Source: a virus. From it: 64,000 bases of DNA. Location of the stretch: positions 1 through 64,000 of the IMG/VR virus record IMGVR_UViG_3300036860_000514, one strand, 5' to 3'. Of the stretch, positions 1 through 64,000 are shown in pieces. Position numbers and translations under genes: made by a program. Under the pieces are notes generated by a model that was given only the letters and a program-made list of their open reading frames with translations, ran no database searches and was not told the DNA's origin. Each line of letters starts with the position of its first letter. Positions within the stretch are counted from its first letter, which is position 1.

Positions 1-780
1 TCCGCCTGGACCTACGAGAAGCTGATCAAGCCGGCGAAGCTCGGGACCCTCGAGGCGATGATCGGCAAACTCGATCCCGACTTCGACCAGGTGATCTTCG
101 GCGATGGGGTCGGGGCCCAGATCAAAGAGAACCTGATCCAGATCGATCGCGCCTTCCACCACGCGACCGAGTCGGGCGATGCGCTCATCGAGGCGGCCAA
201 AGAGGCGGCGGCCTCCGGTGTCGCGACGGCCCGGCGGGAGGGGGCGCGAGCTATCCGCGGCGTGCGGGGCGCGGTACGAGCCGCGACGATGGAGGCGCAG
301 CAGGGTGTGGAGGCGGCGAAAGGCGCACAGGCCGCGGGCGCTCGGCAAGCTACCACCACCGGGCGAGCCAATGTCGCGCTGCGCCGAGAGGAGCTCGCCG
401 GCACCCAGGTCGCCCGCGACGTCAGTCTCGCCCCGATCGAATCTGAACAGAAAGAGCTGTTCTATTCGCGGCTCGGGGCGTCACCGCCGATCGGGGGCCT
501 GGTTCCGTGGCGCCTCGGCCTGATCGCGCGCCTGCTCTATGGACCGCGGAGTGCGGAGCTGGTGCGCTGGGCGGCCTACTCTCGTCAGAACACGCAGCTT
601 CTCGTTGGGGCGATGACGAGTCCGCATCTGGGGATGGCCGTCTCAGATCTGCTGCGGTCCCTCGATGTCAGCGGGTTGATTGAGCCGTCGGTCGTCGCGC
701 ATCCGAAGACGACGCCCGCCTCGCCCCCGCTACCAAGGGCGCCCTCGCGCGTGGCTCAGGCGCCGCCGCCAGGACCCTGA
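1..780 (+). CDS. C-terminal part of a virion-associated protein (partial)
   Basis: The reading frame is open from the first base of the window, so the start lies upstream. The visible 259 residues are Ala/Arg/Glu-rich and strongly helical (about residues 35-140), then a short hydrophobic stretch (about 160-185) and a Pro-rich tail. I recognise no family. Its position at the end of the rightward transcription unit, meeting the leftward replication operon head-on, suggests the last structural gene, for example an internal virion or tail protein. Its last 25 bases overlap the convergent gene ending at 756. Confidence 0.6.
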   Translation, partial: SAWTYEKLIKPAKLGTLEAMIGKLDPDFDQVIFGDGVGAQIKENLIQIDRAFHHATESGDALIEAAKEAAASGVATARREGARAIRGVRGAVRAATMEAQQGVEAAKGAQAAGARQATTTGRANVALRREELAGTQVARDVSLAPIESEQKELFYSRLGASPPIGGLVPWRLGLIARLLYGPRSAELVRWAAYSRQNTQLLVGAMTSPHLGMAVSDLLRSLDVSGLIEPSVVAHPKTTPASPPLPRAPSRVAQAPPPGP

Positions 781-1277
781 TTGCGCATTGCTGATCCGCT
801 CGGAACCCTCGGCTGATCGGTGGGACGGACAACGACTTCGCGCTTGAGCAGCTCCACCGTGTTCTGAAACGCTCGCTCCAGGAGTTCGGACGGCAGGTAG
901 AGCGGATAGACGCTCCCGGACCGCGCCATGCCCGCCATCACGCAATCCGCGATGTAATCGAGCACGTCGATCAGATTCACATCCTCGGGGATGCCATCCG
1001 CCTCCGTCAGGTGATGCCGATTCAGCTTGCGGTGCCGGTCCCACCAGTCATGTTTCTCAAAGCCGGTCAGGAAATCAGCGTGGAAGCTATCGACGTCCTC
1101 GACCTTGTCGAAGTCATGCACGAACGCCGCTCGCTGGAGGAGCGCCCCGAAGAACTTCAAAGCCGCCCGCACGTCTTCGATATGCTGCAGTGAGCTTGTC
1201 ATGAGCGTCGCCTTCGTGACGTTCTTGAAATCGCACGTGCGTGTATCCGCCGTCTGACTCATCGGGATCTCGATCAT
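756..1277 (-). CDS. DUF5662-like HD-type phage protein
   Basis: 173 residues. An early His-Asp pair (AAFVHDFDK), a tryptophan pair (HDWWDRH) and a following NRHH motif resemble the DUF5662 family of small phage proteins, which looks like a reduced HD fold; no reaction is established for the family. The start was chosen at 1277 because its ATG overlaps the polymerase stop as ATGA, meaning coupled translation. It is the last gene of the leftward operon. Confidence 0.7.
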   Translation of the reverse strand: MIEIPMSQTADTRTCDFKNVTKATLMTSSLQHIEDVRAALKFFGALLQRAAFVHDFDKVEDVDSFHADFLTGFEKHDWWDRHRKLNRHHLTEADGIPEDVNLIDVLDYIADCVMAGMARSGSVYPLYLPSELLERAFQNTVELLKREVVVRPTDQPRVPSGSAMRNQGPGGGA

Positions 1278-4200
1278 GCGCTCCTCCTCAGCATCGATCC
1301 ATCCTCCTCGTCTTCCTCTTCGGCCGCCGTCCAGAGGCTCGGATCGAGCGAACTGAAGCCGGGTACCTGGAGATCTTCCATGTCCTGCCAATCGTCGCCG
1401 ACTTTCGCACTAATCTCATTGGAGAGGAACGGACCCAGCCCCCAGTCGAGCGGCATCGGCTGATTCAGGAGCGGGCGCTGCATCACCAGACAAATGCGTT
1501 CGAGTACCCGATCCCAGACGCGATGGGGAATCTCAAACAGATCGGAGTCATGGATCGGGGCACGCAGGGGCGTGCGACCATAGTAGGCATCGCCGATGTA
1601 GTACGGGCTGTCCGGATCGAAGAGCTCGAGATTGACGGCGTCGAGATCGCCGGCGCCGATCGATTGCGGATAAAAGGCGAGCGCCCGCTTGGCGTCCTCC
1701 CCAGGCCCGACCTTGAAGTACTCCCCGTTGATGATCGTGATCGGCGGTTCCAGCCCCGCCTTCTGGTAGCGGGCGATCAGCCGGTAGTACTGCGCAGCGG
1801 TCAGCCGCTTGAAGGTAAAGACAGACCAGAGCTCCAGCTTCGTCCCGTAGGGGTGGTCGCCGGGCCCCCCGAGGTATTTATCGCGGTGCGCGCGTTCCTG
1901 CGTCTGACGCTGCCACGCCGTGACCTTCGGCGCCATCTCGTGAAAGAGCCGTTCGAACTTCTGCGCCGTCGCGAGATTGGGGAAGAGCGTCGGGTACTGG
2001 AGCAGCATCCCCATGAGGGTCAGCCCGTAGTTCTTCGCGTGGACGTAGTGCTTCGTCTGGTCGTAGAGGAAGACGTGCTTCTTTTTGTATTCCGCGAAGA
2101 GCTGCCGGAGGTCGTCGGGGCGATCGTAGAGCCAGGTCCGGTCGAAGGGAGTCCCGAGCACGTAGGAGAGCATCCCCGAGTGCACGCCCAGCTTCGCCAG
2201 GCGCATATAGTCGGGATCCTGCGCGCGATGCCCAACCTTGATCGCCTCGATCGCGCGGAAGTCCACTTCGAGGAGCCGACAGCCAGGGGAGGCGACGATG
2301 CACTTCCGGAAGCCGGCCGCGAGCGCATGCCGGCCTCCCTTGGCGACTCCCTTGTCGGCCACCACGTTGGTGATATTCGGGTCTACATAGCTTTTCCTCC
2401 CCATCGACGGTTTAAACGTCGGAACTGGATGGACCCGATCGTCGCTGTCGAGGCGTCGTTCTGTGCCTTCTACATAGGTCCCCTCCACTTTGTTGATCGC
2501 CCGGTGATCGAGCAGCGCCGTGTAGAACGGATCTTTGGTCTGCTTCTCGAGCCGTTCGAGCGTCTCGCGATCGGTCGATTCCTTGTGCGTCTTCTTAGCC
2601 CGGCCTGGCTGGTGCTTCTTGTGCTTGATATAGGCGAGCACCTGCTGCCAGCTATCCGGGTTGAAGGGCTCCTGCCAGTACCAGCGGGTGACGGTGGCGA
2701 CCTGCACCGTGATGTCGGCTGGCTGATCCGACGGCTTCCAGCGCGTCACCCCGTCCTTCCCGACGACGGCGACTTTGCACCGGTGCTTGCGGTGGACGTC
2801 CTTCTCCCCGCAGGCTTTACACACCAGGACTTCTTTGAGGACCAGCTTCTCGACGACCCGCGCTTGCTTATAGAGATCGAGTTTGATGTCAGACGGGGGC
2901 CGGCCGGCGCGGGGCTTGCCCTTTCTGGTAAAGGCGGTGGCTTTGACGTGCAGGACGTTCGGCAGCGGGGGGGCCGCGAGTCCACCCTTCGGCGTGAGCG
3001 GCGCGAGGGCCTCCGGATAGAGCGTCTGCATGATGGCGGACCGATCCTTCAGCTTCTGGATCAGGTCAGCCTTGAACAGTTGGAGTCGGGTGCGATCGAC
3101 CTTGACCCCGACGAGCTGCGCGGGCCGGAGCGCGACCGTGTGCAGCTTGTGCACATGGCGCATCGCGTTGTCGAACATCCGCATCGCGATGAGATCGCGA
3201 TAGACGCCGAACCCACAGCGGTGATTCTGGAGGCCATCGATCGCCCCATACTTCGCCGGCTCGAGGTCGGCGAGATGCTTCCAGGGCCCATAGCTGGAAT
3301 AGAAGGGGGCGACGAAGCCGAGCCCGCGAGGTGAGTCCGAGTGCAGGTAGTGCCAGAGCCACATCAGGTCGATGACGCGCCCGAAGTCCTCTTCTTTCAG
3401 AATGCCGGCGGCGACTTGGCGGGGGAAGTCATACTCCTTGTTCCACATCCAGATCGGTCCCGGCGACTGATAGAGCCGGCGGAGCTCGTCGATGTAGGGC
3501 CCTGCATGGGGCACCGTCCCGCCTTCGTCCGTGTTGATCGACCAGTTCTGGCGCAGGATCTGATAGCTGCGATCTTCGTTGGTTATTTCCCCCTCGTCTT
3601 TGCCACCCGCCTTATCCGGAGTCTCGACGTCGTTGGTGAGGGGATAGGCCCACGGGTCCTGCTGACGAGCCGCAACGGCTTGGTCGACCCAGGCGTGGAA
3701 CCAGTCCAATGGCGGATCCACGACCAGAGAACCTGTGTCAGCCGGTTTGCCATGATCGCGTGCCTCCTCCGCTTGTCGGAGATCCCACAGGACCGTGCCG
3801 ATCAGGTTGTGCGCCCCACGTTGTAAAAAGCTCGGGTGGAAGGTGGGAACGACCCAGAAGCGGTCTTTCGGCTCTCGCAGGATCGCGCCGTGAAAGTCGT
3901 GGACGCGGATCTTCTTGTACCCGACCAGATTCATGACCCGCTTCAGCGCATTCCCGCCGAAGGTGACCACGACTTTATGCTTCTCGTCGAGGGTGGGCTC
4001 GAGATAGGGACACGCCATCGCGGCGTGGTACCAGGGCGCCCGCTCATCGAACCAATCACCGGGCGGCCGACATGAGGCCACGTTATGCAGGCGAATGCTG
4101 TCCCGCGACCACCCCAGTAGGTTGAGCAGTCGTTGGAGCATCCCGCCCGCATCACCCATGAACGGCCGCCCAGTGAGGGCTTCGACTTTCCCGAGGGCCT

Positions 4201-4312
4201 CGCCCACCCCTAACAGCCATGCCTGGGGCGGACCGTCCGCGGGCGCGAAGCCCTCAGCCTGACGGTCGAGCGTGCAGCTACGGCAGGCGCTCGGTCTCGG
4301 GAGGGCGGGCAT
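1274..4312 (-). CDS. Family A DNA polymerase with N-terminal uracil-DNA glycosylase domain
   Basis: 1012 residues. Residues about 8-175 match a family 4 (Fe-S) uracil-DNA glycosylase: C10 and C13, then C81 (SCRPPG) and C101 can hold the 4Fe-4S cluster; GEALGKVEALTGRPFMGDAG (37-56) is the uracil-binding motif and HPS (159-161) the second active-site loop. Residues about 220-375 form a DEDDy 3'-5' exonuclease: D228/E230, NKEYD (291-295), YGAID (355-359). The polymerase domain has motif A with D684 and E689, motif B ending in NYG (761-763), and motif C as HDSD. A CxxC...C zinc-finger-like insertion lies at about 498-512. The expected role is replicative synthesis with proofreading, plus uracil sensing or removal. 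The O-helix is atypical: the usual lysine position looks like His. Family and domains are clear; what the fusion does is inferred. Confidence 0.93.
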   Translation of the reverse strand: MPALPRPSACRSCTLDRQAEGFAPADGPPQAWLLGVGEALGKVEALTGRPFMGDAGGMLQRLLNLLGWSRDSIRLHNVASCRPPGDWFDERAPWYHAAMACPYLEPTLDEKHKVVVTFGGNALKRVMNLVGYKKIRVHDFHGAILREPKDRFWVVPTFHPSFLQRGAHNLIGTVLWDLRQAEEARDHGKPADTGSLVVDPPLDWFHAWVDQAVAARQQDPWAYPLTNDVETPDKAGGKDEGEITNEDRSYQILRQNWSINTDEGGTVPHAGPYIDELRRLYQSPGPIWMWNKEYDFPRQVAAGILKEEDFGRVIDLMWLWHYLHSDSPRGLGFVAPFYSSYGPWKHLADLEPAKYGAIDGLQNHRCGFGVYRDLIAMRMFDNAMRHVHKLHTVALRPAQLVGVKVDRTRLQLFKADLIQKLKDRSAIMQTLYPEALAPLTPKGGLAAPPLPNVLHVKATAFTRKGKPRAGRPPSDIKLDLYKQARVVEKLVLKEVLVCKACGEKDVHRKHRCKVAVVGKDGVTRWKPSDQPADITVQVATVTRWYWQEPFNPDSWQQVLAYIKHKKHQPGRAKKTHKESTDRETLERLEKQTKDPFYTALLDHRAINKVEGTYVEGTERRLDSDDRVHPVPTFKPSMGRKSYVDPNITNVVADKGVAKGGRHALAAGFRKCIVASPGCRLLEVDFRAIEAIKVGHRAQDPDYMRLAKLGVHSGMLSYVLGTPFDRTWLYDRPDDLRQLFAEYKKKHVFLYDQTKHYVHAKNYGLTLMGMLLQYPTLFPNLATAQKFERLFHEMAPKVTAWQRQTQERAHRDKYLGGPGDHPYGTKLELWSVFTFKRLTAAQYYRLIARYQKAGLEPPITIINGEYFKVGPGEDAKRALAFYPQSIGAGDLDAVNLELFDPDSPYYIGDAYYGRTPLRAPIHDSDLFEIPHRVWDRVLERICLVMQRPLLNQPMPLDWGLGPFLSNEISAKVGDDWQDMEDLQVPGFSSLDPSLWTAAEEEDEEDGSMLRRSA

Positions 4313-4493
4313 ATTTCAATCTAGGTTTCCCAGACCACTCCGCAGGGCAGGGCTCCGTGATGTTATAGATCCCCGTCTTCGGGTTCCGCTTCTCGACTTT
4401 GTCCCAGCGCGCCCCGCAGTCCATGCAATATCGCGGACTCACCGTGGAATTATAGCGGTGACTGGGATGGGGGATCGGGAGGCCCTTGGCCAT
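4278..4493 (-). CDS. Small zinc-ribbon protein
   Basis: 71 residues with CMDCGARW and a later single Cys (EPCPAEW), resembling a small zinc ribbon, probably nucleic-acid or protein binding. A GGAG ribosome site lies about 7 bases before the ATG. It overlaps the gene upstream (44 bases) and the polymerase start (35 bases), so it is probably translated as part of the operon. Family unknown. Confidence 0.65.
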   Translation of the reverse strand: MAKGLPIPHPSHRYNSTVSPRYCMDCGARWDKVEKRNPKTGIYNITEPCPAEWSGKPRLKYARPPETERLP

Positions 4494-4764
4494 TCAGATA
4501 CTCCGCGATCACATCCCCATGGCAGTCCTTCGGCTTACACCAGCAGCCGAGGACCTTGTCTTTGAGCTCGGCGCGCGCCTGGGCTCTGAGCTCCGCACAT
4601 CCGTCGGAGTACCAGTACTGTCTGTACAGTTCGATCGCCTTCGCGCGCGTGAGTCGCCCCCTCGGTCCGTAGCTGCCGCCAATCGCGAAGGGGTTGCCCC
4701 ACTTCGACGGCCGGCCGATATACACATCGTAGAGCGTGCTCCGGACATTGACGACGGTGGTCAC
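4450..4764 (-). CDS. DUF4326 family protein
   Basis: 104 residues from a GTG that overlaps the upstream stop as GTGA. The family signature is complete: VYIGRPSKWGNPF near the N-terminus, the helix AIELYRQYWYS, and LGCWCKPKDCHGDVI near the C-terminus. The conserved Cys/His set suggests an enzyme or metal site. DUF4326 is common in phages and bacteria without a fixed function; comparative genomics has linked it to nucleotide-modifying systems. Its neighbours here are a HAD phosphatase and the polymerase. Confidence 0.88.
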   Translation of the reverse strand: MTTVVNVRSTLYDVYIGRPSKWGNPFAIGGSYGPRGRLTRAKAIELYRQYWYSDGCAELRAQARAELKDKVLGCWCKPKDCHGDVIAEYLNGQGPPDPPSQSPL

Positions 4765-5543
4765 GCCTCTGAGGAACTCGATCCCCTTGGCGGTTCCGGC
4801 AACGCGCCGCAGGCACATCGCTCGTCGTCGCGCATCACATGAATCATGAAGCCTGGATGGCATGGGTCTGGGTAACACATGGAGATTCGCTCTCCACGGA
4901 CGGCGGCGAGGGCGGCCTCGACAAGCGCCTGTCCGAATCTCTCCAGCGCCTGTTTCTGCTCGTGATACTCGCCGTGAAACAGTGTCGGCCCGTGGCTCGA
5001 ACCCCACGACCAATCGGAAATAAACTTCCGCACGTTGAATGACTGCGCTTTCTCCAGCGCCTCGGTGAGCATGGCGTTCTGATCGTGATACTTGATCGCG
5101 AGATGTTCGTAGGCTTTCAGACGCTCCAGTTCTTGAGTGAGCGTGGCGACCTGCTCCTGGAGGCTCTCCCCGGTGTTCGTCACCATCTGCACGCACCGAT
5201 CGTCATAGAAGGCGACCATCTGCCAGTCCTTCGTCGCCGTGACGGGCAGGATCTGGCCGAAGACCTTCAGACACCACTCCGCAATGAGGGCGCGCTGATT
5301 CGCCGCGAACGCCCGATCATCGGTCGCCACACTCGACCGCGCCCCGCAGGCCGCCACGCGCGCCGTCATGATGCGGACGCGCTTCCCCTCAGCGAGCCAG
5401 GCCTTGACGCGCTCGACCATCGTGGGGATCGGTGGGCCGATGCCCAGGACCGCGTCATTTCCCGTGGTGTGATCGGTGGGCTGCTCGATCCATTCGGCGA
5501 GCACCCCGTCGAGATCGACCCCGATCCAGCTTCCGTCAGACAT
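4761..5543 (-). CDS. HAD-superfamily phosphatase-like protein with coiled coil
   Basis: 260 residues. DLDGVL (D10 and D12) is HAD motif I, a Thr-bearing IMTARVAA segment near residue 60 is motif II, and AFYDDRCVQM near 115 is the acidic motif IV, so the first half looks like a phage HAD hydrolase, possibly a nucleotide or sugar-phosphate phosphatase. Residues about 130-170 form a coiled coil, and the C-terminus carries Cys pairs. The leader contains a duplicated 16-bp element holding the ribosome site. Confidence 0.75.
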   Translation of the reverse strand: MSDGSWIGVDLDGVLAEWIEQPTDHTTGNDAVLGIGPPIPTMVERVKAWLAEGKRVRIMTARVAACGARSSVATDDRAFAANQRALIAEWCLKVFGQILPVTATKDWQMVAFYDDRCVQMVTNTGESLQEQVATLTQELERLKAYEHLAIKYHDQNAMLTEALEKAQSFNVRKFISDWSWGSSHGPTLFHGEYHEQKQALERFGQALVEAALAAVRGERISMCYPDPCHPGFMIHVMRDDERCACGALPEPPRGSSSSEA

Positions 5544-5547
5544 AGAA

Positions 5548-5584
5548 AAGTTTCCTTCAGACTTTCCGAAGTTTCCTTCAGACT
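5548..5584 (-). repeat. Tandem 16-bp direct repeat in a leader, with duplicated ribosome site
   Basis: The leftward strand carries AGTCTGAAGGAAACTT twice (5584-5569 and 5563-5548), 5 bases apart, directly before the ATG of the HAD gene. Each copy contains an AAGGA Shine-Dalgarno core, so only the copy nearer the ATG is at a usual distance. The duplication may be recent or may tune translation. Confidence 0.75.
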
Positions 5585-5594
5585 CCGTCGGGCA

Positions 5595-5852
5595 TCAGTT
5601 GACCTCACTCACCAGCACGCCGGCCTCTTTGAAGCGCTGCTTCAGGGTCGCCTTATCTTTCTCATGAAAGATCACGACCTGCGTCAGATTGGCGAAGCCA
5701 GCCCCCGGCGGGTTCACGAGCAGGGTCTTCTTCTCAGCCCCGACACCCGCCTTGAGATAGGCGAGCCCGTCGTCGGTGAGCCCCACGATCAGCACCTGTC
5801 CTTGCCCGTCGTCGCGCTCCCCATAGGCCCAGACAATGTGCTCGTTCTTCAT
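5595..5852 (-). CDS. Hypothetical protein
   Basis: 85 residues starting MKNEHIVW, chosen because GGTGGAG lies just before this ATG and the ATG overlaps the upstream stop as ATGA. Alternating hydrophobic strands (QVLIVGLTDDGLAYL, TQVVIFHEKDK) suggest a small alpha/beta fold. No family recognised. Confidence 0.65.
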   Translation of the reverse strand: MKNEHIVWAYGERDDGQGQVLIVGLTDDGLAYLKAGVGAEKKTLLVNPPGAGFANLTQVVIFHEKDKATLKQRFKEAGVLVSEVN

Positions 5853-6061
5853 AAGATCTCCACCTTCGACGAGGTGACTGAGAGTCGGTGGAGCACCCGT
5901 GCACACTCATCGCCCTCGGCTCGGAGCGTGACGTACCCGCCTCCGACGAGAAAGATCGTCCCTGACGCTGTGATCCCGTCGGGGTCCGGCTGAATCGTCG
6001 CGATGTGGTCAATATTGACGAGGGTCTCCCCCTCTCGAGCCTGCACTCTAATCAGCGTCAT
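5849..6061 (-). CDS. Hypothetical protein
   Basis: 70 residues, mostly short beta strands with a turn at PDPDG and a GGGYVTL strand. ATGA overlaps at both ends place it firmly in the operon. No family recognised. Confidence 0.65.
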   Translation of the reverse strand: MTLIRVQAREGETLVNIDHIATIQPDPDGITASGTIFLVGGGYVTLRAEGDECARVLHRLSVTSSKVEIL

Positions 6062-6507
6062 AGGTCCCTCTCGACAATCACAAACCGGTCATCGAGGATC
6101 GGCTCCAGAATGCTCCGCACCTCACTCCAGAGCAGCTTCCCATTCCCGCAGCCTGCGCGCGGCAGGAGCACCCGGCGGAAGTTGCGCACCGTCGTCTCAC
6201 CGACGAGTTGACACGCGCTCCGGTGGATCAGCTCGAGATCGGCCGTCTCCCACCAGTTGTGTTTCACGGGGAACGCGTAGAGCGGACAGAGGGTCGGATC
6301 CTCGAGGAGGAGCTGCACGACGTTGCCGCGTACGCGCAGGAGCTCCCCGAGCGTCACCTCGATGGTCGGATAGCGTTCTTTCGCCTGTCGGGCGACGCCT
6401 CGTCCCATCACGCCCCGCCCACTGATGGAGATCGTCCCGTTGGTCGTAATGCAGAGGGCGTCGGCGTCCTGCGCTTCGATCCAGAGGTCGCCAGCGATCT
6501 CGATCAT
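6058..6507 (-). CDS. Macro-domain-like protein
   Basis: 149 residues from an ATG overlapping the glycosyltransferase stop (ATGA). ALCITTNGTIS corresponds to the first strand and Asn of macro domains, GRGVMGRGVARQAKERYP to the glycine-rich ADP-ribose-binding loop, and VLLPRAGCGNGKLLW to the second binding loop. Family members bind or hydrolyse ADP-ribose derivatives, such as ADP-ribose-1''-phosphate or ADP-ribosylated protein or DNA. The position among nucleotide-handling genes (SLOG, DUF4326, HAD) fits that. The exact substrate is unknown. Confidence 0.85.
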   Translation of the reverse strand: MIEIAGDLWIEAQDADALCITTNGTISISGRGVMGRGVARQAKERYPTIEVTLGELLRVRGNVVQLLLEDPTLCPLYAFPVKHNWWETADLELIHRSACQLVGETTVRNFRRVLLPRAGCGNGKLLWSEVRSILEPILDDRFVIVERDL

Positions 6508-7487
6508 GACTCGCCCTCGAAGATCTCCGCGATCTTGTCGAGCGCGGGCCGACAGGCCTCGACGATGTCGGGCATCGTGATGATCGTCGGGCGCTCCTCT
6601 CGCTGCTTCCGGAAGTAGTCCTGCAGCGCCGGCGTCGTCGGCTCGGTGAGCGTCGCGAGCTGATCGAAATCGCTCGCGTAGGTGCGGTCGTTGAAGGGTG
6701 TCCAGAAGGTCTCCTGATTCACCGGCCCACCCCACTTCCGCTGGTAGTACGCCCGCGCGCCCCGCTCGATCCCTGCCCTGATCGCCTCCGCCTTGCGCGG
6801 ATCGATCTGCGCGAGCGTCTGGGACGCCAGATGGAGGTACGGCCAATTGATCCCGAAGATCCGATCCGCCTCCCCCGCCAACATCAGTCGCCGGTGATAG
6901 TCCAGGTCTTCGCAAAAGGCCGGCGTGAAGTGCTCATCGAACCGGAACCGCACATGGCAGGCATACGAGATCAGAAAGCACGAGAAGTCCGGCCCCCCAT
7001 GCCCTACGGAGTTCATCTCAATGGGGGCGCGCAACCACTGAGCGGCGAGCTGATCACTGACGTCGCCAGGATCGGGGTACCAGCCATCCCTGTTCACACC
7101 CAACGCTGAGACAAACAGACTCTCAGTACTAGCTAGTACAGTACATAGGACGTGCATCGTCTCTCGATGCAGCCGGACGTCGTTGTTGACGACGAGCGCC
7201 TTCCAGGTGTCCATCTCCCCGAGCGCCTGCTCCCAGACGAAGTCGAGCGCGCGGTTCCAGGTCGCCGCCAGACTCGGCAGCGGCGGGTCGTGCGACCAGA
7301 GCAGCACCTCCGGATACAGCTCCGCGAGCCGTTCGAGTCGCACGCGGAAGTCCGACGGGACGCCCTGATTGACGATCAGGATGCGTGTGGGAACGGTCTG
7401 ATCGAGCAGATCGTCGACGACCGCTTCAGTCATCTCTGGGCCGGCGAGGACCGGCATGATGGCCCAGACGGGCTCAATCGTCGTCAT
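6504..7487 (-). CDS. GT2-like glycosyltransferase
   Basis: 327 residues. An N-terminal GT-A nucleotide-sugar fold is suggested by WAIMPVLAGP, ILIVNQG and the acidic LVVNNDVRL, which would hold the metal (DxD-like). AFCEDLDYHRRL near the middle matches the GT2 ED motif. It would transfer a sugar from an NDP-sugar; the acceptor is unknown. The start ATG overlaps the upstream stop (ATGA). Part of its coding sequence (7126-7154) nearly matches the integrase 3' end. Confidence 0.82.
   Translation of the reverse strand: MTTIEPVWAIMPVLAGPEMTEAVVDDLLDQTVPTRILIVNQGVPSDFRVRLERLAELYPEVLLWSHDPPLPSLAATWNRALDFVWEQALGEMDTWKALVVNNDVRLHRETMHVLCTVLASTESLFVSALGVNRDGWYPDPGDVSDQLAAQWLRAPIEMNSVGHGGPDFSCFLISYACHVRFRFDEHFTPAFCEDLDYHRRLMLAGEADRIFGINWPYLHLASQTLAQIDPRKAEAIRAGIERGARAYYQRKWGGPVNQETFWTPFNDRTYASDFDQLATLTEPTTPALQDYFRKQREERPTIITMPDIVEACRPALDKIAEIFEGES
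7126..7154. repeat. Dispersed 29-bp near-repeat, copy 1
   Basis: GTACT, two variable bases, CTAGTACAGTACA, one variable base, AGGACGTG. It matches 24146-24174 at 26 of 29 positions in the same orientation. In this copy bases 7126-7139 form the perfect palindrome GTACTAGCTAGTAC. It lies inside a glycosyltransferase reading frame. Confidence 0.8.
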
Positions 7488-7708
7488 GAGGGCCTCCGGT
7501 CGACGTCGGCCATCAGCCGATCGAACCACATGAGGAAGGCGGTCATCGTCTCGATCTCGAGATAGATCACGTTGGTCACCTCGATGCCATTCTCGGTTGT
7601 GAGCTCGATGCAGCCTCGTGTGCGGTTGACGGCTGCGTAGACGCCATCCCCGAGATACGTCTTTCGGTCCGTGGTGGTTATGAGAGGGATCGAGGTTTTG
7701 TCAGCCAT
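7484..7708 (-). CDS. Hypothetical protein
   Basis: 74 residues. The start at 7708 has CAGGAG about 8 bases before it. The middle is beta-rich (CIELTTENGIEV) and ends in a helix (TAFLMWFDRLMADV). It overlaps the membrane-protein gene upstream by 31 bases and the GT2 gene by ATGA. No family recognised. Confidence 0.6.
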   Translation of the reverse strand: MADKTSIPLITTTDRKTYLGDGVYAAVNRTRGCIELTTENGIEVTNVIYLEIETMTAFLMWFDRLMADVDRRPS

Positions 7709-7854
7709 GCGTACACTCCTGCCCAGAAGATCCACCCGACCCCGCTCGCGACGAGCGTGGTCCCGAGATTGTTCGTTAGGTACCAGACGCCCGTCGTCCC
7801 GAGCGTGAGCCCGAGACTGATACACGCGAGAATGACGCCGCGACGGAGAATCAT
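7678..7854 (-). CDS. Small membrane protein, two predicted helices
   Basis: 58 residues from ATG 7854, one base after the preceding stop. Two hydrophobic helices (about 6-25 and 32-50) separated by NNLG suggest an inner-membrane hairpin with a short basic tail. It is not next to lysis genes, so a holin role is unlikely on position; it may assist the neighbouring glycan or lipid-type enzymes. Confidence 0.6.
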   Translation of the reverse strand: MILRRGVILACISLGLTLGTTGVWYLTNNLGTTLVASGVGWIFWAGVYAWLTKPRSLS

Positions 7855-7855
7855 C

Positions 7856-7966
7856 TCAGTCCGTCCAGGTGTGCCCACATCGCTGACATTGCAGCGTGTG
7901 CGATCCGATGATCAGAACGGGCGAGTGTCCGAGGCGCAACCAACAGAGTAACCGTTTCCAGTTCAT
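7856..7966 (-). CDS. Tiny zinc-ribbon protein
   Basis: 36 residues starting MNWKRLLCWL and ending with CQRCGHTW, a common layout for minute phage proteins with half a zinc ribbon; the first Cys and a His may complete the site. The ATG overlaps the FkbM stop (ATGA). Confidence 0.55.
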   Translation of the reverse strand: MNWKRLLCWLRLGHSPVLIIGSHTLQCQRCGHTWTD

Positions 7967-8655
7967 CGGCCGCTCCATCGCCAATACTGATTGCCCCCGT
8001 TGATCGTCTCCTCGTCGTACCCGTGTCGCACTCGCCAGCGTCGGTAGTCCTCCGCACTGTGTCCGTGCCGACTGAGGAGATCGGCTTCGTACTCGATCAG
8101 AATATCGGGGTGATCGCGTTGGATGATTTTCTCCGCCCCGAGGAGGACGTGGAGATCGGCGCCCTGGGTATCGACCTTCAGGACATGGACTGGAGCCGCC
8201 CACGCCCACCCCCACGCATCTAACGGGCGGGCGAGCGCGCCCTGCCTACGCGGGCGTACATGCGCCTTCCTCGCAGGGAGCCACGTGTTCGAGGCACGCG
8301 TCGGATGCTCACGCACTTCGTAGAGATTGATGTCTCGGCTATAACAGAAGGTCGGCCTGACGTGCACACGGTGGCCCCAGTCATTCGCGTGGACGTTCCG
8401 TTCGAGCAGAGGCTGGTAGGCCGGATTCGCCTCGACCGCCTCCACCAAGCACCCCCGAGCCGCAAGATACCCCGCGTAGAGCCCGACGTGCGCCCCGACA
8501 TCGATCACGTGTGATCCCACAGGGACCGCGTCGAGGACTGGCTTGAGGTTGAGGTCCCAGAAGCCGTCTCGTTGGATGTCCGCGTTCATGTAGTCGGCCG
8601 CCCGCGTCCAGAAGGTGCCGTACGGGAGAGTCAGCAGGGTCTCCTCGTCGGTCAT
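7963..8655 (-). CDS. FkbM-type methyltransferase
   Basis: 230 residues. VIDVGAHVGLYAGYL (about 49-63) is the SAM-binding motif I, EAVEANP the motif II acid, and VLKVDTQGADLHVLLGA is the signature of the FkbM family, which O-methylates sugars or polyketides. With glycosyltransferases all around, a sugar acceptor is the simplest reading. ATGA overlaps on both sides. Confidence 0.87.
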   Translation of the reverse strand: MTDEETLLTLPYGTFWTRAADYMNADIQRDGFWDLNLKPVLDAVPVGSHVIDVGAHVGLYAGYLAARGCLVEAVEANPAYQPLLERNVHANDWGHRVHVRPTFCYSRDINLYEVREHPTRASNTWLPARKAHVRPRRQGALARPLDAWGWAWAAPVHVLKVDTQGADLHVLLGAEKIIQRDHPDILIEYEADLLSRHGHSAEDYRRWRVRHGYDEETINGGNQYWRWSGR

Positions 8656-9350
8656 CGGTAACTCCAGTAGCGAACCGCTGGCTGCCACGGTCCCACATAG
8701 CCTGGGTTCGGTTTCCAGACGATCACGCACGAGTTGACGCCGGCGTTCGCCGCCGCTGAGCCGTCCGGCCGGAGGAACGAGATCCGGTGCGGCAGTCGGC
8801 GCTCTTCCATCGCGGCGTGCCCGGCCCATCCCAGATCGTTGACAACGAGCTTTCCGTTCGCTTGCTGCCCACGGATCTCGTGTCCCTGGACGTACGCGCG
8901 AAACCATTCGGTCTGTGGGGCATACGGGAGGATGGCGTAGGTGGTGAAGCCCTGCCGGCTTTCCTGCCAGCACTTCTCCGCCCAGCTCTCGACCTCGTAC
9001 CAGCGAGCCTTGGTCTCGTTCTTCTCGTGCTCGACCCACGTGCCGTCGATCTCGATCCGCCCCGTCCGATACGCATTCGCCAGCTTCTTGCTAAAGGGTG
9101 GATTCAAAAAGCCGGGCCCCCGGCCGAACTTGCTCGACCACTTGACGGCGAAGGCGTCCTCGCTGATCACACTCCCCGGCCCGAGGAACGTGTAGCTCTC
9201 CCCATCGCGCGAGACGAGGGCATTGTCAAGATCCGCGGCGAGGTCGACCACGAAGCGCGCCTCGTCGTCGAGCTTGTTATAGCAGTCCTGGGGCGTCCGC
9301 CAGTTAGACTCCTCGCTCGAATGGATTACACGGCGATCGTGGTCTCTCAC
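8652..9350 (-). CDS. dam: DNA N6-adenine methyltransferase, phage Dam type
   Basis: 232 residues from GTG 9350, overlapping the upstream stop as GTGA. NWRTPQDCYNKL opens the phage-type Dam family, VVDLAADLDNAL is the SAM region, and GFLNPPFSK contains the NPPF catalytic motif of N6-adenine methylases. It would protect phage DNA from restriction or mark it. The recognition site cannot be read from the sequence. Confidence 0.88.
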   Translation of the reverse strand: MRDHDRRVIHSSEESNWRTPQDCYNKLDDEARFVVDLAADLDNALVSRDGESYTFLGPGSVISEDAFAVKWSSKFGRGPGFLNPPFSKKLANAYRTGRIEIDGTWVEHEKNETKARWYEVESWAEKCWQESRQGFTTYAILPYAPQTEWFRAYVQGHEIRGQQANGKLVVNDLGWAGHAAMEERRLPHRISFLRPDGSAAANAGVNSCVIVWKPNPGYVGPWQPAVRYWSYR

Positions 9351-10588
9351 GTTGTTACCGCCCGCTCGCTGACGATCTCGACCTTTGGGAGTGGGAAGAT
9401 CATCGACCCGCCCCGCCGGAGATACTCCGCTTCCCGTCGTAGGATGGCATCACGAAACTGCCAGATCCCCACCAGCAGCGCCGCTGGGGGTTCATCTCGT
9501 CCAATCGTCTCGTCGATGATCGGAATCTTCGTGACGGTCTGCAGGCCCCACTTCGCTTGGTCTCGCTCCCAGGCATACCGGATAACGTCCCCAGTGACGT
9601 CACACCACTGCGCCAACGTATTGAATTTGGTCGACGCCCCGTAGACGTCGATCGTCTTGCCGTGCAGCACACCGTAGCGGCTGACGATCGCGCGAATCTG
9701 CCGGCGTACTTCGCCGGCGCGGTAAGCGAAGCGCGGGAAGGTCTGCCAATCTTCGGCGTTCCTCTCTCGGATGTGCAAGAGCGAGATACGTCGGCCGTCG
9801 ACCTCCGCCCCCTTGTGGCGGATGTAGAGGCGATAGCTGCCCCCGTTGATCGGGCGCTCCTCGGCGTCAACCACGACCAGTCCCAATGGTTCGATCAGCC
9901 GCTGAAAGCTGGCGAGCGTGTAGTAGACCAGATGCTCGTGGCAGATGTTGTCGAAGGCCGCGATCTTCTGCATCTGATCCCAGTCCTGGAACTGCACGAT
10001 CCAGATCCCGTCCGGATGCAGGAAGTCGCGGATCGCGTCGACGAACGCCCGGGGGTCGTCCGCGTCATAGAAACAGGCGATCGAGGTGATGATCTTGACC
10101 CGCGCCCGCTGCGAGTTGAGCCAGCGCGCGCCGACCGGGAAGTAATCGCGCACGATCAGCTCGGCATGCGGATAGAGCTCCTGATAGAGGTTCTCCGCCG
10201 GCTCGAAGGCGACCCGATTGATCCCGAGCGGATAGTTGGCGAGCAGCGTCCCGTCGTTCGCCCCGATGTCCATCACGTGATCCCCTGCCTGGAGATCGAC
10301 GCGGGCACGCGCCTGCTCGACGATGTCTTTCAGTTCGGCACACATCGTTTCGTTGATCCGTGACCGGTACCAGTACTTCCGGAATAAGAGGTCTGGATCG
10401 ACCGTGTGCTGAAGCTGCACCAGTCGACACTGGGTACAGACACAGAGCACGAGCGGGGCTCGCAGGGGAGGCTCCGCTCCGGGCTGCAGGAAGTCTGAGA
10501 GCACCGGTTTACCCAGATCGAGGAAGGGCTCCAGAGCCGCACCGCAGGCGCGACACTCACGCGACTGATAGGGTTCGGGCGTAGTCAC
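9347..10588 (-). CDS. Sugar C-methyltransferase-like protein
   Basis: 413 residues. An N-terminal zinc site (CRACG, then CVCTQC) precedes a SAM domain with VMDIGANDGTLL, and the C-terminal half (HEHLVYYTLASFQRLIEPLG, then DVYGASTKFNT) matches the C-methyltransferase C-terminal domain. This three-part layout is that of TDP-sugar 3-C-methyltransferases such as TcaB9. Start GTG 10588 was chosen for its GGAGG site 7 bases upstream; the first 32 bases overlap the SLOG gene. Confidence 0.88.
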   Translation of the reverse strand: MTTPEPYQSRECRACGAALEPFLDLGKPVLSDFLQPGAEPPLRAPLVLCVCTQCRLVQLQHTVDPDLLFRKYWYRSRINETMCAELKDIVEQARARVDLQAGDHVMDIGANDGTLLANYPLGINRVAFEPAENLYQELYPHAELIVRDYFPVGARWLNSQRARVKIITSIACFYDADDPRAFVDAIRDFLHPDGIWIVQFQDWDQMQKIAAFDNICHEHLVYYTLASFQRLIEPLGLVVVDAEERPINGGSYRLYIRHKGAEVDGRRISLLHIRERNAEDWQTFPRFAYRAGEVRRQIRAIVSRYGVLHGKTIDVYGASTKFNTLAQWCDVTGDVIRYAWERDQAKWGLQTVTKIPIIDETIGRDEPPAALLVGIWQFRDAILRREAEYLRRGGSMIFPLPKVEIVSERAVTT

Positions 10589-11024
10589 GGAGGGCCTCCA
10601 GCGCGGGAGCCAGGACGGCTCGAACCTGCGCGACAATCTCGGGATTGACCGACTCTCGGTTGCCCGCGACGTTCAGGATGGTGATCTGGTGGAGGATGAT
10701 GAAGCCGATCAGGGCCTCGACGGACGGGTTCACCGTGTACGGCTTGTTGTAGCGGATGCAGGTGTACCGAGTGCGTCGACTCCCCGAGGAGTCCACGTCG
10801 CCAAACAGGACCGTGCCATCAGCCGCCTGCACGTTCTTATCTGTCCGCCCCTGATAGTGTTCACTGTCATCCTCGATGAGGCCATAGTCGGCGAGCCAGG
10901 GGGCGGGGCCGTACTCGGTACGCCAGCCGAGTGGCGCGGTGCCGCCCGTCTCATAGCCCAGCTCACGAGCGACACGGATCCCCGTCTGATCCGCGCCGCT
11001 CTGCCCGCCGGAGATGACCTTCAT
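10557..11024 (-). CDS. SLOG-superfamily (YpsA/MoCo-carrier-like) protein
   Basis: 155 residues. ISGGQSGADQTGIRVA, GGTAPLGWRTEYGP and the later RTDKNVQAADGTVLF are the three signatures of the molybdenum-carrier/YpsA branch of the SLOG fold, a Rossmann-like domain that binds nucleotides or their ligands. No molybdenum enzymes are nearby, so a nucleotide or NAD-derivative role is more likely. A GGGAAGGGAAG leader gives a good ribosome site. Confidence 0.87.
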   Translation of the reverse strand: MKVISGGQSGADQTGIRVARELGYETGGTAPLGWRTEYGPAPWLADYGLIEDDSEHYQGRTDKNVQAADGTVLFGDVDSSGSRRTRYTCIRYNKPYTVNPSVEALIGFIILHQITILNVAGNRESVNPEIVAQVRAVLAPALEALRDYARTLSVA

Positions 11025-11073
11025 AGCTTCCCTTCCCAGATGCGATCTTTCAGGGCTGGCCAGCCTTTCTTAA

Positions 11074-11352
11074 TTACAGTGATCCCTTTGACTGTTCGTG
11101 ATCCCGAATCCACTGCTGGGCCTCGCGCGCCGCCTCGACGTACGCTCGACTCGGGTGTCCCGAGACCTCCTGGCCCGGTTGGTAAGCGCTCCAGATCCGC
11201 TGGCGTATCGACCGTGGCAACTGGTACCAGTGGGCTCGGCAGCCCCACATCGCCGGGGGTACCTGAGTTGGGCAGTTTGGCCAATGGCATGTGTGGCTCC
11301 TCGTTTGTCCTTGTCGAAGGACGTACTCGACTTTGTCGTGGATCGTCGTCAT
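11074..11352 (-). CDS. Small zinc-binding phage protein
   Basis: 92 residues with HTCHWPNCPTQVPPAMWGC followed by AHWYQLP and IWSAYQPGQE. This Cys/His block recurs in small proteins of many phages; function unknown, nucleic-acid binding is possible. Start overlaps the upstream stop (ATGA). The 49-base gap after it holds the 12-bp palindrome GGCTGGCCAGCC. Confidence 0.75.
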   Translation of the reverse strand: MTTIHDKVEYVLRQGQTRSHTCHWPNCPTQVPPAMWGCRAHWYQLPRSIRQRIWSAYQPGQEVSGHPSRAYVEAAREAQQWIRDHEQSKGSL

Positions 11353-12014
11353 GAGCGTTTCACCAGCGCGAGAGAGGCAAACGTATAGTCGTAGACCTGG
11401 TTGCCGTGATAGGTCCAGTCTTCGGCCTCCCCGAGGAGGCTGAAATCATCTAACGGATGCTGCGGGCCGACATCTTCAAACCGATGACGAGCATGCGCGA
11501 GGTCTCGCCAGTCGTCGAGGGAGAAGATCCGTTTCCGCATCCAGTGAAAGTGAGCTGTGTCGGGACCATTCTGATCCCAGCAGTCCATGGTGAGAAAGAG
11601 CAGCCCCCCAGGGGCGACGAGGCAGTTTAGGTGGTACAGAAACTGGTCGAGATCCTCGACGTGCTCGAGGACGGAGAGACAGGTCACGATACACGCGAGA
11701 TGTGGTGCCTGCTGCAGGTACTGAGCGAGGCTCATATTCACGATGGGATCGATTACTCTGACTGAGCAGGCCGTAGTTTGATCAAGCATCTCTGAGAATG
11801 GACTTCCCGCGCCACCAATGTCAGCCACGCCAGCCGAATGAGCATAGTTGCCGTGATCCATCCAGTAGCGGACTGCTCGGAGAGCCATCGCATACTCCCA
11901 CCGCCGCATCGGGTGCTGTTCTCGCGCCGAGGCGAAGTGCTGATCGACGATCCGCAGCTCCTCCGTGAGCTGATCGAAGTCAGTCGGATTGAGGACCTTT
12001 GAGAGCGCGAGCAT
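11349..12014 (-). CDS. Class I SAM-dependent methyltransferase
   Basis: 221 residues. GVADIGGAGSPFSEML is motif I, VRVIDP motif II, CLSVLEHVEDLDQFLYHL motif IV, and GGLLFLTMD the next strand. This resembles Methyltransf_11/23-type small-molecule or sugar methylases. It lies between glycosyltransferase-type genes, so a glycan or nucleotide-sugar target is inferred. Confidence 0.82.
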   Translation of the reverse strand: MLALSKVLNPTDFDQLTEELRIVDQHFASAREQHPMRRWEYAMALRAVRYWMDHGNYAHSAGVADIGGAGSPFSEMLDQTTACSVRVIDPIVNMSLAQYLQQAPHLACIVTCLSVLEHVEDLDQFLYHLNCLVAPGGLLFLTMDCWDQNGPDTAHFHWMRKRIFSLDDWRDLAHARHRFEDVGPQHPLDDFSLLGEAEDWTYHGNQVYDYTFASLALVKRS

Positions 12015-12248
12015 TCAATGCCCCTCCAACAGTCGACGATAGGCTGTGGTGACACTCTCAAGTGTGTCGAGTAATTCCTGCGACGGCGGTCCGAAGACTT
12101 GGAAGGCTAAGTCACCGGAGGGCATTCGTAGTAGCGCCGCGACGAGCGTGCCCTCGTCAACGGCACGCCGGACGATCGCACGGATCTCCGCACTTGAGTA
12201 CGGGAGAGGCCGCCCTTTCGTATCGATGGCGAAGTCATCTATAGACAT
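12015..12248 (-). CDS. Hypothetical protein
   Basis: 77 residues; helices at SSAEIRAIVRRAVDE and the C-terminus flank a central beta segment (LLRMPSGDLAFQVFG). Directly abuts the methyltransferase start. No family recognised. Confidence 0.6.
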   Translation of the reverse strand: MSIDDFAIDTKGRPLPYSSAEIRAIVRRAVDEGTLVAALLRMPSGDLAFQVFGPPSQELLDTLESVTTAYRRLLEGH

Positions 12249-12436
12249 CAGAGCTCCTGCCAGCCGTTTGGAAGGCTCTTATCCGCCGGTCGAATCACAT
12301 ACGCGCGAAGTTCGCCTTGGCTTTCCCAACAGGAGTGCACCAGGTATCCCGCGTACACCAGTTCCACGATTGCCTCCGTCCACCCAGTCGGGAGACGCAG
12401 GCGCACAATCATAGGCTGTCCGAGTTGGACGCTCAC
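12248..12436 (-). CDS. Hypothetical protein
   Basis: 62 residues from GTG 12436, which overlaps the upstream stop as GTGA; it overlaps the next gene by one base (TGATG). The sequence is beta-rich with a basic tail. No family recognised. Confidence 0.55.
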   Translation of the reverse strand: MSVQLGQPMIVRLRLPTGWTEAIVELVYAGYLVHSCWESQGELRAYVIRPADKSLPNGWQEL

Positions 12437-13455
12437 GCCTGCACCAGCCGCCGATAGAGATCCGCGTAACGCTTCCCGACTCTCGCCCAACTCTCCTGCT
12501 CCGCGAGCGCCACGATCCCAGGGTCTATTCGTTGGATCGGCATCTCACGGAGATAGTCGGCGACATCCTCGAAGGTTTCCGCCCAGCGAATCGTCGCCTG
12601 CCCGAGGGGGTCGTCGTAGAGGGCTCGGAACTGCCGGCAGGTTTTCAGGGCAATGACCGGCTTCCGCGCGCCGATGCCTTGGAGGATGGCGCCGGATTGT
12701 CCAGTGTTGTGGCAGACGTAGCAGAAGGCCGTCGCATCGCAGCCGGCGAGCAGATGCCCGACAAGTGTGCGGTGGGTGAAATCGGTCCGCACCCAGCTAT
12801 CCGGGTTCAGGGTCCGCCACTGGTCGACTTGCTCCGGCGTCGCGTGCGGCGCGATCAGCAGGAGTGCCCACCCGCACGCTCGTGTCACCCGCGCGAGTTG
12901 GTCATAGTTCTTCCAGGGGAACGGGAATCCGACGGTACCAAGCACCGGTTGCTGCTCCCATCCTTTGAAGCACACTTCTGGCGAGCCTCGTCCCGCCCCG
13001 AAGAGATACGGGTTACGGGGCCCCGGCACACCCATCCGCCAGTAGTAGGGTGCTGGCCGCGTGAGGCTACTCCGCAGATCATCTGCTGGCTCGTGAATCA
13101 CGAACGCGTCAGCGACCTCGAAGAGTAATCTGGACAAATACGAGTTCGGGACCCCGGTGTCGTGATAGGTGATCACGACCTTGACACCCCGCTTCTGGTA
13201 GTGCTGGACCCAGTCTGGTGACCAACGCGAGAGCAAGGCTGCTTGGTAGTTCAGGTGCAGGACGTCGAGTCGTGGGTTCCCTACCGGATCGTGGGGGCTC
13301 TCAAAGTCAGCGGGGGGCATGGTGGGATCGAGATGCTCCTGAGGGATAATTCGGATATCACCCCCGTCGGCTTCGACCGCCTCTTTCAGATAGGCGGAGT
13401 GCTCCGCGATCCCGCAGGGCTGATCCCACGTGGTGACCAGCAGGACGTTGATCAT
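12433..13455 (-). CDS. GT-B (GT4-like) glycosyltransferase
   Basis: 340 residues. The N-terminus LLVTTWDQPCGIAEHSAYL and VVITYHDTG are typical of the first Rossmann half of GT4 enzymes; LGTVGFPFPWKN marks the start of the donor-binding half, and AFCYVCHNTGQSGA is a degenerate version of the E-rich donor motif. Glycosyl transfer from an NDP-sugar is expected. Start overlaps the upstream stop (ATGA). Confidence 0.82.
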   Translation of the reverse strand: MINVLLVTTWDQPCGIAEHSAYLKEAVEADGGDIRIIPQEHLDPTMPPADFESPHDPVGNPRLDVLHLNYQAALLSRWSPDWVQHYQKRGVKVVITYHDTGVPNSYLSRLLFEVADAFVIHEPADDLRSSLTRPAPYYWRMGVPGPRNPYLFGAGRGSPEVCFKGWEQQPVLGTVGFPFPWKNYDQLARVTRACGWALLLIAPHATPEQVDQWRTLNPDSWVRTDFTHRTLVGHLLAGCDATAFCYVCHNTGQSGAILQGIGARKPVIALKTCRQFRALYDDPLGQATIRWAETFEDVADYLREMPIQRIDPGIVALAEQESWARVGKRYADLYRRLVQA

Positions 13456-13658
13456 GCGTTCGCCTTCGCGTCTCGCACTTTCTGGAGCAGCGCCGCTTGG
13501 TCTTCGGTCGCCAGTGCGCCGAAGGCACGTGATCCGAGTAAGGCTCCCTCGATGAGGGCCCACTCATCAGCGGTGAAGCTGATACTCGTCTCGGCTGCCG
13601 GCGTCGTCGGCTCCGATGCTGGTTCTGCAGTCTCGTCGGCGGCTTTCCTCTTGGCCAT
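13452..13658 (-). CDS. Hypothetical acidic protein
   Basis: 68 residues: a low-complexity Ala/Glu/Thr N-terminal half and a helical C-terminal half (FTADEWALIEGAL). No family recognised; may be an adaptor. Confidence 0.5.
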   Translation of the reverse strand: MAKRKAADETAEPASEPTTPAAETSISFTADEWALIEGALLGSRAFGALATEDQAALLQKVRDAKANA

Positions 13659-13824
13659 CGATGATCCATCCCATCTCAGGGGTCGCCCCTGGATAGAGTT
13701 CTACGGTCGGTTGCCCGTCAGGTTGGTCCGGGAGAGGGATCTCCTCAGTCGGACACTGCACGCAGATTCGTGCGATCGTCTGCGGGTCGAGGGGTAGGGG
13801 GCTTGGACGCCGGCGACGGCTCAT
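13567..13824 (-). CDS. Hypothetical protein, overlapping frame
   Basis: 85 residues from ATG 13824, which has an excellent GGAGAGGAG leader. It overlaps both neighbours by 80-90 bases in another frame. Only the first half (ICVQCPTEEIPLP) looks protein-like, so its extent is uncertain. Confidence 0.45.
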   Translation of the reverse strand: MSRRRRPSPLPLDPQTIARICVQCPTEEIPLPDQPDGQPTVELYPGATPEMGWIIDGQEESRRRDCRTSIGADDAGSRDEYQLHR

Positions 13825-14203
13825 GGGCTTTCTCCTCTCCACGGTGTTCCCCGACGTCGATATTGATACGCTGCACCAGACGCATCCGGTGATCGTTCAG
13901 GTCTTGGATGCGGCAGCCAATCCGGCCCGCCTCTTCCATCAGCCCGTCGTTCGGGTCATGAGCACGAATCTCGCGCAAGTCGTCTTCGGCATGCCACAGC
14001 GCGCCGTTGACGGCGGCTAACTCAATGGCAGTCTCGAGCCACGTGCCGCTCAGCGCACGGCTCCCGAGCTTGACCAGGAGGGCGTTGCGTTCGTCGATGA
14101 AATGCTTGACCTCCCGACTCCGCTCTTTTCCGAAAAGAATCTTCAGAGCGAGGATCGTCAGCCGATCCGTAATCTCGCCGGCGCCGTAGTTAACGAGGCG
14201 CAT
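13745..14203 (-). CDS. Hypothetical helical protein
   Basis: 152 residues. ITDRLTILALKI followed by a long helix with FIDERNALLVKLG and a second helix (DLNDHRMRLVQRI) resembles small phage or lipopolysaccharide-linked proteins whose role is unclear; the C-terminus is Pro-rich. It overlaps the GT9-like gene end by 14 bases. Confidence 0.65.
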   Translation of the reverse strand: MRLVNYGAGEITDRLTILALKILFGKERSREVKHFIDERNALLVKLGSRALSGTWLETAIELAAVNGALWHAEDDLREIRAHDPNDGLMEEAGRIGCRIQDLNDHRMRLVQRINIDVGEHRGEEKAHEPSPASKPPTPRPADDRTNLRAVSD

Positions 14204-15035
14204 AGTTCCCCCGGTGGATGGCCTGCTTGATCGCGTCGCGCACATGCCGCGCATCGAAGGTCGGCTTGCCGTCGTTGCCCTTCACGCAGGTCACTCGCGG
14301 GCCGTCCATCCCGAAGGGCCAGAAGATCGGATGCCAGCGCGCCTCGCTCGGCTCGACGATGATCGCCGGCGTGCCCATCGCACACGCGAGGACATGCAGG
14401 GCGGAGCAACAGCCGAGGAAGACGTGGGCCCCGCCGATCGCTTCGGCTGCGCCGATCCAGCCGAGATCTGAAACGTGTCCGCCCTCCGTCCGCCAGCGAG
14501 AGCCGGGGATCCCGGAGATCGAGAGCCAGCCGGCGCCTGCTTGGTCAGCGATCGGATCTTGGCGGAGGAGTTCCCAGATCCCGTACTTGAGTTCGAACCA
14601 CTCATCGGTGAAGCCGACCACACACCGCGCCGGGACGTGCAAGGGCCCCAGTGGAGCATCTATCCACGGCGTCTTGAGATCGATCGGCGCCAGCTCGCGG
14701 CCCCACTGCGAGACGGCATTGAAGTAATGCTCTAGCGGTAGCGCATTCATCGGCCAGCGCTGATAGCCGAGATGGATCACGCGATCGTAGGCACTCGGAT
14801 CAACAGGAGCCTGCCACGGTGTCATCGGGGCCGTCTCCTGGACCTGCCAGTCGGCGAGGACATGCACGTGGCCGATGTAGGGCTGCTGGCGGATCAGGGG
14901 CGCGATCGATCCATACTTCGCACTGATCGCCAGATCGACCGCCTCACGCCCGATCGTCTTCGCGATGGCGCGCACCGTCGGGAGCGACCAGAGGATGTCC
15001 CCGAACCGGCCCGGCATGGTGCAGAGGACGGTCAC
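14190..15035 (-). CDS. GT9-like (heptosyltransferase-type) glycosyltransferase
   Basis: 281 residues. MPGRFGDILWSLPTVRAI matches the GDxLxxxP N-terminus of ADP-heptose:LPS heptosyltransferases, and the C-terminal half has VFLGCCSALHVLACAMGTPAI, the NDP-sugar-binding segment of GT9. It is shorter than usual (about 350). Heptose as donor is only a family guess. Confidence 0.82.
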   Translation of the reverse strand: MTVLCTMPGRFGDILWSLPTVRAIAKTIGREAVDLAISAKYGSIAPLIRQQPYIGHVHVLADWQVQETAPMTPWQAPVDPSAYDRVIHLGYQRWPMNALPLEHYFNAVSQWGRELAPIDLKTPWIDAPLGPLHVPARCVVGFTDEWFELKYGIWELLRQDPIADQAGAGWLSISGIPGSRWRTEGGHVSDLGWIGAAEAIGGAHVFLGCCSALHVLACAMGTPAIIVEPSEARWHPIFWPFGMDGPRVTCVKGNDGKPTFDARHVRDAIKQAIHRGNYAPR

Positions 15036-15286
15036 GGATGCTCCCCCGCAAGAATCCGGTGCATCTCGAAAGGCTCGGGCGTGACGCTCGTAAAGACGAG
15101 TTGCACGTGCGCCGCCGCCTGCTCGGCGAAGGAGGCCTTGGGATCGATGGTGATGGGGGTCGTCGGGAAGACGAGCACGGCCTCGGCGAGCGGGATCGAG
15201 GGCTTGTCCGGTCCCCCGAAGCGCAGGCGGACCTCGGCCTCCCCAGGCACACGTTGCAGGAGTGTGGCGAGTTCAGAGGCTTTCAT
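15032..15286 (-). CDS. Hypothetical protein
   Basis: 84 residues starting with a helix that resembles phage helix-strand proteins (ASELATLLQRVPGEAEVRL), followed by strands. ATGA overlaps on both sides. No family recognised. Confidence 0.6.
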   Translation of the reverse strand: MKASELATLLQRVPGEAEVRLRFGGPDKPSIPLAEAVLVFPTTPITIDPKASFAEQAAAHVQLVFTSVTPEPFEMHRILAGEHP

Positions 15287-15696
15287 GGCACGACTCCCTC
15301 CGGCGCGGCGAGTAGACAGGCGCGCGCCGCCTCGTCAGTCAGGAGATAGGCATAGAACGGCTTCCCCTCGCGGAGCGCCTTGATACAGCGATGCGTGCCG
15401 TCGATCAGGACGTACTGGATCGCGCCCTGCCAGAGGATCGGTGCCGCGATGCCCCATTCCTTCGGGTTGGCCGACGCCACAACCGCGTCGTCGTACTCGT
15501 TGTGATCCGCGATATGCTGCATCACGGCTGGATCGATTGGCGCTGGTGCGGGTTGGACGATATGGCCTGCGTCGAGCTGTCGTTTCGCTCGACCAATGTC
15601 CCAGGTGATGCGCCCCACACCAGGGATGTCGTGGTGGTACACCTCCACTTTGAAGGTCCCACTGAGATAGGCGAGGAACGGCCCCTCTTCAGTCAT
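15283..15696 (-). CDS. ParB/sulfiredoxin-like fold protein
   Basis: 137 residues from ATG 15696 (ATGA overlap). YVLIDGTHRCIKALREGKPF followed by AYLLTDEAARACL matches the core of the ParB/Srx fold (the G-x-H-R nucleotide-binding turn). Phage members act as nucleases, NTPases or small-molecule kinases. The specific activity here is unknown. Confidence 0.62.
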   Translation of the reverse strand: MTEEGPFLAYLSGTFKVEVYHHDIPGVGRITWDIGRAKRQLDAGHIVQPAPAPIDPAVMQHIADHNEYDDAVVASANPKEWGIAAPILWQGAIQYVLIDGTHRCIKALREGKPFYAYLLTDEAARACLLAAPEGVVP

Positions 15697-15917
15697 CGCC
15701 CGATCCACTGCGCATGGCTCGCCCGCGGGCCCCTGTCGTTCTGATCCTGCGGGACGAAGGTGACGACGTCCCCTTCCTCAAGATCCTGGAAACTCCGCCC
15801 CTGCAGCTCGCTGTGATGGAGGAAGTAGTCACCCCGTTCGCCATCGCAACGGAGGAAGGCGAACCCGCGATCCGTGATGATGCGCGTCACGCGCCCGGTC
15901 TTTGTTATGTCAGCCAT
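15693..15917 (-). CDS. Cold-shock-domain protein
   Basis: 74 residues covering one OB fold: GRVTRIITDRGFAFLR, GDYFLHHSEL and GDVVTFVPQDQNDRGPRA line up with RNP1, RNP2 and the conserved end of CspA-type proteins. It would bind single-stranded nucleic acid. Confidence 0.82.
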   Translation of the reverse strand: MADITKTGRVTRIITDRGFAFLRCDGERGDYFLHHSELQGRSFQDLEEGDVVTFVPQDQNDRGPRASHAQWIGR

Positions 15918-15920
15918 CGT

Positions 15921-16799
15921 TCACACTCTGATTGGAAGGACGTCTCGAAAGTTGTCGTACCAAATACGATGGGCGTCTGCCCAGAGTCCCTGATCCCCGT
16001 CGGGATGCTTCGTCTTCGCCCACGCTTGATAGCCGGCGTCCCCGACGGCCGTCTGCCCGCCCAGATGGCGCGCCCGGAGCGGGAGGTACCAGACCTCCCA
16101 GCCATAGCGCTTCGCCAGACAGCCCAGCATGCCGTCATAGCCGTGGTGGATCACGCCGAGCTTCTCTAGATAGGTCCAGGGAGCATCCCACTGGCGAAGT
16201 CCACCATAGCGGTCAGGATCTCGTGCGTTCTGGAGGTTTGGTGCTAGCCCCTGCCCAAGCCAAAATTCTCGCCGGCCAATCTGTGAGAACCCATCGAGGC
16301 AGGCCACCGGCTCAGGGAGCAGCGATCGCAGCCCGTGGCGTTCGGCATCAATGAGATTGCTCCGGAACCCGACGCGGGCGAGCTGCATCGGACCATACGG
16401 CGTCGAGTAGAGCGCATCACTGCCGAGCCCGAGTGCCCCACCGAATCCCGCCAGCCCACACGCGGGATAGCGTTCGAAGTGCCTGGTGACGAGCACATCC
16501 CAGCCCGGCTGGTGAATCTCGAAGTCATCGTGCAGGCACGCGATGATCTCAGCCCCGTCCGCCAGCGCCTTCTCCACGCCCTGTCGATAGGCTCGGACGG
16601 TGCCGAGGTACTCGGCCGACACGTAGGCGCGCATGGCGGGGATCTGGAGCTCGGTCGCAATCGCCGGATCCCACGACGCTCCGGTCCCATTCGCGATGAG
16701 ATAGATCGGAATCTGCGTACTCACCAGGTGCTGCCAGGACCGGAGGCAGAGCGCCGCGCGCCGAAGGTCGGTCGTCGCCGTGACGATCGCGAGCGTCAT
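15921..16799 (-). CDS. GT2-like glycosyltransferase
   Basis: 292 residues. LAIVTATTDLRRA and YLIANGTG open a GT-A fold, IIACLHDDFEI supplies the metal-binding acidic pair, and the WDAPWTYLEKLG region may be the acceptor side. Second GT2-type enzyme of the block after 6504-7487, with low mutual similarity, so it probably differs in specificity. Confidence 0.82.
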   Translation of the reverse strand: MTLAIVTATTDLRRAALCLRSWQHLVSTQIPIYLIANGTGASWDPAIATELQIPAMRAYVSAEYLGTVRAYRQGVEKALADGAEIIACLHDDFEIHQPGWDVLVTRHFERYPACGLAGFGGALGLGSDALYSTPYGPMQLARVGFRSNLIDAERHGLRSLLPEPVACLDGFSQIGRREFWLGQGLAPNLQNARDPDRYGGLRQWDAPWTYLEKLGVIHHGYDGMLGCLAKRYGWEVWYLPLRARHLGGQTAVGDAGYQAWAKTKHPDGDQGLWADAHRIWYDNFRDVLPIRV

Positions 16800-17122
16800 G
16801 GCTCCTTCACCTCGTCCTCCGTCAGCCGGCGCAGGGGCATCGGGCCCGCCTGCTCCGCAGTCCGCACGAGAATAAATTCGAGGTTCCGCGCGCCTCGGTC
16901 GCAGGTAAATGTGACGGTCGCCGCGATATCAACGAGCACGAGCCCGAGCGGGAGCTTCGGGTCGAGGTTCGGCCGGATGTCGACGACGCGCCAGAAGATT
17001 GGTCCCGGCACGTTCAGGAGGATCTCGTCTCCGACGTGGAGCTCCCGGTTGCGATGCTCACGGACGACGAGAGGGACCGTTGTCTGTCCCGTCAAGGGAT
17101 TGCTGCGCGCTTCGTAGCCCAT
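16796..17122 (-). CDS. Hypothetical protein
   Basis: 108 residues, beta-rich (LHVGDEILLNVPGPIFWRVVDI) with a basic-acidic C-terminus. Start ATG 17122 follows the upstream stop by one base. No family recognised. Confidence 0.6.
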   Translation of the reverse strand: MGYEARSNPLTGQTTVPLVVREHRNRELHVGDEILLNVPGPIFWRVVDIRPNLDPKLPLGLVLVDIAATVTFTCDRGARNLEFILVRTAEQAGPMPLRRLTEDEVKEP

Positions 17123-17123
17123 C

Positions 17124-17384
17124 TCAGTTCCTCGTCGGGTCGTCTGGAGGACCCAGGACAAAGTCCACGCGATCGGTCTGTTGGATCCGACTCTGGGTTT
17201 CCTTCGGGTGACTCGCGATCGTCTGATCGACGATCTGCTTGATTACGGGGAGATGATGCCCTTCGATCGTGTACGTGTGCGTCCCGCAGTCCGGACAGTC
17301 GATCTGGATCTGCAGGATGATCGCCGTCCGCCCATCCGGAAATTCGACCAGGATGGTGCGGGCATCGGTGTGCGACTGCGCCAT
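17124..17384 (-). CDS. Small Cys-containing protein
   Basis: 86 residues with CPDCGTHTYTIEGHHL, a CxxC with nearby His residues that could bind zinc, then a helix. One base separates it from each neighbour. No family recognised. Confidence 0.6.
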   Translation of the reverse strand: MAQSHTDARTILVEFPDGRTAIILQIQIDCPDCGTHTYTIEGHHLPVIKQIVDQTIASHPKETQSRIQQTDRVDFVLGPPDDPTRN

Positions 17385-17385
17385 C

Positions 17386-18552
17386 TCATCGTCCTTCGAG
17401 TCCTCGCCGAATCCAGGCCTCCCAGCGGGGCCAGAGCATCTGCCAATCCAGATGAGCCACCGCGCCTCGACAATAGGCCGCGGCGGTCCCCTCGCCAATC
17501 GAGTGCTGCCAGCTCAGCACGCGCTCGATGGCATTCGCCACGTCGTCTGCGCGGAAGACTGGCCGACGCAGGGCGTAGACCGACTCAAGCCGGATCTCGC
17601 GCACAGGGAACCGCCACTCGATCTTCGGCACGAGCTCCAGCCCACCCCCGAAGTCGCCGTGTACGACGGGGGTGCCTGACGCCAGGCTCTCGACAATCGG
17701 GTAGCCGAAGCCCTCGCCGAGGCCCGGGGCGATCGTGACGTCACAGATCTGGTAGAGGGCGGCGAGCTGTCGATCCGTCATCGGCGGTGTGGTGACTGTG
17801 ATGCGCCGGCTCAATCCGAAGTCCTCCACGAGCTGTACGATCGACCAATCCTTGACGAGGGTATCGATATGGAGCCACCCATAGACGTTCACGCCTCGAT
17901 CGCGGAGCTCGGCGAGCGTATGGAAGTAGAGTCCGAGGTCCTTCCGTGGTTGATTGGTCGCGACGCAGCCGATGAGTGTGTGATGCGCGGCGGTGTGATA
18001 GGGCCCGAGCGTCTGCGCCAGCCAGTCGACCTCCTCCGGTTCAAGGGGCGCCGCGTAGACCTGGGTCACGATCCCATGTGGGAGGTAGGCAGTCGGCCCC
18101 CGCACCGTCTTCAGAATCTCCGCTGCCCAGCGTCCGTAGGCGATCACGCGATCCGCCGACTCGAGTGCCGCCCGCGCCGGGCCCCCGATCGATCCGCGGA
18201 TATTGGTCGAGTCGATCGCCGGGTAGACCCAGCGCTGGACCGGGATCCGAATGTCGCGGAAGGCTGCGAAGCGTCCCGGATCCCAGATCACCCAGAGGAT
18301 GCCCGGCTGTGTCCCGAAACACGACTGCCACATCGCCTCGACATAGGAGGCGCCCCAATCGCCGGCGGATCGGTCGAGCGGGTAGTGGCGCCACGCGGGC
18401 CACACCGGCGGCACGCCCCCACCGACCTGCACCAGATTGACGGGCAGCGTGGCCGTGCTGATCTGGCCCACCAGATCCCGCGCGATGCGGCCCAGCCCGG
18501 TCGGCTCCTGGGGACCGTCGCCGACGATCATCAGCGGGATCTCGCCAGCCAT
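17386..18552 (-). CDS. GT4-like glycosyltransferase
   Basis: 388 residues, canonical GT-B. The N-terminal half has TGLGRIARDLV; the second half has LIGCVATNQPRKDLG, YGWLHID, CDVTIAPGLGEGFGYPIVES (the donor-binding ExxGxP-type motif) and GTPVVHGDFGG. It is the most standard glycosyltransferase of the block. ATG 18552 overlaps the upstream stop (TGATG); GTG 18555 is the alternative. Confidence 0.88.
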   Translation of the reverse strand: MAGEIPLMIVGDGPQEPTGLGRIARDLVGQISTATLPVNLVQVGGGVPPVWPAWRHYPLDRSAGDWGASYVEAMWQSCFGTQPGILWVIWDPGRFAAFRDIRIPVQRWVYPAIDSTNIRGSIGGPARAALESADRVIAYGRWAAEILKTVRGPTAYLPHGIVTQVYAAPLEPEEVDWLAQTLGPYHTAAHHTLIGCVATNQPRKDLGLYFHTLAELRDRGVNVYGWLHIDTLVKDWSIVQLVEDFGLSRRITVTTPPMTDRQLAALYQICDVTIAPGLGEGFGYPIVESLASGTPVVHGDFGGGLELVPKIEWRFPVREIRLESVYALRRPVFRADDVANAIERVLSWQHSIGEGTAAAYCRGAVAHLDWQMLWPRWEAWIRRGLEGR

Positions 18553-18809
18553 CACGCACTCGCGAGGGTTTCACCGGACGCGGCGGCCTCCTCGGCGACG
18601 GACTCGGCGAGTGGCGTGCGAGTCTCAAGCTGCTGAAGGAATCCCATCGCGCACGCGAGCGAGCACAGATCGCGCGCATTGTAATCAGCCCAATACGAGC
18701 GCGTGCTGCTCCCCTGCTGGAGTTGGAGCCACCCCTCCGGCGCGAGCCGATAGGTGCCTTCGAGCTCGCCCTCTTTCCCGCAGTGGTCACACCGGATTGG
18801 CCGGGCCAT
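18552..18809 (-). CDS. Small zinc-binding protein
   Basis: 85 residues with CDHCGKEGE at the N-terminus and LCSLACAMGFL later, a CxxC...CxxxC set for one zinc; the C-terminus is acidic and low-complexity. No family recognised. Confidence 0.65.
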   Translation of the reverse strand: MARPIRCDHCGKEGELEGTYRLAPEGWLQLQQGSSTRSYWADYNARDLCSLACAMGFLQQLETRTPLAESVAEEAAASGETLASA

Positions 18810-19026
18810 CGCTGACCTCCTCTTTCTTCTCTCCGAGCATGTGCTGTCCGATCTGTTCCACGAGGTCGACCAGCACGACGATCCGGGTGTTGATGTCCGT
18901 CAGCCGTGTGCTGAGGACCTGATCGAGCTCGGCGATGCTCTGGGCGATCGCGTCGAGTCGTTTGTTCGCTGCCCGGGCGTTCCGCAGGGTGGTGTCCTGC
19001 GGGTTGCGTCGTGGTCGCTTCGCCAT
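18787..19026 (-). CDS. Hypothetical coiled-coil protein
   Basis: 79 residues from ATG 19026; a basic N-terminus is followed by a heptad-like helix (about 25-65, AIAQSIAELDQVLSTRL). Could oligomerise. No family recognised. Confidence 0.55.
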   Translation of the reverse strand: MAKRPRRNPQDTTLRNARAANKRLDAIAQSIAELDQVLSTRLTDINTRIVVLVDLVEQIGQHMLGEKKEEVSDGPANPV

Positions 19027-19028
19027 GG

Positions 19029-19700
19029 TCAGGCTCGAATGTTGTCGAGATTCCCGAAGGCGCGAAGCATCGCCCCACACGTGCACTGAATCTGGAGCGG
19101 AAACTCGCCGTTCGGCTGCTTCTCGACGTCTTCCTGGTAGTACCGTTCGCCGCAGCCTTTCTTGTTCTCGACCTCGACGATGTTCTTGTCCTTGTCCATG
19201 ACGCGGATGTTGCGCTCTTTGCTGCAGCCCCAGGACCAGCGAATATCGGCGCCAAACTCTTTGCCACCGTAGGTGCGAATGACCTCGATGTACTCCCGGT
19301 TGCTCTTCGGCTTGCTCCGTTTGGGGTCGAAGGCGGCGATCACGTAGTCGAGATCCGAGTGCAGGCCGAGTGAGCCCTGTCGTCCCCTCGGGCGCTCGTT
19401 GTTATTCAGCCGCGTCTGGAACGGGTTGTTGTTTTCCTTCCCACCCGGGCTCTGCACGATCAGGAGCGGATGGTTCTGATCCAGGATCATCTGAACTCGT
19501 TCCTTCGCGGGTTGCCCATTCGCGGCCGCAAAGGTCAGCACGTCCCAGACCGTCGTGAGATCCCCGGGGAGTCGAAACCGGTACGCGCCGGGCTGCGGCG
19601 GCGGGGCGACGCTCCCAAAGCTCGGGAGATCGTCGAGCGGTTGACCGGCGGTTGGGAGGGGCTCGTCCTTGAGTTGCAGATCGTTCAATGACTTCGGCAT
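19029..19700 (-). CDS. Possible single-stranded DNA-binding protein
   Basis: 223 residues. AYRFRLPGDLTTVWDV resembles the opening strand of phage ssDNA-binding proteins that sit next to Sak4-type ATPases; the C-terminus carries Cys residues (WGCSKE, CGERYY, CTCGAM) for a zinc site. Immediate neighbour of the RecA-like ATPase, with a GGAGAGAAGG ribosome site. The assignment rests on context and weak resemblance. Confidence 0.45.
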   Translation of the reverse strand: MPKSLNDLQLKDEPLPTAGQPLDDLPSFGSVAPPPQPGAYRFRLPGDLTTVWDVLTFAAANGQPAKERVQMILDQNHPLLIVQSPGGKENNNPFQTRLNNNERPRGRQGSLGLHSDLDYVIAAFDPKRSKPKSNREYIEVIRTYGGKEFGADIRWSWGCSKERNIRVMDKDKNIVEVENKKGCGERYYQEDVEKQPNGEFPLQIQCTCGAMLRAFGNLDNIRA

Positions 19701-19726
19701 AACCTTCTCTCCTCTTCAGCAGACAG

Positions 19727-21115
19727 TTAGGCCCCCGGGGCTCGTTGCGGAGGTTTCGGGCCGGGCGGGGGTGGCGCCGACACCCCCGTCCCTGGCGGGG
19801 TGGCGACTGGCGTCGCATCCGGAGCGGCGGCGGCGCGCGCCCGTCGACGGGGTTGGGGAATCGGCGTATCCGGAGCGACAGGCGTGGTGGGCGTCTGGAG
19901 ACTCACGCTGACGAGCGTCTCGGCATACCCCATTGAATGTGGTCGCGGCACGACGGGCTGTGGAGCCTCGACCGTGACGGCCTCGCCGTAGTTCGCGAGG
20001 GCCGGAGCCGGCAAGGGCTGTGTGGCGCCCTGCTGATCGGCTTCGAGGCTGCGGCGCAGATCCTCGTCGAGCAGCTTGTAGACGGAGCCGAGATGCACGT
20101 TCGTGTTGGGGCGGTTCTCCTCCTCGGGTGGATCGATGATGACGGAGGGGACGGCGCCGGGCGAAGCGGAGCTTTTGAGCAGATGACGCCGGTTTTGGGC
20201 GTCGGTGAACGGCCGGAGGTACAACGCGAAATGCGTCTTGCCCTCGGTGTCGAGCACTTTGGCCGCTTCCATGACGTTACCGAACCACGTGCTCGCTTGA
20301 TTGGTCGCGGCCCGGCCCGGCAGTTCCAGCCCGACGATCGGCAAGCCTTCCTCGCTCGCCTCCATCGTCAGGCCCGTGAAGATCGGGCCCTCGACGAGGT
20401 AGGGAATCGCCAGGCTATTCCGGACCAGTTGATCGGCGCGGGTCTGCGCAAAATAGACGTCCGCCCGGTTGTTGCCCCCGAAACTCATCGCCCCGGACTT
20501 CACGACGCCGCCGAAGGCGGGTTTCTCCCCACCAATCAGGCCTGCGCCGCGTTGACGATCCATCTCGTGCAGGACATCGGTAGACATGGACGAGAGCGAG
20601 TCGAACGCCACGCCGCCGACGAGTTCGAAGCCTTTCGTCCGCAGCACGGTTTCCTTCACCTGGAGATCGCTCGGCGTCATCATCTGTTTGCAGTCCGTGC
20701 AGTAGGTCGGGACGATCATCGAGGGCGTCGGCACGGTCTGGAGAGGATGGCCCGTCGGACACGACAGTTCGTACTTCGTTGTGACCGGGGGGACCATCTG
20801 CACCGCCGGATCGGTCTCGCCAGTCTCCGGATTAATCCGTCGCGGCCAATAGCCTTTGGTCGCCAGGTAGAGCGTCTCGATCGCGAGGCCTTCCGCGGAG
20901 CGCGTGCGCGCGCGCCAGAACCGGATCAGGCCTTGTCGCATGCGCCGCTGGACGATGGTGGGGATCGCCCCCCCATCCCAGCAATAGAGCAGGAGAATCC
21001 GCTGGTGGACTTCCCAGAGGTATTCAGCGGCTGTCGCGAGCAGCGATGATTTGCCGGAGCCGCTGATCCCGATGATCAACGTGGCGGTAAAGAGACGACG
21101 CAGCGTGTCAGACAT
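19727..21115 (-). CDS. RecA-like P-loop ATPase, Sak4-like
   Basis: 462 residues. GISGSGKSSLL (Walker A, about 16-26) and VGGVAFDSLSSMS (Walker B) define a RecA-fold ATPase; two Cys pairs (CPTG, CTDCKQ) lie between them. The last 120 residues are Pro/Ala-rich and disordered. By analogy with Sak4-type phage ATPases next to SSB-like genes it may drive annealing or strand exchange during replication. The recombination role is inferred. Confidence 0.68.
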   Translation of the reverse strand: MSDTLRRLFTATLIIGISGSGKSSLLATAAEYLWEVHQRILLLYCWDGGAIPTIVQRRMRQGLIRFWRARTRSAEGLAIETLYLATKGYWPRRINPETGETDPAVQMVPPVTTKYELSCPTGHPLQTVPTPSMIVPTYCTDCKQMMTPSDLQVKETVLRTKGFELVGGVAFDSLSSMSTDVLHEMDRQRGAGLIGGEKPAFGGVVKSGAMSFGGNNRADVYFAQTRADQLVRNSLAIPYLVEGPIFTGLTMEASEEGLPIVGLELPGRAATNQASTWFGNVMEAAKVLDTEGKTHFALYLRPFTDAQNRRHLLKSSASPGAVPSVIIDPPEEENRPNTNVHLGSVYKLLDEDLRRSLEADQQGATQPLPAPALANYGEAVTVEAPQPVVPRPHSMGYAETLVSVSLQTPTTPVAPDTPIPQPRRRARAAAAPDATPVATPPGTGVSAPPPPGPKPPQRAPGA

Positions 21116-21130
21116 ATAGGTGTCGTGCTT

Positions 21131-21616
21131 TCACTCGGCGAGTTCCTGGAGTTCCGCGATGAGGGCAAGCAGCGCCTCTGATTGGATCGCCTCCGCCTCG
21201 CCGTCCCGATCGACGATCTCGTCAGTGACTGTCTGGAGCTTGACAATGACGCGCACCAGCACGGCGTGCGGGACGATCACCACGCGTGCCTCGCTCGCGG
21301 CGGGCCTCTGCTCCACAGCCCGCTGTGCTTCAGCCCACGCCGCCATCCATGCCTCGCTCAGGAACTGACGCAGCTTGCCCCACTCAGGCGGGTGACTCGC
21401 CATCCACCGATCGAAGGCCTCGGTGCGATCGTCGTCGACGGGCGTGATCCGGACACGCTGTGGTGGCTGGACTCCGACATGCCGCGGTTTCGCGCCTCCG
21501 CTCCCGCAGGTGGTGCAGCCGTCTGAGAGCGGTCCCGTGTTGTCGGTGCCACAGCGTGGGCACTTCCAGAGCAACATCGGACCCAGGCCCGGCCCGTCAT
21601 AGTGCCGTTCCGCCAT
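21131..21616 (-). CDS. Zinc-ribbon hypothetical protein
   Basis: 161 residues. CPRCGTDNTG then CTTCGSGG gives a complete four-Cys zinc ribbon at the N-terminus; the remainder is helical with an acidic C-terminus. First gene after the excisionase-like gene. No family recognised. Confidence 0.65.
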   Translation of the reverse strand: MAERHYDGPGLGPMLLWKCPRCGTDNTGPLSDGCTTCGSGGAKPRHVGVQPPQRVRITPVDDDRTEAFDRWMASHPPEWGKLRQFLSEAWMAAWAEAQRAVEQRPAASEARVVIVPHAVLVRVIVKLQTVTDEIVDRDGEAEAIQSEALLALIAELQELAE

Positions 21617-21633
21617 TGCCGTAACCTACCCGT

Positions 21634-21843
21634 TCAGAGATCCGCGGTGTCCGCCGTGCGCAGGTACTCGTCGAGCGTCGCGCTCGAGAATCGATGTTTC
21701 CGCACCCCGAGGGTCGGGAGCGTCGGGATCGGAAAGCGTCCGTCCGCGAGGAGCTTCTCGCCCGTCCGTTTCGAGATCCGCAACCGCTGGCAGACTTCCG
21801 CCAGCGTGAGGACCTCAACCAGTGTCGTTCTGTGCGCCGTCAT
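21634..21843 (-). CDS. xis: Excisionase-like winged-helix DNA-binding protein
   Basis: 69 residues. TLAEVCQRLRISKRTGEKLL is the helix-turn-helix of the MerR-like excisionase (HTH_17) family, followed by a wing (FPIPTLPTLGVRKHRF) and a C-terminal helix. Near the integrase it may be a recombination directionality factor. It overlaps the HTH gene by 4 bases. Confidence 0.75.
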   Translation of the reverse strand: MTAHRTTLVEVLTLAEVCQRLRISKRTGEKLLADGRFPIPTLPTLGVRKHRFSSATLDEYLRTADTADL

Positions 21844-22139
21844 GACGTGATGCGTGTTTCGGCAGAGGCTCGCCGTCGCCGCTTCGGTCGGGCGTTCTTC
21901 GTCTCGCGGTCGGCGAACTTTGCCAGAAAGAGTCGGATTTTGTGCAAGGTGCGGTCGTACGGTTTGCGGCGGCGATTGTTGAGCAGGCGTTGTAGGGTGG
22001 CCCCCCGAATGCCGATCCGCTTGCCGAGCTTTTCGTACGACAGGTTCTCGTCCAGCCGGATTCGATTCAGTTCGACGAGTTCTGGTAGCACCGGTATGCC
22101 CTCACTGCGTCTCCGTGTATGACAGACCGTTGAGCGCAT
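21840..22139 (-). CDS. XRE-type regulator (Cro-like)
   Basis: Up to 99 residues. LSYEKLGKRIGIRGATLQRL is an XRE helix-turn-helix; the C-terminus is very basic. Start 22139 lies inside a likely -10 element, so GTG 22091 (GTGAGGGC 8 bases upstream; 83 residues) may be the real start. It heads the leftward operon and faces a rightward HTH gene, so it probably acts at the lysis-lysogeny switch. Confidence 0.72.
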   Translation of the reverse strand: MRSTVCHTRRRSEGIPVLPELVELNRIRLDENLSYEKLGKRIGIRGATLQRLLNNRRRKPYDRTLHKIRLFLAKFADRETKNARPKRRRRASAETRITS

Positions 22140-22166
22140 CGTAGAGAGGCAGTACTATCATGTCAA
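22130..22166. promoter_or_regulatory. Overlapping divergent promoters of the lysogeny switch
   Basis: Leftward: TTGACA (22166-22161), 17-base gap, TACGAT (22143-22138). Rightward: TTGAGC (22130-22135), 17-base gap, TACTAT (22153-22158). The two overlap face to face between the HTH genes, which would let either regulator shut the other off. No clear operator dyad was found by eye. Confidence 0.5.
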
Positions 22167-22178
22167 GCACAAAATGCA

Positions 22179-22658
22179 ATGGCAGTGCAGGCGGTAACAG
22201 TGGTAATGTATGGTCTCGTGGCGACAGAGTTCCAAACACTCCTCCGGAGCGCGTCCGCGCATTACGACACACAACAAGATCTCGCTGATGCTCTGGGGAT
22301 CAGCGTGGCGAGACTCAACCGTGCGCTGAATAAGGGCGACTATCCCCTGAGCGCGCAGAACTGTTTGCGCCTCGCCCTGGTCGCGGGTCAACCCGCGTCC
22401 GTAATTCTGCGCGCGGCCGGGAAAACCGATCTCGCCGATCTGATCGAGCGGCTCTATGGCCGATCCGATCTCACACCCATGCAGCGCGAGGTGTTGGAGG
22501 AGTGGGCCCTACTGCCCCCCGAGGTGCAGACAGTGGTGCTGCAACTAATGCGCGTGGGCAATGCAGCCCGGCGGCGAAGCGGAGGAGCGTCAAGACCGCA
22601 GCCTGCGCCTCACGTGGAGCCCACGCCAGCAGCACGGCGGCGTCGGCGCGCAGGCTAG
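22179..22658 (+). CDS. HTH repressor-like protein
   Basis: 159 residues (150 if ATG 22206 is used). TQQDLADALGISVARLNRAL is an XRE-type helix-turn-helix; the second part is helical (MQREVLEEWALLPPEVQTV) with a Pro/Arg-rich tail. There is no LexA-like peptidase domain, so induction, if any, would not be by self-cleavage. Divergent from the Cro-like gene and first in the integrase operon: the candidate lysogeny repressor. Confidence 0.68.
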   Translation: MAVQAVTVVMYGLVATEFQTLLRSASAHYDTQQDLADALGISVARLNRALNKGDYPLSAQNCLRLALVAGQPASVILRAAGKTDLADLIERLYGRSDLTPMQREVLEEWALLPPEVQTVVLQLMRVGNAARRRSGGASRPQPAPHVEPTPAARRRRRAG

Positions 22659-22928
22659 CGTGCACACACGGATGGACCAGTAGGCGCGCTCCTGATGTGC
22701 GTCTGGGGGTACACGACGTCATTCGAGCCCTCCGAACAAAAAGACCGCTAGGGAGGGGGAGCTGGGATCCGGAAGTGTAATCGAGGAAACCTGGGTGGCA
22801 ATCGACCAAAGATCGGCGAGGATACGGGTCATTGACGAGACATGGACGGACTGAACTGTATAGAACGGATCGGAATCAGACGCGACCGACACAGATTTGT
22901 GTGCAAGACGTACGCGAGGGATCACACG
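22659..22928 (+). other. Non-coding leader between repressor-like and small gene
   Basis: 270 bases without a convincing gene. It holds a G-rich run (22751-22761) and a TTGACG at about 22833 without a matching -10 at a usual distance. Possibly the site where the integrase segment gets its own promoter, but I see no firm element. Confidence 0.4.
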
Positions 22929-23129
22929 ATGTCGTTGACACACCGCGGCAGACTCACCCTGCAACAGAACGCCGCGCACGCGCGGCAAGCAAAGAAAGAT
23001 AAAGCGGCCGCACGCTGGCAACAGCAGATGGCGTGGGCGAAGCGCGGAGCCGCCGAGCGCGTGGTCGAGATTCACTTTGAGCTCCAACGACTTGAGCAGT
23101 TCCTCACCGATGGGGATCGTGAATCGTGA
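22929..23129 (+). CDS. Small basic protein upstream of integrase
   Basis: 66 residues from ATG 22929, chosen because GAGGGA lies 7 bases before it. Lys/Arg/Gln-rich and helical (LQQNAAHARQAKKDKAAARW). The stop overlaps the integrase GTG as GTGA, so it is coupled to it; it could be an accessory recombination protein or just a leader gene. Confidence 0.6.
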   Translation: MSLTHRGRLTLQQNAAHARQAKKDKAAARWQQQMAWAKRGAAERVVEIHFELQRLEQFLTDGDRES

Positions 23130-24175
23130 AGGATCTGACGATAGGCGTCTACGATACGCCCACGCGTCGGCGGGCGATCGTCGATCTTGGGAGGGCTGGG
23201 CGGAAGGAGAAACGCTTTCCGCTCACGACCGATCTCCGCACGATCCAACGCTGGCGCCACGTCACGACGGTCAAGCTCGAGACGCGCGCGCGCCGCCGAT
23301 CGCCAGGACCGAGGGGCTGGCTCGCCACGCTCATCAATCAGTATCTGGCGCGGCCCGAGATCCGCAAGCTGGCGTCGTGGAAGTCGCGCTGTTCTGATGC
23401 CCGGGCGTGGCTGCCGGCGCTCGGATCGCTGCGTAGCGATCGGATCACCGACGAGGTGATCGAGGCCGAGGTCCAGGCGTGGCTCGCGGCGGGCGTGGCG
23501 CGCTGGACGATTCGCCATCGCTTGACGGCGCTGCGCAAGGTGCTCGACGATGGGACGGGGTACAACCCGGCCCGCGACGTGAAGCCGCCGGCGAAGCCAC
23601 AAACGATCCCGCGCGCGCTCGACTACGCGACGATCCGCACGACGTTCAATCAAATGGAGCCGTCTGCGACCAAAGGCTTTCTCTTGATCATGGCGTTCTG
23701 CGGCTTCCGCCCGTGTGAGATTCTCCGCACCGAGCGGCGGATGGTGCGCCTCGACAGCCACGCGCCCTATGCCATCCGGCCAACCGCCAAGGGCGGAGAC
23801 ATCGTCACCCTGCCGCTCTCGGCGGAGGGCGTGCTCGGCTGGCAGATGTTTCTCGATCACGACGGCTTCGGTCTGCAAGCCAACCAGAGACCCAGGACCT
23901 TCTGCAACGCGAATCGCGATTGGCAGGCGGCGATGACTCGTGCCGGCTTCGAGCCGACCCGCGCCTACGATCTCGTGCACTCCTACTGCACACAGCTCCT
24001 GTGGGGCGGCTACGACATCACGCTCGTGCAGAAGGCCCGCGGGCACCGCGACATCCGCACGACGATGATCTACACGAAGGTGGCGATCGACCCGCGCCTC
24101 GCGCATGCCGTGCACCAGGCGTTCGACGCTCGCACGCCTCCACTGGTACTCACTAGTACAGTACACAGGACGTGA
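23126..24175 (+). CDS. int: Tyrosine integrase with altered box II
   Basis: 349 residues from GTG 23126. Residues about 60-150 are the SAM-like core-binding domain; the catalytic domain has R195 (FCGFRPCEIL), K222, H307 (GHRDIRTT) and the nucleophile Y316 (MIYTKV). The box II HxxR, normally H-D-L-R, reads Y281-D-L-V284, so both the histidine and the second catalytic arginine are missing; the codons (TAC, GTG) are unambiguous. attP lies 250-500 bases downstream. Function as the phage integrase is very likely from context; activity is uncertain because of the substitutions. Confidence 0.9.
   Translation: MKDLTIGVYDTPTRRRAIVDLGRAGRKEKRFPLTTDLRTIQRWRHVTTVKLETRARRRSPGPRGWLATLINQYLARPEIRKLASWKSRCSDARAWLPALGSLRSDRITDEVIEAEVQAWLAAGVARWTIRHRLTALRKVLDDGTGYNPARDVKPPAKPQTIPRALDYATIRTTFNQMEPSATKGFLLIMAFCGFRPCEILRTERRMVRLDSHAPYAIRPTAKGGDIVTLPLSAEGVLGWQMFLDHDGFGLQANQRPRTFCNANRDWQAAMTRAGFEPTRAYDLVHSYCTQLLWGGYDITLVQKARGHRDIRTTMIYTKVAIDPRLAHAVHQAFDARTPPLVLTSTVHRT
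24146..24174. repeat. Dispersed 29-bp near-repeat, copy 2
   Basis: Matches 7126-7154 at 26 of 29 positions. It ends one base before the end of the integrase gene and codes its last residues. Palindromy is weaker here (GTACT...AGTAC). Confidence 0.8.
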
Positions 24176-24220
24176 TCGATGACCGTGGTGTGGAGCTATC
24201 GTGAACAGGGAGCGCCGATC

Positions 24221-24412
24221 ATGATCCGACAGGAAATCGTCGATGGACTCTCGACACTCATCGCGCGGCTCGTCAACGAGTTGCCCGCACAGCCGCCATT
24301 TGAGGAGCACGAGTGGATGTATGTGAAAGGGATCGCCTCTGGGGAGCTCCTCCGGCTGCGTGATCGGCTCGCGCAGATCTCGGATCTGGGAACGGTCTCG
24401 AACCCGCGGTGA
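24221..24412 (+). CDS. Small hypothetical protein between int and attP
   Basis: 63 residues from ATG 24221 with AGGGAG upstream (an in-frame ATG at 24179 would add 14). Helical, with GLSTLIARLVNELPA and ELLRLRDRLAQI; possibly dimeric. No family recognised. Confidence 0.5.
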   Translation: MIRQEIVDGLSTLIARLVNELPAQPPFEEHEWMYVKGIASGELLRLRDRLAQISDLGTVSNPR

Positions 24413-24428
24413 TCGCCACAACAGCCCT

Positions 24429-24454
24429 GACGACCTTGGCGGGCGATCTTGGCA
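24429..24454 (+). repeat. attP arm site, left copy
   Basis: GACGACCTTGG, a short variable middle, then GATCTTGGCA. The same sequence recurs in the same orientation at 24650-24676, so the pair flanks the tRNA-derived core. This is the expected place for arm-type integrase-binding sites. Each copy holds two CTTGG half-motifs. Confidence 0.65.
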
Positions 24455-24488
24455 CCCCCGGCAAACATTCGGAAAACCCCCGGATAAG

Positions 24489-24538
24489 TTGGCCTCCGGA
24501 GCCAAAGGCCGCAGGTTCGAATCCTGCCGGGCGCGCCA
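24489..24538 (+). other. attP: attP core: 3' half of tRNA-Arg(CCG)
   Basis: Fifty bases fold as the 3' half of a tRNA: anticodon arm with stem TTGGC/GCCAA and loop CTCCGGA (anticodon CCG at 24496-24498), variable loop AGGCC, T arm GCAGG/CCTGC with loop TTCGAAT, acceptor strand CGGGCGC, then G and CCA. The 5' half is absent. Phages that integrate in tRNA genes carry exactly such a segment, so after integration it restores the host gene. Identity with a host tRNA-Arg must be checked in a host genome. Confidence 0.88.
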
Positions 24539-24649
24539 ATGAAAATGGGCCTGATCTGAGGAAAACCGGCCCTCCGCTCCCACCCACTTACGCATTCAGT
24601 AACTCGCAAATCTCCGAATAAAATCGTAGGGTTCCGCGCCAGCCACGAG

Positions 24650-24676
24650 GACGACCTTGGTGGCCTGATCTTGGCA
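24650..24676 (+). repeat. attP arm site, right copy
   Basis: Second copy of the arm-site sequence, one base longer in its middle than the left copy and lying about 110 bases after the core. Confidence 0.65.
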
Positions 24677-24679
24677 GGC

Positions 24680-24955
24680 TCACTCCCCGACCTCCGTCGG
24701 CGTGGGGCCTGGCAGCGCCGGCGTGGTGGCTTGTCGACGTTTGCGGATCGGACTCGTGGTGGTAACGCTGGCAGGCGGCGTATGCTCGCGAGCGGTCTGC
24801 CCGTTGCCGGCGCGCGGCGCCGCAACGGGGCCTCGCGTCGATCGCCGACGGATGATCTCGCTGGCGACCTCGAGCCCCAGACGCGCGACCTCGATCGGCG
24901 CGGTCTCGAAGTACTGCATGACGGCGGAAATGGGGTCACGAACTTTGCGTGGCAT
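24680..24955 (-). CDS. Hypothetical protein
   Basis: 91 residues from ATG 24955. The first third is helical and conserved-looking (DPISAVMQYFETAPIEVARL); the rest is Arg/Thr/Pro-rich and probably disordered. It follows the nuclease gene by 4 bases and ends just beside attP, so it stays with the phage on either side of integration. Confidence 0.6.
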   Translation of the reverse strand: MPRKVRDPISAVMQYFETAPIEVARLGLEVASEIIRRRSTRGPVAAPRAGNGQTAREHTPPASVTTTSPIRKRRQATTPALPGPTPTEVGE

Positions 24956-24959
24956 CGGA

Positions 24960-26354
24960 CTACTCCTCCTCGATCTCGGCGGCCTGTTCGGGCAGGAGGC
25001 CGCGGCTGATCGCTTGGGTGGTCTCGGGTCGGTGGTGCGGGAGGCGCGGCTGATAGCGCCCGGAGCCGATCGGATCCTCCCAGCCGGCCTCACGGAGACA
25101 GATCCGCACCATCTCGCACTCGTGCTCTTTGCCATAGGGGCGACAGTTCCAGCTTTGCGGGACGAGCTCGTCGAGCTTCTGCTGGAACTCGGGGGAGGCC
25201 CAGGAAAATTTTTGCTGGTACTCGTAGAGCTCCCAGAGGATAGTCTGCCAACGAAGCTCTTCGCTGAGCATGGATCGTCGGAGGCTCTGAATCTGCAGGT
25301 CCTGTCGATTCAAGGGGCCGAGCACGAAACAGATCTTGTCGAGGACCGAGGGTGGGAGCTGGCGGACCCAGAACTCATCGGCGTCGAGGGTGGGGTCCGA
25401 GCCGCGATAGGCTCGCCAGACGCCCCAGTCCGATCCCTCCAGCTCCCACACCCCGCGACGCCGGTGGGCCTTACTGGCGTATTGCTCCACCCCAGCGGCA
25501 TCGATCCATTTGTAGGCCGGCTTCCAGTCGTCCTTCGCCTGCGGCGGGTTCCCGGGTCGGCAGTAGCCGTAGCAGAGCGAGGTCTGCTGCCGCTTCATGC
25601 CCTCAAGCGGTGTGCCGATCATCTCCTTGCGATCGTCTTTCTTCCGCGCGCCTTTGGAGAGGCCGACGATGTAGAGCTCGCTGCACTCGTGGCCGTACCG
25701 CTTCTCCAGATCGAGTGTGCCGAGCCCGAGCTGCGGTTTGGTCTCCCACTGCTCCGCCCAGTTGTCAGAGTCCCAGCCTGTTGTTTTGAACTCAAAGTAA
25801 GCAAGATGCTTCGCCTGGCGATGCTGAGCTAGGGCGTCGGTCCGGAGCATCAGCGCGTGGCCGGCGCAGTCGCGGCGGATGTGCTCGTCATCGTTGAGGG
25901 GACCGGCGCCGCAGGTGCAATCGAGGAAGTGCAGACGCTCACGTTCGACCTCCAGGATCTTGTACGCCTGGTGCAGCCAGGGAAGGAAGTGCACCGTCGC
26001 CGCCCACGCGAGGCCCCCGATCAGGACGGACTGCTCGCGGATGGTCTCCTCGATGATTGGCGAGCTGAGGATCGCGCGGAACCCACGACTAGTGAGCCGG
26101 GCTTCGTAGTGGTCGCGGACCTCGCGGATGATCGCGCGGACTTCCGACGCAGTCGGCAACCGGTCGTGCACGCGGAGGATGTCGAGCAGCGCGCCCATAA
26201 TGATGTGGGTGTACGTACCCGTGGAGAGGGGTACGGATTCGCCCCGTCCCGCATAGCCGTACCCAGAGGGGCCGGCGTGGTAGCGGAGGTACCGCGCCCG
26301 CGGACAGCGCCCCGTACCAGTTTCGTAGCGGCTGCGATCGGTCAGCCAGATCAT
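24960..26354 (-). CDS. Cas4/RecB-like PD-(D/E)XK nuclease
   Basis: 464 residues from ATG 26354 (ATGA overlap). D173, then E188 and K190 in AYFEFKTTGWD form the catalytic D...ExK. Cysteines C17 (GRCPRARYL) and a C-terminal C-x8-C-x5-C (NCRPYGKEHECEMVRIC) match the layout of the Fe-S cluster in Cas4/AddB-type nucleases. A 5'-3' or dual exonuclease working with the phage ATPases in replication or recombination is expected. Longer than Cas4 (about 200), nearer to phage RecB-like exonucleases. Confidence 0.82.
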   Translation of the reverse strand: MIWLTDRSRYETGTGRCPRARYLRYHAGPSGYGYAGRGESVPLSTGTYTHIIMGALLDILRVHDRLPTASEVRAIIREVRDHYEARLTSRGFRAILSSPIIEETIREQSVLIGGLAWAATVHFLPWLHQAYKILEVERERLHFLDCTCGAGPLNDDEHIRRDCAGHALMLRTDALAQHRQAKHLAYFEFKTTGWDSDNWAEQWETKPQLGLGTLDLEKRYGHECSELYIVGLSKGARKKDDRKEMIGTPLEGMKRQQTSLCYGYCRPGNPPQAKDDWKPAYKWIDAAGVEQYASKAHRRRGVWELEGSDWGVWRAYRGSDPTLDADEFWVRQLPPSVLDKICFVLGPLNRQDLQIQSLRRSMLSEELRWQTILWELYEYQQKFSWASPEFQQKLDELVPQSWNCRPYGKEHECEMVRICLREAGWEDPIGSGRYQPRLPHHRPETTQAISRGLLPEQAAEIEEE

Positions 26355-26653
26355 GACGTCTCCCGCGGCAGCCCCGCCGCCAGTCGATCGCGTACCACTT
26401 CGATCCCATCCCGGCTCGCAATCCAGAAGAACGTCGTGAGCGCCTCTCGGAGGGCTCGGACTTCGTCGAGGGTCGGCATCTCGATCACCCAGGACAAGCC
26501 CGGCCACGGCTGGTAGCTCGCCTGCGTGGGCCGTTTCTCGGCCTTACGCAGGAGCGCCGGCTGTATCCGGACGCGGACCGGTTGGCCAATTCGCGACATC
26601 ATGATGTCGAGAATCGGTGAGTCATCTGGGTTAATTGCGGAGGTTACACGCAT
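26351..26653 (-). CDS. Hypothetical protein
   Basis: 100 residues. MRVTSAINPDD start at 26653; an internal ATG at 26602 also fits. The C-terminal helix pair (TLDEVRALREALTTFFWIAS) looks conserved. Coupled to the nuclease by ATGA. No family recognised. Confidence 0.6.
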   Translation of the reverse strand: MRVTSAINPDDSPILDIMMSRIGQPVRVRIQPALLRKAEKRPTQASYQPWPGLSWVIEMPTLDEVRALREALTTFFWIASRDGIEVVRDRLAAGLPRETS

Positions 26654-26947
26654 AACGGTTGATCAGGCTAGATCAAATGAGACAAAAGTATCAAGACCGA
26701 AAGTTCAACGTAGGTATGACAGCACTGTCAGTCGTGTACACGGGCGTGGCAGAGCGCCGTATCTTGCGGTTGCAGCGCACGACGAGAGGCGATACAACGA
26801 ATCGGTTGGTTTCGGGGGGAGTACTCGGGGGCACCGCTTAGAAGGCGGCACCCCCGCATTTGGAGAGAAGGGGTGACAGAACCGAACGATAAACCGCTCG
26901 GAAGGTTGGCGAGACCTAACGAGCCCCTACCTTTGAGGAGGTAGACG
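26654..26947. promoter_or_regulatory. Divergent control region before the RepA-like gene
   Basis: 294 bases between a leftward and a rightward gene. It contains the dyad TGACAG-CA-CTGTCA (26717-26730), a stem-loop at 26826-26856 (CGGGGG and CCGC paired with GCGG and CCCCCG, a 2x2 mismatch between, loop TTAGAAG), and a strong ribosome site GAGGAGGT before 26948. A 60-codon open frame at 26659-26841 has no good start signal and I do not call it. Confidence 0.55.
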
Positions 26948-27895
26948 ATGACAAGCGTAAGCCCAGCCTCGTCCGGAAGTCAAGTCTCCTACCCTGACCC
27001 CATTCCCGGCGTCATTCCCTTCGGCACGGTCAATCTCCTCGCGGGCGCCTCCGGCGCAGGGAAGACGTCGCTGCTGGTCGAGTGGTGCCGAGCCTGGCAG
27101 CAGGGCGGGATGATCTTCGGCAAGCCGGTCAGCCACCTGTCGCGGATCGCGTACCTCTCCGCGGATCGTGTCTGGCAGAAAGATCATCAGATCTGGTTCG
27201 ACCGAGCAGGCCTGCCACCCATTCAGCATTACGCGCTCGCGAACGATGACGCGATCCCGTCGACCTTGTGGACGCAGGACAAGGCGCTCGACCTCTTTCA
27301 GCACTGCCTTGCCCAGCTCAGCCCAGACCCCGGATCGTTGCTCATCGTCGATCCGATGACGCCGCTCTTCATCGCCGGCGATCAAAATCTACCGCGACCC
27401 GTCGCCCGCACGCTCCTGGAGTTCTCGCATACCTGCCAGCGGCGGAGCCTCACGATCATCGCGATCGCGTACGTGGGCAAACAGCGGTCAAACGGATCGG
27501 ACCGGTACACACGCCTGGTGGATCGGATCGCCGGCTCGGGTGTGTTCGCCGGCTATAGTCATACGCAGATGTACCTGTTCGAACCGGAACGGCGGCAACC
27601 GTACTATCTCTTCGGGTGGCGCCCCCGTCACGCCAAAGAGGAACAGTACCGGTTACAGCGGAATGAGCAGACCGGACTCTTCGAACCGTACGAACCGGCC
27701 AAAGACGACCGCCTCTTAAAGTTCCTGGACCTCTTCCCCAAAGACGGGCTGATTATCACCTACGACGAGCTGGTCGACCAGGCGAAGACCATCCCGATGT
27801 CCGCGGCGACCGTGAAGCGCATCCTGCCTCTCCTCGTCGATTCCGGCGACATCGAGAAGGTGAAGCGGGGACATTATCGCCGGCCCATCCATTGA
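26948..27895 (+). CDS. RepA-like RecA-fold ATPase with C-terminal winged helix
   Basis: 315 residues. VNLLAGASGAGKTSLLVEW is Walker A, SLLIVDPMTPLF Walker B, and LTIIAIAYVGKQ the following strand, as in AAA_25/RepA-like hexameric helicases. The C-terminal 65 residues (YDELVDQA, SAATVKRILPLLVDSGDI) form a winged helix. This pairing suits a replication-initiation helicase or loader. It is transcribed alone, rightward, and ends in a hairpin next to a repeat cluster that may be the origin. Confidence 0.78.
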   Translation: MTSVSPASSGSQVSYPDPIPGVIPFGTVNLLAGASGAGKTSLLVEWCRAWQQGGMIFGKPVSHLSRIAYLSADRVWQKDHQIWFDRAGLPPIQHYALANDDAIPSTLWTQDKALDLFQHCLAQLSPDPGSLLIVDPMTPLFIAGDQNLPRPVARTLLEFSHTCQRRSLTIIAIAYVGKQRSNGSDRYTRLVDRIAGSGVFAGYSHTQMYLFEPERRQPYYLFGWRPRHAKEEQYRLQRNEQTGLFEPYEPAKDDRLLKFLDLFPKDGLIITYDELVDQAKTIPMSAATVKRILPLLVDSGDIEKVKRGHYRRPIH

Positions 27896-27901
27896 AAGTT
27901 T

Positions 27902-27964
27902 GGCTCACGCGGCGGGGGCCTCTGAGCCCCCCCCCCCTCTAACACAGAGTGGGGGGCGTGAGCC
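27902..27964 (+). terminator. Large inverted repeat after the RepA-like gene
   Basis: GGCTCACGC (27902-27910) pairs with GCGTGAGCC (27956-27964); between them CTCTG/CAGAG and long C and G runs extend the stem. A TTACTAGTAA palindrome follows. It probably ends transcription from the left; the U tract is weak, so factor-dependent action is possible. Confidence 0.6.
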
Positions 27965-28079
27965 TTACTAGTAAGTACGTACAGATTAAATTAGTTAGCT
28001 AGGCTCAGAGCCTTGAGCCTAAGAGCGTAAGCTCACGGAGCCCAGCGATCATGAGTGAGCCTAAGCCTAGCCTGAGCCT
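27959..28079. repeat. Cluster of TGAGCCT repeats, possible origin iterons
   Basis: TGAGCCT occurs directly at 27959, 28014, 28056 and 28073, inverted at 28001, with a one-mismatch copy (AGAGCCT) at 28007. The rest of the non-coding stretch 27965-28157 is AT-richer than its surroundings, with GTACGTAC and TTAGTTAGCTAG. Repeats plus AT-rich DNA beside a helicase-type gene resemble a plasmid or phage origin; a set of operators is the alternative. Confidence 0.5.
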
Positions 28080-28157
28080 TTCGTAACTCACTGAGCGGGC
28101 TGTCTTTAGACTAATAAGCTCAGTACTTGATTCTCTCTGTACGTGATACGGATCGAC

Positions 28158-28754
28158 TCAAGGTTGGGTGGCAGCCGTGAGGAATCCCCGGAGTTTCTGC
28201 TCGATCTGCTTCGGTTGGGCGAGACTCATCGTCTGGTACTGCCCGCCACAGGCGGCCGCCAGCTCGCGTAGGAAGGCCTCTCCGCGCGTCCCGGGCGGGC
28301 CGACGTAACATACGTCAATCACCCCGCCGAAGCGTCTGGCGGCCTCCAGGGCGTGCTGCTCGCTATCTGGGGCGCCGTCGCTGACCAGGATGATGCGTCG
28401 AGCGCCTTTGTCTCGGCAGTAGTCGATCGCGGGGCCGAGCGGCGTGCTGCCGTTGGCCTCTGGGAGCCAGTCGACGAGGCGCGCATAGTCGATCGTGCCG
28501 CCGTCAGCGTTGGCGATTGGGAAGGCGACCTGCGGGCAGGCGAGCTCTTCCCGGAGCTTCGTGGTGATCGTGCGCAGGGCATCAATCTTGCGCCCAGACG
28601 ACCGGTCCTGTGGGTTGACGACCTGATCCATCGATCCGCTACAGTCGAGCAGCAGAAAGGTTTCTCGCTCGGCCTGCTTCTCTTTCAGGATGTCGCCGAG
28701 CGATCGGCTTTGCAGGGTACTTTCGAGCTTCTGTCGGACGAGATCGGTACTCAC
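28158..28754 (-). CDS. Stand-alone von Willebrand A (vWA) domain protein
   Basis: 198 residues from GTG 28754 with AGGAGG upstream. The MIDAS metal site is complete: DCSGSM (DxSxS), the Thr of GSTPLG, and the Asp of VSDGAPD. vWA proteins bind partners through this metal site, often with AAA or kinase-type proteins; none is next to it here. Its operon neighbours are an unknown protein and a B-lectin protein. Role unknown; regulation of a surface or stress complex is possible. Confidence 0.85.
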   Translation of the reverse strand: MSTDLVRQKLESTLQSRSLGDILKEKQAERETFLLLDCSGSMDQVVNPQDRSSGRKIDALRTITTKLREELACPQVAFPIANADGGTIDYARLVDWLPEANGSTPLGPAIDYCRDKGARRIILVSDGAPDSEQHALEAARRFGGVIDVCYVGPPGTRGEAFLRELAAACGGQYQTMSLAQPKQIEQKLRGFLTAATQP

Positions 28755-28807
28755 GCCTGCGCCTCCTCTCGAGGTACGTACTAGAGATCTCAGAGCGAGC
28801 TAGGGTT

Positions 28808-29080
28808 TCAGAACGACCATTTGGCGGCTACGCCGGCTGAAAGAGGTTCGCCCCAGTTCTTGCCGATCCAGAGCGTGACGAGGAGATCATCCCGCACACG
28901 GGTGACCAGCGCCGCATTGGCACCGGTAGTGGTAACGACGGTGACAAGCGCGAGCTTCTCATCCGGCTCAAGGGTTTTGGCCGCGTTCATCACCATCTGC
29001 GTGGCCTGCGCCAGAATCGACGCGGGCGGTGCCTCATAACGCACGCCGGGGAGACTCGGTGGCGGCGGTTTGTCTACCAT
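28808..29080 (-). CDS. Hypothetical protein
   Basis: 90 residues: a Pro-rich start, a helix (ILAQATQMVMNAAKTL) and beta strands (KLALVTVVTTTGANAALV). The ATG overlaps the lectin stop by 7 bases. No family recognised. Confidence 0.6.
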   Translation of the reverse strand: MVDKPPPPSLPGVRYEAPPASILAQATQMVMNAAKTLEPDEKLALVTVVTTTGANAALVTRVRDDLLVTLWIGKNWGEPLSAGVAAKWSF

Positions 29081-30756
29081 GCCGGCAGCCGGACCAGGAA
29101 GATGTCCATCCGATCACTCGCGAGGTTGCCGCTGAAGCACGCGTACTCGCCGTAGGGATCGAGATTCGCTTTGGGATGTTTTCGGTACCGGTTGTTCATG
29201 GGATCGTTCCCAAGATTCCCGCCGGGCGCCGAGAGGCTCGTTAGATTCGGAGCCACCGACAGGTACTCCTGGCTGCCGTTCAGCCGCACGAGCACGAGCT
29301 CGTTCGCCCGCGGCCGATCATCTTGCGAGGCGGAGCTCATGAGCACGAGCTGCTCGTCCGGGGGTCCCGGCCGCGCGTTGGTGTGACTGACATGCCGCGT
29401 CATCGCCGGCTCCCAGCCGTGCATGTGGTACTGCAGTCCGCCGTCAATCGGCTGATGGCGGTCAAGGCGGATCAAGCGAAAGGCCCCGGCTGGGACGCCT
29501 TCCGTGTTCGCATCCTCCCCGATGACGTAGCCGTAGCCCACGTCGGAGTGGCCGAGTGCGGCCTGTCCGTACGGGAACATCCAGGCCCGCTCGCTGGCGA
29601 GCTCGATGTACCGATTCGCCCCGCTCCAGCCCTTCACCATCAGGTACTGGCCGTCGGCCGTGATCTGACATTCATCATAGTCGTCTGGATTGATCGGGAC
29701 GGACCAGGTCTGGCCCCCCTCGCGCCACGCAATCGCCTCCCGCACGCGATAGGTCTCCCGATCGCGTACCGTCGCCGAATGCGTCTGGTCGTCGTGGCTC
29801 GAATGACACTGATCGAAATAGCAGCCGTCGGGCGCCGTGCCGGCGATCTCCGTCTCTCCGGTGCGCACGTTCAGCCGCAACAGGTGGGTGTCCCGCACGA
29901 CGTACAGCATGAGTGGGCGCTGGGCGCTCCAGTACCATTTCTCGGCGAGATCCCAACTCAGGGGATTGTCGCTGTCGAAGAGCGGCCAAGCGTGCTCGAC
30001 GGCGCCGGTCTGTTTGCTGACTTCGAAGATCGTCGGGCCCTCGCCTCCCGATCGCCGATCGATCCCGACGAGCACGAGGAGCGTCGTCTGGCCGGCATGT
30101 GCGTTGATCGTGCGCCAGTAGCTGTAGCCGGTCGGCTGGACCCCGTCTTGCCCCTGGCTATCCTCGCTATTCGTGACCCGGATCCCCTCGGTGTTCCAAG
30201 GTGGAGGAAACTGGAATCGTCCGCGCCAGCTCACGAACCGGCGCATCTCGACATTCTGCAGGCGTGGGCGCACAAGACTGTCTGCGCTCTGCCCGCGAAT
30301 GCCGCCTGTCCCGCTCGGCCTCGGTCCGACTGGTTGGGGCTGCGGTGTTGGCGGTGACGGCTGAGGCTCCGGCTGGGGGCGCTGCTCGGCCTCGGCCGTC
30401 TCGGTGTTCCACCGTGGGATCTGCTCCGAGTCATAGAGCACCAGGTTCCCGTCATTCTGGAGCACGAGCCGGGCGCCGGGCGCATCAGGCGTCCCGGAAC
30501 TCCACACGGGCTCGCCCCGGGCATCGTAGATCACGAAATTGCCATCCCCTTGCATGACGGCCATCCCGATGCTGGTCCCTGCGGTGTTGCTCGCCCAGAG
30601 CGGACGCCAGGGATTCTCCGCGATCCGGTACAGCACCAGGTTCCCGTCCCCTTGGTACACCAGCAGGTACCGCCCGTTCTCCGACACGAGCGGCTCGGTC
30701 AGGTACTGATCGCTCGTCAGCGTGTCGCGCATGCCCAGAAATGATAGCGCGGTCAT
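29074..30756 (-). CDS. B-lectin plus beta-propeller-like protein
   Basis: 560 residues. Residues about 1-125 hold three bulb-type mannose-binding lectin repeats (YQGDGNLVLY, MQGDGNFVIY, LQNDGNLVLY), each with the QxDxNxVxY sugar site, nearly intact. A Pro-rich linker (about 125-160) leads to a roughly 400-residue domain with recurring strands such as LMLYVVRDTHLLRLN and YACFSGNLASDRMDIFLV, typical of propeller folds. There is no signal peptide. Such a lectin outside the tail genes is unusual; it may be accessory cargo that binds glycans. Confidence 0.78.
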   Translation of the reverse strand: MTALSFLGMRDTLTSDQYLTEPLVSENGRYLLVYQGDGNLVLYRIAENPWRPLWASNTAGTSIGMAVMQGDGNFVIYDARGEPVWSSGTPDAPGARLVLQNDGNLVLYDSEQIPRWNTETAEAEQRPQPEPQPSPPTPQPQPVGPRPSGTGGIRGQSADSLVRPRLQNVEMRRFVSWRGRFQFPPPWNTEGIRVTNSEDSQGQDGVQPTGYSYWRTINAHAGQTTLLVLVGIDRRSGGEGPTIFEVSKQTGAVEHAWPLFDSDNPLSWDLAEKWYWSAQRPLMLYVVRDTHLLRLNVRTGETEIAGTAPDGCYFDQCHSSHDDQTHSATVRDRETYRVREAIAWREGGQTWSVPINPDDYDECQITADGQYLMVKGWSGANRYIELASERAWMFPYGQAALGHSDVGYGYVIGEDANTEGVPAGAFRLIRLDRHQPIDGGLQYHMHGWEPAMTRHVSHTNARPGPPDEQLVLMSSASQDDRPRANELVLVRLNGSQEYLSVAPNLTSLSAPGGNLGNDPMNNRYRKHPKANLDPYGEYACFSGNLASDRMDIFLVRLPAW

Positions 30757-30762
30757 GTCAGC

Positions 30763-31176
30763 TCAGAAGATCAGTTTGATCACTTCCTGCATCGCGAGAC
30801 GCGCGGCGGCTCGGCTCTCGGTATCGAGCGTGGTGGTGCGGAGCACGATCGCTTTGGCCTTCTGATAGCGGTCCCAAGCCTTCTCCAACTCGGGCCCGAT
30901 GACTTGGCCTGAGCGGCAGAAGATCACCTGCTCGCCGGCTAGGAACCAGGCGAGCAACGCCTCGTGCGCCTTATCCTTCGTCGCGGCGGGGGTGTACGCC
31001 TGCGCGCGAGGACGTTTCTCCCGGGGCCTCGCCGGGGCTTCGTCCGCGACGCCGTCCGGGGCGCACTCGGGGTGGTACGCCTTGCGGGTATCGGGATCCC
31101 ACGCGATCGCCTCCCCGATGCTGTAGGTGCCCCAGCAGGCCTTGCACTTGCCGTCGTAACGAGACTGCAGAATCAC
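30763..31176 (-). CDS. Zinc-finger hypothetical protein
   Basis: 137 residues. CKACWGTYSIGEAIAWD and a later HPEC give a CxxC...HxxC zinc site like that of PARP-type or small phage fingers; the remainder is helical. It precedes the lectin gene by 6 bases. No firm family. Confidence 0.65.
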   Translation of the reverse strand: MILQSRYDGKCKACWGTYSIGEAIAWDPDTRKAYHPECAPDGVADEAPARPREKRPRAQAYTPAATKDKAHEALLAWFLAGEQVIFCRSGQVIGPELEKAWDRYQKAKAIVLRTTTLDTESRAAARLAMQEVIKLIF

Positions 31177-31204
31177 GATTCCCGCTCCCCCTTGTCCCGC
31201 ACGA

Positions 31205-31227
31205 GGGGCGTACGCCGGGTACGCCCC
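31205..31227 (-). terminator. Intercistronic hairpin
   Basis: GGGGCGTAC and GTACGCCCC (9-bp arms, 5-base loop) lie between two leftward genes. No T tract follows, so it may protect or process mRNA rather than terminate. Confidence 0.45.
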
Positions 31228-31257
31228 GTCATGAGGGACCGATACAACGGTACCGAG

Positions 31258-31917
31258 TTAAATGTTTTCTGCCGGCAGATCCGCGACGCAGCGGGCTGCG
31301 AGGTTATGCCAGCCCAAGTGATCCTCGTATGCAGGGGGCACGCGGTTCGACAGCCAGTTCGAGACGTCCTGAATCGCTTTGACGATCGCCTCGCTCGTAG
31401 GCAGAGTACCGTCCCGGAGCGGAGTCAGGAGTTGCCCGTCTCGCAATTGCAGATCCGGCTCTTTCGGCCAGCTCGACTCGTAATCGAACCCGCCGTAGAC
31501 CAGAATCCGGCCGTCCGCGTGCTGGCGTACTTTCAGCCACCGTCGCGTTCGGCGGTTGGCTTGCACCTCGATCTCGCCGTCGTGCCAGGAATCCTCGGCC
31601 CAGGCGATACTCGGCCAGTCATCCTCGTAAATCGTGACGGGCGGTCGGTCGGTGAGGGTAATCGTCCGGCGCTTTGCTGGCTTGGCGTCGGCCGCTGGCT
31701 TGGCTTCGGCCCAGAGCGTCTGATTGACGTAGACGGTGACGCCTTGATCCAGCGCCGCCTGCACGGCGGCCTCGCGGCTGCTGGCTTGGACCTCGGCGAC
31801 GATGACGGTTTCAGGGCCGCCCTCGCGCATCGGGTTATTCGCGGTGTTGTAGCCGCGCCGATGGACGATGTAGGTATGGGTCTGGGTGGTTGGCGTGCTG
31901 CTGTCGTTGCTGCTCAT
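31258..31917 (-). CDS. Hypothetical protein
   Basis: 219 residues from ATG 31917 (ATGA overlap). The N-terminus is beta-rich (THTYIVHRRGYNT), followed by a charged linker and a C-terminal helical part (SEAIVKAIQDVSNWLSNRV). No family recognised. Confidence 0.62.
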   Translation of the reverse strand: MSSNDSSTPTTQTHTYIVHRRGYNTANNPMREGGPETVIVAEVQASSREAAVQAALDQGVTVYVNQTLWAEAKPAADAKPAKRRTITLTDRPPVTIYEDDWPSIAWAEDSWHDGEIEVQANRRTRRWLKVRQHADGRILVYGGFDYESSWPKEPDLQLRDGQLLTPLRDGTLPTSEAIVKAIQDVSNWLSNRVPPAYEDHLGWHNLAARCVADLPAENI

Positions 31918-32399
31918 AGCTGCTCCTTGGTGCCGGATGATGATGGCCCGTCCGGCTGCGGGCTCCCCGTCTGGGGCATGTCGGTAATCGGCTCGAGAAT
32001 ATTGGTCGGTTCCCCCTTGCCTTTGACTCGCTTTGCCCAGATCCCCCGCGCGTACTGGCGGATCTCGGCGAGTTGATGCGGCGTCGGCACCTGATCCGGC
32101 GGGCGCGAGTCGGGCTGTCCCGGTCGTTCCGGCGTCGGTCCGGATCGCAACGGCCAGGCGACGATGCCGAGTAAGAACTTCCGGCCGCATCCTCGCACCG
32201 TCGCGTGCGTCTCGTCGCCTGCGCGGTCCGCGCACGTGACCACAGAGGTCAGCCGGTCGTACCGCTTGTTGTCCGGCTTCCCTCGACCGACCTGGATCAG
32301 CCGGCCACAGTACGGACACTCGCAATCGAAGGCGGCGAGCCGGGCGAAGAACCGGACCGACTCTTCGATGATCGGATTTTCAGGCACGATTCGTCCCAT
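31914..32399 (-). CDS. Zinc-binding hypothetical protein
   Basis: 161 residues. CECPYCGRLIQVG and later CADRAG...GCGRKF supply four or five cysteines for a zinc ribbon, then a helical region and a Pro-rich acidic tail. It overlaps the gene upstream by 20 bases; ATG 32429 is an alternative start. Confidence 0.6.
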   Translation of the reverse strand: MGRIVPENPIIEESVRFFARLAAFDCECPYCGRLIQVGRGKPDNKRYDRLTSVVTCADRAGDETHATVRGCGRKFLLGIVAWPLRSGPTPERPGQPDSRPPDQVPTPHQLAEIRQYARGIWAKRVKGKGEPTNILEPITDMPQTGSPQPDGPSSSGTKEQL

Positions 32400-32826
32400 C
32401 GATCCGAGCGAGTAGCACACGAGCCTCATCAGTGATCTGCGCCACGTGATCACGATTGACGGAATAGCCGCATCGGGCGACATCCGCGATGAATGCCCGC
32501 ATCGCAGCCACCTGTGCGGGCAACTCGACCTCGACCTCGTTGACATGCCAGTCGTCCGCCCGCGTACTACAGTAGTTATCCAGGTGTTCCCGTAATGTGT
32601 CGTTGTCGGAGTCCTCTAACCGCCCGCGACCTGCAATGGTCTCCAATTGCCCGTTGGGTAACACGACGGTCTCGCCCTCGTCTTCGTCGAAGTCCAGCCC
32701 TAGCGCCGAGACCACGGCCTCTAATGCCTCTCGCTCCGTCGCGTGCAAGCTGATCTCGCTCCCGTACGCGCTGCCAGCATAGGCCGCCCACAGCGTCACT
32801 CGTTCAGGTTGCTCTATCTTCGCCAT
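32380..32826 (-). CDS. Hypothetical protein
   Basis: 148 residues from ATG 32826 with GAGAGGAG upstream. The first half has an acidic loop (DFDEDEGE) between strands; the C-terminus RDHVAQITDEARVLLARIDG resembles the end of several short phage proteins. No family recognised. Confidence 0.6.
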   Translation of the reverse strand: MAKIEQPERVTLWAAYAGSAYGSEISLHATEREALEAVVSALGLDFDEDEGETVVLPNGQLETIAGRGRLEDSDNDTLREHLDNYCSTRADDWHVNEVEVELPAQVAAMRAFIADVARCGYSVNRDHVAQITDEARVLLARIDGTNRA

Positions 32827-32839
32827 GTCCACTCTCCTC

Positions 32840-33028
32840 TCAGTCGGCCCACCGATCAAAATCAGCCGGAACTTCCACCTCCCGGATCTTCGTCTTAGAC
32901 TCGTCGCGCATCTTGTCGGCTGCCGCCCGCGCGGCTGCCTCGGTTCGGTAGTACCAGAACGAGGCCGCCGGCATGGTGCGAGAGAGCCACGCAAGCGACC
33001 ACGCGGTGATCGTCCGTCCCGGCGTCAT
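32840..33028 (-). CDS. Hypothetical protein
   Basis: 62 residues with an ATAGGAGGAT ribosome site. SFWYYRTEAAARAAADKMRDE looks like a small strand-helix unit. No family recognised. Confidence 0.55.
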   Translation of the reverse strand: MTPGRTITAWSLAWLSRTMPAASFWYYRTEAAARAAADKMRDESKTKIREVEVPADFDRWAD

Positions 33029-33342
33029 ACGCCAATCCTCCTATCTCGCCGTCTGGCGGCCTGCCGCGCGAGGATCGCCCGCCCGTGTTCGAGACAACAA
33101 TCCTTCTTACTCCCCGGCAGATACGCGTAGACCGCCGGCTTGTCACAGCCTTTGAACGCACACGTCGATCGATGGCCCATGAACGACCAGCCGGGCAATC
33201 GACCGTAGTAGCAGACCGAGCAGCAGCCCCGCGCGCCTCCGCGACTGTGGCACTGGACCGCTCCGCACGCCTCACAGGCGATCTGCTGACAGCGCCCCGG
33301 CGTCGCTCGCCAGGTGTGACAATCGGTGCACCAATAGCTCAT
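33025..33342 (-). CDS. Cysteine-rich zinc protein
   Basis: 105 residues with about twelve cysteines in pairs: CTDCHTW, CQQIACEACG, CCSVCYYG, CAFKGCDKP, CCLEHG. It could hold two or three zinc ions, probably to bind nucleic acid or protein. ATGA overlaps with its neighbours. Confidence 0.65.
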   Translation of the reverse strand: MSYWCTDCHTWRATPGRCQQIACEACGAVQCHSRGGARGCCSVCYYGRLPGWSFMGHRSTCAFKGCDKPAVYAYLPGSKKDCCLEHGRAILARQAARRRDRRIGV

Positions 33343-33638
33343 GATCGGACCTCCATGTACCGATGCCCTCGCTTGACCGCTACTACGTGATCACGAATGC
33401 TCAGCGTCCACGGGCTACCGAGACTCCGCGTCGTACGCATCAGCAGAAAGACGGGACGCCAGCCGGTCGTAATGCCGATCGTCCCGGTTAATTCCTCAGG
33501 CTCAGAGGCATAGCCGAATCGCACTCTAACCCGTTCCCCCGTATTGAAATAGCGTACAAACTCAGGGGTTGGCGGAGGTACGAACCGCGCGCCGTACTGC
33601 TGTCGTTTGCGTGCGCAGTACTCCTCGTACTTCGTCAT
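33339..33638 (-). CDS. Hypothetical protein
   Basis: 99 residues. GERVRVRFGYASEPEELTGTI suggests a small beta barrel (SH3/KOW-like) after a basic helix. No family recognised. Confidence 0.58.
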   Translation of the reverse strand: MTKYEEYCARKRQQYGARFVPPPTPEFVRYFNTGERVRVRFGYASEPEELTGTIGITTGWRPVFLLMRTTRSLGSPWTLSIRDHVVAVKRGHRYMEVRS

Positions 33639-33641
33639 GGC

Positions 33642-33974
33642 TCAGCCCTCCGCCCCGTCAATGCGCGCGAGCAGGGTACGGGCTTCGCACCTGTTACAGT
33701 CCGACTCTCCCTCTGTGAGTGCCCAACGGCTGCATTCGCACGGCTGCTGAGCGATAACGGCGAGCAGAGTGCGCATGGCCGGCGCTTCCGCAATCAGGCG
33801 GGCGTTCGCCTCGTTTTCTTCGTGCCCACGCCTAAGCCCCTGACGGTCGTGTGCGACTTCGCAGATAGATTGCACCGCGATATACGGAAGGTTTCCTTTC
33901 TCCCCTGGTTGCCAATCGCGATAGATCCGGAATCCTTCTTGTCGCCACGGTCCCGGCGTGTGTTTGGGATGCAT
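33642..33974 (-). CDS. Conserved phage protein of the HTPGPW type
   Basis: 110 residues from ATG 33974, which overlaps the upstream stop by one base (TGATG). KHTPGPWRQEG near the N-terminus and EENEANARLIAEAPAM in the middle are marks of a widespread phage early protein of unknown function; CECSRW and CNRCEA add a zinc site. Confidence 0.75.
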   Translation of the reverse strand: MHPKHTPGPWRQEGFRIYRDWQPGEKGNLPYIAVQSICEVAHDRQGLRRGHEENEANARLIAEAPAMRTLLAVIAQQPCECSRWALTEGESDCNRCEARTLLARIDGAEG

Positions 33975-34360
33975 CACAGCCCCCATGGCGCCGCCTCAAA
34001 TCCAGGCAGAGCAGTAATCGCCGTCCCGATGATCTGCCGCGTGATCTTCTGCGCTTCCGACGTCGCCCAGCCGTCATGCTCGCACGCCTGGTACTCGTAG
34101 CACTGCGCCTGCTTAATCGCCGAGACTGGTTCGAGCGTCGGGTACTCACTGAGCGTACGCGTCGGTCGGACGCACGTGGGAGGATCTGACGGGTAGCGTG
34201 CTCTCAGCGATCGGACGTTCTCCCGTGCCAGCTCACGGAAGATCAGACGCCAATCGACTTCCCGAATATTGACGCCCACATAGCTCCCGTACCGATCGTG
34301 CTCGACCCAGAACCGGACGAGCGCGCCGATATGCGTCTCTGAACACATGAAGGCAGACAT
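33974..34360 (-). CDS. Conserved phage protein of unknown function
   Basis: 128 residues. ALVRFWVEH, a middle LARENVRSLRARYP, and YEYQACEHDGWATSEAQ near the C-terminus match a common phage early protein seen next to the HTPGPW type. Function unknown. Confidence 0.72.
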   Translation of the reverse strand: MSAFMCSETHIGALVRFWVEHDRYGSYVGVNIREVDWRLIFRELARENVRSLRARYPSDPPTCVRPTRTLSEYPTLEPVSAIKQAQCYEYQACEHDGWATSEAQKITRQIIGTAITALPGFEAAPWGL

Positions 34361-34362
34361 GA

Positions 34363-34887
34363 CTACACCCCCAACACGCGCGCCAGCAGTCCCGCCAGCT
34401 TCACCGCTGCGTCATGTCCGCCAAAGGTTTTGAGCAGGAACAGGGAAATGCGCCCCTCCCGGTAATCCTCTTGCCATACCAGATCGATATGGACGTAATG
34501 GCCCTCGTTGCCGCCCGTCACCGGAAAGACCGCAATCCAGCGGTACCGGATGTCCTCCAGCTTCGTCTGCTCCGTCAGTGTCGGAATCGGCCGCGGATCC
34601 TGTGCGTACTTGCGGTGCTCGGCTTCGTGGATGTCGTACCGGACCATGTCCGAGAAGTACTCGATCGCCAGATCCGGATCGACCTCCAGCGGTCGAATGA
34701 TCGCGCGTAGCTCGCCGTACAACTCGGCTAATGTGAGACTCTCCCGGCGTGACGCCCTTTGAAAGTCAGATGCGCCGGTCGCCTCTAACTCCGCGAGTGT
34801 CGAGGTACGCCCTTTCTCGACGTAGGATTGGACGTCTGCCTCAGTTTCGCTCGGTCCTAACATGATGTAGCGTGCTTTGATCTCCAT
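34363..34887 (-). CDS. Hypothetical protein
   Basis: 174 residues; helical N-terminal half (SYVEKGRTSTLAELEATG) and beta-rich C-terminal half (RYRWIAVFPVTGG). No family recognised. The 70-base leader between it and the preceding gene is T/C-rich. Confidence 0.6.
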   Translation of the reverse strand: MEIKARYIMLGPSETEADVQSYVEKGRTSTLAELEATGASDFQRASRRESLTLAELYGELRAIIRPLEVDPDLAIEYFSDMVRYDIHEAEHRKYAQDPRPIPTLTEQTKLEDIRYRWIAVFPVTGGNEGHYVHIDLVWQEDYREGRISLFLLKTFGGHDAAVKLAGLLARVLGV

Positions 34888-34957
34888 GTCCTTCTCTCCC
34901 TTTCTCTTGCGCGCGAGGATGCCCGTCCCGATCGCCAGTCAGGACCTATCAGTTGTT

Positions 34958-35185
34958 TTATGCCCGCATGCCCCCGTCCGCCTTTGCGCAGTCCATCAGC
35001 GCGACCGCCAGCAGGCGAACCGTATCCCGTCCCGCATGCAGGCGGAGTTCTGCCTCGGCGGTCGCCATCTTCTCAGCGGGAAACATGCCGAAGCGTACGA
35101 GTGTCTTCTCCTGATTCGTGAATCCTGCCCACAGTACGCCTGCGATACCTGCCGCGATTACCTCTGCCTCTCGGTTCCGTGCCAT
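34958..35185 (-). CDS. Hypothetical helical protein
   Basis: 75 residues, Ala-rich helices (VIAAGIAGVLWAGFTNQE). AAGGAGAG precedes the ATG. No family recognised. Confidence 0.55.
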   Translation of the reverse strand: MARNREAEVIAAGIAGVLWAGFTNQEKTLVRFGMFPAEKMATAEAELRLHAGRDTVRLLAVALMDCAKADGGMRA

Positions 35186-35204
35186 GATCGTCTCTCCTTA
35201 TCCC

Positions 35205-35227
35205 GATCCTGATCGCCCGTCAGGATC
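35205..35227 (-). terminator. Intercistronic hairpin overlapping a stop codon
   Basis: GATCCTGA and TCAGGATC (8-bp arms, 7-base loop). It covers the stop of the preceding gene and lies just before the ribosome site of the next, so it could couple or limit translation. A related TCCTGAC(T/G)GGCGATC string lies before 34887. Confidence 0.45.
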
Positions 35228-35399
35228 GATCGCGCTTCGCCCTTTCAATCGCTCGCCCTGCATCCCAGATAGACGGTTTACGCTCGACTGTCCCACGTCG
35301 CCCGACGTCCCGGATCGCTTGGTGTGCGTCCGCTCGCCCCTTGCCCCGCAGATCCTGTAGATACCGGATCTGTTTGTCCGTCGGCCGTTTGTATGCCAT
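35220..35399 (-). CDS. Small basic protein
   Basis: 59 residues. RPTDKQIRYLQDLRGKGRAD resembles the T..Q...L..L start of small SAP-like or DUF3072-like proteins. No firm family. Confidence 0.55.
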   Translation of the reverse strand: MAYKRPTDKQIRYLQDLRGKGRADAHQAIRDVGRRGTVERKPSIWDAGRAIERAKRDRS

Positions 35400-35418
35400 G
35401 AAATTAGCCTTTAATTTC
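35400..35418 (-). promoter_or_regulatory. Hairpin enclosing a ribosome site
   Basis: On the leftward strand GAAATTA, loop AAGGC, TAATTTC, directly followed by the ATG at 35399. The AAGG core sits in the loop. A possible structure for translational control. Confidence 0.4.
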
Positions 35419-35623
35419 CTACGCGCGAGGATGCGCCTCCTGCTGTTCGTCCCGTAGGGAACCAATCACCCGTATCTGGATCCTGGAACTCGACGAACGC
35501 GTACGCTCCGTACTCCTGTCCCTGGAGCTCGGCGAGATAGCGCAGGCAGGCGCGCTTGTCTCCCGGTTCGTGTACTTGCCCGTTGCCGAAATTGACCCGG
35601 TACCGTAGTCGATTCTCAGTCAT
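35411..35623 (-). CDS. Hypothetical protein
   Basis: 70 residues; YRVNFGNGQVHEPGDKRACL then YAFVEFQDPDTGDWFP suggest a small beta-helix-beta domain. No family recognised. Confidence 0.55.
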   Translation of the reverse strand: MTENRLRYRVNFGNGQVHEPGDKRACLRYLAELQGQEYGAYAFVEFQDPDTGDWFPTGRTAGGASSRVGN

Positions 35624-35916
35624 ATCCTCTCGTCCCAGATTGCAGACCAGTGTTTGACGTCGATCGGACCGAAGATATTCGGAATCTGTGTGATCCCTCG
35701 CGCGAGTAGTTCGTCTGTCACGAGGTCGCCGAACTTGCGCGCGTGATGCCCGAACAGGCGGTTGAATCCGTCTCGTTTCGACTCCAGGTAGCGATCGATC
35801 AATTGCTGGTCGTCATACCCTGCGAGTCGCTTACGGGTTTCCGGGTATCCCGCCTGTTCGTCTCGCAAGGTAAAGTACGGTTCCGCCAAACCGATAAACG
35901 CCCGTCCTGTGCTCAT
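35620..35916 (-). CDS. Hypothetical protein
   Basis: 98 residues from ATG 35916; helical, with LAGYDDQQLIDRYLESKRDG and LVTDELLARGITQIP. No family recognised. Confidence 0.58.
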   Translation of the reverse strand: MSTGRAFIGLAEPYFTLRDEQAGYPETRKRLAGYDDQQLIDRYLESKRDGFNRLFGHHARKFGDLVTDELLARGITQIPNIFGPIDVKHWSAIWDERI

Positions 35917-35921
35917 ACGGG

Positions 35922-36209
35922 TTAGCTCCGCCCTTTGAGTTGCTCGTTTGCTTGCCTGAGTTGCTCTGCCCGTTCCTGTTGCGTGATCTCCCATTCGGCA
36001 GCCGTTCTGATCTTGCCCGCATGCTCGGCGTATATGTGGGCTGCCCGATCGCACGTCTGCCAGTCGGCCGGACCGGCAACTAAGGTACCGCTGGCGTAGA
36101 TATAGCCGTGCTCTCGTTGCTGTCCCGCTGTCGAGCGCCATGCATGCTCGTATTTCGGACTGTCAATGACAATCCAACGGCGTGCCGATACTTTCACGAT
36201 TACGATCAC
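35922..36209 (-). CDS. Hypothetical protein
   Basis: 95 residues if GTG 36209 is used, favoured because AGAGGG lies 7 bases upstream and a 10-bp-arm hairpin lies before it; a GTG at 36272 would run through the hairpin (116 residues). Contains ARRWIVIDSPKYEHAW and a helical C-terminus. No family recognised. Confidence 0.5.
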   Translation of the reverse strand: MIVIVKVSARRWIVIDSPKYEHAWRSTAGQQREHGYIYASGTLVAGPADWQTCDRAAHIYAEHAGKIRTAAEWEITQQERAEQLRQANEQLKGRS

Positions 36210-36227
36210 GTCTGTACCCTCTGCAAA

Positions 36228-36258
36228 CAACTCAGGACCGACGATCGATCCTGAGTTG
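36228..36258 (-). terminator. Intercistronic hairpin, 10-bp arms
   Basis: CAACTCAGGA and TCCTGAGTTG with an 11-base loop, between the gene ending at 36277 and the likely start at 36209. Attenuation or mRNA processing is likely; no T tract. Confidence 0.5.
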
Positions 36259-36276
36259 CAAGCACAATGCACAGCC

Positions 36277-36645
36277 TTAGAATGGACTGTCAGACTTCGT
36301 CTGACGCACCTGCCATTCCTCGTGAGCCTGTTCGATCGCCTTCGGCGTACCTTCCTGTTCGTACTCGGCGTACGCTTGCAGGATCAGATCCCGGATCCGT
36401 TCCTGCGCCGTGACATCCGCGATCGGCCGGAGCAGAGCAAACGATCGCCGCTCTCCATTGACGCTGTACTGGCGCGCCGGAAACGTCACATTGCGTCGAC
36501 CTGCCGATCGTGACTCCCAGATAGAGAATCCAATCAGCTTGAGACCATCCAACGGCGCATCGGTAAAATCGGTAAAGTGGAGCTCGACGTCCGCCAGCTT
36601 GCCCGGAGGGTTGCCCTTGTCGTTCGCGATGATCTTGATCTGCAT
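36277..36645 (-). CDS. Hypothetical protein with SpoVG-like pattern
   Basis: 122 residues. GKLADVELHFTDFTD, LIGFSIWE and VTFPARQYSVNGERRSFALL follow the strand order and the P-x-R pattern of SpoVG-like nucleic-acid-binding proteins; resemblance is weak. GTAGAGGT precedes the ATG. Confidence 0.55.
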   Translation of the reverse strand: MQIKIIANDKGNPPGKLADVELHFTDFTDAPLDGLKLIGFSIWESRSAGRRNVTFPARQYSVNGERRSFALLRPIADVTAQERIRDLILQAYAEYEQEGTPKAIEQAHEEWQVRQTKSDSPF

Positions 36646-36664
36646 TGGTTTACCTCTACTTGGA

Positions 36665-37066
36665 TTAAAAGACAGTGGACGGCGTACCAGCGTACGCGCC
36701 TGCTGGCGGACGATTGATCGGAGTCGGCTGCAATGGTGCTGGCCTGCCTTTCTGCGTTCCGGTTGTCGGAAAGAGCTCAGCCAACCACGTATCGTGCTCG
36801 GCCGATCGCTGTCGTCTCAGTGCTTGCACGCCGATGATCAACAGACGAGCGGTGCTGAATCGGTCCGCCAGTACGGGACTATCGGTACTCGAGCTCGCAC
36901 GAGCTCCACCCATTTCGGCGAGCTCCAATTGCCGATCGGTCAAGATCGCTGTGTCCTGCGTCACAAGCACAAACCGGAAGATCCGGGATGCGTACTCGCC
37001 TAACGTTTCGTACGGCCGTTGCTCACGAAAGCATCGGCGACGAGTCGACCATCTAATTTGTCTCAT
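36665..37066 (-). CDS. Hypothetical protein
   Basis: 133 residues: basic N-terminus, helical middle, Pro-rich C-terminus. CAGAGGTAA precedes the ATG. No family recognised. Confidence 0.55.
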   Translation of the reverse strand: MRQIRWSTRRRCFREQRPYETLGEYASRIFRFVLVTQDTAILTDRQLELAEMGGARASSSTDSPVLADRFSTARLLIIGVQALRRQRSAEHDTWLAELFPTTGTQKGRPAPLQPTPINRPPAGAYAGTPSTVF

Positions 37067-37099
37067 ATGTTACCTCTGTTACCAGTGCAATCGAGACGA

Positions 37100-37127
37100 C
37101 AGGCTAGACACTGATGTATCTAGCCTG
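37100..37127 (-). terminator. Hairpin after the DUF932 gene
   Basis: CAGGCTAGA and TCTAGCCTG, 9-bp perfect arms and a 10-base loop, just downstream of the DUF932 stop. Probably attenuates the rest of the early operon. Confidence 0.5.
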
Positions 37128-37141
37128 CCTGATGGTCTGTT

Positions 37142-38263
37142 TTAGACGGTGACCAGCTTAGCGCCCCGAGCCAGTACGGCCGATGCGAGGGAATCGAGCG
37201 TATACCGATCATCCTGATACCCGCTCTGTTGGCTGATGCGTGTCGTACCGCTCACGATTCCCCAGTACGACAGCGGGTTAAACGGTTCGTACTGTTCGCA
37301 GGATGCAATCGCCGAGTCAGCCTGTTCTTTGGTGTACTTGAGACTGCGGAGCGCATCCACAACACTGTCACGCGTCGATGCAATCTGATTCGACATCAGA
37401 GACCGGATGATCTGCTCATCCTGCGATGCGGACCGTCCGTTGAATCGGTTCGCAACCTGGATTAGCTCACGCAAAGTGTCGCGCGTGATCTTGTCGCCAA
37501 CGTGCCGACGTCGAAACGACCGATCGATCACGGCACCCCATAGGATGTGGTTGCCGCAGATGCGATCGAATAGGACGCATTCCAACGAGATGGCCGCATG
37601 GCCTACCTCGGAATTTCTCACCATGATCCCCCGGTGAATGCCCCCGCCATTGGTGCCGCGTCCATCGTTCACCATGGATCCCCCGTCAATCCTGATGACG
37701 AAGGAATCACGATCGCCTCTGTACTGACCCGCAGGTTCACCGGTCCAGGTTGCTGGCGACTGCCACGTACCGCCGGCTGACCGCATGCCGTCACCGAAGT
37801 ATCGATTGACTTCGCTGTACAAGGTCGCATCCCAGACGCGGCCGTACGTCTCAGACGTGGCGGACCGAATAACGGGTAACCCGCCATTCGCCTTGACGAG
37901 TAATTTCAGGTCCGTACCGCTCAGCGTACGTCCGTTCTGTATGCCTTCGTTGACGCAGCGTGCGCCGAGTTCGGGTGACAAGGTGCGCAGGTAGGATGCT
38001 GGCGCGCCGATGACACGGGACAATTGCCCGAAGGCGTAGTGTGTAAAGGTTGCGACCTTGCCCGTAGGCGATTGCAGGCCGACGGTTGCCGGTTGCCCGT
38101 TTGCCGGCACTTCGACCGCTCGCAGATCTCGTAGGCTATAGGTCGCCTCCCGACTGATCTCTTTCTCAGCTTGCGCGGCACTGATCAAATCCTGTAGCGA
38201 CGCGTACCGCTCGTCTGCTGGACGGTTCGCGTATTCGGTTGCCGCTGTCGTGATGTTTGCCAT
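37142..38263 (-). CDS. DUF932 family protein
   Basis: 373 residues. FGQLSRVIGAPASYLRTLSP, the following SATSETYGRVWDA, and GIMVRNSEVGHAAISLECVL match DUF932 (phage/plasmid-like TIGR03299). Such proteins are abundant in phages and plasmids and are often the most highly expressed early gene, but the function is unknown. It is the first gene of the leftward early unit, beside the control region, with a GGAG ribosome site. Confidence 0.85.
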   Translation of the reverse strand: MANITTAATEYANRPADERYASLQDLISAAQAEKEISREATYSLRDLRAVEVPANGQPATVGLQSPTGKVATFTHYAFGQLSRVIGAPASYLRTLSPELGARCVNEGIQNGRTLSGTDLKLLVKANGGLPVIRSATSETYGRVWDATLYSEVNRYFGDGMRSAGGTWQSPATWTGEPAGQYRGDRDSFVIRIDGGSMVNDGRGTNGGGIHRGIMVRNSEVGHAAISLECVLFDRICGNHILWGAVIDRSFRRRHVGDKITRDTLRELIQVANRFNGRSASQDEQIIRSLMSNQIASTRDSVVDALRSLKYTKEQADSAIASCEQYEPFNPLSYWGIVSGTTRISQQSGYQDDRYTLDSLASAVLARGAKLVTV

Positions 38264-38623
38264 GATCTTCTCTCCGTTGTACTGACCGGTTCCCAGTGTT
38301 ACCGCGTGATTACGGTCCTGTCGGAGTACCGGTGAACCCTTTCGCTGTCTGATCCCTATTTGTGCGTCCTAGTGACCTCCGATCGCTAAGTGCAAGGTTC
38401 GCCTTGCCTTGCACCGGTTGACCGCTCTGTCACGTCCAGGTGATATGACAGCGCGAGCAAAAATCGTCTCGTACTTGAATCGGCAAGTCAAGAAAAATCT
38501 TGATCTCGTGAGATAAAAAGAATGTAGTGAATAGCGACGCTCGATCCTGGCTTCAGGCGGTACAGCCTGCGAGCGTTCACGTACTCGGCACAAAATAGCT
38601 CGTACTTCGCCGCTCGTAACTTA

Positions 38624-38653
38624 TTTACAGGCCTCGATTTAGCGTCGCATAAT
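38624..38653 (+). promoter_or_regulatory. Sigma-70-like rightward promoter
   Basis: TTTACA, 18-base spacer, CATAAT: 5 of 6 at each box. It points at the late operon, about 390 bases upstream of its first gene. Confidence 0.5.
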
Positions 38654-38997
38654 AGCGGATTATGTTAACTAGACCTCAGCACAGAGCTTGCAAGGCGCGA
38701 TTGGTGCGATAATTGCATGCGTATCTAGCTCGACCATTGTCCGAAGGGTGCCGGCGGGGGGTGGCGGGCGTACATGCGCCCAGGTTCAGCAATTTAAATT
38801 TTTTCTGGAAGCGTCTTTGCTTGTGCAGTCATGTCACGTGACCGAGTCGAGCGCCCAGGAAGGCCTCAGTCGCACCAGCGTGGTGAGGTCGCACGGGACG
38901 ACGGGGGTTGGCAAGCGTCCCGACTCGGTCGCCACCAACCCTCAGCGCTGCGGCGCTAGCGTTCGTTCCTGTCGCGACGCGTCCGATCCGGTGTGAG

Positions 38998-39018
38998 AAG
39001 GGCTTGACAGTCAGGTCA
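38998..39018 (+). promoter_or_regulatory. Late-unit motif, copy 1
   Basis: AAGGGCTTGACA overlaps TGACAGTCAGGTCA. Both elements recur before the gene at 47235, the second there as part of a perfect 17-base dyad. No -10 box follows at a normal distance, so it may be an activator or repressor site rather than a standard promoter. Confidence 0.5.
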
Positions 39019-39040
39019 CAGAGCGGGGAGACTCCCGAGT

Positions 39041-39379
39041 ATGCGGATCCCCCGACTCGTCGCGGTGGGATTGCTCGCCCGCCGCCTGACGCGGACGCTG
39101 GAGGCCATCGATCGGCACCTGGTCGACCAGAACGTGCTCCTCACACGCCTCGTCGATCACCTCGCCCCGGTCCCCCCGCCTGGTGAGGATGTCCGCACCG
39201 CGAGCGCGATCGATTACCTGAACCAGACGGAAGCCGGATTGGTGCTCAGCTACATCGAACGCACCGTGCACGAGCTCGGCCGCCAACCGACTGAAGACGA
39301 GATCCTCGCGTATCTCGCCGATGAGGCGACCACCGATCTGCAGGCGCGACTCGCCGGCGCTGATCCGAGGGCCGTCTGA
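39041..39379 (+). CDS. Hypothetical protein, first late gene
   Basis: 112 residues, helical. LARRLTRTLEAIDRHLVDQN forms a coiled-coil-like start; PTEDEILAYLADE ends it. Overlaps the next gene by one base (TGATG). Might be a terminase accessory protein; no family recognised. Confidence 0.6.
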   Translation: MRIPRLVAVGLLARRLTRTLEAIDRHLVDQNVLLTRLVDHLAPVPPPGEDVRTASAIDYLNQTEAGLVLSYIERTVHELGRQPTEDEILAYLADEATTDLQARLAGADPRAV

Positions 39380-40131
39380 TGCCACGCACCAAACGCCCGG
39401 CCCTGCTCCCACCGGCCTCGCTCGTCTCCGAGGACGAGGCCTTGGCGGTCGATGTCGCCGCCGACGCGATTCACGGCTTCGAGAAGGCGCTGGGCGGCCG
39501 CCGGGCCTTTATCGAGGCGCTCGCCATCGACGGCAGCCCGGCGATTCGCGTCCTGCTCTCGCTGCTCCTCGACAGTCACTACGATCGCTACAGCCTCGGC
39601 CAGCTCGCCGTCCACGCGAAGATCGGCCTCACCGACCTGCTGCGCGCCTACCGGAACAACCGCCTGGCCCGGGCGCAGATTCTCGCGGTCGATCGCATCG
39701 CGGCACGCCTGCCCGCCGTGGTGGAGGACGTGATGCGCCGCGCGATGCCGCACGAAGGGCAATGCTCGATCTGTCGGGGCACGGGGAAGGTGCTGCCGGA
39801 GCCGACCAAGCGCCGGCCCGACCCGACCCCGGTCAAATGTGGGGTCTGCAACGGCAAGGGGACGCGGATGATCCTGCCCGATCTCGAGCGTCAGAAGCTC
39901 GCCCTCGAGATCGGCGAACTCCTGCGTGTACCGAAGAATGGCCCGACCGTCCTCCAGCAGTTCAACTTTCCCGGCGGCGGCTCGGGGCCCGTGCCCGGCA
40001 GCAGTCTCGTGCCGGGCGCGCTCGAGCAGATGCAACAGGCCGTCGCCCGGGTGCTCTACGATCCGCGGCGCCCGATCGAATTGCCCCCCATCGAGGCCGA
40101 GGCGGTCCCCGAGGGCGAGAGATCCCCATGA
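39379..40131 (+). CDS. Possible terminase small subunit with zinc finger
   Basis: 250 residues. An N-terminal helical DNA-binding-like part (YSLGQLAVHAKIGLTDLLRA) is followed by a DnaJ-type zinc motif, CSICRGTGK and CGVCNGKGT, and a Pro/Gly-rich C-terminus. The position just before the lysis genes and the large terminase, together with the HTH-like start, suggests the DNA-recognition subunit; sequence alone does not prove it. Confidence 0.5.
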   Translation: MPRTKRPALLPPASLVSEDEALAVDVAADAIHGFEKALGGRRAFIEALAIDGSPAIRVLLSLLLDSHYDRYSLGQLAVHAKIGLTDLLRAYRNNRLARAQILAVDRIAARLPAVVEDVMRRAMPHEGQCSICRGTGKVLPEPTKRRPDPTPVKCGVCNGKGTRMILPDLERQKLALEIGELLRVPKNGPTVLQQFNFPGGGSGPVPGSSLVPGALEQMQQAVARVLYDPRRPIELPPIEAEAVPEGERSP

Positions 40132-40403
40132 GCGACACCCTCGTGCTCGCCTCGCTAGCGCTGGTGCTCCCAGCGCTCACGCTCCTGGTCGTCTACCACG
40201 CCATCACGCGGAGCAGTCGGGCGATCACCCTGGAGATGTCGAACATCCTCGGCAAGCTCGAGCTCTCGATCAACGGCAAGGTCGACAAAGTCATGGAAGC
40301 CATGGGGGACGTCCGGGAAGTGAAGGGCAAGGTCGAGGGGCTGATCGAAGGCCAGAAGACGATCCAGGTCGTCGACCGCCGCAAAGAGAATGAGCCTCAT
40401 TAA
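40128..40403 (+). CDS. Membrane-anchored coiled-coil protein (spanin-like)
   Basis: 91 residues from ATG 40128 (ATGA overlap). One N-terminal transmembrane helix (about 4-24, LVLASLALVLPALTLLVVYH) followed by a helical, heptad-like part (KVDKVMEAMGDVREVKGKVE) and a charged end. This is the shape of an inner-membrane spanin; no lipoprotein partner was found. Confidence 0.5.
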   Translation: MSDTLVLASLALVLPALTLLVVYHAITRSSRAITLEMSNILGKLELSINGKVDKVMEAMGDVREVKGKVEGLIEGQKTIQVVDRRKENEPH

Positions 40404-40899
40404 CGAACGGCTCTGGTACTTGCAGGATTCCGTCCTCCCCGGTGCCCTCGCCTTGCTGCCGCAGCGGATGGATTCGGTCGAGGCGCGGGCGGAACTGCTG
40501 ACCATTGCGCTGCACGAGAGCGGACTCACCGCGCGCCTGCAGACACCGAAGGACGTCGCCCATGGGTTCTGGCAGTTCGAACAAGGGGGTGGCGTGACCG
40601 AGGTCCTCACTTCCCCCATCACCCGTCCGCTGCTTCTGCCGATTTGCGATCTGCTGCTTATCGACTTGACCCCCGGCGCCTGTTGGCGGGCCATCGTCTA
40701 CCAGGATGTGCTCGCCTGCGTCTTTGCTCGGCTCTTGCTCTGGCTCGTCCCCTCTGCGCTCCCGCTCCGCACCGAACCGGGCAAGGGGTACCGGCAGTAC
40801 CTCTCGGCCTGGAAACCGAACGCACACGCCGCCTCGGCGCACGCGAAGGACTGGCCGGCGCACTTCGCGCGAGCGTGGGCCGTCGCGGCTGGAGACTGA
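40390..40899 (+). CDS. Endolysin, transglycosylase-like
   Basis: 169 residues. IALHESGLTARLQTP with E43, followed by HGFWQFEQGGGV, is the active-site region of a lysozyme/transglycosylase-like family of phage endolysins. There is no signal peptide, so a holin would release it; a holin-like gene follows 6 bases later. Confidence 0.78.
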   Translation: MSLINERLWYLQDSVLPGALALLPQRMDSVEARAELLTIALHESGLTARLQTPKDVAHGFWQFEQGGGVTEVLTSPITRPLLLPICDLLLIDLTPGACWRAIVYQDVLACVFARLLLWLVPSALPLRTEPGKGYRQYLSAWKPNAHAASAHAKDWPAHFARAWAVAAGD

Positions 40900-40905
40900 C
40901 CGATC

Positions 40906-41115
40906 ATGGCTGATGATTTCGTGCAGCGCGCCCTCGGCGCCATCGTCCGGCACGGGCTCACGGTGCTCGCCGGCTATCTCGTCGCCAACGGTATCTGGAC
41001 CGAAGACGTAGCGACCAACTTCGCCGGCGCCGCAGCCGTCGCTATCGTCGCGCTCGGCTGGTCCCTCTACAAGAAGGCCACGACGCGCGAGCTGCCAGTC
41101 CCGAAGAAACTCTGA
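40906..41115 (+). CDS. Holin
   Basis: 69 residues with two hydrophobic helices (about 13-30 and 38-55) separated by a short loop with charged residues, and a basic C-terminus (LYKKATTRELPVPKKL). Resembles small holins of the Pam3 gp28 type. It sits between endolysin and terminase, a T7-like arrangement. Confidence 0.75.
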   Translation: MADDFVQRALGAIVRHGLTVLAGYLVANGIWTEDVATNFAGAAAVAIVALGWSLYKKATTRELPVPKKL

Positions 41116-41121
41116 GCCCCC

Positions 41122-43401
41122 GTGTACCATCCGCTCGTCATCGCGGCGAAGGAACGCGCGCTGCTCACCGAGGCGCGCTTGGCGGGCCTCTTTCCCGCCG
41201 GCACGATTCCCCGCTACGACGTCGACACCTCTGCGGAGTTCACGGCGCGGGTGATGCAGATCCGCGACGAGACCGGGGTCTTCAGCCGTCCCTTCACGGA
41301 CGAGGAGGAGCTCTTCCTCGCCGCCACGCGCCTGCGCATCACGATCGACTTCCCGTACTTTGCCGAGCGCTTCGTCTGGATTGACCAGGAAGGCCATGGC
41401 CTGCGCCCTTTATATCCTCTGTGGGAGAGTCAGCGCTGCTTCCTCGACAAGGTCGCCGCGATGGAGCTCGCCATCTACCGGGCGGGGGCGCCCGACGGCA
41501 TCCTGATCAACGAACTCAAAGCGCGCCAGCTCGGGATCTCGACGATCTCCGAGGCGATGGTGGCGCACCGGGTGCTCACCCGCCCGCACGTGCGCGCGCT
41601 CTGCGGCGCCGACGTCGAAGATCAAGCCAAGTACCTCTGGGACATGGTCGAGCGGATCTACGACAACCTGCCCTGGTTCCTCAAACCCGATCGCCTGACC
41701 CGGGTCAAAGGGCGCGAACTGAGCTTTTCGAACGCCTCGATGCTGCGCTCGGCCTGGGGCAAATCCACCCGCGGCGAACTCCAGGAAGTGACCGGGCGCC
41801 AGAAGGGCCACATCGGCCGCGGCAAGACCTTCTCGGTCGTCCACATCTCGGAGCTCTCGACCTGGGACAACCCGCAACAGCTCGACGGCTCGCTGCTGCA
41901 GACGATCCCGATGGATCCGGACACCCTGGTGATCCTGGAGTCGACCGCCAAAGGCGCCGGCAACTGGTGGCACAACCACTGGCTGACGACGGAAGAGGGC
42001 CACGGGCGCTATCAGAATCACTTCGTCCCATGGGGCGCCGAGCCGAGCAAGTACACGCAGCCCGCGCCAGGCGACTGGATGCCCTCGGAGACGACGCTGC
42101 AGGAAGCGACCAAAGCCGAGCGCATCTGGCCTAAATATTTGGGGCATCCCGTCTATCTCACCCGCGATCAGTTGTACTTCTATGAAAGAACCAGGGAGTA
42201 CTTCGTCCGCAAGAACAACCTTGCGGAATTTTTGGAAGAGTACGCGAGCGACCCCGAAGCCTGCTTCCTCTATTCCGGCCGCTCGGTCTGGTCGCTGGAA
42301 CAACTCGAGCTCCTCGACCGCCTGGCGCGCCCACTCCTCGATGTGTGGGAAGTCAAGCCGGCTCGCGATGTCGCCGAGCTGAAGCGCCAGGAGCTCGCCG
42401 ATCCGACCTCGGTGCACTACGATCTGCGCTCGCCGTCGCCGCCGCTGGCCCCGCGCGCGCCACAGGCTCGCACCGGCGAAGACGTGCTCATGCCGGCCGG
42501 CTACGGCTTCCGCCGGCTCTCGAAAGCGGAGCTCCAGGCCCTGCCGAACCTCCGCGGGGGCGTGCTGGCGATTTGGGAGTACCCGCGCAAGCGGGGCCCG
42601 CGCCGCTACATCCTCGCGGGAGACGTCGGCGATGGGCTCGGAGGCGATTACTCGGTGGGGACGGTGGTGCGCCTCGGGACGATCGAAGAGCCGGCCGAGG
42701 AGGTCGCGCAGTTCGTCAGTAACGAGCTCACGCCCACACAGTTCGCCTTCACCTTGGATGCGATCGGGCACCTCTACACGGATGAGGATGGGATCGAAGC
42801 CTGTGCCGCGATCGAGTGCAACAACCACGGCCTCTCGACCCAGGACACGCTCCAGCTTCACCTCGGCTACACCCACTTCTACGTGTGGGAGTACGCGGAC
42901 TCGGCCTCTCCCGAACGTCGCTTCTCGACTCGCATCGGCTGGCTGACGACCGAACGGACGAGACCCATCCTGCTCGACAAGTTCTACGAGGCGACCACGA
43001 CCCTCGACCCCGTCACGGGCCTCCCCGACTTCCGCCTCAACTCGCCGATCACGAGGAGTGAACTACGTCACTTCCTGGTTCCTGACGAGCTCGGCGCGAC
43101 GCTCGGCGATGCCCGCGCCGTCTCGGGGCAACACGATGATGCGATTCTCGCGGGAGCAATCGGCTATTATGTCGCCTATCGGCACGCGGGCGGAGAAACG
43201 GAGCCGATCGCCGAACGTCGCCGGCGGCGGGAGGCCCTCAGAGCCCTGCAAGCCGCGCGCTCGAGTGAGCGTCCGGACTGGCGGAACACGGCGACGACGG
43301 CGGAGGAAACCCAGCATGCCCTCGACACCGACCTCGACGAACGCGACGACCCCGTCGGCCTCCACTTCGACCCCCGAGGGAGCATCGATTTCGATACCTA
43401 A
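41122..43401 (+). CDS. terL: Terminase large subunit
   Basis: 759 residues from GTG 41122. ATPase domain: LKARQLGIST (about 132-141) as adapted Walker A, FSVVHISELS (about 237-246) as Walker B, and LVILESTAKG as coupling motif. RNase-H-like nuclease: LAGDVGDG (about 505), then AAIECNNHG and HDDAILAGAIGYYVAY supply the remaining acids. It packages DNA into the procapsid through the portal. Longer than most (450-600), with an N-terminal extension of about 80 residues. Confidence 0.93.
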   Translation: MYHPLVIAAKERALLTEARLAGLFPAGTIPRYDVDTSAEFTARVMQIRDETGVFSRPFTDEEELFLAATRLRITIDFPYFAERFVWIDQEGHGLRPLYPLWESQRCFLDKVAAMELAIYRAGAPDGILINELKARQLGISTISEAMVAHRVLTRPHVRALCGADVEDQAKYLWDMVERIYDNLPWFLKPDRLTRVKGRELSFSNASMLRSAWGKSTRGELQEVTGRQKGHIGRGKTFSVVHISELSTWDNPQQLDGSLLQTIPMDPDTLVILESTAKGAGNWWHNHWLTTEEGHGRYQNHFVPWGAEPSKYTQPAPGDWMPSETTLQEATKAERIWPKYLGHPVYLTRDQLYFYERTREYFVRKNNLAEFLEEYASDPEACFLYSGRSVWSLEQLELLDRLARPLLDVWEVKPARDVAELKRQELADPTSVHYDLRSPSPPLAPRAPQARTGEDVLMPAGYGFRRLSKAELQALPNLRGGVLAIWEYPRKRGPRRYILAGDVGDGLGGDYSVGTVVRLGTIEEPAEEVAQFVSNELTPTQFAFTLDAIGHLYTDEDGIEACAAIECNNHGLSTQDTLQLHLGYTHFYVWEYADSASPERRFSTRIGWLTTERTRPILLDKFYEATTTLDPVTGLPDFRLNSPITRSELRHFLVPDELGATLGDARAVSGQHDDAILAGAIGYYVAYRHAGGETEPIAERRRRREALRALQAARSSERPDWRNTATTAEETQHALDTDLDERDDPVGLHFDPRGSIDFDT

Positions 43402-43849
43402 GAAACTGCGCGTCCGCCGGCTCGGGGCGATCCTGACCGCAGTCGAAGCCCAGAAGAAAGAGACGATCACGCTCGCCTCCGGAGACGCCCGCGAGGTGCG
43501 CAAGGGCGATTGGATCATCCACCAGGGCGAGACGGTGCTCGCCGCCCTGACGACCGACGAGCTCCTGAACCAGTACGATCTCGTGCAAGAGCACAGTCTG
43601 CTCCTCGACCGGCCGACCTGTGAGGCGGTTGAACAGCGGATCGGCCTCGGCTCCACGCGCACGTCGGCCGACTTGCTGCGCGCACTCGACCGGCTGGCCT
43701 CGCTGCGGATCGGCGAGGTCCGGATCGACTTCACCCCGGGCCAACTCGAGGAGCTGGTGCACCGCGCGGACAAACGCGGCATCACGCTCGCCCAGGAAAT
43801 TGCCCGCGTGGTCGATCGAATCAAAGAGGAACTCTTCTACCGGAGCTGA
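43316..43849 (+). CDS. Hypothetical protein
   Basis: 177 residues from ATG 43316, which has GGAGG upstream and overlaps the terminase end by 86 bases. The low-complexity Ser/Thr/Pro start is followed by a beta-rich part (TITLASGDAREVRKGDWIIH) and a helical C-terminus. No family recognised. Confidence 0.6.
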   Translation: MPSTPTSTNATTPSASTSTPEGASISIPKKLRVRRLGAILTAVEAQKKETITLASGDAREVRKGDWIIHQGETVLAALTTDELLNQYDLVQEHSLLLDRPTCEAVEQRIGLGSTRTSADLLRALDRLASLRIGEVRIDFTPGQLEELVHRADKRGITLAQEIARVVDRIKEELFYRS

Positions 43850-43852
43850 GGC

Positions 43853-44251
43853 ATGCGCCTACTGCTGGTCCTGCTCTTCGTCCTCGGATCGGGGCCGACC
43901 GAACCCACATACGTCTACCAGGCGAAGACGCTGCGCGTGCTCGACGGGGATACCTACGAATTTCTGATTGATCTCGGGTTTCAGACCTCCACCACGCAAG
44001 AAATTCGCCTCTATCACTGGGATTGTCCCGAGCTCCCCACGCCCGAGGGCAAAGCCGCCGCGGCGAAGGCCGAGAGCCTCCTGAAGGATCAGACGGTTCT
44101 CGTCGAACTGATTCTCGGCCCGCGCAGTCATCAAACCCATCCGATCGTTCATTCGCTGGGTCGCGAAGGTCTGGATCGCTGGGAAGGATCTCGGCGAACT
44201 CCTCGCGCCGGCCTGTGCCTATGCCGCTCCATGATTACGTACACTGCATGA
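43853..44251 (+). CDS. Staphylococcal-nuclease-like protein, interrupted by a frameshift
   Basis: 132 residues as read. A hydrophobic signal-like N-terminus precedes an SNase fold: LRVLDGDTYEF (D31, D33), IRLYHWDCPEL (R52, D57, E60), then VLVELILGPRSH. From about base 44130 the family-like C-terminus continues in the +1 frame: FIRWVAKVWIAGKDLGELL, which carries the second catalytic Arg (IRW) and stops at 44234. The printed frame instead gives an unrelated basic tail. Either a one-base insertion in a C run (44136-44138), an assembly error, or programmed +1 shifting. Confidence 0.72.
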   Translation: MRLLLVLLFVLGSGPTEPTYVYQAKTLRVLDGDTYEFLIDLGFQTSTTQEIRLYHWDCPELPTPEGKAAAAKAESLLKDQTVLVELILGPRSHQTHPIVHSLGREGLDRWEGSRRTPRAGLCLCRSMITYTA

Positions 44252-44739
44252 CCGTGGTGGTCGATCAGTACCGATCGGTCGAGGAAGGCGCGATCGCCAA
44301 CCCGCCGCGCTGCCCGGAGTGCGGGCAGCCGATGGATTTCATCTATGCCACGACGGCGATGGATGTGGGCGGGGTGAAGGGCGCCGGCTTCAAAGCCTTC
44401 GATACCTTCGACGGCCGGGGCCGTCCGGTCCGCATCGAGAACCTCCGCGCTCTGCGCAAGCTCGAGAAGGAGAGCGAACAGCAATACCGCGATGGTGCGG
44501 GCCAGCCCCTCACCTTCCGGATGTGGTCCCAGGGCGACTCGAATCGGGACGCGCGGGCCGATCACCGCGACTGGTCAGGTGGGGAACAGCCCACCCCCGC
44601 GGCCGCGCACACCTTTGGGGCCTCCCTGCAGCGATCGATCGAGGAACCCGATCAGGGCTTCGGACCTGGGGTGCACGAGGGCAACGCGAGCGCCCTCGGG
44701 ATGGGCGCGGACTTCACCACCGAGGACCTTGCTGAATGA
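44221..44739 (+). CDS. Zinc-ribbon virion-type hypothetical protein
   Basis: 172 residues from ATG 44221. CPECGQPMDF near residue 35 is a half zinc ribbon as in FmdB-like regulatory proteins; the middle has LRALRKLEKESEQQY and the C-terminus is Gly/Asp-rich. Just before the portal gene, it may have a head-related role. No family certain. Confidence 0.6.
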   Translation: MPLHDYVHCMTVVVDQYRSVEEGAIANPPRCPECGQPMDFIYATTAMDVGGVKGAGFKAFDTFDGRGRPVRIENLRALRKLEKESEQQYRDGAGQPLTFRMWSQGDSNRDARADHRDWSGGEQPTPAAAHTFGASLQRSIEEPDQGFGPGVHEGNASALGMGADFTTEDLAE

Positions 44740-45011
44740 ATCCCGTTGATCTCTCCGCGCTCGCGCAGGATCCCGAACCGATCTTTGTTGAGATCGCGAA
44801 GGATCAACCCGAGTACCGGACATTGCCGGCGCTGGTGTACCGCGATGGAAAGGTCCTCACTGAGTGGACGTTGACAGAGGAGGAGCGCCGACGGCCTGAT
44901 TCGTGGCGAGCGGATTCGCCTCTGGGTCTGGGTCTTCCCGACACGATGTCTAGCGTGTGGCCTGATCGCGCCGGGGAGACTGCAACCCGTCGCAATCGAG
45001 GTGACACCTGA
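44736..45011 (+). CDS. Small phage protein, probable frameshift
   Basis: 91 residues as read. The first part, YRDGKVLTEWTLTEEERRR, resembles a common small phage protein. After 44895 the expected continuation lies in the +1 frame: LIRGERIRLWVWVF, then LQPVAIEVTPEDG, stopping at 45021 inside the portal start. The printed frame gives a non-conserved tail. Same kind and direction of shift as in 43853. Confidence 0.6.
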   Translation: MNPVDLSALAQDPEPIFVEIAKDQPEYRTLPALVYRDGKVLTEWTLTEEERRRPDSWRADSPLGLGLPDTMSSVWPDRAGETATRRNRGDT

Positions 45012-45013
45012 AG

Positions 45014-47164
45014 ATGGCTGATTTCTCAAGCTCCGGCATCCTCGATCTGCCGGCGACCTCCGCCGAGGCCCTGCAGCGGGGCGATCCGCGCGTCCTCGGC
45101 TGGATCAAGGAAGCGATCCAGGAAGGCGATCTGATCAACAGATCCGATCCCTCCTACGACACGATCGGCCGCGCGCAAGCGTACATCGTCGGCGAACAAC
45201 TCTCGCCTGAGCATCGACGACTCAAGTACCTCCCGCAGGTGATCGTCAACGAATCGCGCAAGGCGATGCAGGCGCATGTCTCGGCGTTGACCGACCTGAA
45301 ACCTCTTGCCGGCTGGAAGAGCAGTCCCGAGTATCAGGTCCAAGCGGATCTCCTCAACAAGTACCTGCTCTACGAGTGGGTCAGCTTTTTCTTCGACATC
45401 GAGCTCGGCGAAGGGATCAAGTACGCGCTGGCCGGCGGCACGGGCGATCTCGTCGTCGAGTGGGATCCGCACATCCCACTCGGCGGGGGCAATACACTCT
45501 CCGCGCGAGACCCGCGCGACACGCTGCCGATCCGCCCGTCCAAGCACCGATCGCCCCAACTCTGGGAAGGCGTGATCCTCCGCGAAGGGCACACGGTCAA
45601 CGTGCTGCGCGCGATGTACCCCACCAAGCAGTACCTCTTCAAACCGTCGACCGAATCCGCGCTCGGCACCGTCATGGGGCGCTTCCGCACGCTCCTCTCT
45701 CGGCTGCTCACGCCGGCCGACCCCCTCGATCTGATCGGACAACGCGCCCCGCATTCCCGCGCGCTCCAGCCGGGCGGGATCGTGCTCTACCGTGTCTATC
45801 TGAAAGATCGCACGCGCAATCTCACGAGCGCGCCGATTCCGATGGGCACTCCCGGCTCGGCGTGGAGCTATGTCGTCGGGCCAAATCAGCCACTCTATCC
45901 GCGCGGCCGCCTGATCGTGGCGACCGATGACGCGATTATCTGGGATGGCGGGCAAACCTACTGGCATGGGATGTTCCCGATCGCGCGGCTGATGCTCTGG
46001 TCGCTGCCGTGGCAGTTCCTCGGGATTCCGCTCTTTAACGATCTCCTGCCGGTGCAGGATGCGATCAACGACACGGTGCACGATATCCGCCTGGGGATCC
46101 GGCAGTGGATGGATCCCGACATCGTGTACAACCGCAATGCCGTCTCCGAGACGACCATGCGCCTGCTCGACCCGCGCCGGCCAGGCAAGCGCATCAAAGT
46201 GCAGCCCGGCTTCGGCGAGCCCTACGAACGCAAGGAAGGCCCGAACCCGCAGGTACTCTCGCTCGCCCTCGAGCTCTGGCAGCAGCTCACCCAGAAATTC
46301 ACGGACCTGTCCGGGACCGCGAATCTCTCGGCGCTCCTCCAACTACGCCAGCTTCCGTCGGCCGACACGATCCAGAAGTATTACGAAGCCCTCACGCCGG
46401 AGATCCGCTTCGAGGCCCGCATGATCGAGGCCTTCCTGCGCGACCTCTCGGAGATGATCAAGGTCAACTATTTCCAGTTCCTCAGCAGCGCCAAACGTGT
46501 CCAGATCCTCGGGGTCGGCGGGACCATGCTGAGCGACTTCGACTATGACCCGGGCAAGCTGGTGCCCGCTCTCAAATCCGGGGATCCCGGCTACACGCCC
46601 GAGCTCGACGCTGACCTGACGACCGCGGATCAACGCGCGCAGTTCTTCCATAAGCAGTTCGTGTTCGTCGTCGCGCCCAACAGTGTCCTCGCCATCAACG
46701 CCACGGAAACCAAGATGGTCCGCCTGCAGTTGTCCCGGCAGGGCTATTACGATTTCTGGTCGCTGCACGAGACCTTGGAAACGCCGAACGTGGGGGCGCC
46801 GCCCGCGATTCCGCTGCCTCCGCTCGAGTCGCCGCCGCCCACGGTCCTGATGGGGCTGATCGGCCAGGCGACGCAGATGGCCGGCCAGATGGCGCAGGCA
46901 GGCGGCGCCGGCATGATGCAGCCCATGGCGCCTCCGCAGTTCACCGATCCCCAGACCGGCCGCACCTTCACCCTTGACCCCGGCTCCGGCCAGCTCCTCG
47001 AGATCCGCATTCCCACGACGGTGACCGAGCGTCTCATGGCGCAAGCCCTCGTCGGGATCGGCCAGACCGTCTCTCCGGTCGGCCGCAAAGCGACTGGACA
47101 GGAAGCACCCCAACAGGAAACGAAGAGCGACGGGCGAACCACGATCACCGAATCCGCACACTAA
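45014..47164 (+). CDS. Portal protein
   Basis: 716 residues, the size of P22-type portals. N-terminal half: AYIVGEQLSPEHRRLKYLP and VIVNESRKAMQAHVSALTD (wing and stem region); LFNDLLPVQDAINDTVHDIR near the middle is the conserved portal helix; the C-terminal 150 residues are Pro/Gly/Gln-rich with a long helix, perhaps the barrel. It forms the dodecameric DNA channel. Position next to the terminase and capsid genes supports the call. Confidence 0.88.
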   Translation: MADFSSSGILDLPATSAEALQRGDPRVLGWIKEAIQEGDLINRSDPSYDTIGRAQAYIVGEQLSPEHRRLKYLPQVIVNESRKAMQAHVSALTDLKPLAGWKSSPEYQVQADLLNKYLLYEWVSFFFDIELGEGIKYALAGGTGDLVVEWDPHIPLGGGNTLSARDPRDTLPIRPSKHRSPQLWEGVILREGHTVNVLRAMYPTKQYLFKPSTESALGTVMGRFRTLLSRLLTPADPLDLIGQRAPHSRALQPGGIVLYRVYLKDRTRNLTSAPIPMGTPGSAWSYVVGPNQPLYPRGRLIVATDDAIIWDGGQTYWHGMFPIARLMLWSLPWQFLGIPLFNDLLPVQDAINDTVHDIRLGIRQWMDPDIVYNRNAVSETTMRLLDPRRPGKRIKVQPGFGEPYERKEGPNPQVLSLALELWQQLTQKFTDLSGTANLSALLQLRQLPSADTIQKYYEALTPEIRFEARMIEAFLRDLSEMIKVNYFQFLSSAKRVQILGVGGTMLSDFDYDPGKLVPALKSGDPGYTPELDADLTTADQRAQFFHKQFVFVVAPNSVLAINATETKMVRLQLSRQGYYDFWSLHETLETPNVGAPPAIPLPPLESPPPTVLMGLIGQATQMAGQMAQAGGAGMMQPMAPPQFTDPQTGRTFTLDPGSGQLLEIRIPTTVTERLMAQALVGIGQTVSPVGRKATGQEAPQQETKSDGRTTITESAH

Positions 47165-47226
47165 GGGCTTGACAACACCCCGGTGAGTGTCCGACGCTGT
47201 CCCGTGAGTGACCTGACAGTCAGGTC
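47163..47226 (+). promoter_or_regulatory. Late-unit motif, copy 2, with perfect dyad
   Basis: AAGGGCTTGACA (47163-47174) repeats copy 1, and GACCTGAC-A-GTCAGGTC (47210-47226) is a perfect inverted repeat that contains its TGACAGTCAGGTC. It lies in the only sizeable gap inside the first half of the late operon, so an internal promoter for capsid genes is likely. Confidence 0.55.
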
Positions 47227-47234
47227 CAGTACTG

Positions 47235-47435
47235 ATGTGCAGTCCTGTCACCTCATCGATGAAGACGCAGGCTGATCGCGACTATCAGGCAGAGAGTGAT
47301 CACCGCACGATGACGCAGGCGGCAGAGATCACCGCGGACCGGAAACGCCTGGCCGGCGTCCGCCGTCATCACGGCAAGGAACAGAAGAAACTCGCCCTGG
47401 TCCAGCGATCGGTTCTGCAGGCCGGGAGACGCTGA
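47235..47435 (+). CDS. Small basic protein
   Basis: 66 residues (ATG 47259 would give 58). Charged and helical: DRKRLAGVRRHHGKEQKKLA. First of a run of minute basic proteins between portal and scaffold. No family recognised. Confidence 0.5.
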   Translation: MCSPVTSSMKTQADRDYQAESDHRTMTQAAEITADRKRLAGVRRHHGKEQKKLALVQRSVLQAGRR

Positions 47436-47683
47436 TGGCCAATGGGAAGGACGCAAGATCCGACGAGAAGCCGGTCGGCCAATACGATCCGAACCGTGCT
47501 CGTCGTGTGATGGCGACCGCCACTCCCGAGTACTTCGCCGGACGCATCCGGCGCAAGCTCTCCGACGCCGGCGAGAGTGCGATGGCGGCCGGTCGGAGTT
47601 TCCGCCGGAGTTTCAGCTCGGATAACCCCGGCGTGCAGAGCATCGCCCGCACGCTGCTCGGCAGTGGAGGCCGTCGACGCTGA
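47435..47683 (+). CDS. Small basic protein
   Basis: 82 residues; RIRRKLSDAGESAMAAGRSF and a basic end (GSGGRRR). TGATG overlaps with both neighbours indicate coupled translation. No family recognised. Confidence 0.58.
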   Translation: MANGKDARSDEKPVGQYDPNRARRVMATATPEYFAGRIRRKLSDAGESAMAAGRSFRRSFSSDNPGVQSIARTLLGSGGRRR

Positions 47684-47868
47684 TGGCCGAGAAGAAATGG
47701 ATCGCCGGCGCCATCAAACACCCGGGGGCCCTGCATAAACAACTCGGGGTCCCCGAGGGAAAGACGATCCCCGCGAAGACGCTCTCGAAGGCGGCGCAGT
47801 CGGGCGGTACGCTCGGGCGCCGCGCGCGCCTCGCCCAGACGCTCAAAGGCTTTCATCGAGGACGCTGA
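47683..47868 (+). CDS. Conserved small phage protein
   Basis: 61 residues. WIAGAIKHPGALHKQLGVP followed by a helical basic end (RARLAQTLKGFHRGR) is a known small phage protein type near portal genes; function unknown, possibly packaged with DNA. Confidence 0.7.
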   Translation: MAEKKWIAGAIKHPGALHKQLGVPEGKTIPAKTLSKAAQSGGTLGRRARLAQTLKGFHRGR

Positions 47869-48056
47869 TGGCTGCCAGTCCTGGCAAGGTCGGCACCGTG
47901 ATGCACGAGTTCAAGCACGGCACCCTCCGATCGGGGTCTGATCGGGGCCCGCGCGTGACCTCGCGCAAACAAGCCATCGCGATCGGGTTGAGTGAAGCGC
48001 GGAAGGCGGGCGAGAAGGTGCCGAGCAAGCCGCGATCGCTGGGAGGACGACGCTAG
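47868..48056 (+). CDS. DUF6496-like small protein
   Basis: 62 residues. VMHEFKHGTLRSG and SRKQAIAIGLSEARKAGEK match the DUF6496 family, small basic proteins common in phages and bacteria. Function unknown. Confidence 0.82.
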   Translation: MAASPGKVGTVMHEFKHGTLRSGSDRGPRVTSRKQAIAIGLSEARKAGEKVPSKPRSLGGRR

Positions 48057-48328
48057 TGGCCAATATCACGAGCGCGAAGACGGGGGCGGAGGGGGGCGAG
48101 TCGCTGCGTGCGGCGATCCCGAAGGCTGCCAGGGCCCTCACCAAGGCGGCTAATCAGGATGAGATCGTTCGACGCGTCCGTGACAAGACGATGCGGAGCC
48201 TGCAGCCGGGCGACATTGAACTGGAGAGTGGGGAGACCGTGACGCGTCCGATGACGCACGTGCGCGGGCTCTCGGTCCGTCGGCAGCTCGCCGGCCGGCG
48301 CTCTCACGGCAGGGGCGGGAGCTGGTGA
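48056..48328 (+). CDS. Small basic protein
   Basis: 90 residues from GTG 48056. It shares the string MRSLQ(P/K)GDIEL with the next gene, so the two are probably related by duplication. Gly/Arg-rich C-terminus. Confidence 0.58.
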   Translation: MANITSAKTGAEGGESLRAAIPKAARALTKAANQDEIVRRVRDKTMRSLQPGDIELESGETVTRPMTHVRGLSVRRQLAGRRSHGRGGSW

Positions 48329-48547
48329 ATGGAGCATCTTTCCGACCTCTGGGATCGAATCCAGGCTCAGCGTCGCGATCGGCAGATGCGTAGTCTGCAG
48401 AAAGGCGACATCGAGCTCCCGAACAAGGGCCCGATCGATCCACGCCTGCGCACGCCTGAGAAGCCCGATGTCTCCAAGGCCCTCTCGCGAGCGGTCGAAG
48501 GCGTCGGGATCCTGCGGAAGAAAGGCCTACTCGGAGGCAAGCGATGA
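48329..48547 (+). CDS. Small basic protein, related to the preceding one
   Basis: 72 residues; RDRQMRSLQKGDIELPNKGP echoes the preceding gene. Ends in a basic KKGLLGGKR. Overlaps the next start as ATGA. Confidence 0.58.
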   Translation: MEHLSDLWDRIQAQRRDRQMRSLQKGDIELPNKGPIDPRLRTPEKPDVSKALSRAVEGVGILRKKGLLGGKR

Positions 48548-48627
48548 AGATGACCGGCGGCAAGAGTAAGTCCTTCGGCGGCAAAAAGATCATGGGGGCG
48601 AAGCCGCTCAAGGGCGGGAAGCGATAG
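48544..48627 (+). CDS. Minute Gly/Lys-rich protein
   Basis: 27 residues, mostly Gly, Lys, Met and Ser (MKMTGGKSKSFGGKKIMG), from an ATG overlapping the upstream stop. Very basic, like a protamine or a decoration peptide; such mini-genes are common before capsid genes in this phage type. Confidence 0.55.
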   Translation: MKMTGGKSKSFGGKKIMGAKPLKGGKR

Positions 48628-48630
48628 CCG

Positions 48631-49014
48631 ATGTTTTCCTCTCAGCCCGGATCCTCGGGGCTCGGCCAACCACCACCCTCGCCGACGCCGATGGGCGGGG
48701 TCAATGGCACGGATCCGTTCAGTGCCGCGAGCCTCACCGGCGGAGGCCCGACGCAGATCCCGAGTAACCGGCTGCCTCCGGAAGTCATCACCGGTGTCAC
48801 CGCCTCATTTCAGAAAGTCATTGAGGTGGTCAACAGCGCCGTGCAGGTGACGCCGGATAAGGCGGCCCAACTCGGCATGATCGTCGATCTCATCAATCGC
48901 TATCTCTCGGATCTCCAAGTGGCAGGGGCTCAACCACTGTCTCCGACCGCAACCGGCCCGGCCTTTCCTGGCGGAGGTTTCGATCGGGGCGTCTCGGGCG
49001 CCGGCGCCATCTGA
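48631..49014 (+). CDS. Hypothetical virion-type protein
   Basis: 127 residues. Pro/Gly/Ser-rich ends enclose a helical core (about 50-95: VITGVTASFQKVIEVVNSAV). Placed between tiny proteins and the scaffold, probably a minor head protein. No family recognised. Confidence 0.6.
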   Translation: MFSSQPGSSGLGQPPPSPTPMGGVNGTDPFSAASLTGGGPTQIPSNRLPPEVITGVTASFQKVIEVVNSAVQVTPDKAAQLGMIVDLINRYLSDLQVAGAQPLSPTATGPAFPGGGFDRGVSGAGAI

Positions 49015-49022
49015 GGAGGAGT

Positions 49023-49865
49023 ATGCCACTCAGTAAATCTGCACAAGCTGGCCTGACCTTTCTGCAGGGCTGGGCGCCGACGCTGCCGGAAGCCTTCCGA
49101 GCCGAGGTGAGCGCACTGCTGACCAAGATCACGAGCACGCCGGAGGCTGAGATCGAACCCTCGCTGCGCTATGTCGGCGACGGGGCGATGGCCCGCCCGG
49201 ACTACTCGCGCGCCATGAACGACCTCGCGGAGAAAACCAAGGAGCTCGATGCCATCGCGCAAGAGCACACCCAGTGGTACGCGGAGAACAAAGACGCCCT
49301 CACGGAGTACGTCCGGATCAAGCCGGAGTACGACAAGTTGAAGGGCAACGGGCATCCCAACCCGAATCCCAACCCCAACCCCACCCCGAATCTGGATGCG
49401 AAGGGCCTGACCTCTGATCAGCTCGCCGAGGAGCTCGAGCGGCGAGACCGGAGCTACGCCAGCGTCTTGGCCTTCGGGGTCAGCCTCGCTCAGCGCCACT
49501 TCGCGATGTTCAACGAAGCGCTCGACATGGGCGAGCTGGTCGCCGATCCGCGGATCGGACAAGCGGTGAAGGGACAACCGGGACGGGTCTTCGGGCTCCA
49601 GGATGCCTACAACGCGAAGTACGGGGAGCGGGTCCAGCAGAAAGCGCAGGAGGCTGAGACCGCTCGCATCAATAAACTCGTCGAGGAACGGCTCGTGGAG
49701 GAACGGAAGAAGCAGCCGCTCCAGCAGCCCTATCCGCTCGCCCGATCCGAACCCTCGGCACTCGACGCACTCGCGACCAAAGACGGCCCTGCCGCGCACA
49801 CGATCGACACCGCCGTCGCGGAGTACGAACGGCTCCAGCAGGCTCGTCTCAGCGCGTCGCCGTAG
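49023..49865 (+). CDS. Scaffold-like protein
   Basis: 280 residues with GAGGAGGAG before the ATG. Long helices (about 60-110 and 195-245: ETARINKLVEERLVEERKK) separated by a Pro-Asn repeat (NPNPNPNPTPN) are typical of scaffolding proteins, and it directly precedes the capsid gene. It would be removed during head maturation. No protease motif. Confidence 0.68.
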   Translation: MPLSKSAQAGLTFLQGWAPTLPEAFRAEVSALLTKITSTPEAEIEPSLRYVGDGAMARPDYSRAMNDLAEKTKELDAIAQEHTQWYAENKDALTEYVRIKPEYDKLKGNGHPNPNPNPNPTPNLDAKGLTSDQLAEELERRDRSYASVLAFGVSLAQRHFAMFNEALDMGELVADPRIGQAVKGQPGRVFGLQDAYNAKYGERVQQKAQEAETARINKLVEERLVEERKKQPLQQPYPLARSEPSALDALATKDGPAAHTIDTAVAEYERLQQARLSASP

Positions 49866-49882
49866 TGCGGGGAGGAGTCCCC

Positions 49883-51049
49883 GTGATCCGTCGTCTGCGG
49901 GATCTGCTCGCCTGGGCACGATCCCATCCGCGCCTCGTCGCACTCAGCGTCTGGGCGCTCGCCACCTATCTCCATCCGGATGCGGCGTACCTCGGGATCA
50001 TCCTGGCGATCCAACTCGACGACGTCAACACGACGACGACGAAAGAGATCGTACCCGGGGTGGTCGACAACTACTTCAAAGCGGGTCCCTTCATCGCCAT
50101 GGCGAAGGCTCGCTTCACGCGCAAGTGGATCGGGCCCCAGATTCAAGAGAACTACATGTACAAGCCGATGAAAGGCGGCGCGTACAAGAAGGGGGCCAGC
50201 TTCAACACCGACCGCCGGCAGACCCGCACGGGCCTGCTCTTCACGCCTCGCTACTATCAGTGCAACGTCACCGAGTTCCTCGAGGACATCGAAGTCGAGA
50301 TGGCCGGCCCGCGCGCCGCCTTCTCGGTGATTCGCACCGACATGCAACAGGCCGCGCTGACGATCTCCGCGATTCTCGAGATCGCCGCCTTCCATCACGG
50401 GCAGAATCTCGCCGGTGATGATCGCTCGGCGGAGATCCAGGGAGTCGAGGAAGCGCTCAACGACGGCAGCAACGCGAGCATCTTCGGCAACGTCTTCCCC
50501 TCCTACGGAGGCCAGACGCGCGCCGATGTCTCGCCGGCGCTGAATCCGCCGACGGGACTCGTCGCGGCGAGCGTCTCGCAAATGAGCTATCGCGCGCTGC
50601 GCCATAGCTACTTCTCGACCATCATCGGCAACGAACGCCCGACGGTGGGGATTACCACCAACCGCAACATGGGCTTCATCGCCGAAAACTTCCTGCCCCA
50701 TCAGATCGTGGATACGACCCAGCCCGAGATCAACTGGCCGGGCATGAAATTCGATCAAGCCACGATCGTGATGTCGCAGTACGCCCCAGGGCAGGACGGC
50801 GTCAACGACCCGGATCTGGGGAACTACAACGCCACGACTGAGAGCTTCTACTGGCTCAACTTCGGGCCGCAGGGGGACGACGCCTACATCCGCCTCTACA
50901 TCGCGCAGAGTTCGAAGTTCGCGTTTGGCTTCACGGGCTTCAAGGGCGCACGTGGGGACAACCAGGTCTCCGGCCAGATCCTCTTCGCCGGCAATCTGAC
51001 CTTCCGCGCCGTGCGGCTGTCCCGCGCGATGTTCGGCTTCACGAGCTAG
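49883..51049 (+). CDS. Major capsid protein
   Basis: 388 residues from GTG 49883, chosen for the GGAGGAG site 7 bases upstream (GTG 49865 is also open). The body from DDVNTTTTKEIVPGVVDNYF onward looks like an HK97-type capsid of the podovirus class, with FIAMAKARF, a GGAYKKGASFNTDRRQT loop and a strand-rich end. The first 45 residues are odd: a basic helix and a hydrophobic stretch (VALSVWALATYLHPDAAYLG). Confidence 0.8.
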   Translation: MIRRLRDLLAWARSHPRLVALSVWALATYLHPDAAYLGIILAIQLDDVNTTTTKEIVPGVVDNYFKAGPFIAMAKARFTRKWIGPQIQENYMYKPMKGGAYKKGASFNTDRRQTRTGLLFTPRYYQCNVTEFLEDIEVEMAGPRAAFSVIRTDMQQAALTISAILEIAAFHHGQNLAGDDRSAEIQGVEEALNDGSNASIFGNVFPSYGGQTRADVSPALNPPTGLVAASVSQMSYRALRHSYFSTIIGNERPTVGITTNRNMGFIAENFLPHQIVDTTQPEINWPGMKFDQATIVMSQYAPGQDGVNDPDLGNYNATTESFYWLNFGPQGDDAYIRLYIAQSSKFAFGFTGFKGARGDNQVSGQILFAGNLTFRAVRLSRAMFGFTS

Positions 51050-51058
51050 GAGGCAGAC

Positions 51059-51622
51059 ATGGCGATTGGTAAAGATATTCCTGTCTACCTCCAGTCCGGG
51101 GATCCGGAGAAGGAACATACACCGACGCTCCATGCGTCGGGTCTGCTGGGCGCGACCTTCACGATCACCCAGCCCCATCGCAGCCCGCCCGGCCCCGAAG
51201 ACGGGCGGCAGAAGGGCTATCGGCTCGTGCAGACCGACTCCACCATGTCCGTGGCCCCGTACAAGGGCGCCGTCGCCTGGTGGGCGGACAAAGCGCGCTA
51301 CCTCGTCACGACGGCCGCGACCAACCGGAATCGGATCGCTGGTACCTTTCAGAACGCCCCGCCCGACAATATCGCGCCGGGCGAGTACTGCTGCGTCCAG
51401 ATCAAGGGACCGGCATCGGTCAAGCTCCTCGACGCCGATATGGCCGCCGTCGCGATCGGCGATTTCATCATCCCGTCCTCGACTGCGGGCAAGGCCACGC
51501 GAGTCGCGGTCGGCACGGCCCCGACGCATGCGACGCTCGGGCAGGTGGCTGGTCCGGCACTCAGCACGACCCCTGCAGAAGCGCTCGTCGTCGTCGACCT
51601 GAACGTCGACGATACGTTCTAA
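51059..51622 (+). CDS. Capsid decoration-like protein
   Basis: 187 residues with an AGGAGG ribosome site. Beta-rich, with an ending strand set (HATLGQVAGPALSTTPAEAL) similar to the size and place of head-stabilising proteins behind capsid genes. Assignment is by position. Confidence 0.5.
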   Translation: MAIGKDIPVYLQSGDPEKEHTPTLHASGLLGATFTITQPHRSPPGPEDGRQKGYRLVQTDSTMSVAPYKGAVAWWADKARYLVTTAATNRNRIAGTFQNAPPDNIAPGEYCCVQIKGPASVKLLDADMAAVAIGDFIIPSSTAGKATRVAVGTAPTHATLGQVAGPALSTTPAEALVVVDLNVDDTF

Positions 51623-51633
51623 GGAGGTCGCTG

Positions 51634-51933
51634 ATGCCACTGGACACGACGACCATCCCGGATCGGCATGATCGGAGCGGATCGAAGACGCGGAAGATCC
51701 TCCGCGTCACCGGGCCGACCAGCTATGCGACCGGCGGCGAGGCCCTCGATCTCGGGATCGGGCGCCCCGAGCTCGTGCTGCCGGAGTGTGCCACCAACGG
51801 GACCGATCTCCGGCTCGTGCAGTGGGACTACACGAATAAGAAGCTGAAGTGGTTCGACCTCGCCGGCGCGGAGATCGCGGCGACGACGAACCTCTCCACC
51901 TACGCGGCACGCGTCGAAGTCATCGGGGTCTGA
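51634..51933 (+). CDS. Hypothetical head or connector protein
   Basis: 99 residues with AAGGAGG upstream. Beta-rich (LVLPECATNGTDLRLVQWDY) and small. Between decoration-like and connector-like genes. No family recognised. Confidence 0.6.
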   Translation: MPLDTTTIPDRHDRSGSKTRKILRVTGPTSYATGGEALDLGIGRPELVLPECATNGTDLRLVQWDYTNKKLKWFDLAGAEIAATTNLSTYAARVEVIGV

Positions 51934-51936
51934 GCC

Positions 51937-52884
51937 GTGGCCCAGACGTATGCGGACGTGTGGCGGGCCGTCAAGCTCCACGCGTCCGCCGCCCCGCTCT
52001 TTCTCGTACGGGAGTGGGTCAACGACGCCTGGAAGACCCTCACGCGCCACCGGGGCGGGCAGTGGGTCTTCCTGCGTACGCAAGCGGCCCTGACGATTGC
52101 GGCCGCCCGGTCAGTCGCCGTGACCGTGACGACCGGATCGACGACGGTCACGAGTGCCGGGCTCTTCGTGGCAGGGGATGCCGGGCGCCAGCTCCGCATC
52201 GCGACCTTTCCCTTCTACACGATCACCGTCGTGACGGATGCGAACACGATCACGCTTGACCGAGCGTACGGAGAGGATTCCGCGACGGCGACCGCGCAGA
52301 TCTTCGACGGCTACTTTGTCACGCCGGCCGACTTCGGGCAGTTCGACTTGATCGCGGATCCCTACAACCAACGCCGGCTCGCCTTCTGGATCTCGCAGGA
52401 CGAGTTGAATCTCCTCGACCCCACACGGCAAGCTGGGGATACCGGCCCGCGCCTGCTCGCGACGGCGATGCCCTCGACGGCGACCGCCACGCTCGGGCGG
52501 ATCCAGTACGAGTACTGGCCTCGTCCCACGAGCGCGCGGAGTTTCCCGTACTACTACTTCAAGCGGGGCGCGAACCTGGCCGACAGCTTCACCTTCAGCG
52601 GTGTGCTCGCCGACGCCGGCGACGTGCTGCAGAAAGGGGCGCTCGCCCAGGCGGCACGCTGGCCCGGGACCTCGGATAAACCGAATCCCTACTTCAACCT
52701 CGGGCTGGCCGATCGATTGGACAAAGACTTCGCGGATGGGATGCAGAAGCTGAGTCTCGCCGATGACAATCAACAGGGGAGCGACCTCCAGCGCGTCCAC
52801 TGGGACCGCTGGCCGCTCGCCGATCTAGCCTACAACGACGCGTCGTTGCGCGCGAGCGATGCGACCGTCGACGATCTGTTCTAG
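51937..52884 (+). CDS. Head-tail connector-like protein
   Basis: 315 residues from GTG 51937. WVNDAWKTLTRHRGGQWVFL near the N-terminus and PADFGQFDLIADPYNQRRL in the middle resemble adaptor (tubular A-like) proteins that join portal and tail. The two further genes at 60603 and 61325 share the general layout. By position and pattern only. Confidence 0.52.
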   Translation: MAQTYADVWRAVKLHASAAPLFLVREWVNDAWKTLTRHRGGQWVFLRTQAALTIAAARSVAVTVTTGSTTVTSAGLFVAGDAGRQLRIATFPFYTITVVTDANTITLDRAYGEDSATATAQIFDGYFVTPADFGQFDLIADPYNQRRLAFWISQDELNLLDPTRQAGDTGPRLLATAMPSTATATLGRIQYEYWPRPTSARSFPYYYFKRGANLADSFTFSGVLADAGDVLQKGALAQAARWPGTSDKPNPYFNLGLADRLDKDFADGMQKLSLADDNQQGSDLQRVHWDRWPLADLAYNDASLRASDATVDDLF

Positions 52885-52893
52885 GAGCACATC

Positions 52894-53187
52894 ATGCCGA
52901 CTGGAGATCTGAAGACCCCGTTCACGAACTACGTCGCCCCCATGCCCGACATGGCTGGGAATGGCGTGACGTCTCGCGGCACCGATCCGATGGTCGACAC
53001 CGGCGGCTCGGGCGCGATTCAAACGCCCTTCGAGAAGCCGATCCTCTCGAATTTCGATGGACAGGAGACAGCCAACTCCGTCTCGAATCTCCCGCTGCAG
53101 CCGAATCGGTTCGAGCCGAACGAGACGCCACCCGAGCCCCCGACCCTGAAGGATCGCAACCCGAGCCCCGACGTGACGAAGTCGTAG
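52894..53187 (+). CDS. Hypothetical protein, low complexity
   Basis: 97 residues, Pro/Asn/Thr-rich (NETPPEPPTLKDRNPSPD), little predicted structure. TAGGAG upstream. Perhaps a minor virion protein. Confidence 0.55.
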   Translation: MPTGDLKTPFTNYVAPMPDMAGNGVTSRGTDPMVDTGGSGAIQTPFEKPILSNFDGQETANSVSNLPLQPNRFEPNETPPEPPTLKDRNPSPDVTKS

Positions 53188-53191
53188 ACCG

Positions 53192-53506
53192 ATGGCTGCG
53201 AAGGACTATCAGATCGTGCTCGCCGCCGCGGCCAAGCGGCTCAGCGACGTCTATGCCAACCCGGCAGTGGGTGGGCCGGATGATATTCCGTACCGCCAAC
53301 TGTTCTTGTCGGCAGAGGCCGCGGTCGCCTACATCGGGAATGCGAGTGACGTGACCTCGACTAACTACGGGGCGCGCGCGGAGGTTGGTGCCGCGGGGAG
53401 CCAACCCCTCATGATCGGGGCGTTTGATACCGGGCCCATCAAGCTCTCCGATCTATGGGCGGCGGGCGCCGGCTCGACCCTGCACATCCTCGGCATTCCG
53501 TTCTGA
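53192..53506 (+). CDS. Hypothetical virion protein
   Basis: 104 residues; LAAAAKRLSDVYANP and a beta-rich end (GPIKLSDLWAAGAGSTLHIL). Such small proteins accompany fibre genes. No family recognised. Confidence 0.6.
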   Translation: MAAKDYQIVLAAAAKRLSDVYANPAVGGPDDIPYRQLFLSAEAAVAYIGNASDVTSTNYGARAEVGAAGSQPLMIGAFDTGPIKLSDLWAAGAGSTLHILGIPF

Positions 53507-53511
53507 GGGCG

Positions 53512-54048
53512 ATGCCGGCATGGCGCGCGATCGTGTCCGCCTGGATGGCTCGCCTCCGCCGCGCCCTCCACGTCCTGCGGAAGGTCCCGATCGTGCCGGG
53601 GAATAGCTTCGTCGTCGCGACGATCTCGACGGCGCACTTCACGGGCGCGCTGGCTCAGAATGCGGCTGAGGGGATCGATCTCGACCTGCCGATGTCGATT
53701 GCGGCCGGGCTGCACAGCCGGTCCTTGGTCCGCCAAGTCATCGTGAAGAGCGTCCAGAATCTCGACTGGGAGATCTACCTCTTCGACCGGGGCACCAAAC
53801 ACACCGAGCTCGACCCGGATCGCAATGGCTTTCTCGGCCATTGGCGGCTCACGGCGAGCCAGGGCTTGCGGATCGGGGCGACGGGGCTGTTTTATTATTA
53901 CGTCGATGGCCTCGCCGTGCCCTACGAAGATCGGGATCAGCAGGGACGGCTCCATCTCGTGCTGATCAACCGGAGTGCGACCGCGAAGGACGCGGGGGCT
54001 CCCGGTGCCCTCACGATCCAGTTTCGATTGGAGCCGACCTATGGGTAA
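53512..54048 (+). CDS. Hypothetical virion protein
   Basis: 178 residues from ATG 53512. A basic amphipathic N-terminus precedes a beta-rich domain (VIVKSVQNLDWEIYLFDRG and ATGLFYYYVDGLAVPY) that looks like a small jelly roll. Overlaps the next gene by 8 bases. No family recognised. Confidence 0.6.
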   Translation: MPAWRAIVSAWMARLRRALHVLRKVPIVPGNSFVVATISTAHFTGALAQNAAEGIDLDLPMSIAAGLHSRSLVRQVIVKSVQNLDWEIYLFDRGTKHTELDPDRNGFLGHWRLTASQGLRIGATGLFYYYVDGLAVPYEDRDQQGRLHLVLINRSATAKDAGAPGALTIQFRLEPTYG

Positions 54049-56101
54049 GCGACCGCTGGTCTTTCTCGGCTTGCTACTTAGCAACCTTTACTTGCTAGTT
54101 GACAACTCCCTCGCGCAACAGCCGGTGCGGGTCTTACTCACGACGCCGCAGGGCGCGGACGCCGGGACGAGTACCGATCCGGTCACGATCACCTGCATCT
54201 CTGGCTGTGGATCGCCGCCCGCGACCCCCGATAACAGTGTGTTTACGGGAGGCACGACGAGTGTCTCCCCCTTCGCCGCCTTGTTCGACACGACGCCCCC
54301 AACGATCACGGATGGGAACTACGGCATCCCGCGCATGGATAGTAGTCGCTATCTGTTCACCGTCTTTCCCAGCGCTCAGCACATCATCTGCGATTCAGGG
54401 TGTGGAGCAAGCTCATTTCCGGATAATAGTGCATTTACATTCGGAACTACCAGTGTCACGGTTGGGGCGGGTGTATTAGATGATGTATCGCCTAATGCTG
54501 CTACAGAGAATAGTGCGGCCGCATTCAGGATATCGTCTAATCGAATGCAATTATTTCAGCTAGCCGATGGTGATGGAAACGAGAGACGTGCATTCGTCAA
54601 CTCTGATAATCAGCTAGAAGTCAGAGTAGGTAACGTCGCCTCTGATAGCGTCAAAATAGATGTGGTCCGATGGGGTGGAGCTACTCCATCGGGGGCTATT
54701 GCTGGCCCTCAAACTGATGCACAACCCAACACTCATGCCTTACCTCCTATGGCTGGATTTGGATTCCTCTTCAATGGGACCAGTTGGGATAGATGGCGTA
54801 GTGTGGTCAATGGGGCTAATTCAGTTGGAACTGGAATAGCTGCTGCTGGATTAGTTGGTCAATTTGATGATACGACTCCCACATCAATCACCGAGAATCA
54901 ATTCGGTAATTTGCGAATAAGTGCGAACAGGAATCTGTTTGGCACCATTCGAGATGCTGCGGGGAATGAACGCGGAGCGAACGTCACGGCGGCTAACGCT
55001 CTTGTCGTCGATGGATCTGCGACCACGCAACCGGTTTCTGGGACCGTCACGGCGAATCAAGGGACTCCCACGAATTGGGCAATGAACGTGGCTCAGTGGG
55101 GGGCGTCAAACGTCGCAGCGGCTGCCGTTCCTATCGATGATATGTCGAACTCTTTCGCGCTTCCAAAGGTGGTTGCCTACAATGCTGTATTTGATGGGTC
55201 TACCTGGGATCGTCTTCTAGAGGCCGCGCACGCGTTAAATTCGACTGGGACGGGGATCCCCACGGCACAGATCGTAGGGCAGTTTGATAACGTATCCCCA
55301 ACCACAATTACCGAAGATCAATTCGGTAATCTGCGAATGTCGGCGAATCGTAACTTGTTTACGACGCTGCGTGATGCGGCCGGCAACGAGCGTGGGGTCA
55401 ACGTCACGGCCGCCAACGCCCTCGTCACGGATGGATCCGCCGTCACACAGCCCGTGAGCGGGACGGTCACCGCGAATCAAGGCACGGCGAATGCGACACC
55501 CTGGAACATGAACCTGGCTCAGGTGGCGGGGACCACTACAGTTACCGCCGCCGCAGGTGTCCAGAGGGTCGGGATCGTCGGCAACGCCAATGCGGCCTTT
55601 GACGCCGCGAACAATGCGGCGGCGCCGGCGAATGTTCTGGTTCCTGGCGTCGAGGTCATCGCGCAGGGATCCCAACCGACCGCTGCGAGCGCCGGGAACG
55701 TGCGACGAGTGCTGGCCACGACTGAGGGTGTGCAGTTTGTACAGGAAGGCTCGTCGAACCGCTTTTCGTGTTTTGTCCAGGCTGTCACAGCCACGACGCA
55801 ATGTCAGGCCGCACCAGGTGCAGGTCTACGAGCCTATGTGACCAGTGTGATGATGTCGAACCAGGCTGCGACGGTGCAAACTCTCGACATCGTCTTTGGA
55901 ACTGGAACGAATTGCGCGACGGGTACCACAGCCCTAACGCATAAGGTCCAGATGGGGACCAATGCCACGACGACCAGCCCGTTTTTCGTGCCGATGCAGT
56001 TTCAAACACCGCTGATCCCGACGGCCGCAAACGCCATCTGTGTTCGGCCGTCCGCTGCAACGGCGTTCGGGGCGACCATTACTGGATTCATCGCTCCCTA
56101 A
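54041..56101 (+). CDS. Large secreted-type tail or fibre protein with internal repeats
   Basis: 686 residues. The start (LVFLGLLLSNLYLLVDNSLA, then QQ) is a clear signal peptide with an Ala cleavage site, rare for a virion protein. The middle holds two copies of a unit of about 85 residues (from 54857 and from 55277) with FGNLR(I/M)SANRNLF, DAAGNERG and TQPVSGTVTANQGT. The first copy lies in an AT-richer block of the gene (about 54400-55020) while the second is GC-rich. The C-terminal 100 residues are beta-rich with Cys pairs. Likely an adhesin or fibre; cell-surface display is the alternative. Confidence 0.68.
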   Translation: MGKRPLVFLGLLLSNLYLLVDNSLAQQPVRVLLTTPQGADAGTSTDPVTITCISGCGSPPATPDNSVFTGGTTSVSPFAALFDTTPPTITDGNYGIPRMDSSRYLFTVFPSAQHIICDSGCGASSFPDNSAFTFGTTSVTVGAGVLDDVSPNAATENSAAAFRISSNRMQLFQLADGDGNERRAFVNSDNQLEVRVGNVASDSVKIDVVRWGGATPSGAIAGPQTDAQPNTHALPPMAGFGFLFNGTSWDRWRSVVNGANSVGTGIAAAGLVGQFDDTTPTSITENQFGNLRISANRNLFGTIRDAAGNERGANVTAANALVVDGSATTQPVSGTVTANQGTPTNWAMNVAQWGASNVAAAAVPIDDMSNSFALPKVVAYNAVFDGSTWDRLLEAAHALNSTGTGIPTAQIVGQFDNVSPTTITEDQFGNLRMSANRNLFTTLRDAAGNERGVNVTAANALVTDGSAVTQPVSGTVTANQGTANATPWNMNLAQVAGTTTVTAAAGVQRVGIVGNANAAFDAANNAAAPANVLVPGVEVIAQGSQPTAASAGNVRRVLATTEGVQFVQEGSSNRFSCFVQAVTATTQCQAAPGAGLRAYVTSVMMSNQAATVQTLDIVFGTGTNCATGTTALTHKVQMGTNATTTSPFFVPMQFQTPLIPTAANAICVRPSAATAFGATITGFIAP

Positions 56102-56129
56102 GCGTTGATGTGTGTGAGAGGAGACCGCG

Positions 56130-56582
56130 ATGGCACGCTACATGGTGGAGGCGAACCGGACCGCTGGCACGGCCGTGACCCTCGGCACGGTCGGCGCCGA
56201 TGCGACGCGCCCGCGACGAGGCAAGTGGTACGACGTGATGATCGGATCCGAGGCGGCACCGGCGGATAACGCCTTTCTCTGGACCGTCACGCGCTGCACG
56301 GCGCTGGGGACGTCGACGAGCGTCACGCCGAGCCCGATCGACCCGGCGGATGCCGCGACGGAGTCCGACGCCGGGGAGAATCACACGGTCGAGCCGACCT
56401 ATACCGCCGGCGCGGTCATGCTCTCGATCCCGCTGAATCAGCGGTCGACGTTCCGCTGGATGGCGGCCTTTCCCGGCGCGGAGATCGTCTACCCCGCGAC
56501 GGCGGCAAACGGGTTCGGGATTCGAACCCCAACCGCCTCCGCCGTCGCGATCACATCGACCGTCTTCTACGAAGAACAATGA
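56130..56582 (+). CDS. Conserved virion-type protein
   Basis: 150 residues, beta-rich; MVEANRTAGTAVTLGTVGAD and KWYDVMIGSEAAPADNAFLW are marks of a small jelly-roll-like phage protein common near fibre genes. AGAGGAG before the ATG. Confidence 0.65.
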   Translation: MARYMVEANRTAGTAVTLGTVGADATRPRRGKWYDVMIGSEAAPADNAFLWTVTRCTALGTSTSVTPSPIDPADAATESDAGENHTVEPTYTAGAVMLSIPLNQRSTFRWMAAFPGAEIVYPATAANGFGIRTPTASAVAITSTVFYEEQ

Positions 56583-56881
56583 GCCACCGACGGCAGGGGT
56601 ACGCCTTCATCCTCGATCCCGACCAGCCCATGCAGGAATGGGATACCTGTCAGTGTGGGCACTGCCAGCGGATCATTTTTACGAAGCCGAACAGTGCGAG
56701 CACCGTCTATCTCCTCCCGCTGGCGGTGGGGCGCTGGAAAGAGGAACCCGGCGCCTTCTGCCGTGTCTGTATGCGGCCGGTCTGTTTGCCCTGTCACGAT
56801 CAGGGCCGCTGTATCCCGTGGGAGAAGATGATCGAGGCGGCTGAAGATCGCGAGCGCTTTCGGCGATCGGTCGGGCTCTGA
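56579..56881 (+). CDS. Cysteine-rich zinc protein
   Basis: 100 residues: CQCGHC, CRVCMRPVCLPCHDQGRC give nine cysteines in zinc-binding spacing. ATGA overlaps the upstream stop. Placed among tail genes, perhaps structural. No family recognised. Confidence 0.65.
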   Translation: MSHRRQGYAFILDPDQPMQEWDTCQCGHCQRIIFTKPNSASTVYLLPLAVGRWKEEPGAFCRVCMRPVCLPCHDQGRCIPWEKMIEAAEDRERFRRSVGL

Positions 56882-57495
56882 TGCACAACTACTTCGAGGT
56901 CTCGCCGGGCATCGCCGTCGGGGTGAGCTTTCCCGATCGGCCACAGCCATGGCCTCGTCTGCCTCGTGCGCCGTTCCTCACCCGCCCGATCACCGTCGAC
57001 TGGGATCTCTCCCCAGTCCTGAGTTGGGCCCCGAGGTATCCGACGCGCGTGTGGAGTCGTGATCCGTACTGGCGCGCGCCGCGATCCGGGTACACCGTCA
57101 GCCCTCCGGTCCCGCCGCTCATCGCCAGCGGGATGCGGTGGGAGCCCAGCTACCCCGCGCCGCGCGTGCATCAGCGCACCTATCCCGCCGCGCGCATGCC
57201 CGTCGTCGTCGGTCCATCACCGAGTGTCTTCCTCGTCGTCGCACAGCGCATGGGCTGGGCGCCGACCTATCCCGCCCCGCGGCGCTGGACGAAGCAGTAC
57301 CGCACCGACTCGAGTGCCGTCGGGGCGATCACGCAGGGCCCACCAGCCACCGTCTTCCCGACGACGGGGCAGTGTGTCGAAGTGATCGACGGCACGCTCA
57401 CGCGCCCGGCGCTTATCTCCGAGGGGCTGACGCAGCCGGCGCTGCTCACCCAGGCGCTAAGCCGCCCTGCCCTGATCAACGAGGCGGTGTGCTGA
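56881..57495 (+). CDS. Repeat-bearing Trp/Pro-rich protein
   Basis: 204 residues with three degenerate copies of W-x-P-x-YP-x-P-R (SWAPRYPTRVW, RWEPSYPAPRVH, GWAPTYPAPRRW), then three shorter repeats of the form RPAL(I/L) near the end. Low-complexity elongated structure, probably a virion linker or fibre neck. No family recognised. Confidence 0.6.
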   Translation: MHNYFEVSPGIAVGVSFPDRPQPWPRLPRAPFLTRPITVDWDLSPVLSWAPRYPTRVWSRDPYWRAPRSGYTVSPPVPPLIASGMRWEPSYPAPRVHQRTYPAARMPVVVGPSPSVFLVVAQRMGWAPTYPAPRRWTKQYRTDSSAVGAITQGPPATVFPTTGQCVEVIDGTLTRPALISEGLTQPALLTQALSRPALINEAVC

Positions 57496-57872
57496 TGGCG
57501 GTCGACCCCAAAGCCTTCGATGTGCTCGAGCAGGCGACGGCCTCCTACACGGCGACCGTCGTCGGCAACGACGGCGTCACGCCCCTGCCGGCGGCGACGC
57601 TCGTCACGATGGTGCTCACGCTCTATGTGGTGAAGACTGATGGGACGATCGGGTACGTCAACGGGCGCAACGCGCAGAATGTGTTGAACGCCAACAATGT
57701 GACCATCAGCAGCGCCGGGGCGCTCGTCTTCACCCTCCAGCCGCTTGATACGACCCTGGTCGAAGCCCTCCCCTTCGAGCGCCACATCGCGCTCTTCGAA
57801 TGGACGTGGTCGGGGGGCGCCGGCAAGCACGAGGTCGTCTTCGTCGTCAAGAATCTGACCGAGGTCCCATAG
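57495..57872 (+). CDS. BppU-like or baseplate-type beta protein
   Basis: 125 residues. ATASYTATVVGNDGVTPLPA then LTLYVVKTDGTIGYVNGRN and a final FERHIALFEWTWSGGAGKHE resemble single Ig-like domains such as BppU-type N-termini. Just before the lectin-like fibre. Weak family assignment. Confidence 0.52.
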   Translation: MAVDPKAFDVLEQATASYTATVVGNDGVTPLPAATLVTMVLTLYVVKTDGTIGYVNGRNAQNVLNANNVTISSAGALVFTLQPLDTTLVEALPFERHIALFEWTWSGGAGKHEVVFVVKNLTEVP

Positions 57873-57875
57873 CCC

Positions 57876-60596
57876 ATGGCCCAGTACACCGCGTACATGG
57901 GCTGGGTGATCGTCTACTTCGACCGCACGAAGTACGATGCGGCGGTTGCGGCCTACGGCCAACGCGTCGCGGGCGCCCCCGACGCGGTGATGGCGACGCT
58001 CGGGGTCGCCGGAGGGCCGGTCGATATCGCGGCTCGCCGCGCCGCCGGCGAGTCCTATGCCTACTTCGTCTATCCCTTTTGGCCGGGGAGTGAGTTTCGG
58101 CATCCTGGCCCGTCTGGGCTCTTCGTCGATAGCGCCGTCGCCTCAACGCTGGTGCCGGGTCAGCCCAGTGCGGTCGACCCGAGTCCGCCGGATGGCCTCT
58201 TCGTCTGGGACGGGGTCCTCAGCTTTCAGGGCGGCGGAGAGGCCCCCGGGGTGCCGCCCACGCCAGGTCCGATCCGCCCCCGGCAATTCATCTGCGGCTG
58301 GGAGATGCCGGCGCAGGGCGAAGGCGGGAGCTTCTCGGGATCGGGGGGCAACGGGGTCAGTCGCGACGCCTCACGCACGATTGATGGCTACGGGTTCGCG
58401 ATGCGCTCGACCACCGGCAACCGCACGCAGCAGGCCAATGAGTTCGGCGCGTCGGCGGCCCAGTCGGTCTGGGAGCGGATCTACATCCGGCTGCGTGCCG
58501 CCCCGTCGACCAAAGAGCAGTTCTGGGCGATGAGCGGATCGATCAGTGGCGTCGCCATGCGCGCGCGCATTCTGCCGAGCGGCGCGATCGAAGTGTTTGA
58601 CGCGGGCACGGCGGGCGTCGCGGGCACGTCGGCCGCCCTCACGGTGGGCCGCTGGTACAAGGTCGACTTCGTCTGGACCTTCTCCTCGGTGAATACGCCC
58701 TCGCGCCTGGGGCGCTTCCAGCTCTATCTCGACGGCGTGCAGGTCTTTGAGTACACCTCCTCGACCAACGCCGGGATCGGGGCCTTCCAGACCCACCTGA
58801 GCTCGATTGCCGGCAACAGTGAAGGCACGAGCTTCGGCCTCGAGCTCGATGTCGACGACTGGTCCTCGATGAGCCTCGACAACGGCGTCAATCCGGGCGA
58901 CATCGTGCTGCCGACGGGGATCGACTGGCTCTACGGCACGCACATGCAATTGGTCGGCGCCGACGGCTTCGCCGCCTCGCACAACGGCGCGGCCTGGACC
59001 GGCGCGGACTGGCGGTCGACGCTGCAGAATCCCATCTCCGCGGCCGCGACGACCGCGCAGTTGACCTCGACCACCTCCGGCCCCACGCTCGCCGTCACGG
59101 TCAGCGAGGGGTTGGCGCTGCAGCAGGTGCAGCTCGGAGCCGCGGCGATGGTCGTCGGGATTCACCTCCAACGCTTCGGCAGCAATGGGCAGCTCGGCTA
59201 CTCGATCGCGGGCGGCGCGCCCGTGCTCGTCGCCGACACGACGAACGTCGCGAGCTTCGAATGGGACAGCATGATGTACCGGCCGTCAGGGATGATCACC
59301 CCAGCGGTGATTGCCCCGGTCGAGCTCGTCCACGTCAAGGCCTCCGATACGAGTCAGGAGAAAGTCGACGCCCTCATGGCGGTCGTCGAGTACATCGGCA
59401 CCTGGGAGGTCGAAGACGCCCCGTCGGGGACCTCCACCGTTGGGCCCACCGGCCTCCACAATGCGCCGTACCCCTTTTCTGCGTGGGCGCTCGATCAGCC
59501 CCCACCGAGCTCGCCGGTCTACGTCGGCGGAGGCACCTATACCGGTAATGGGGCGGGGCAGGACGTCACCCTGCCGTGGCCCGGGCACTGGTGGCATCTG
59601 CACCGCGTCCCCGCGAGCTCGAACGATCTGTACTGGTGGCCCTCCCTCCTCGGGACGCACGAAGGCCTCGCCACGGGACATGAGCCGGCGGGGATGGTCC
59701 AGGCGCTCTACGACGGGGTCAATGCGAACCTGCGCGTGACCGGGATCGGCCCGCAGATCAACGAGAACGCCGCGAGCCTGCAGTGGATCAGCTTCATGGA
59801 TCCGGGTGGGCGCTTCAACCTCACCGGCGCGCTCGCGCATGCCAATAGCGTCTCGGTCGCCGACACCGCGCTCGTCGACACCGGCTTCACGCCTGAAGCC
59901 GGGTTCTTCTTCATCGACGAGATCAACGGCTCGACCAACCGCCTCTGGTACAAGGGCCTCGGGCACGCGGCTGACGCGGCTTCCCCGCTCGATGGGGCCG
60001 AGAACACGAGCGCCATCACCTTCTCCACCGGATCGATTCGCACGCGTACCGTCATCCATGCGGTCAACAACGCGCAGATCGGCTATAGCCTCTGGCGCCG
60101 GAACGACGGCTCGGGCGGGAACGCCGTGCACATCGGGTTCTACACCGGCGATGGGACGGCCTCGCGTGTGATTGCCTGCGTGCTCGGCGGGCGCTACCCG
60201 ATGTACGCGCTCGTGGTCCCCCACAACGCCACCTCGATCTATCGCGATCCCTCGCACACGTCGAACAACAGCACGACGGCGACGGGGAGCACCACGACGA
60301 CCGGGATCACGGCGGGTGGGGTGGACTCGATTACCGTGGGGATCACGCTGAATGCGAATGCCATTGTCTATGACGTCTTCGTCATCCCGGGCTGTTCGTC
60401 GAGCTCCTGGTCCAACGGCATCTGCTCGCTGACCGCGCCCGTCGCGGCTCCGGGGAGTCAGTACACGAGCACCACGCCAGGTGGACCGGTGGGGCCCGCC
60501 CTGCCCTCGTCGGGCGGTGGCTGTCCGACGTCGGGGTTTCCGCTGCCGGGCGCGAGTTCGGCCGCCAGCGGCTGCTCACCTCCGTTATTCTATTGA
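57876..60596 (+). CDS. LamG/concanavalin-like tail fibre
   Basis: 906 residues. Residues about 140-345 form a jelly-roll lectin domain (VGRWYKVDFVWTFSS, GRFQLYLDGVQVFEYTSS) as in LamG/Laminin-G-type fibres. The rest is a long series of beta strands with Gly/Ser/Thr-rich loops and a Ser/Pro-rich end. Likely host-receptor binding. A start with no signal peptide contrasts with the fibre at 54041. Confidence 0.75.
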   Translation: MAQYTAYMGWVIVYFDRTKYDAAVAAYGQRVAGAPDAVMATLGVAGGPVDIAARRAAGESYAYFVYPFWPGSEFRHPGPSGLFVDSAVASTLVPGQPSAVDPSPPDGLFVWDGVLSFQGGGEAPGVPPTPGPIRPRQFICGWEMPAQGEGGSFSGSGGNGVSRDASRTIDGYGFAMRSTTGNRTQQANEFGASAAQSVWERIYIRLRAAPSTKEQFWAMSGSISGVAMRARILPSGAIEVFDAGTAGVAGTSAALTVGRWYKVDFVWTFSSVNTPSRLGRFQLYLDGVQVFEYTSSTNAGIGAFQTHLSSIAGNSEGTSFGLELDVDDWSSMSLDNGVNPGDIVLPTGIDWLYGTHMQLVGADGFAASHNGAAWTGADWRSTLQNPISAAATTAQLTSTTSGPTLAVTVSEGLALQQVQLGAAAMVVGIHLQRFGSNGQLGYSIAGGAPVLVADTTNVASFEWDSMMYRPSGMITPAVIAPVELVHVKASDTSQEKVDALMAVVEYIGTWEVEDAPSGTSTVGPTGLHNAPYPFSAWALDQPPPSSPVYVGGGTYTGNGAGQDVTLPWPGHWWHLHRVPASSNDLYWWPSLLGTHEGLATGHEPAGMVQALYDGVNANLRVTGIGPQINENAASLQWISFMDPGGRFNLTGALAHANSVSVADTALVDTGFTPEAGFFFIDEINGSTNRLWYKGLGHAADAASPLDGAENTSAITFSTGSIRTRTVIHAVNNAQIGYSLWRRNDGSGGNAVHIGFYTGDGTASRVIACVLGGRYPMYALVVPHNATSIYRDPSHTSNNSTTATGSTTTTGITAGGVDSITVGITLNANAIVYDVFVIPGCSSSSWSNGICSLTAPVAAPGSQYTSTTPGGPVGPALPSSGGGCPTSGFPLPGASSAASGCSPPLFY

Positions 60597-60602
60597 CGGG
60601 AC

Positions 60603-61328
60603 ATGGCCTACCAAGCGGTCACGCTCGAGGATCTGCGGAAGGCGATCGCCGCCAAACGGGATGGCATTCTGCAGTGGACGCCCGAGGAGGAACGGCTCGC
60701 GATCAATGAAGCCCTGCGCCTCTGGAACCTGCTGACGGGGCGCTGGCGTCGTCGCGCATCCCAGAACACCGGAGTCGGTACGGTGGAGTACACGCTGCCC
60801 TCGACGATGGTCTATGGGATGCGCGTCGTCGTCAGCGGCACCCCGCTCGCGGTCGCCTCGACGACCGAGCTCGATCTCATGCGCCCGAGCTGGCGCAGCG
60901 AGACCGTCGCCTCGGGGGGTGACGTGCCGACGGCGCCAACGGTCTGGGTCCCGATCTCGCTGCTGCGGATCGCGATCTGGCCGGCGATGAACAGCGTGGT
61001 CGTGAACGGGCTGCAGGTCGACGGCGTCTCGGCGACGCCGATCCTCTCCGAGCCAGGCGACTTCGTCGATCTCGGGCAGGAGCTCTTCGACCATCTCCTC
61101 AACCTGGTGCTGCACCTGCTGGCCTTCAAGATCGGTGGCCAGACGTGGAAGGCGACGCTCCCGGCCTTTCAGCGCTTTCTCCAGGCCGCCGCCGAGGAGA
61201 ACGGCGTCCTCAAGGCGAATCAGAAATTCCGGCGCTGGGCCGGGCTGAATCGACGCGTCGATCTGCAGAAGGCCAAGGGCGAGTCGACCCAGCTCGATCT
61301 GATCGCGGGAGGCGGAGGCGTCCAGTGA
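60603..61328 (+). CDS. Tail/neck protein A
   Basis: 241 residues. LEDLRKAIAAKRDGILQWTP and NEALRLWNLLTGRWRRR open a helical part, then a beta section and a C-terminal helix pair. The pattern (helices, beta, helices) is shared with the next gene and resembles phage neck or connector proteins. Assignment by pattern. Confidence 0.5.
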   Translation: MAYQAVTLEDLRKAIAAKRDGILQWTPEEERLAINEALRLWNLLTGRWRRRASQNTGVGTVEYTLPSTMVYGMRVVVSGTPLAVASTTELDLMRPSWRSETVASGGDVPTAPTVWVPISLLRIAIWPAMNSVVVNGLQVDGVSATPILSEPGDFVDLGQELFDHLLNLVLHLLAFKIGGQTWKATLPAFQRFLQAAAEENGVLKANQKFRRWAGLNRRVDLQKAKGESTQLDLIAGGGGVQ

Positions 61329-61957
61329 CCGATCAAGAGCTCCTCACCGCGATCCAGTACGCGCTCGTCGAGCCCCCGGATGGCGGCTCGAGCTGGCCCT
61401 CGGGGCTCTGGACGCGCGATGAAGTGATCCAGGCGCTGAACACGCGCCAGCGGCAGCTCCTGCGCGACACGCATCTGATCGTCACCCGCACAGAGACCCC
61501 GGTGACGGCGAACACCAACCCCGTCACGCTCCCTGCGGATTGGATCGCGACGCTCGGCGGCGTGTGGCGGACCGCCGGCGGCGTGCGGACTCCGCTCTCC
61601 CCCGCCGACGCCTTCGAAGCGGATCTCGCGCTGCCGTCCTGGGAAGTCACGCCAGATATTCCGCTCGCGATCCTCGACGGGGATGAGGGCACGCTCACCC
61701 TCCGCCTCTCGCCGATCCCGGTCGCCGATGGCACGCTCGAACTCCTCTACGTCGCCCTGCCGACGGCGGCGACGGGCCACGGCGTTACCTTGTCGATGCC
61801 CGATGAATTTCTGGACGGCGTGAAATACGGGACGCTCGCGGATCTCCTCGGCGGGAAGGTGGGCCGAGCGAGTGATCCCGCGCGCGCGCAGTACTGCGAA
61901 GAGCGCTTCGGGCTGGTCGAGATGGCGGCGGAACTGATCCTCGGGGGCTGGGCCTAG
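61325..61957 (+). CDS. Tail/neck protein B
   Basis: 210 residues from GTG 61325 (GTGA overlap). WTRDEVIQALNTRQRQLLRD then TLPADWIATLGGVWRTAGG, matching the layout of the preceding gene; a duplicated pair of connector-type proteins is likely. Ends head-on with the leftward gene at 61954, overlapping by 4 bases. Confidence 0.52.
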   Translation: MTDQELLTAIQYALVEPPDGGSSWPSGLWTRDEVIQALNTRQRQLLRDTHLIVTRTETPVTANTNPVTLPADWIATLGGVWRTAGGVRTPLSPADAFEADLALPSWEVTPDIPLAILDGDEGTLTLRLSPIPVADGTLELLYVALPTAATGHGVTLSMPDEFLDGVKYGTLADLLGGKVGRASDPARAQYCEERFGLVEMAAELILGGWA

Positions 61958-62457
61958 CGGAGCTGCTCGGCATTTGCGCGGATCCAGGTCCGCAGGTCTT
62001 TGACGATCTGATCCGCGCAATAACTCCACGCGCCCGCGGAGAACGCGAAACTCTCTCGAGTCAACGTGCCGATGACCGGCCGGTGGTAGTCCCGGACATC
62101 CATCCGGGTGGCGATCCAGTACGTCTCGGCGGTCATCGGGGTCGTGGTGATGTCGCCAAAGAGATCGTAGGGCCGGATGCGCTGCCCGTAGGCCTGCGCG
62201 CCCACCCCGCGACCGAAGACGGTCACGACGATCAGAGCCGCCTCGCGTCGATCGACGACCGCGAACTCCTTACCCTTCGCCAGTCGCGATCGGAGATCCT
62301 TGACGGAATCGAGGATGTCCTGGTCGGCGTCGACAAATCCACCCTTCATCGGTGCCGAGACGAAGATCGGAACCCGCCCGTTCGGTTGGCCAATCGCCGT
62401 GGATCCGAGGGGGAACAGCGCGAAACACAGGAGTAGCCGCGCTATGCGGTGTGCCAT
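61954..62457 (-). CDS. Leftward secreted protein (likely moron)
   Basis: 167 residues. A typical signal peptide (ARLLLCFALFPLGSTAIGQ) precedes a soluble alpha/beta domain with SVKDLRSRLAKGKEFAVVD and REAALIVVTVFGRGVG, a pattern seen in bacterial periplasmic proteins of unknown function. It is the only leftward gene in the late half, has GGAGGAGG before its ATG, and starts beside two dyads. Such isolated reversed genes in phage late regions are often expressed from the prophage and change the host. Confidence 0.72.
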   Translation of the reverse strand: MAHRIARLLLCFALFPLGSTAIGQPNGRVPIFVSAPMKGGFVDADQDILDSVKDLRSRLAKGKEFAVVDRREAALIVVTVFGRGVGAQAYGQRIRPYDLFGDITTTPMTAETYWIATRMDVRDYHRPVIGTLTRESFAFSAGAWSYCADQIVKDLRTWIRANAEQLR

Positions 62458-62503
62458 CGGGGGACCTCCTCCGTTTCGAGTTTACTGACACAGCCGCCAT
62501 GCT

Positions 62504-62538
62504 CGCTAGTACACTAGCGGTATGACCATAGGGTCATA
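62504..62538. promoter_or_regulatory. Two adjacent dyads in a divergent gap
   Basis: CGCTAGT-AC-ACTAGCG (62504-62519) and TATGACC-ATAG-GGTCATA (62521-62538) lie back to back between the leftward secreted-protein gene and the rightward gene at 62540. The first shares CTAGTAC with the dispersed 29-bp repeat. They could be operators controlling the divergent pair. Confidence 0.55.
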
Positions 62539-62539
62539 G

Positions 62540-64000
62540 ATGCCTGAGCAGCAGACGCAACGCGGGCAGGCGGTCACCCGGGCGAACTTCGATCAGCCGT
62601 TCGAAACCCTCCTCCTGCGTCTCGGCGTCCGGGGGCTCAATCTCCAGGACGAACTCGACGTCATCCCCCCCGATCAGCTCGCTCGCTTCACCAACGGCGA
62701 GCATGACGCCAACGGGGCGATTACCAGCCGGCCGGGGCAGACCTCGCTCGCCACCGGCGGCACCAAGCATCACAGCATGCGGATCCTCCGCGATCCGCAG
62801 ACCGGCGCGCACACACGCATCTGGGGCACCGACACCGACCTGCGGATCGGCCTGTCGGGCGCCCTCTCGGTCATCGACTCCGGCTACTCCGGCAATCCGC
62901 TCGCGCTGACGCCCGATCATCCCCCGCTCTCGGGTGATCCCTGGATGTTCGTCGGCGATAGCGCACGGATGCGCAAAGTGCGGGCGGATGGCCTCGATCT
63001 GCCGATCGGTCTGCCGGCGCCTTCGGTGGCCGCGACCGCGGTCCTCGGCACCGAATATCGGCGCGGGGTCGCCGCCTTTGATTCGACCGATGGGACGCAG
63101 GCGGCGAACTGGACGGGGGTGGCTGGCAAAGATACGACTGGCGTGGCCTCCGGCACCCCGACGGCGAGTGATGAGGCGAGCCCGGTCACCGCCAGCAACT
63201 GCGTCGCCTTCTTTACCGTGCCTGGCGGGATTACCACGACGTATGACTCCTGGTGGGTGATCCCGATTACGCGTACGCTGGCGACGCTCTCGCCGGTCTC
63301 GGGCGCCGGCGATATTGCCGCCTCCGACGACGACATCCTGCATCTCTGGATGAAGGCGTCCCACCCGCACCTACTGCAAGAAGTGCGCGTCTATATCATC
63401 TGTTCCGCGAGCGTCGATCTCACGAAGATCCCGGGCAGCCCTGGCTCGACGAGTACCGATGCCTACGTCAAGAGCTTCCGCCGGAATGACTTCGCGATCT
63501 ACGCGCAAGCGACCCAGCCGCAGGTCGATGCGGCCGCGACCGCTCGGCTGCAGGCGATCGACGATGACAAGCTCAAGGAGCGCAAAATCGACGACGATCG
63601 CGCGTCCTGGGAGGTGCCCCGCGCGGAGCGCGATCCGAACCGCGCGCGAGCCGTCCAAGCGCCTGCCGGCAGTCATCAGTGGATCGAGTTCGGCTCGATT
63701 GGGATCAGTTTGCGGCGCGGCGATTTCCAGCGCCTCGGGACGACCACCGGACGCGACTGGTCGACCGTGACGGGCGTGGCGATCTATCTGCGATCCGATA
63801 TCACGACGGGCGACCGGCTCTTCCAAGTCAACTTCGATGATCTGTACCTGACGGGCGGCTTTGGGCCCGACACGGTCGAGCCTGGCGCGCAGCAGCTCGA
63901 TTGGCGGTACACCAACTATGACCCGCGGAGCGGCGCGGAGAGCAACGGCTCCCCGATCATGTCCACCTTCCTCGACAGCCGCCGCCAGTCGGTGACGGTC
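62540..64000 (+). CDS. Tail tube/stabilisation-like protein (partial)
   Basis: 487 residues up to the window edge, no stop. MPEQQTQRG start, then LGVRGLNLQDELDVIPPDQL and LARFTNGEHDANGAITSRPG, the opening of phage proteins in which a GLN motif precedes a beta-propeller-like body (tubular B or stabilisation proteins of podoviruses). TRIWGTDTDLRIG and repeats of short strands follow. The rest lies beyond the window. Confidence 0.6.
   Translation, partial: MPEQQTQRGQAVTRANFDQPFETLLLRLGVRGLNLQDELDVIPPDQLARFTNGEHDANGAITSRPGQTSLATGGTKHHSMRILRDPQTGAHTRIWGTDTDLRIGLSGALSVIDSGYSGNPLALTPDHPPLSGDPWMFVGDSARMRKVRADGLDLPIGLPAPSVAATAVLGTEYRRGVAAFDSTDGTQAANWTGVAGKDTTGVASGTPTASDEASPVTASNCVAFFTVPGGITTTYDSWWVIPITRTLATLSPVSGAGDIAASDDDILHLWMKASHPHLLQEVRVYIICSASVDLTKIPGSPGSTSTDAYVKSFRRNDFAIYAQATQPQVDAAATARLQAIDDDKLKERKIDDDRASWEVPRAERDPNRARAVQAPAGSHQWIEFGSIGISLRRGDFQRLGTTTGRDWSTVTGVAIYLRSDITTGDRLFQVNFDDLYLTGGFGPDTVEPGAQQLDWRYTNYDPRSGAESNGSPIMSTFLDSRRQSVTV

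Follow-up and report, generated by a model that had tools for sequence, protein, structure and literature searches.

A uracil-DNA glycosylase domain with an apparently intact active site, fused to a proofreading family A DNA polymerase in a lineage of uncultivated phages

Results

One open reading frame joins a glycosylase, an exonuclease and a polymerase

The window analyzed in this work comprises the first 64,000 nucleotides of the IMG/VR virus record IMGVR_UViG_3300036860_000514, whose full 72,037 bases have ends overlapping by 174 bases with one mismatch, and which is therefore close to complete. On its minus strand, the list of open reading frames contains a gene (1274–4312) that encodes 1012 residues with a uracil-DNA glycosylase (UDG), an exonuclease and a family A polymerase part, and whose full length is kept in relatives. 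The frame runs uninterrupted from an ATG at 4312 down to 1274, and an in-frame TGA two codons 5' of this ATG precludes a longer in-frame product; no strong Shine-Dalgarno sequence was seen directly 5' of the ATG. Pfam searches placed a UDG domain (PF03167, E 1.5e-17) at residues 25–167 and DNA_pol_A (PF00476, E 1.9e-18) at residues 547–705, both above the curated cut-offs, and the order of the three domains is that of the phage UDG-PolA fusions already on record. When the UDG part was compared with that of the relative L033, changes amounted to 0.51 at third codon positions versus 0.23 and 0.19 at first and second positions, and the exonuclease part behaved alike; this excess of third-position change indicates translation of the UDG part under constraint. 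An AF2 model built from a 21-sequence alignment (pLDDT 82, pTM 0.75) found its best PDB fold match in Klenow (1kfs, TM 0.69 on the target), the PDB matches being Klenow-type polymerases (1jxe, TM 0.78 on the target), and the viral-library matches of similar full length were mainly phage DNA polymerases. These data confirm the fusion as a real gene in one open frame; in the reading we prefer, its product is the DNA polymerase of the phage and probably its replicase.

The glycosylase domain keeps the family 4 active site, with one replacement

The UDG domain, of the family 4 type by PF03167, NF040953 and PDB 4zbx, spans residues 6–183 (3764–4297, minus strand, as are all features of the gene). 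In what follows, residue names in brackets refer to the numbering of Thermus thermophilus UDGa (Tth UDGa), and conservation counts to 21 aligned full-length fusion proteins. The first two candidate Fe-S ligands, C10 and C13 (4274–4285), are kept in 21/21. Motif 1, GEALGKVEA (4178–4204), provides E38 (E41) and E44 (E47), both in 21/21, and has Leu in place of the Pro of the family consensus G-E-(A/G)-P-G-x-x-E. Motif 3, NVASCRPPGD (4055–4084), contains N77 (N80; 21/21), the third candidate ligand C81 (19/21) and, at the position of N89, D86 (14/21). The fourth, C101 (4010–4012), and the catalytic H159 (H155) of motif 2, HPS at residues 159–161 (3830–3838), are again present in all 21.

In Tth UDGa the pocket is formed by E41, G42, E47, F54, N80 and H155, with E47 blocking the entry of thymine and N89 placing the water (PMC5387724). 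By alignment with family 4 UDGs, E38, E44, F51, N77 and H159 of the fusion protein correspond to E41, E47, F54, N80 and H155, the G42 position is Ala and the N89 position Asp. The replacement N89A lowers k2/Km of Tth UDGa about 7-fold (PMC5387724, Table 1), so that about one seventh of it is kept and uracil excision would still be expected from the Asp-bearing protein. Judged by these residues, the active site is apparently intact.

Regarding its classification, the type-4 UDG model ranked first in NCBIfam (NF040953, E 5.4e-24) with UdgX well behind, all below their own curated cut-offs (NF040953, 84.7 vs 250 bits; TIGR00758, 79.7 vs 125.3). Since these cut-offs were missed and that of the superfamily PF03167 was reached, we use the label family-4-type rather than that of a certified member. 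The PDB sequence matches were led by the UDGs of Sulfolobus tokodaii (4zbx, E 7e-19), Thermotoga maritima and T. thermophilus. UdgX enzymes are marked by a Gln in motif 1 (GEQPG) and by the R-loop KRRIH (PMC10359453); in the alignment, the window protein has Ala at the Gln position and lacks the R-loop insert, and by these marks it is not a UdgX. Thus, the family 4 signature with Fe-S cysteines proposed in the initial annotation was borne out, and the alignment with family 4 UDGs and UdgX suggested there left N89 as the one catalytic residue changed. Neither of the two findings named there as contradicting it was made, since the other catalytic residues are present and the UDG part is coding and under constraint.

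Exonuclease, zinc-finger-like insert and polymerase

The DEDDy 3'-5' exonuclease occupies residues 196–395 (3128–3727), with Exo I at D228/E230, Exo II at N291–D295 and Exo III at Y355–D359; its counterpart in phage MW202455 matches Pfam PF01612. D228, E230, D295, Y355 and D359 are found in 21/21 relatives, a conservation partly due to selection, because Exo-motif patterns had been used to find these relatives. The thumb region contains an insert of the form CxxC-x8-HxC (C498, C501, H510 and C512; residues 498–512, 2777–2821), kept in 21/21, which resembles a zinc finger and is a probable zinc site. The thumb, palm and fingers (residues 541–935, 1508–2692), assigned by PF00476 and the Klenow fold match, contain motif A from D684 to E689 (2246–2263; both residues 21/21), motif B from K754 (Klenow K758; 21/21) to G763 (Klenow G767) at 2024–2053, and motif C, HDS, with H921 and D922 in 21/21 (1544–1552). 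A loss of the motif B lysine (Klenow K758 to His) was considered and rejected: the alignment with MW202455, from which the register of motif B was taken, puts K754 at K758, and it is Klenow F762 that is replaced. The intact proofreading exonuclease and the polymerase, as proposed initially, were therefore recovered by their motif residues.

The glycosylase and the polymerase are retained together

A first scan of IMG/VR, which used exonuclease-motif patterns and no UDG motifs, yielded 32 loci, mostly on contigs of 45–76 kb. Among the 21 full-length proteins aligned, E41, E47, N80, H155 and three Fe-S cysteines were present in all, C81 in 19 and F54 in 17, and the N89 position varied across the lineage (Asp in 14). 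Strict invariance was observed at 7/9 key UDG positions vs 28/189 positions of the domain (hypergeometric p 2e-5, uncorrected for relatedness), and mean column identities were 0.70 for the UDG part, 0.72 for the exonuclease and 0.67 for palm and fingers. The lineage of L028 and L029 lacks the third Fe-S Cys together with its motif. A second scan, partly based on the HPS motif and hence favoring proteins with H155, extended the set to about 80 loci; the core E41, E47, N80 and H155 was complete in 70/78, and the other 8/78 have Asp at E41. Trees of the UDG and the exonuclease-polymerase parts were concordant (Mantel r 0.91; 0/2000 permutations as high), consistent with an old fusion whose two parts have since descended together. 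On this sequence evidence, dozens of uncultivated phages have retained the UDG active site along with the polymerase over deep divergence, and the fusion belongs to a large undescribed lineage that keeps the UDG part. One fusion with 42% identity (L050, 3872–6874 of QHVT01000039.1) lies on a contig assigned to an Acidobacteria MAG, which hints at possible hosts.

Inteins and split genes

Two relatives on separate contigs, L018 (910–4707 of IMGVR_UViG_3300011444_000014) and L019 (6001–9795 of 3300043621_000137), carry an intein within the UDG domain. The insert of about 270 residues is in frame, starts with Cys and ends with HN, is followed at +1 by the third Fe-S Cys (C81), and matches Pfam Intein_splicing (PF14890, E 7.9e-10). 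In L037 (about 6849–7606) an intein-like insert with a LAGLIDADG domain interrupts the Exo II motif; the match to a splicing domain (E 3.4e-4) falls under the Pfam cut-off. Inteins typically occupy, and usually persist in, conserved functional sites, and the UDG site therefore behaves like the exonuclease site. Two further intein-like inserts, judged by eye, were noted within motif B of L077 (residues ~768–1081 of the ORF) and in the palm of L097 (7709–9886).

In several relatives the polymerase is encoded by two ORFs, with the break at the thumb-palm border in L034, L035, L002/L036, L080, L082 and L040, and at the exonuclease-thumb border in L089, L092, L093, L096, L098, L102 and MW202554. 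Such splits at domain borders apparently arose on more than one occasion, and some of the gaps contain NADAR and HNH frames. A group I intron at motif A of L002 was rejected, as there was no Rfam match; a gene split explains this locus better, given the HNH and NADAR frames in the gap and a separate start codon for the second half.

Genome context

The N-terminus of the fusion gene was the sole strong UDG match in 31/31 viral records; one record (G014) has an additional weak match interrupted by a stop. Matches to PF00303 (thymidylate synthase/hydroxymethylase fold), PF02511 (Thy1), PF00692 (trimeric dUTPase) and the AP endonuclease family PF01261 were found in 0/31 of these records, several of which are fragments, and the named control genomes did match. 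With regard to dUTP, this search covered dUTPases of the trimeric type, as distinct from dimeric dUTPases, MazG-like enzymes and other dUTP pathways. Elsewhere in the window lie genes for a phrog_464 protein of unknown function (4450–5196), a galactosyltransferase-like protein (6504–7529), a phage DNA methyltransferase family member (phrog_111; 8652–9350) and a tyrosine integrase (23126–24175).

Discussion

The UDG-exonuclease-PolA architecture is already known from SPO1 gp31, PaBG gp205 and phiLo. The polymerase of Thermus phage phiLo (AYJ74010.1, 1175 aa) has the same three parts in a single chain of solved structure (PDB 9qhs) and, like the window protein, possesses E41, E47, F54, N80, H155 and four cysteines, although the two are only remotely related (33% identity, measured over the UDG alone) and the 9qhs chain begins at residue 34, hence without the first two cysteines; our literature search found no paper describing 9qhs. 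Pseudomonas phage PaBG gp205 and its jumbo-phage relatives, published in 2020, likewise carry an N-terminal UDG followed by exonuclease and polymerase (PMC7412058), but the PaBG UDG is degenerate, without Fe-S cysteines and with Ser aligned to H155, where the window protein is intact. The gp31 of Bacillus phage SPO1 also has a UDG-like N-terminus on a family A polymerase; it is degenerate too, without Fe-S cysteines and with N80 replaced by Ser and F54 by Met, and SPO1 encodes a dUMP hydroxymethylase, unlike the window lineage. The same architecture with intact UDG residues occurs in Caudoviricetes vir526, MW202455 (L042, 827–7343) and MW202554, the last split over two ORFs; these are smaller phages (44 kb) with the canonical N89, in contrast to the Asp of the window protein. 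The fusion of MW202455 adjoins annotated genes for an FAD-dependent thymidylate synthase, a pyrimidine hydroxymethylase, a thymidylate synthase and a ligase. The UDGs of T. thermophilus (1ui0), T. maritima (1vk2) and S. tokodaii (4zbx) share the motifs, four cysteines and pocket residues, but are free-standing and have N89. Other phage fusions, for which the initial annotation had proposed a search, thus do exist and limit the novelty it implied: given intact residues also in phiLo, vir526, MW202455 and MW202554, what is new is an additional lineage of catalytically intact appearance, not the architecture.

As to function, we consider it rather probable, on the sequence evidence given above, that the fusion protein contains an active tethered UDG that removes uracil from the DNA held by the polymerase. 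The N-terminal domain would be a working family-4-type UDG with an Fe-S cluster, in which N77 would recognize uracil, E44 exclude thymine and H159 stabilize the leaving uracil. Its substrate may stem from dUMP inserted by the polymerase, as no trimeric dUTPase is brought by the phage, or from cytosine deamination, and the tether would place the glycosylase at the site of phage DNA synthesis, whichever strand it may act on. Host base excision repair would presumably deal with the resulting abasic site; encountered in the template, such a site would instead stall the polymerase. The absence of trimeric dUTPase is in keeping with a demand for uracil removal, within a search limited to that one class of dUTP-controlling enzyme. 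Counted against activity are the replacement of N89 by Asp, variable across the lineage, and the loss of the third Fe-S Cys in L028/L029. Besides, phage phi29 makes a UDG inhibitor, since uracil excision in its single-stranded replication intermediates is harmful (PMC4974454), so a polymerase-borne UDG is presumably restricted in space or to one strand.

The main alternative, which we regard as unlikely but to be taken seriously, is that the domain serves mainly as a module by which the polymerase binds DNA or gains processivity, excision being secondary or absent. By analogy, the vaccinia UDG D4 forms a processivity factor with A20 (PMC5682278), and the best argument is that SPO1 gp31 and PaBG gp205 keep their UDG-like domains attached despite the loss of key residues, so that a role without catalysis is possible. 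However, DNA binding alone would not need E41, E47, N80, H155 and the cysteines to be as strictly conserved as they are in this lineage, and the complete core in most of the wider set (with Asp at E41 in the remaining eight, and with HPS partly selected by the scan) points the same way.

Archaeal family B polymerases stall at template uracil without excising it. A comparable sensor, binding uracil ahead of the polymerase and stalling it, would agree with the location of the UDG on the polymerase chain and with an altered N89 that could slow excision while N80 and E47 still bind uracil; nevertheless, the leaving-group residue H155 is invariant, and we find this reading improbable. Still less credible is a fusion serving a genome with hydroxymethyluracil (hmU) or similar modified pyrimidines, a link raised by the initial annotation. 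MW202455 does have the fusion beside an annotated pyrimidine hydroxymethylase and thymidylate synthases, but it is a different phage; in the window lineage, genes of PF00303, PF02511 and PF00692 are lacking from all 31 records, so the idea is unsupported there, and the thymine-blocking E47 is invariant. In two cases only, Bacillus phages SP-15 (L047, 3926–4504) and SPO1 (L008, from 42242; an hmU phage), family-4-like UDGs with Ser for the uracil-binding N80 were seen; SP-15 DNA contains a modified thymine. Finally, a start codon further downstream that would leave the UDG part unmade in vivo, for which the lack of a strong Shine-Dalgarno directly before the ATG might speak, is hardly credible, as the UDG part matches the exonuclease part in both codon-position pattern and conservation, and as two relatives hold an in-frame intein inside the UDG part.

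Altogether, the fusion, its residues and their conservation, the linked descent and the absence of the listed genes are observed here, and an active tethered glycosylase is the reading we prefer. A wider version of it, in which built-in excision replaces dUTPase control and clears misinserted or deaminated bases during copying throughout a widespread phage lineage with genomes of ~70 kb, some Fe-S sites depending on splicing, is conceivable, although we consider it doubtful. Earlier UDG-polymerase fusions were noted in single phages or small groups, and SPO1 and PaBG, the best known of those checked here, are degenerate; here, a lineage without trimeric dUTPase or thymidylate synthase keeps the UDG site with the polymerase. 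If the UDG is active, the fusion would be a direct test case for uracil repair coupled to replication in one polypeptide, unlike the situation in phages such as phi29, where UDG is blocked; the enzyme may also serve for DNA synthesis free of uracil.
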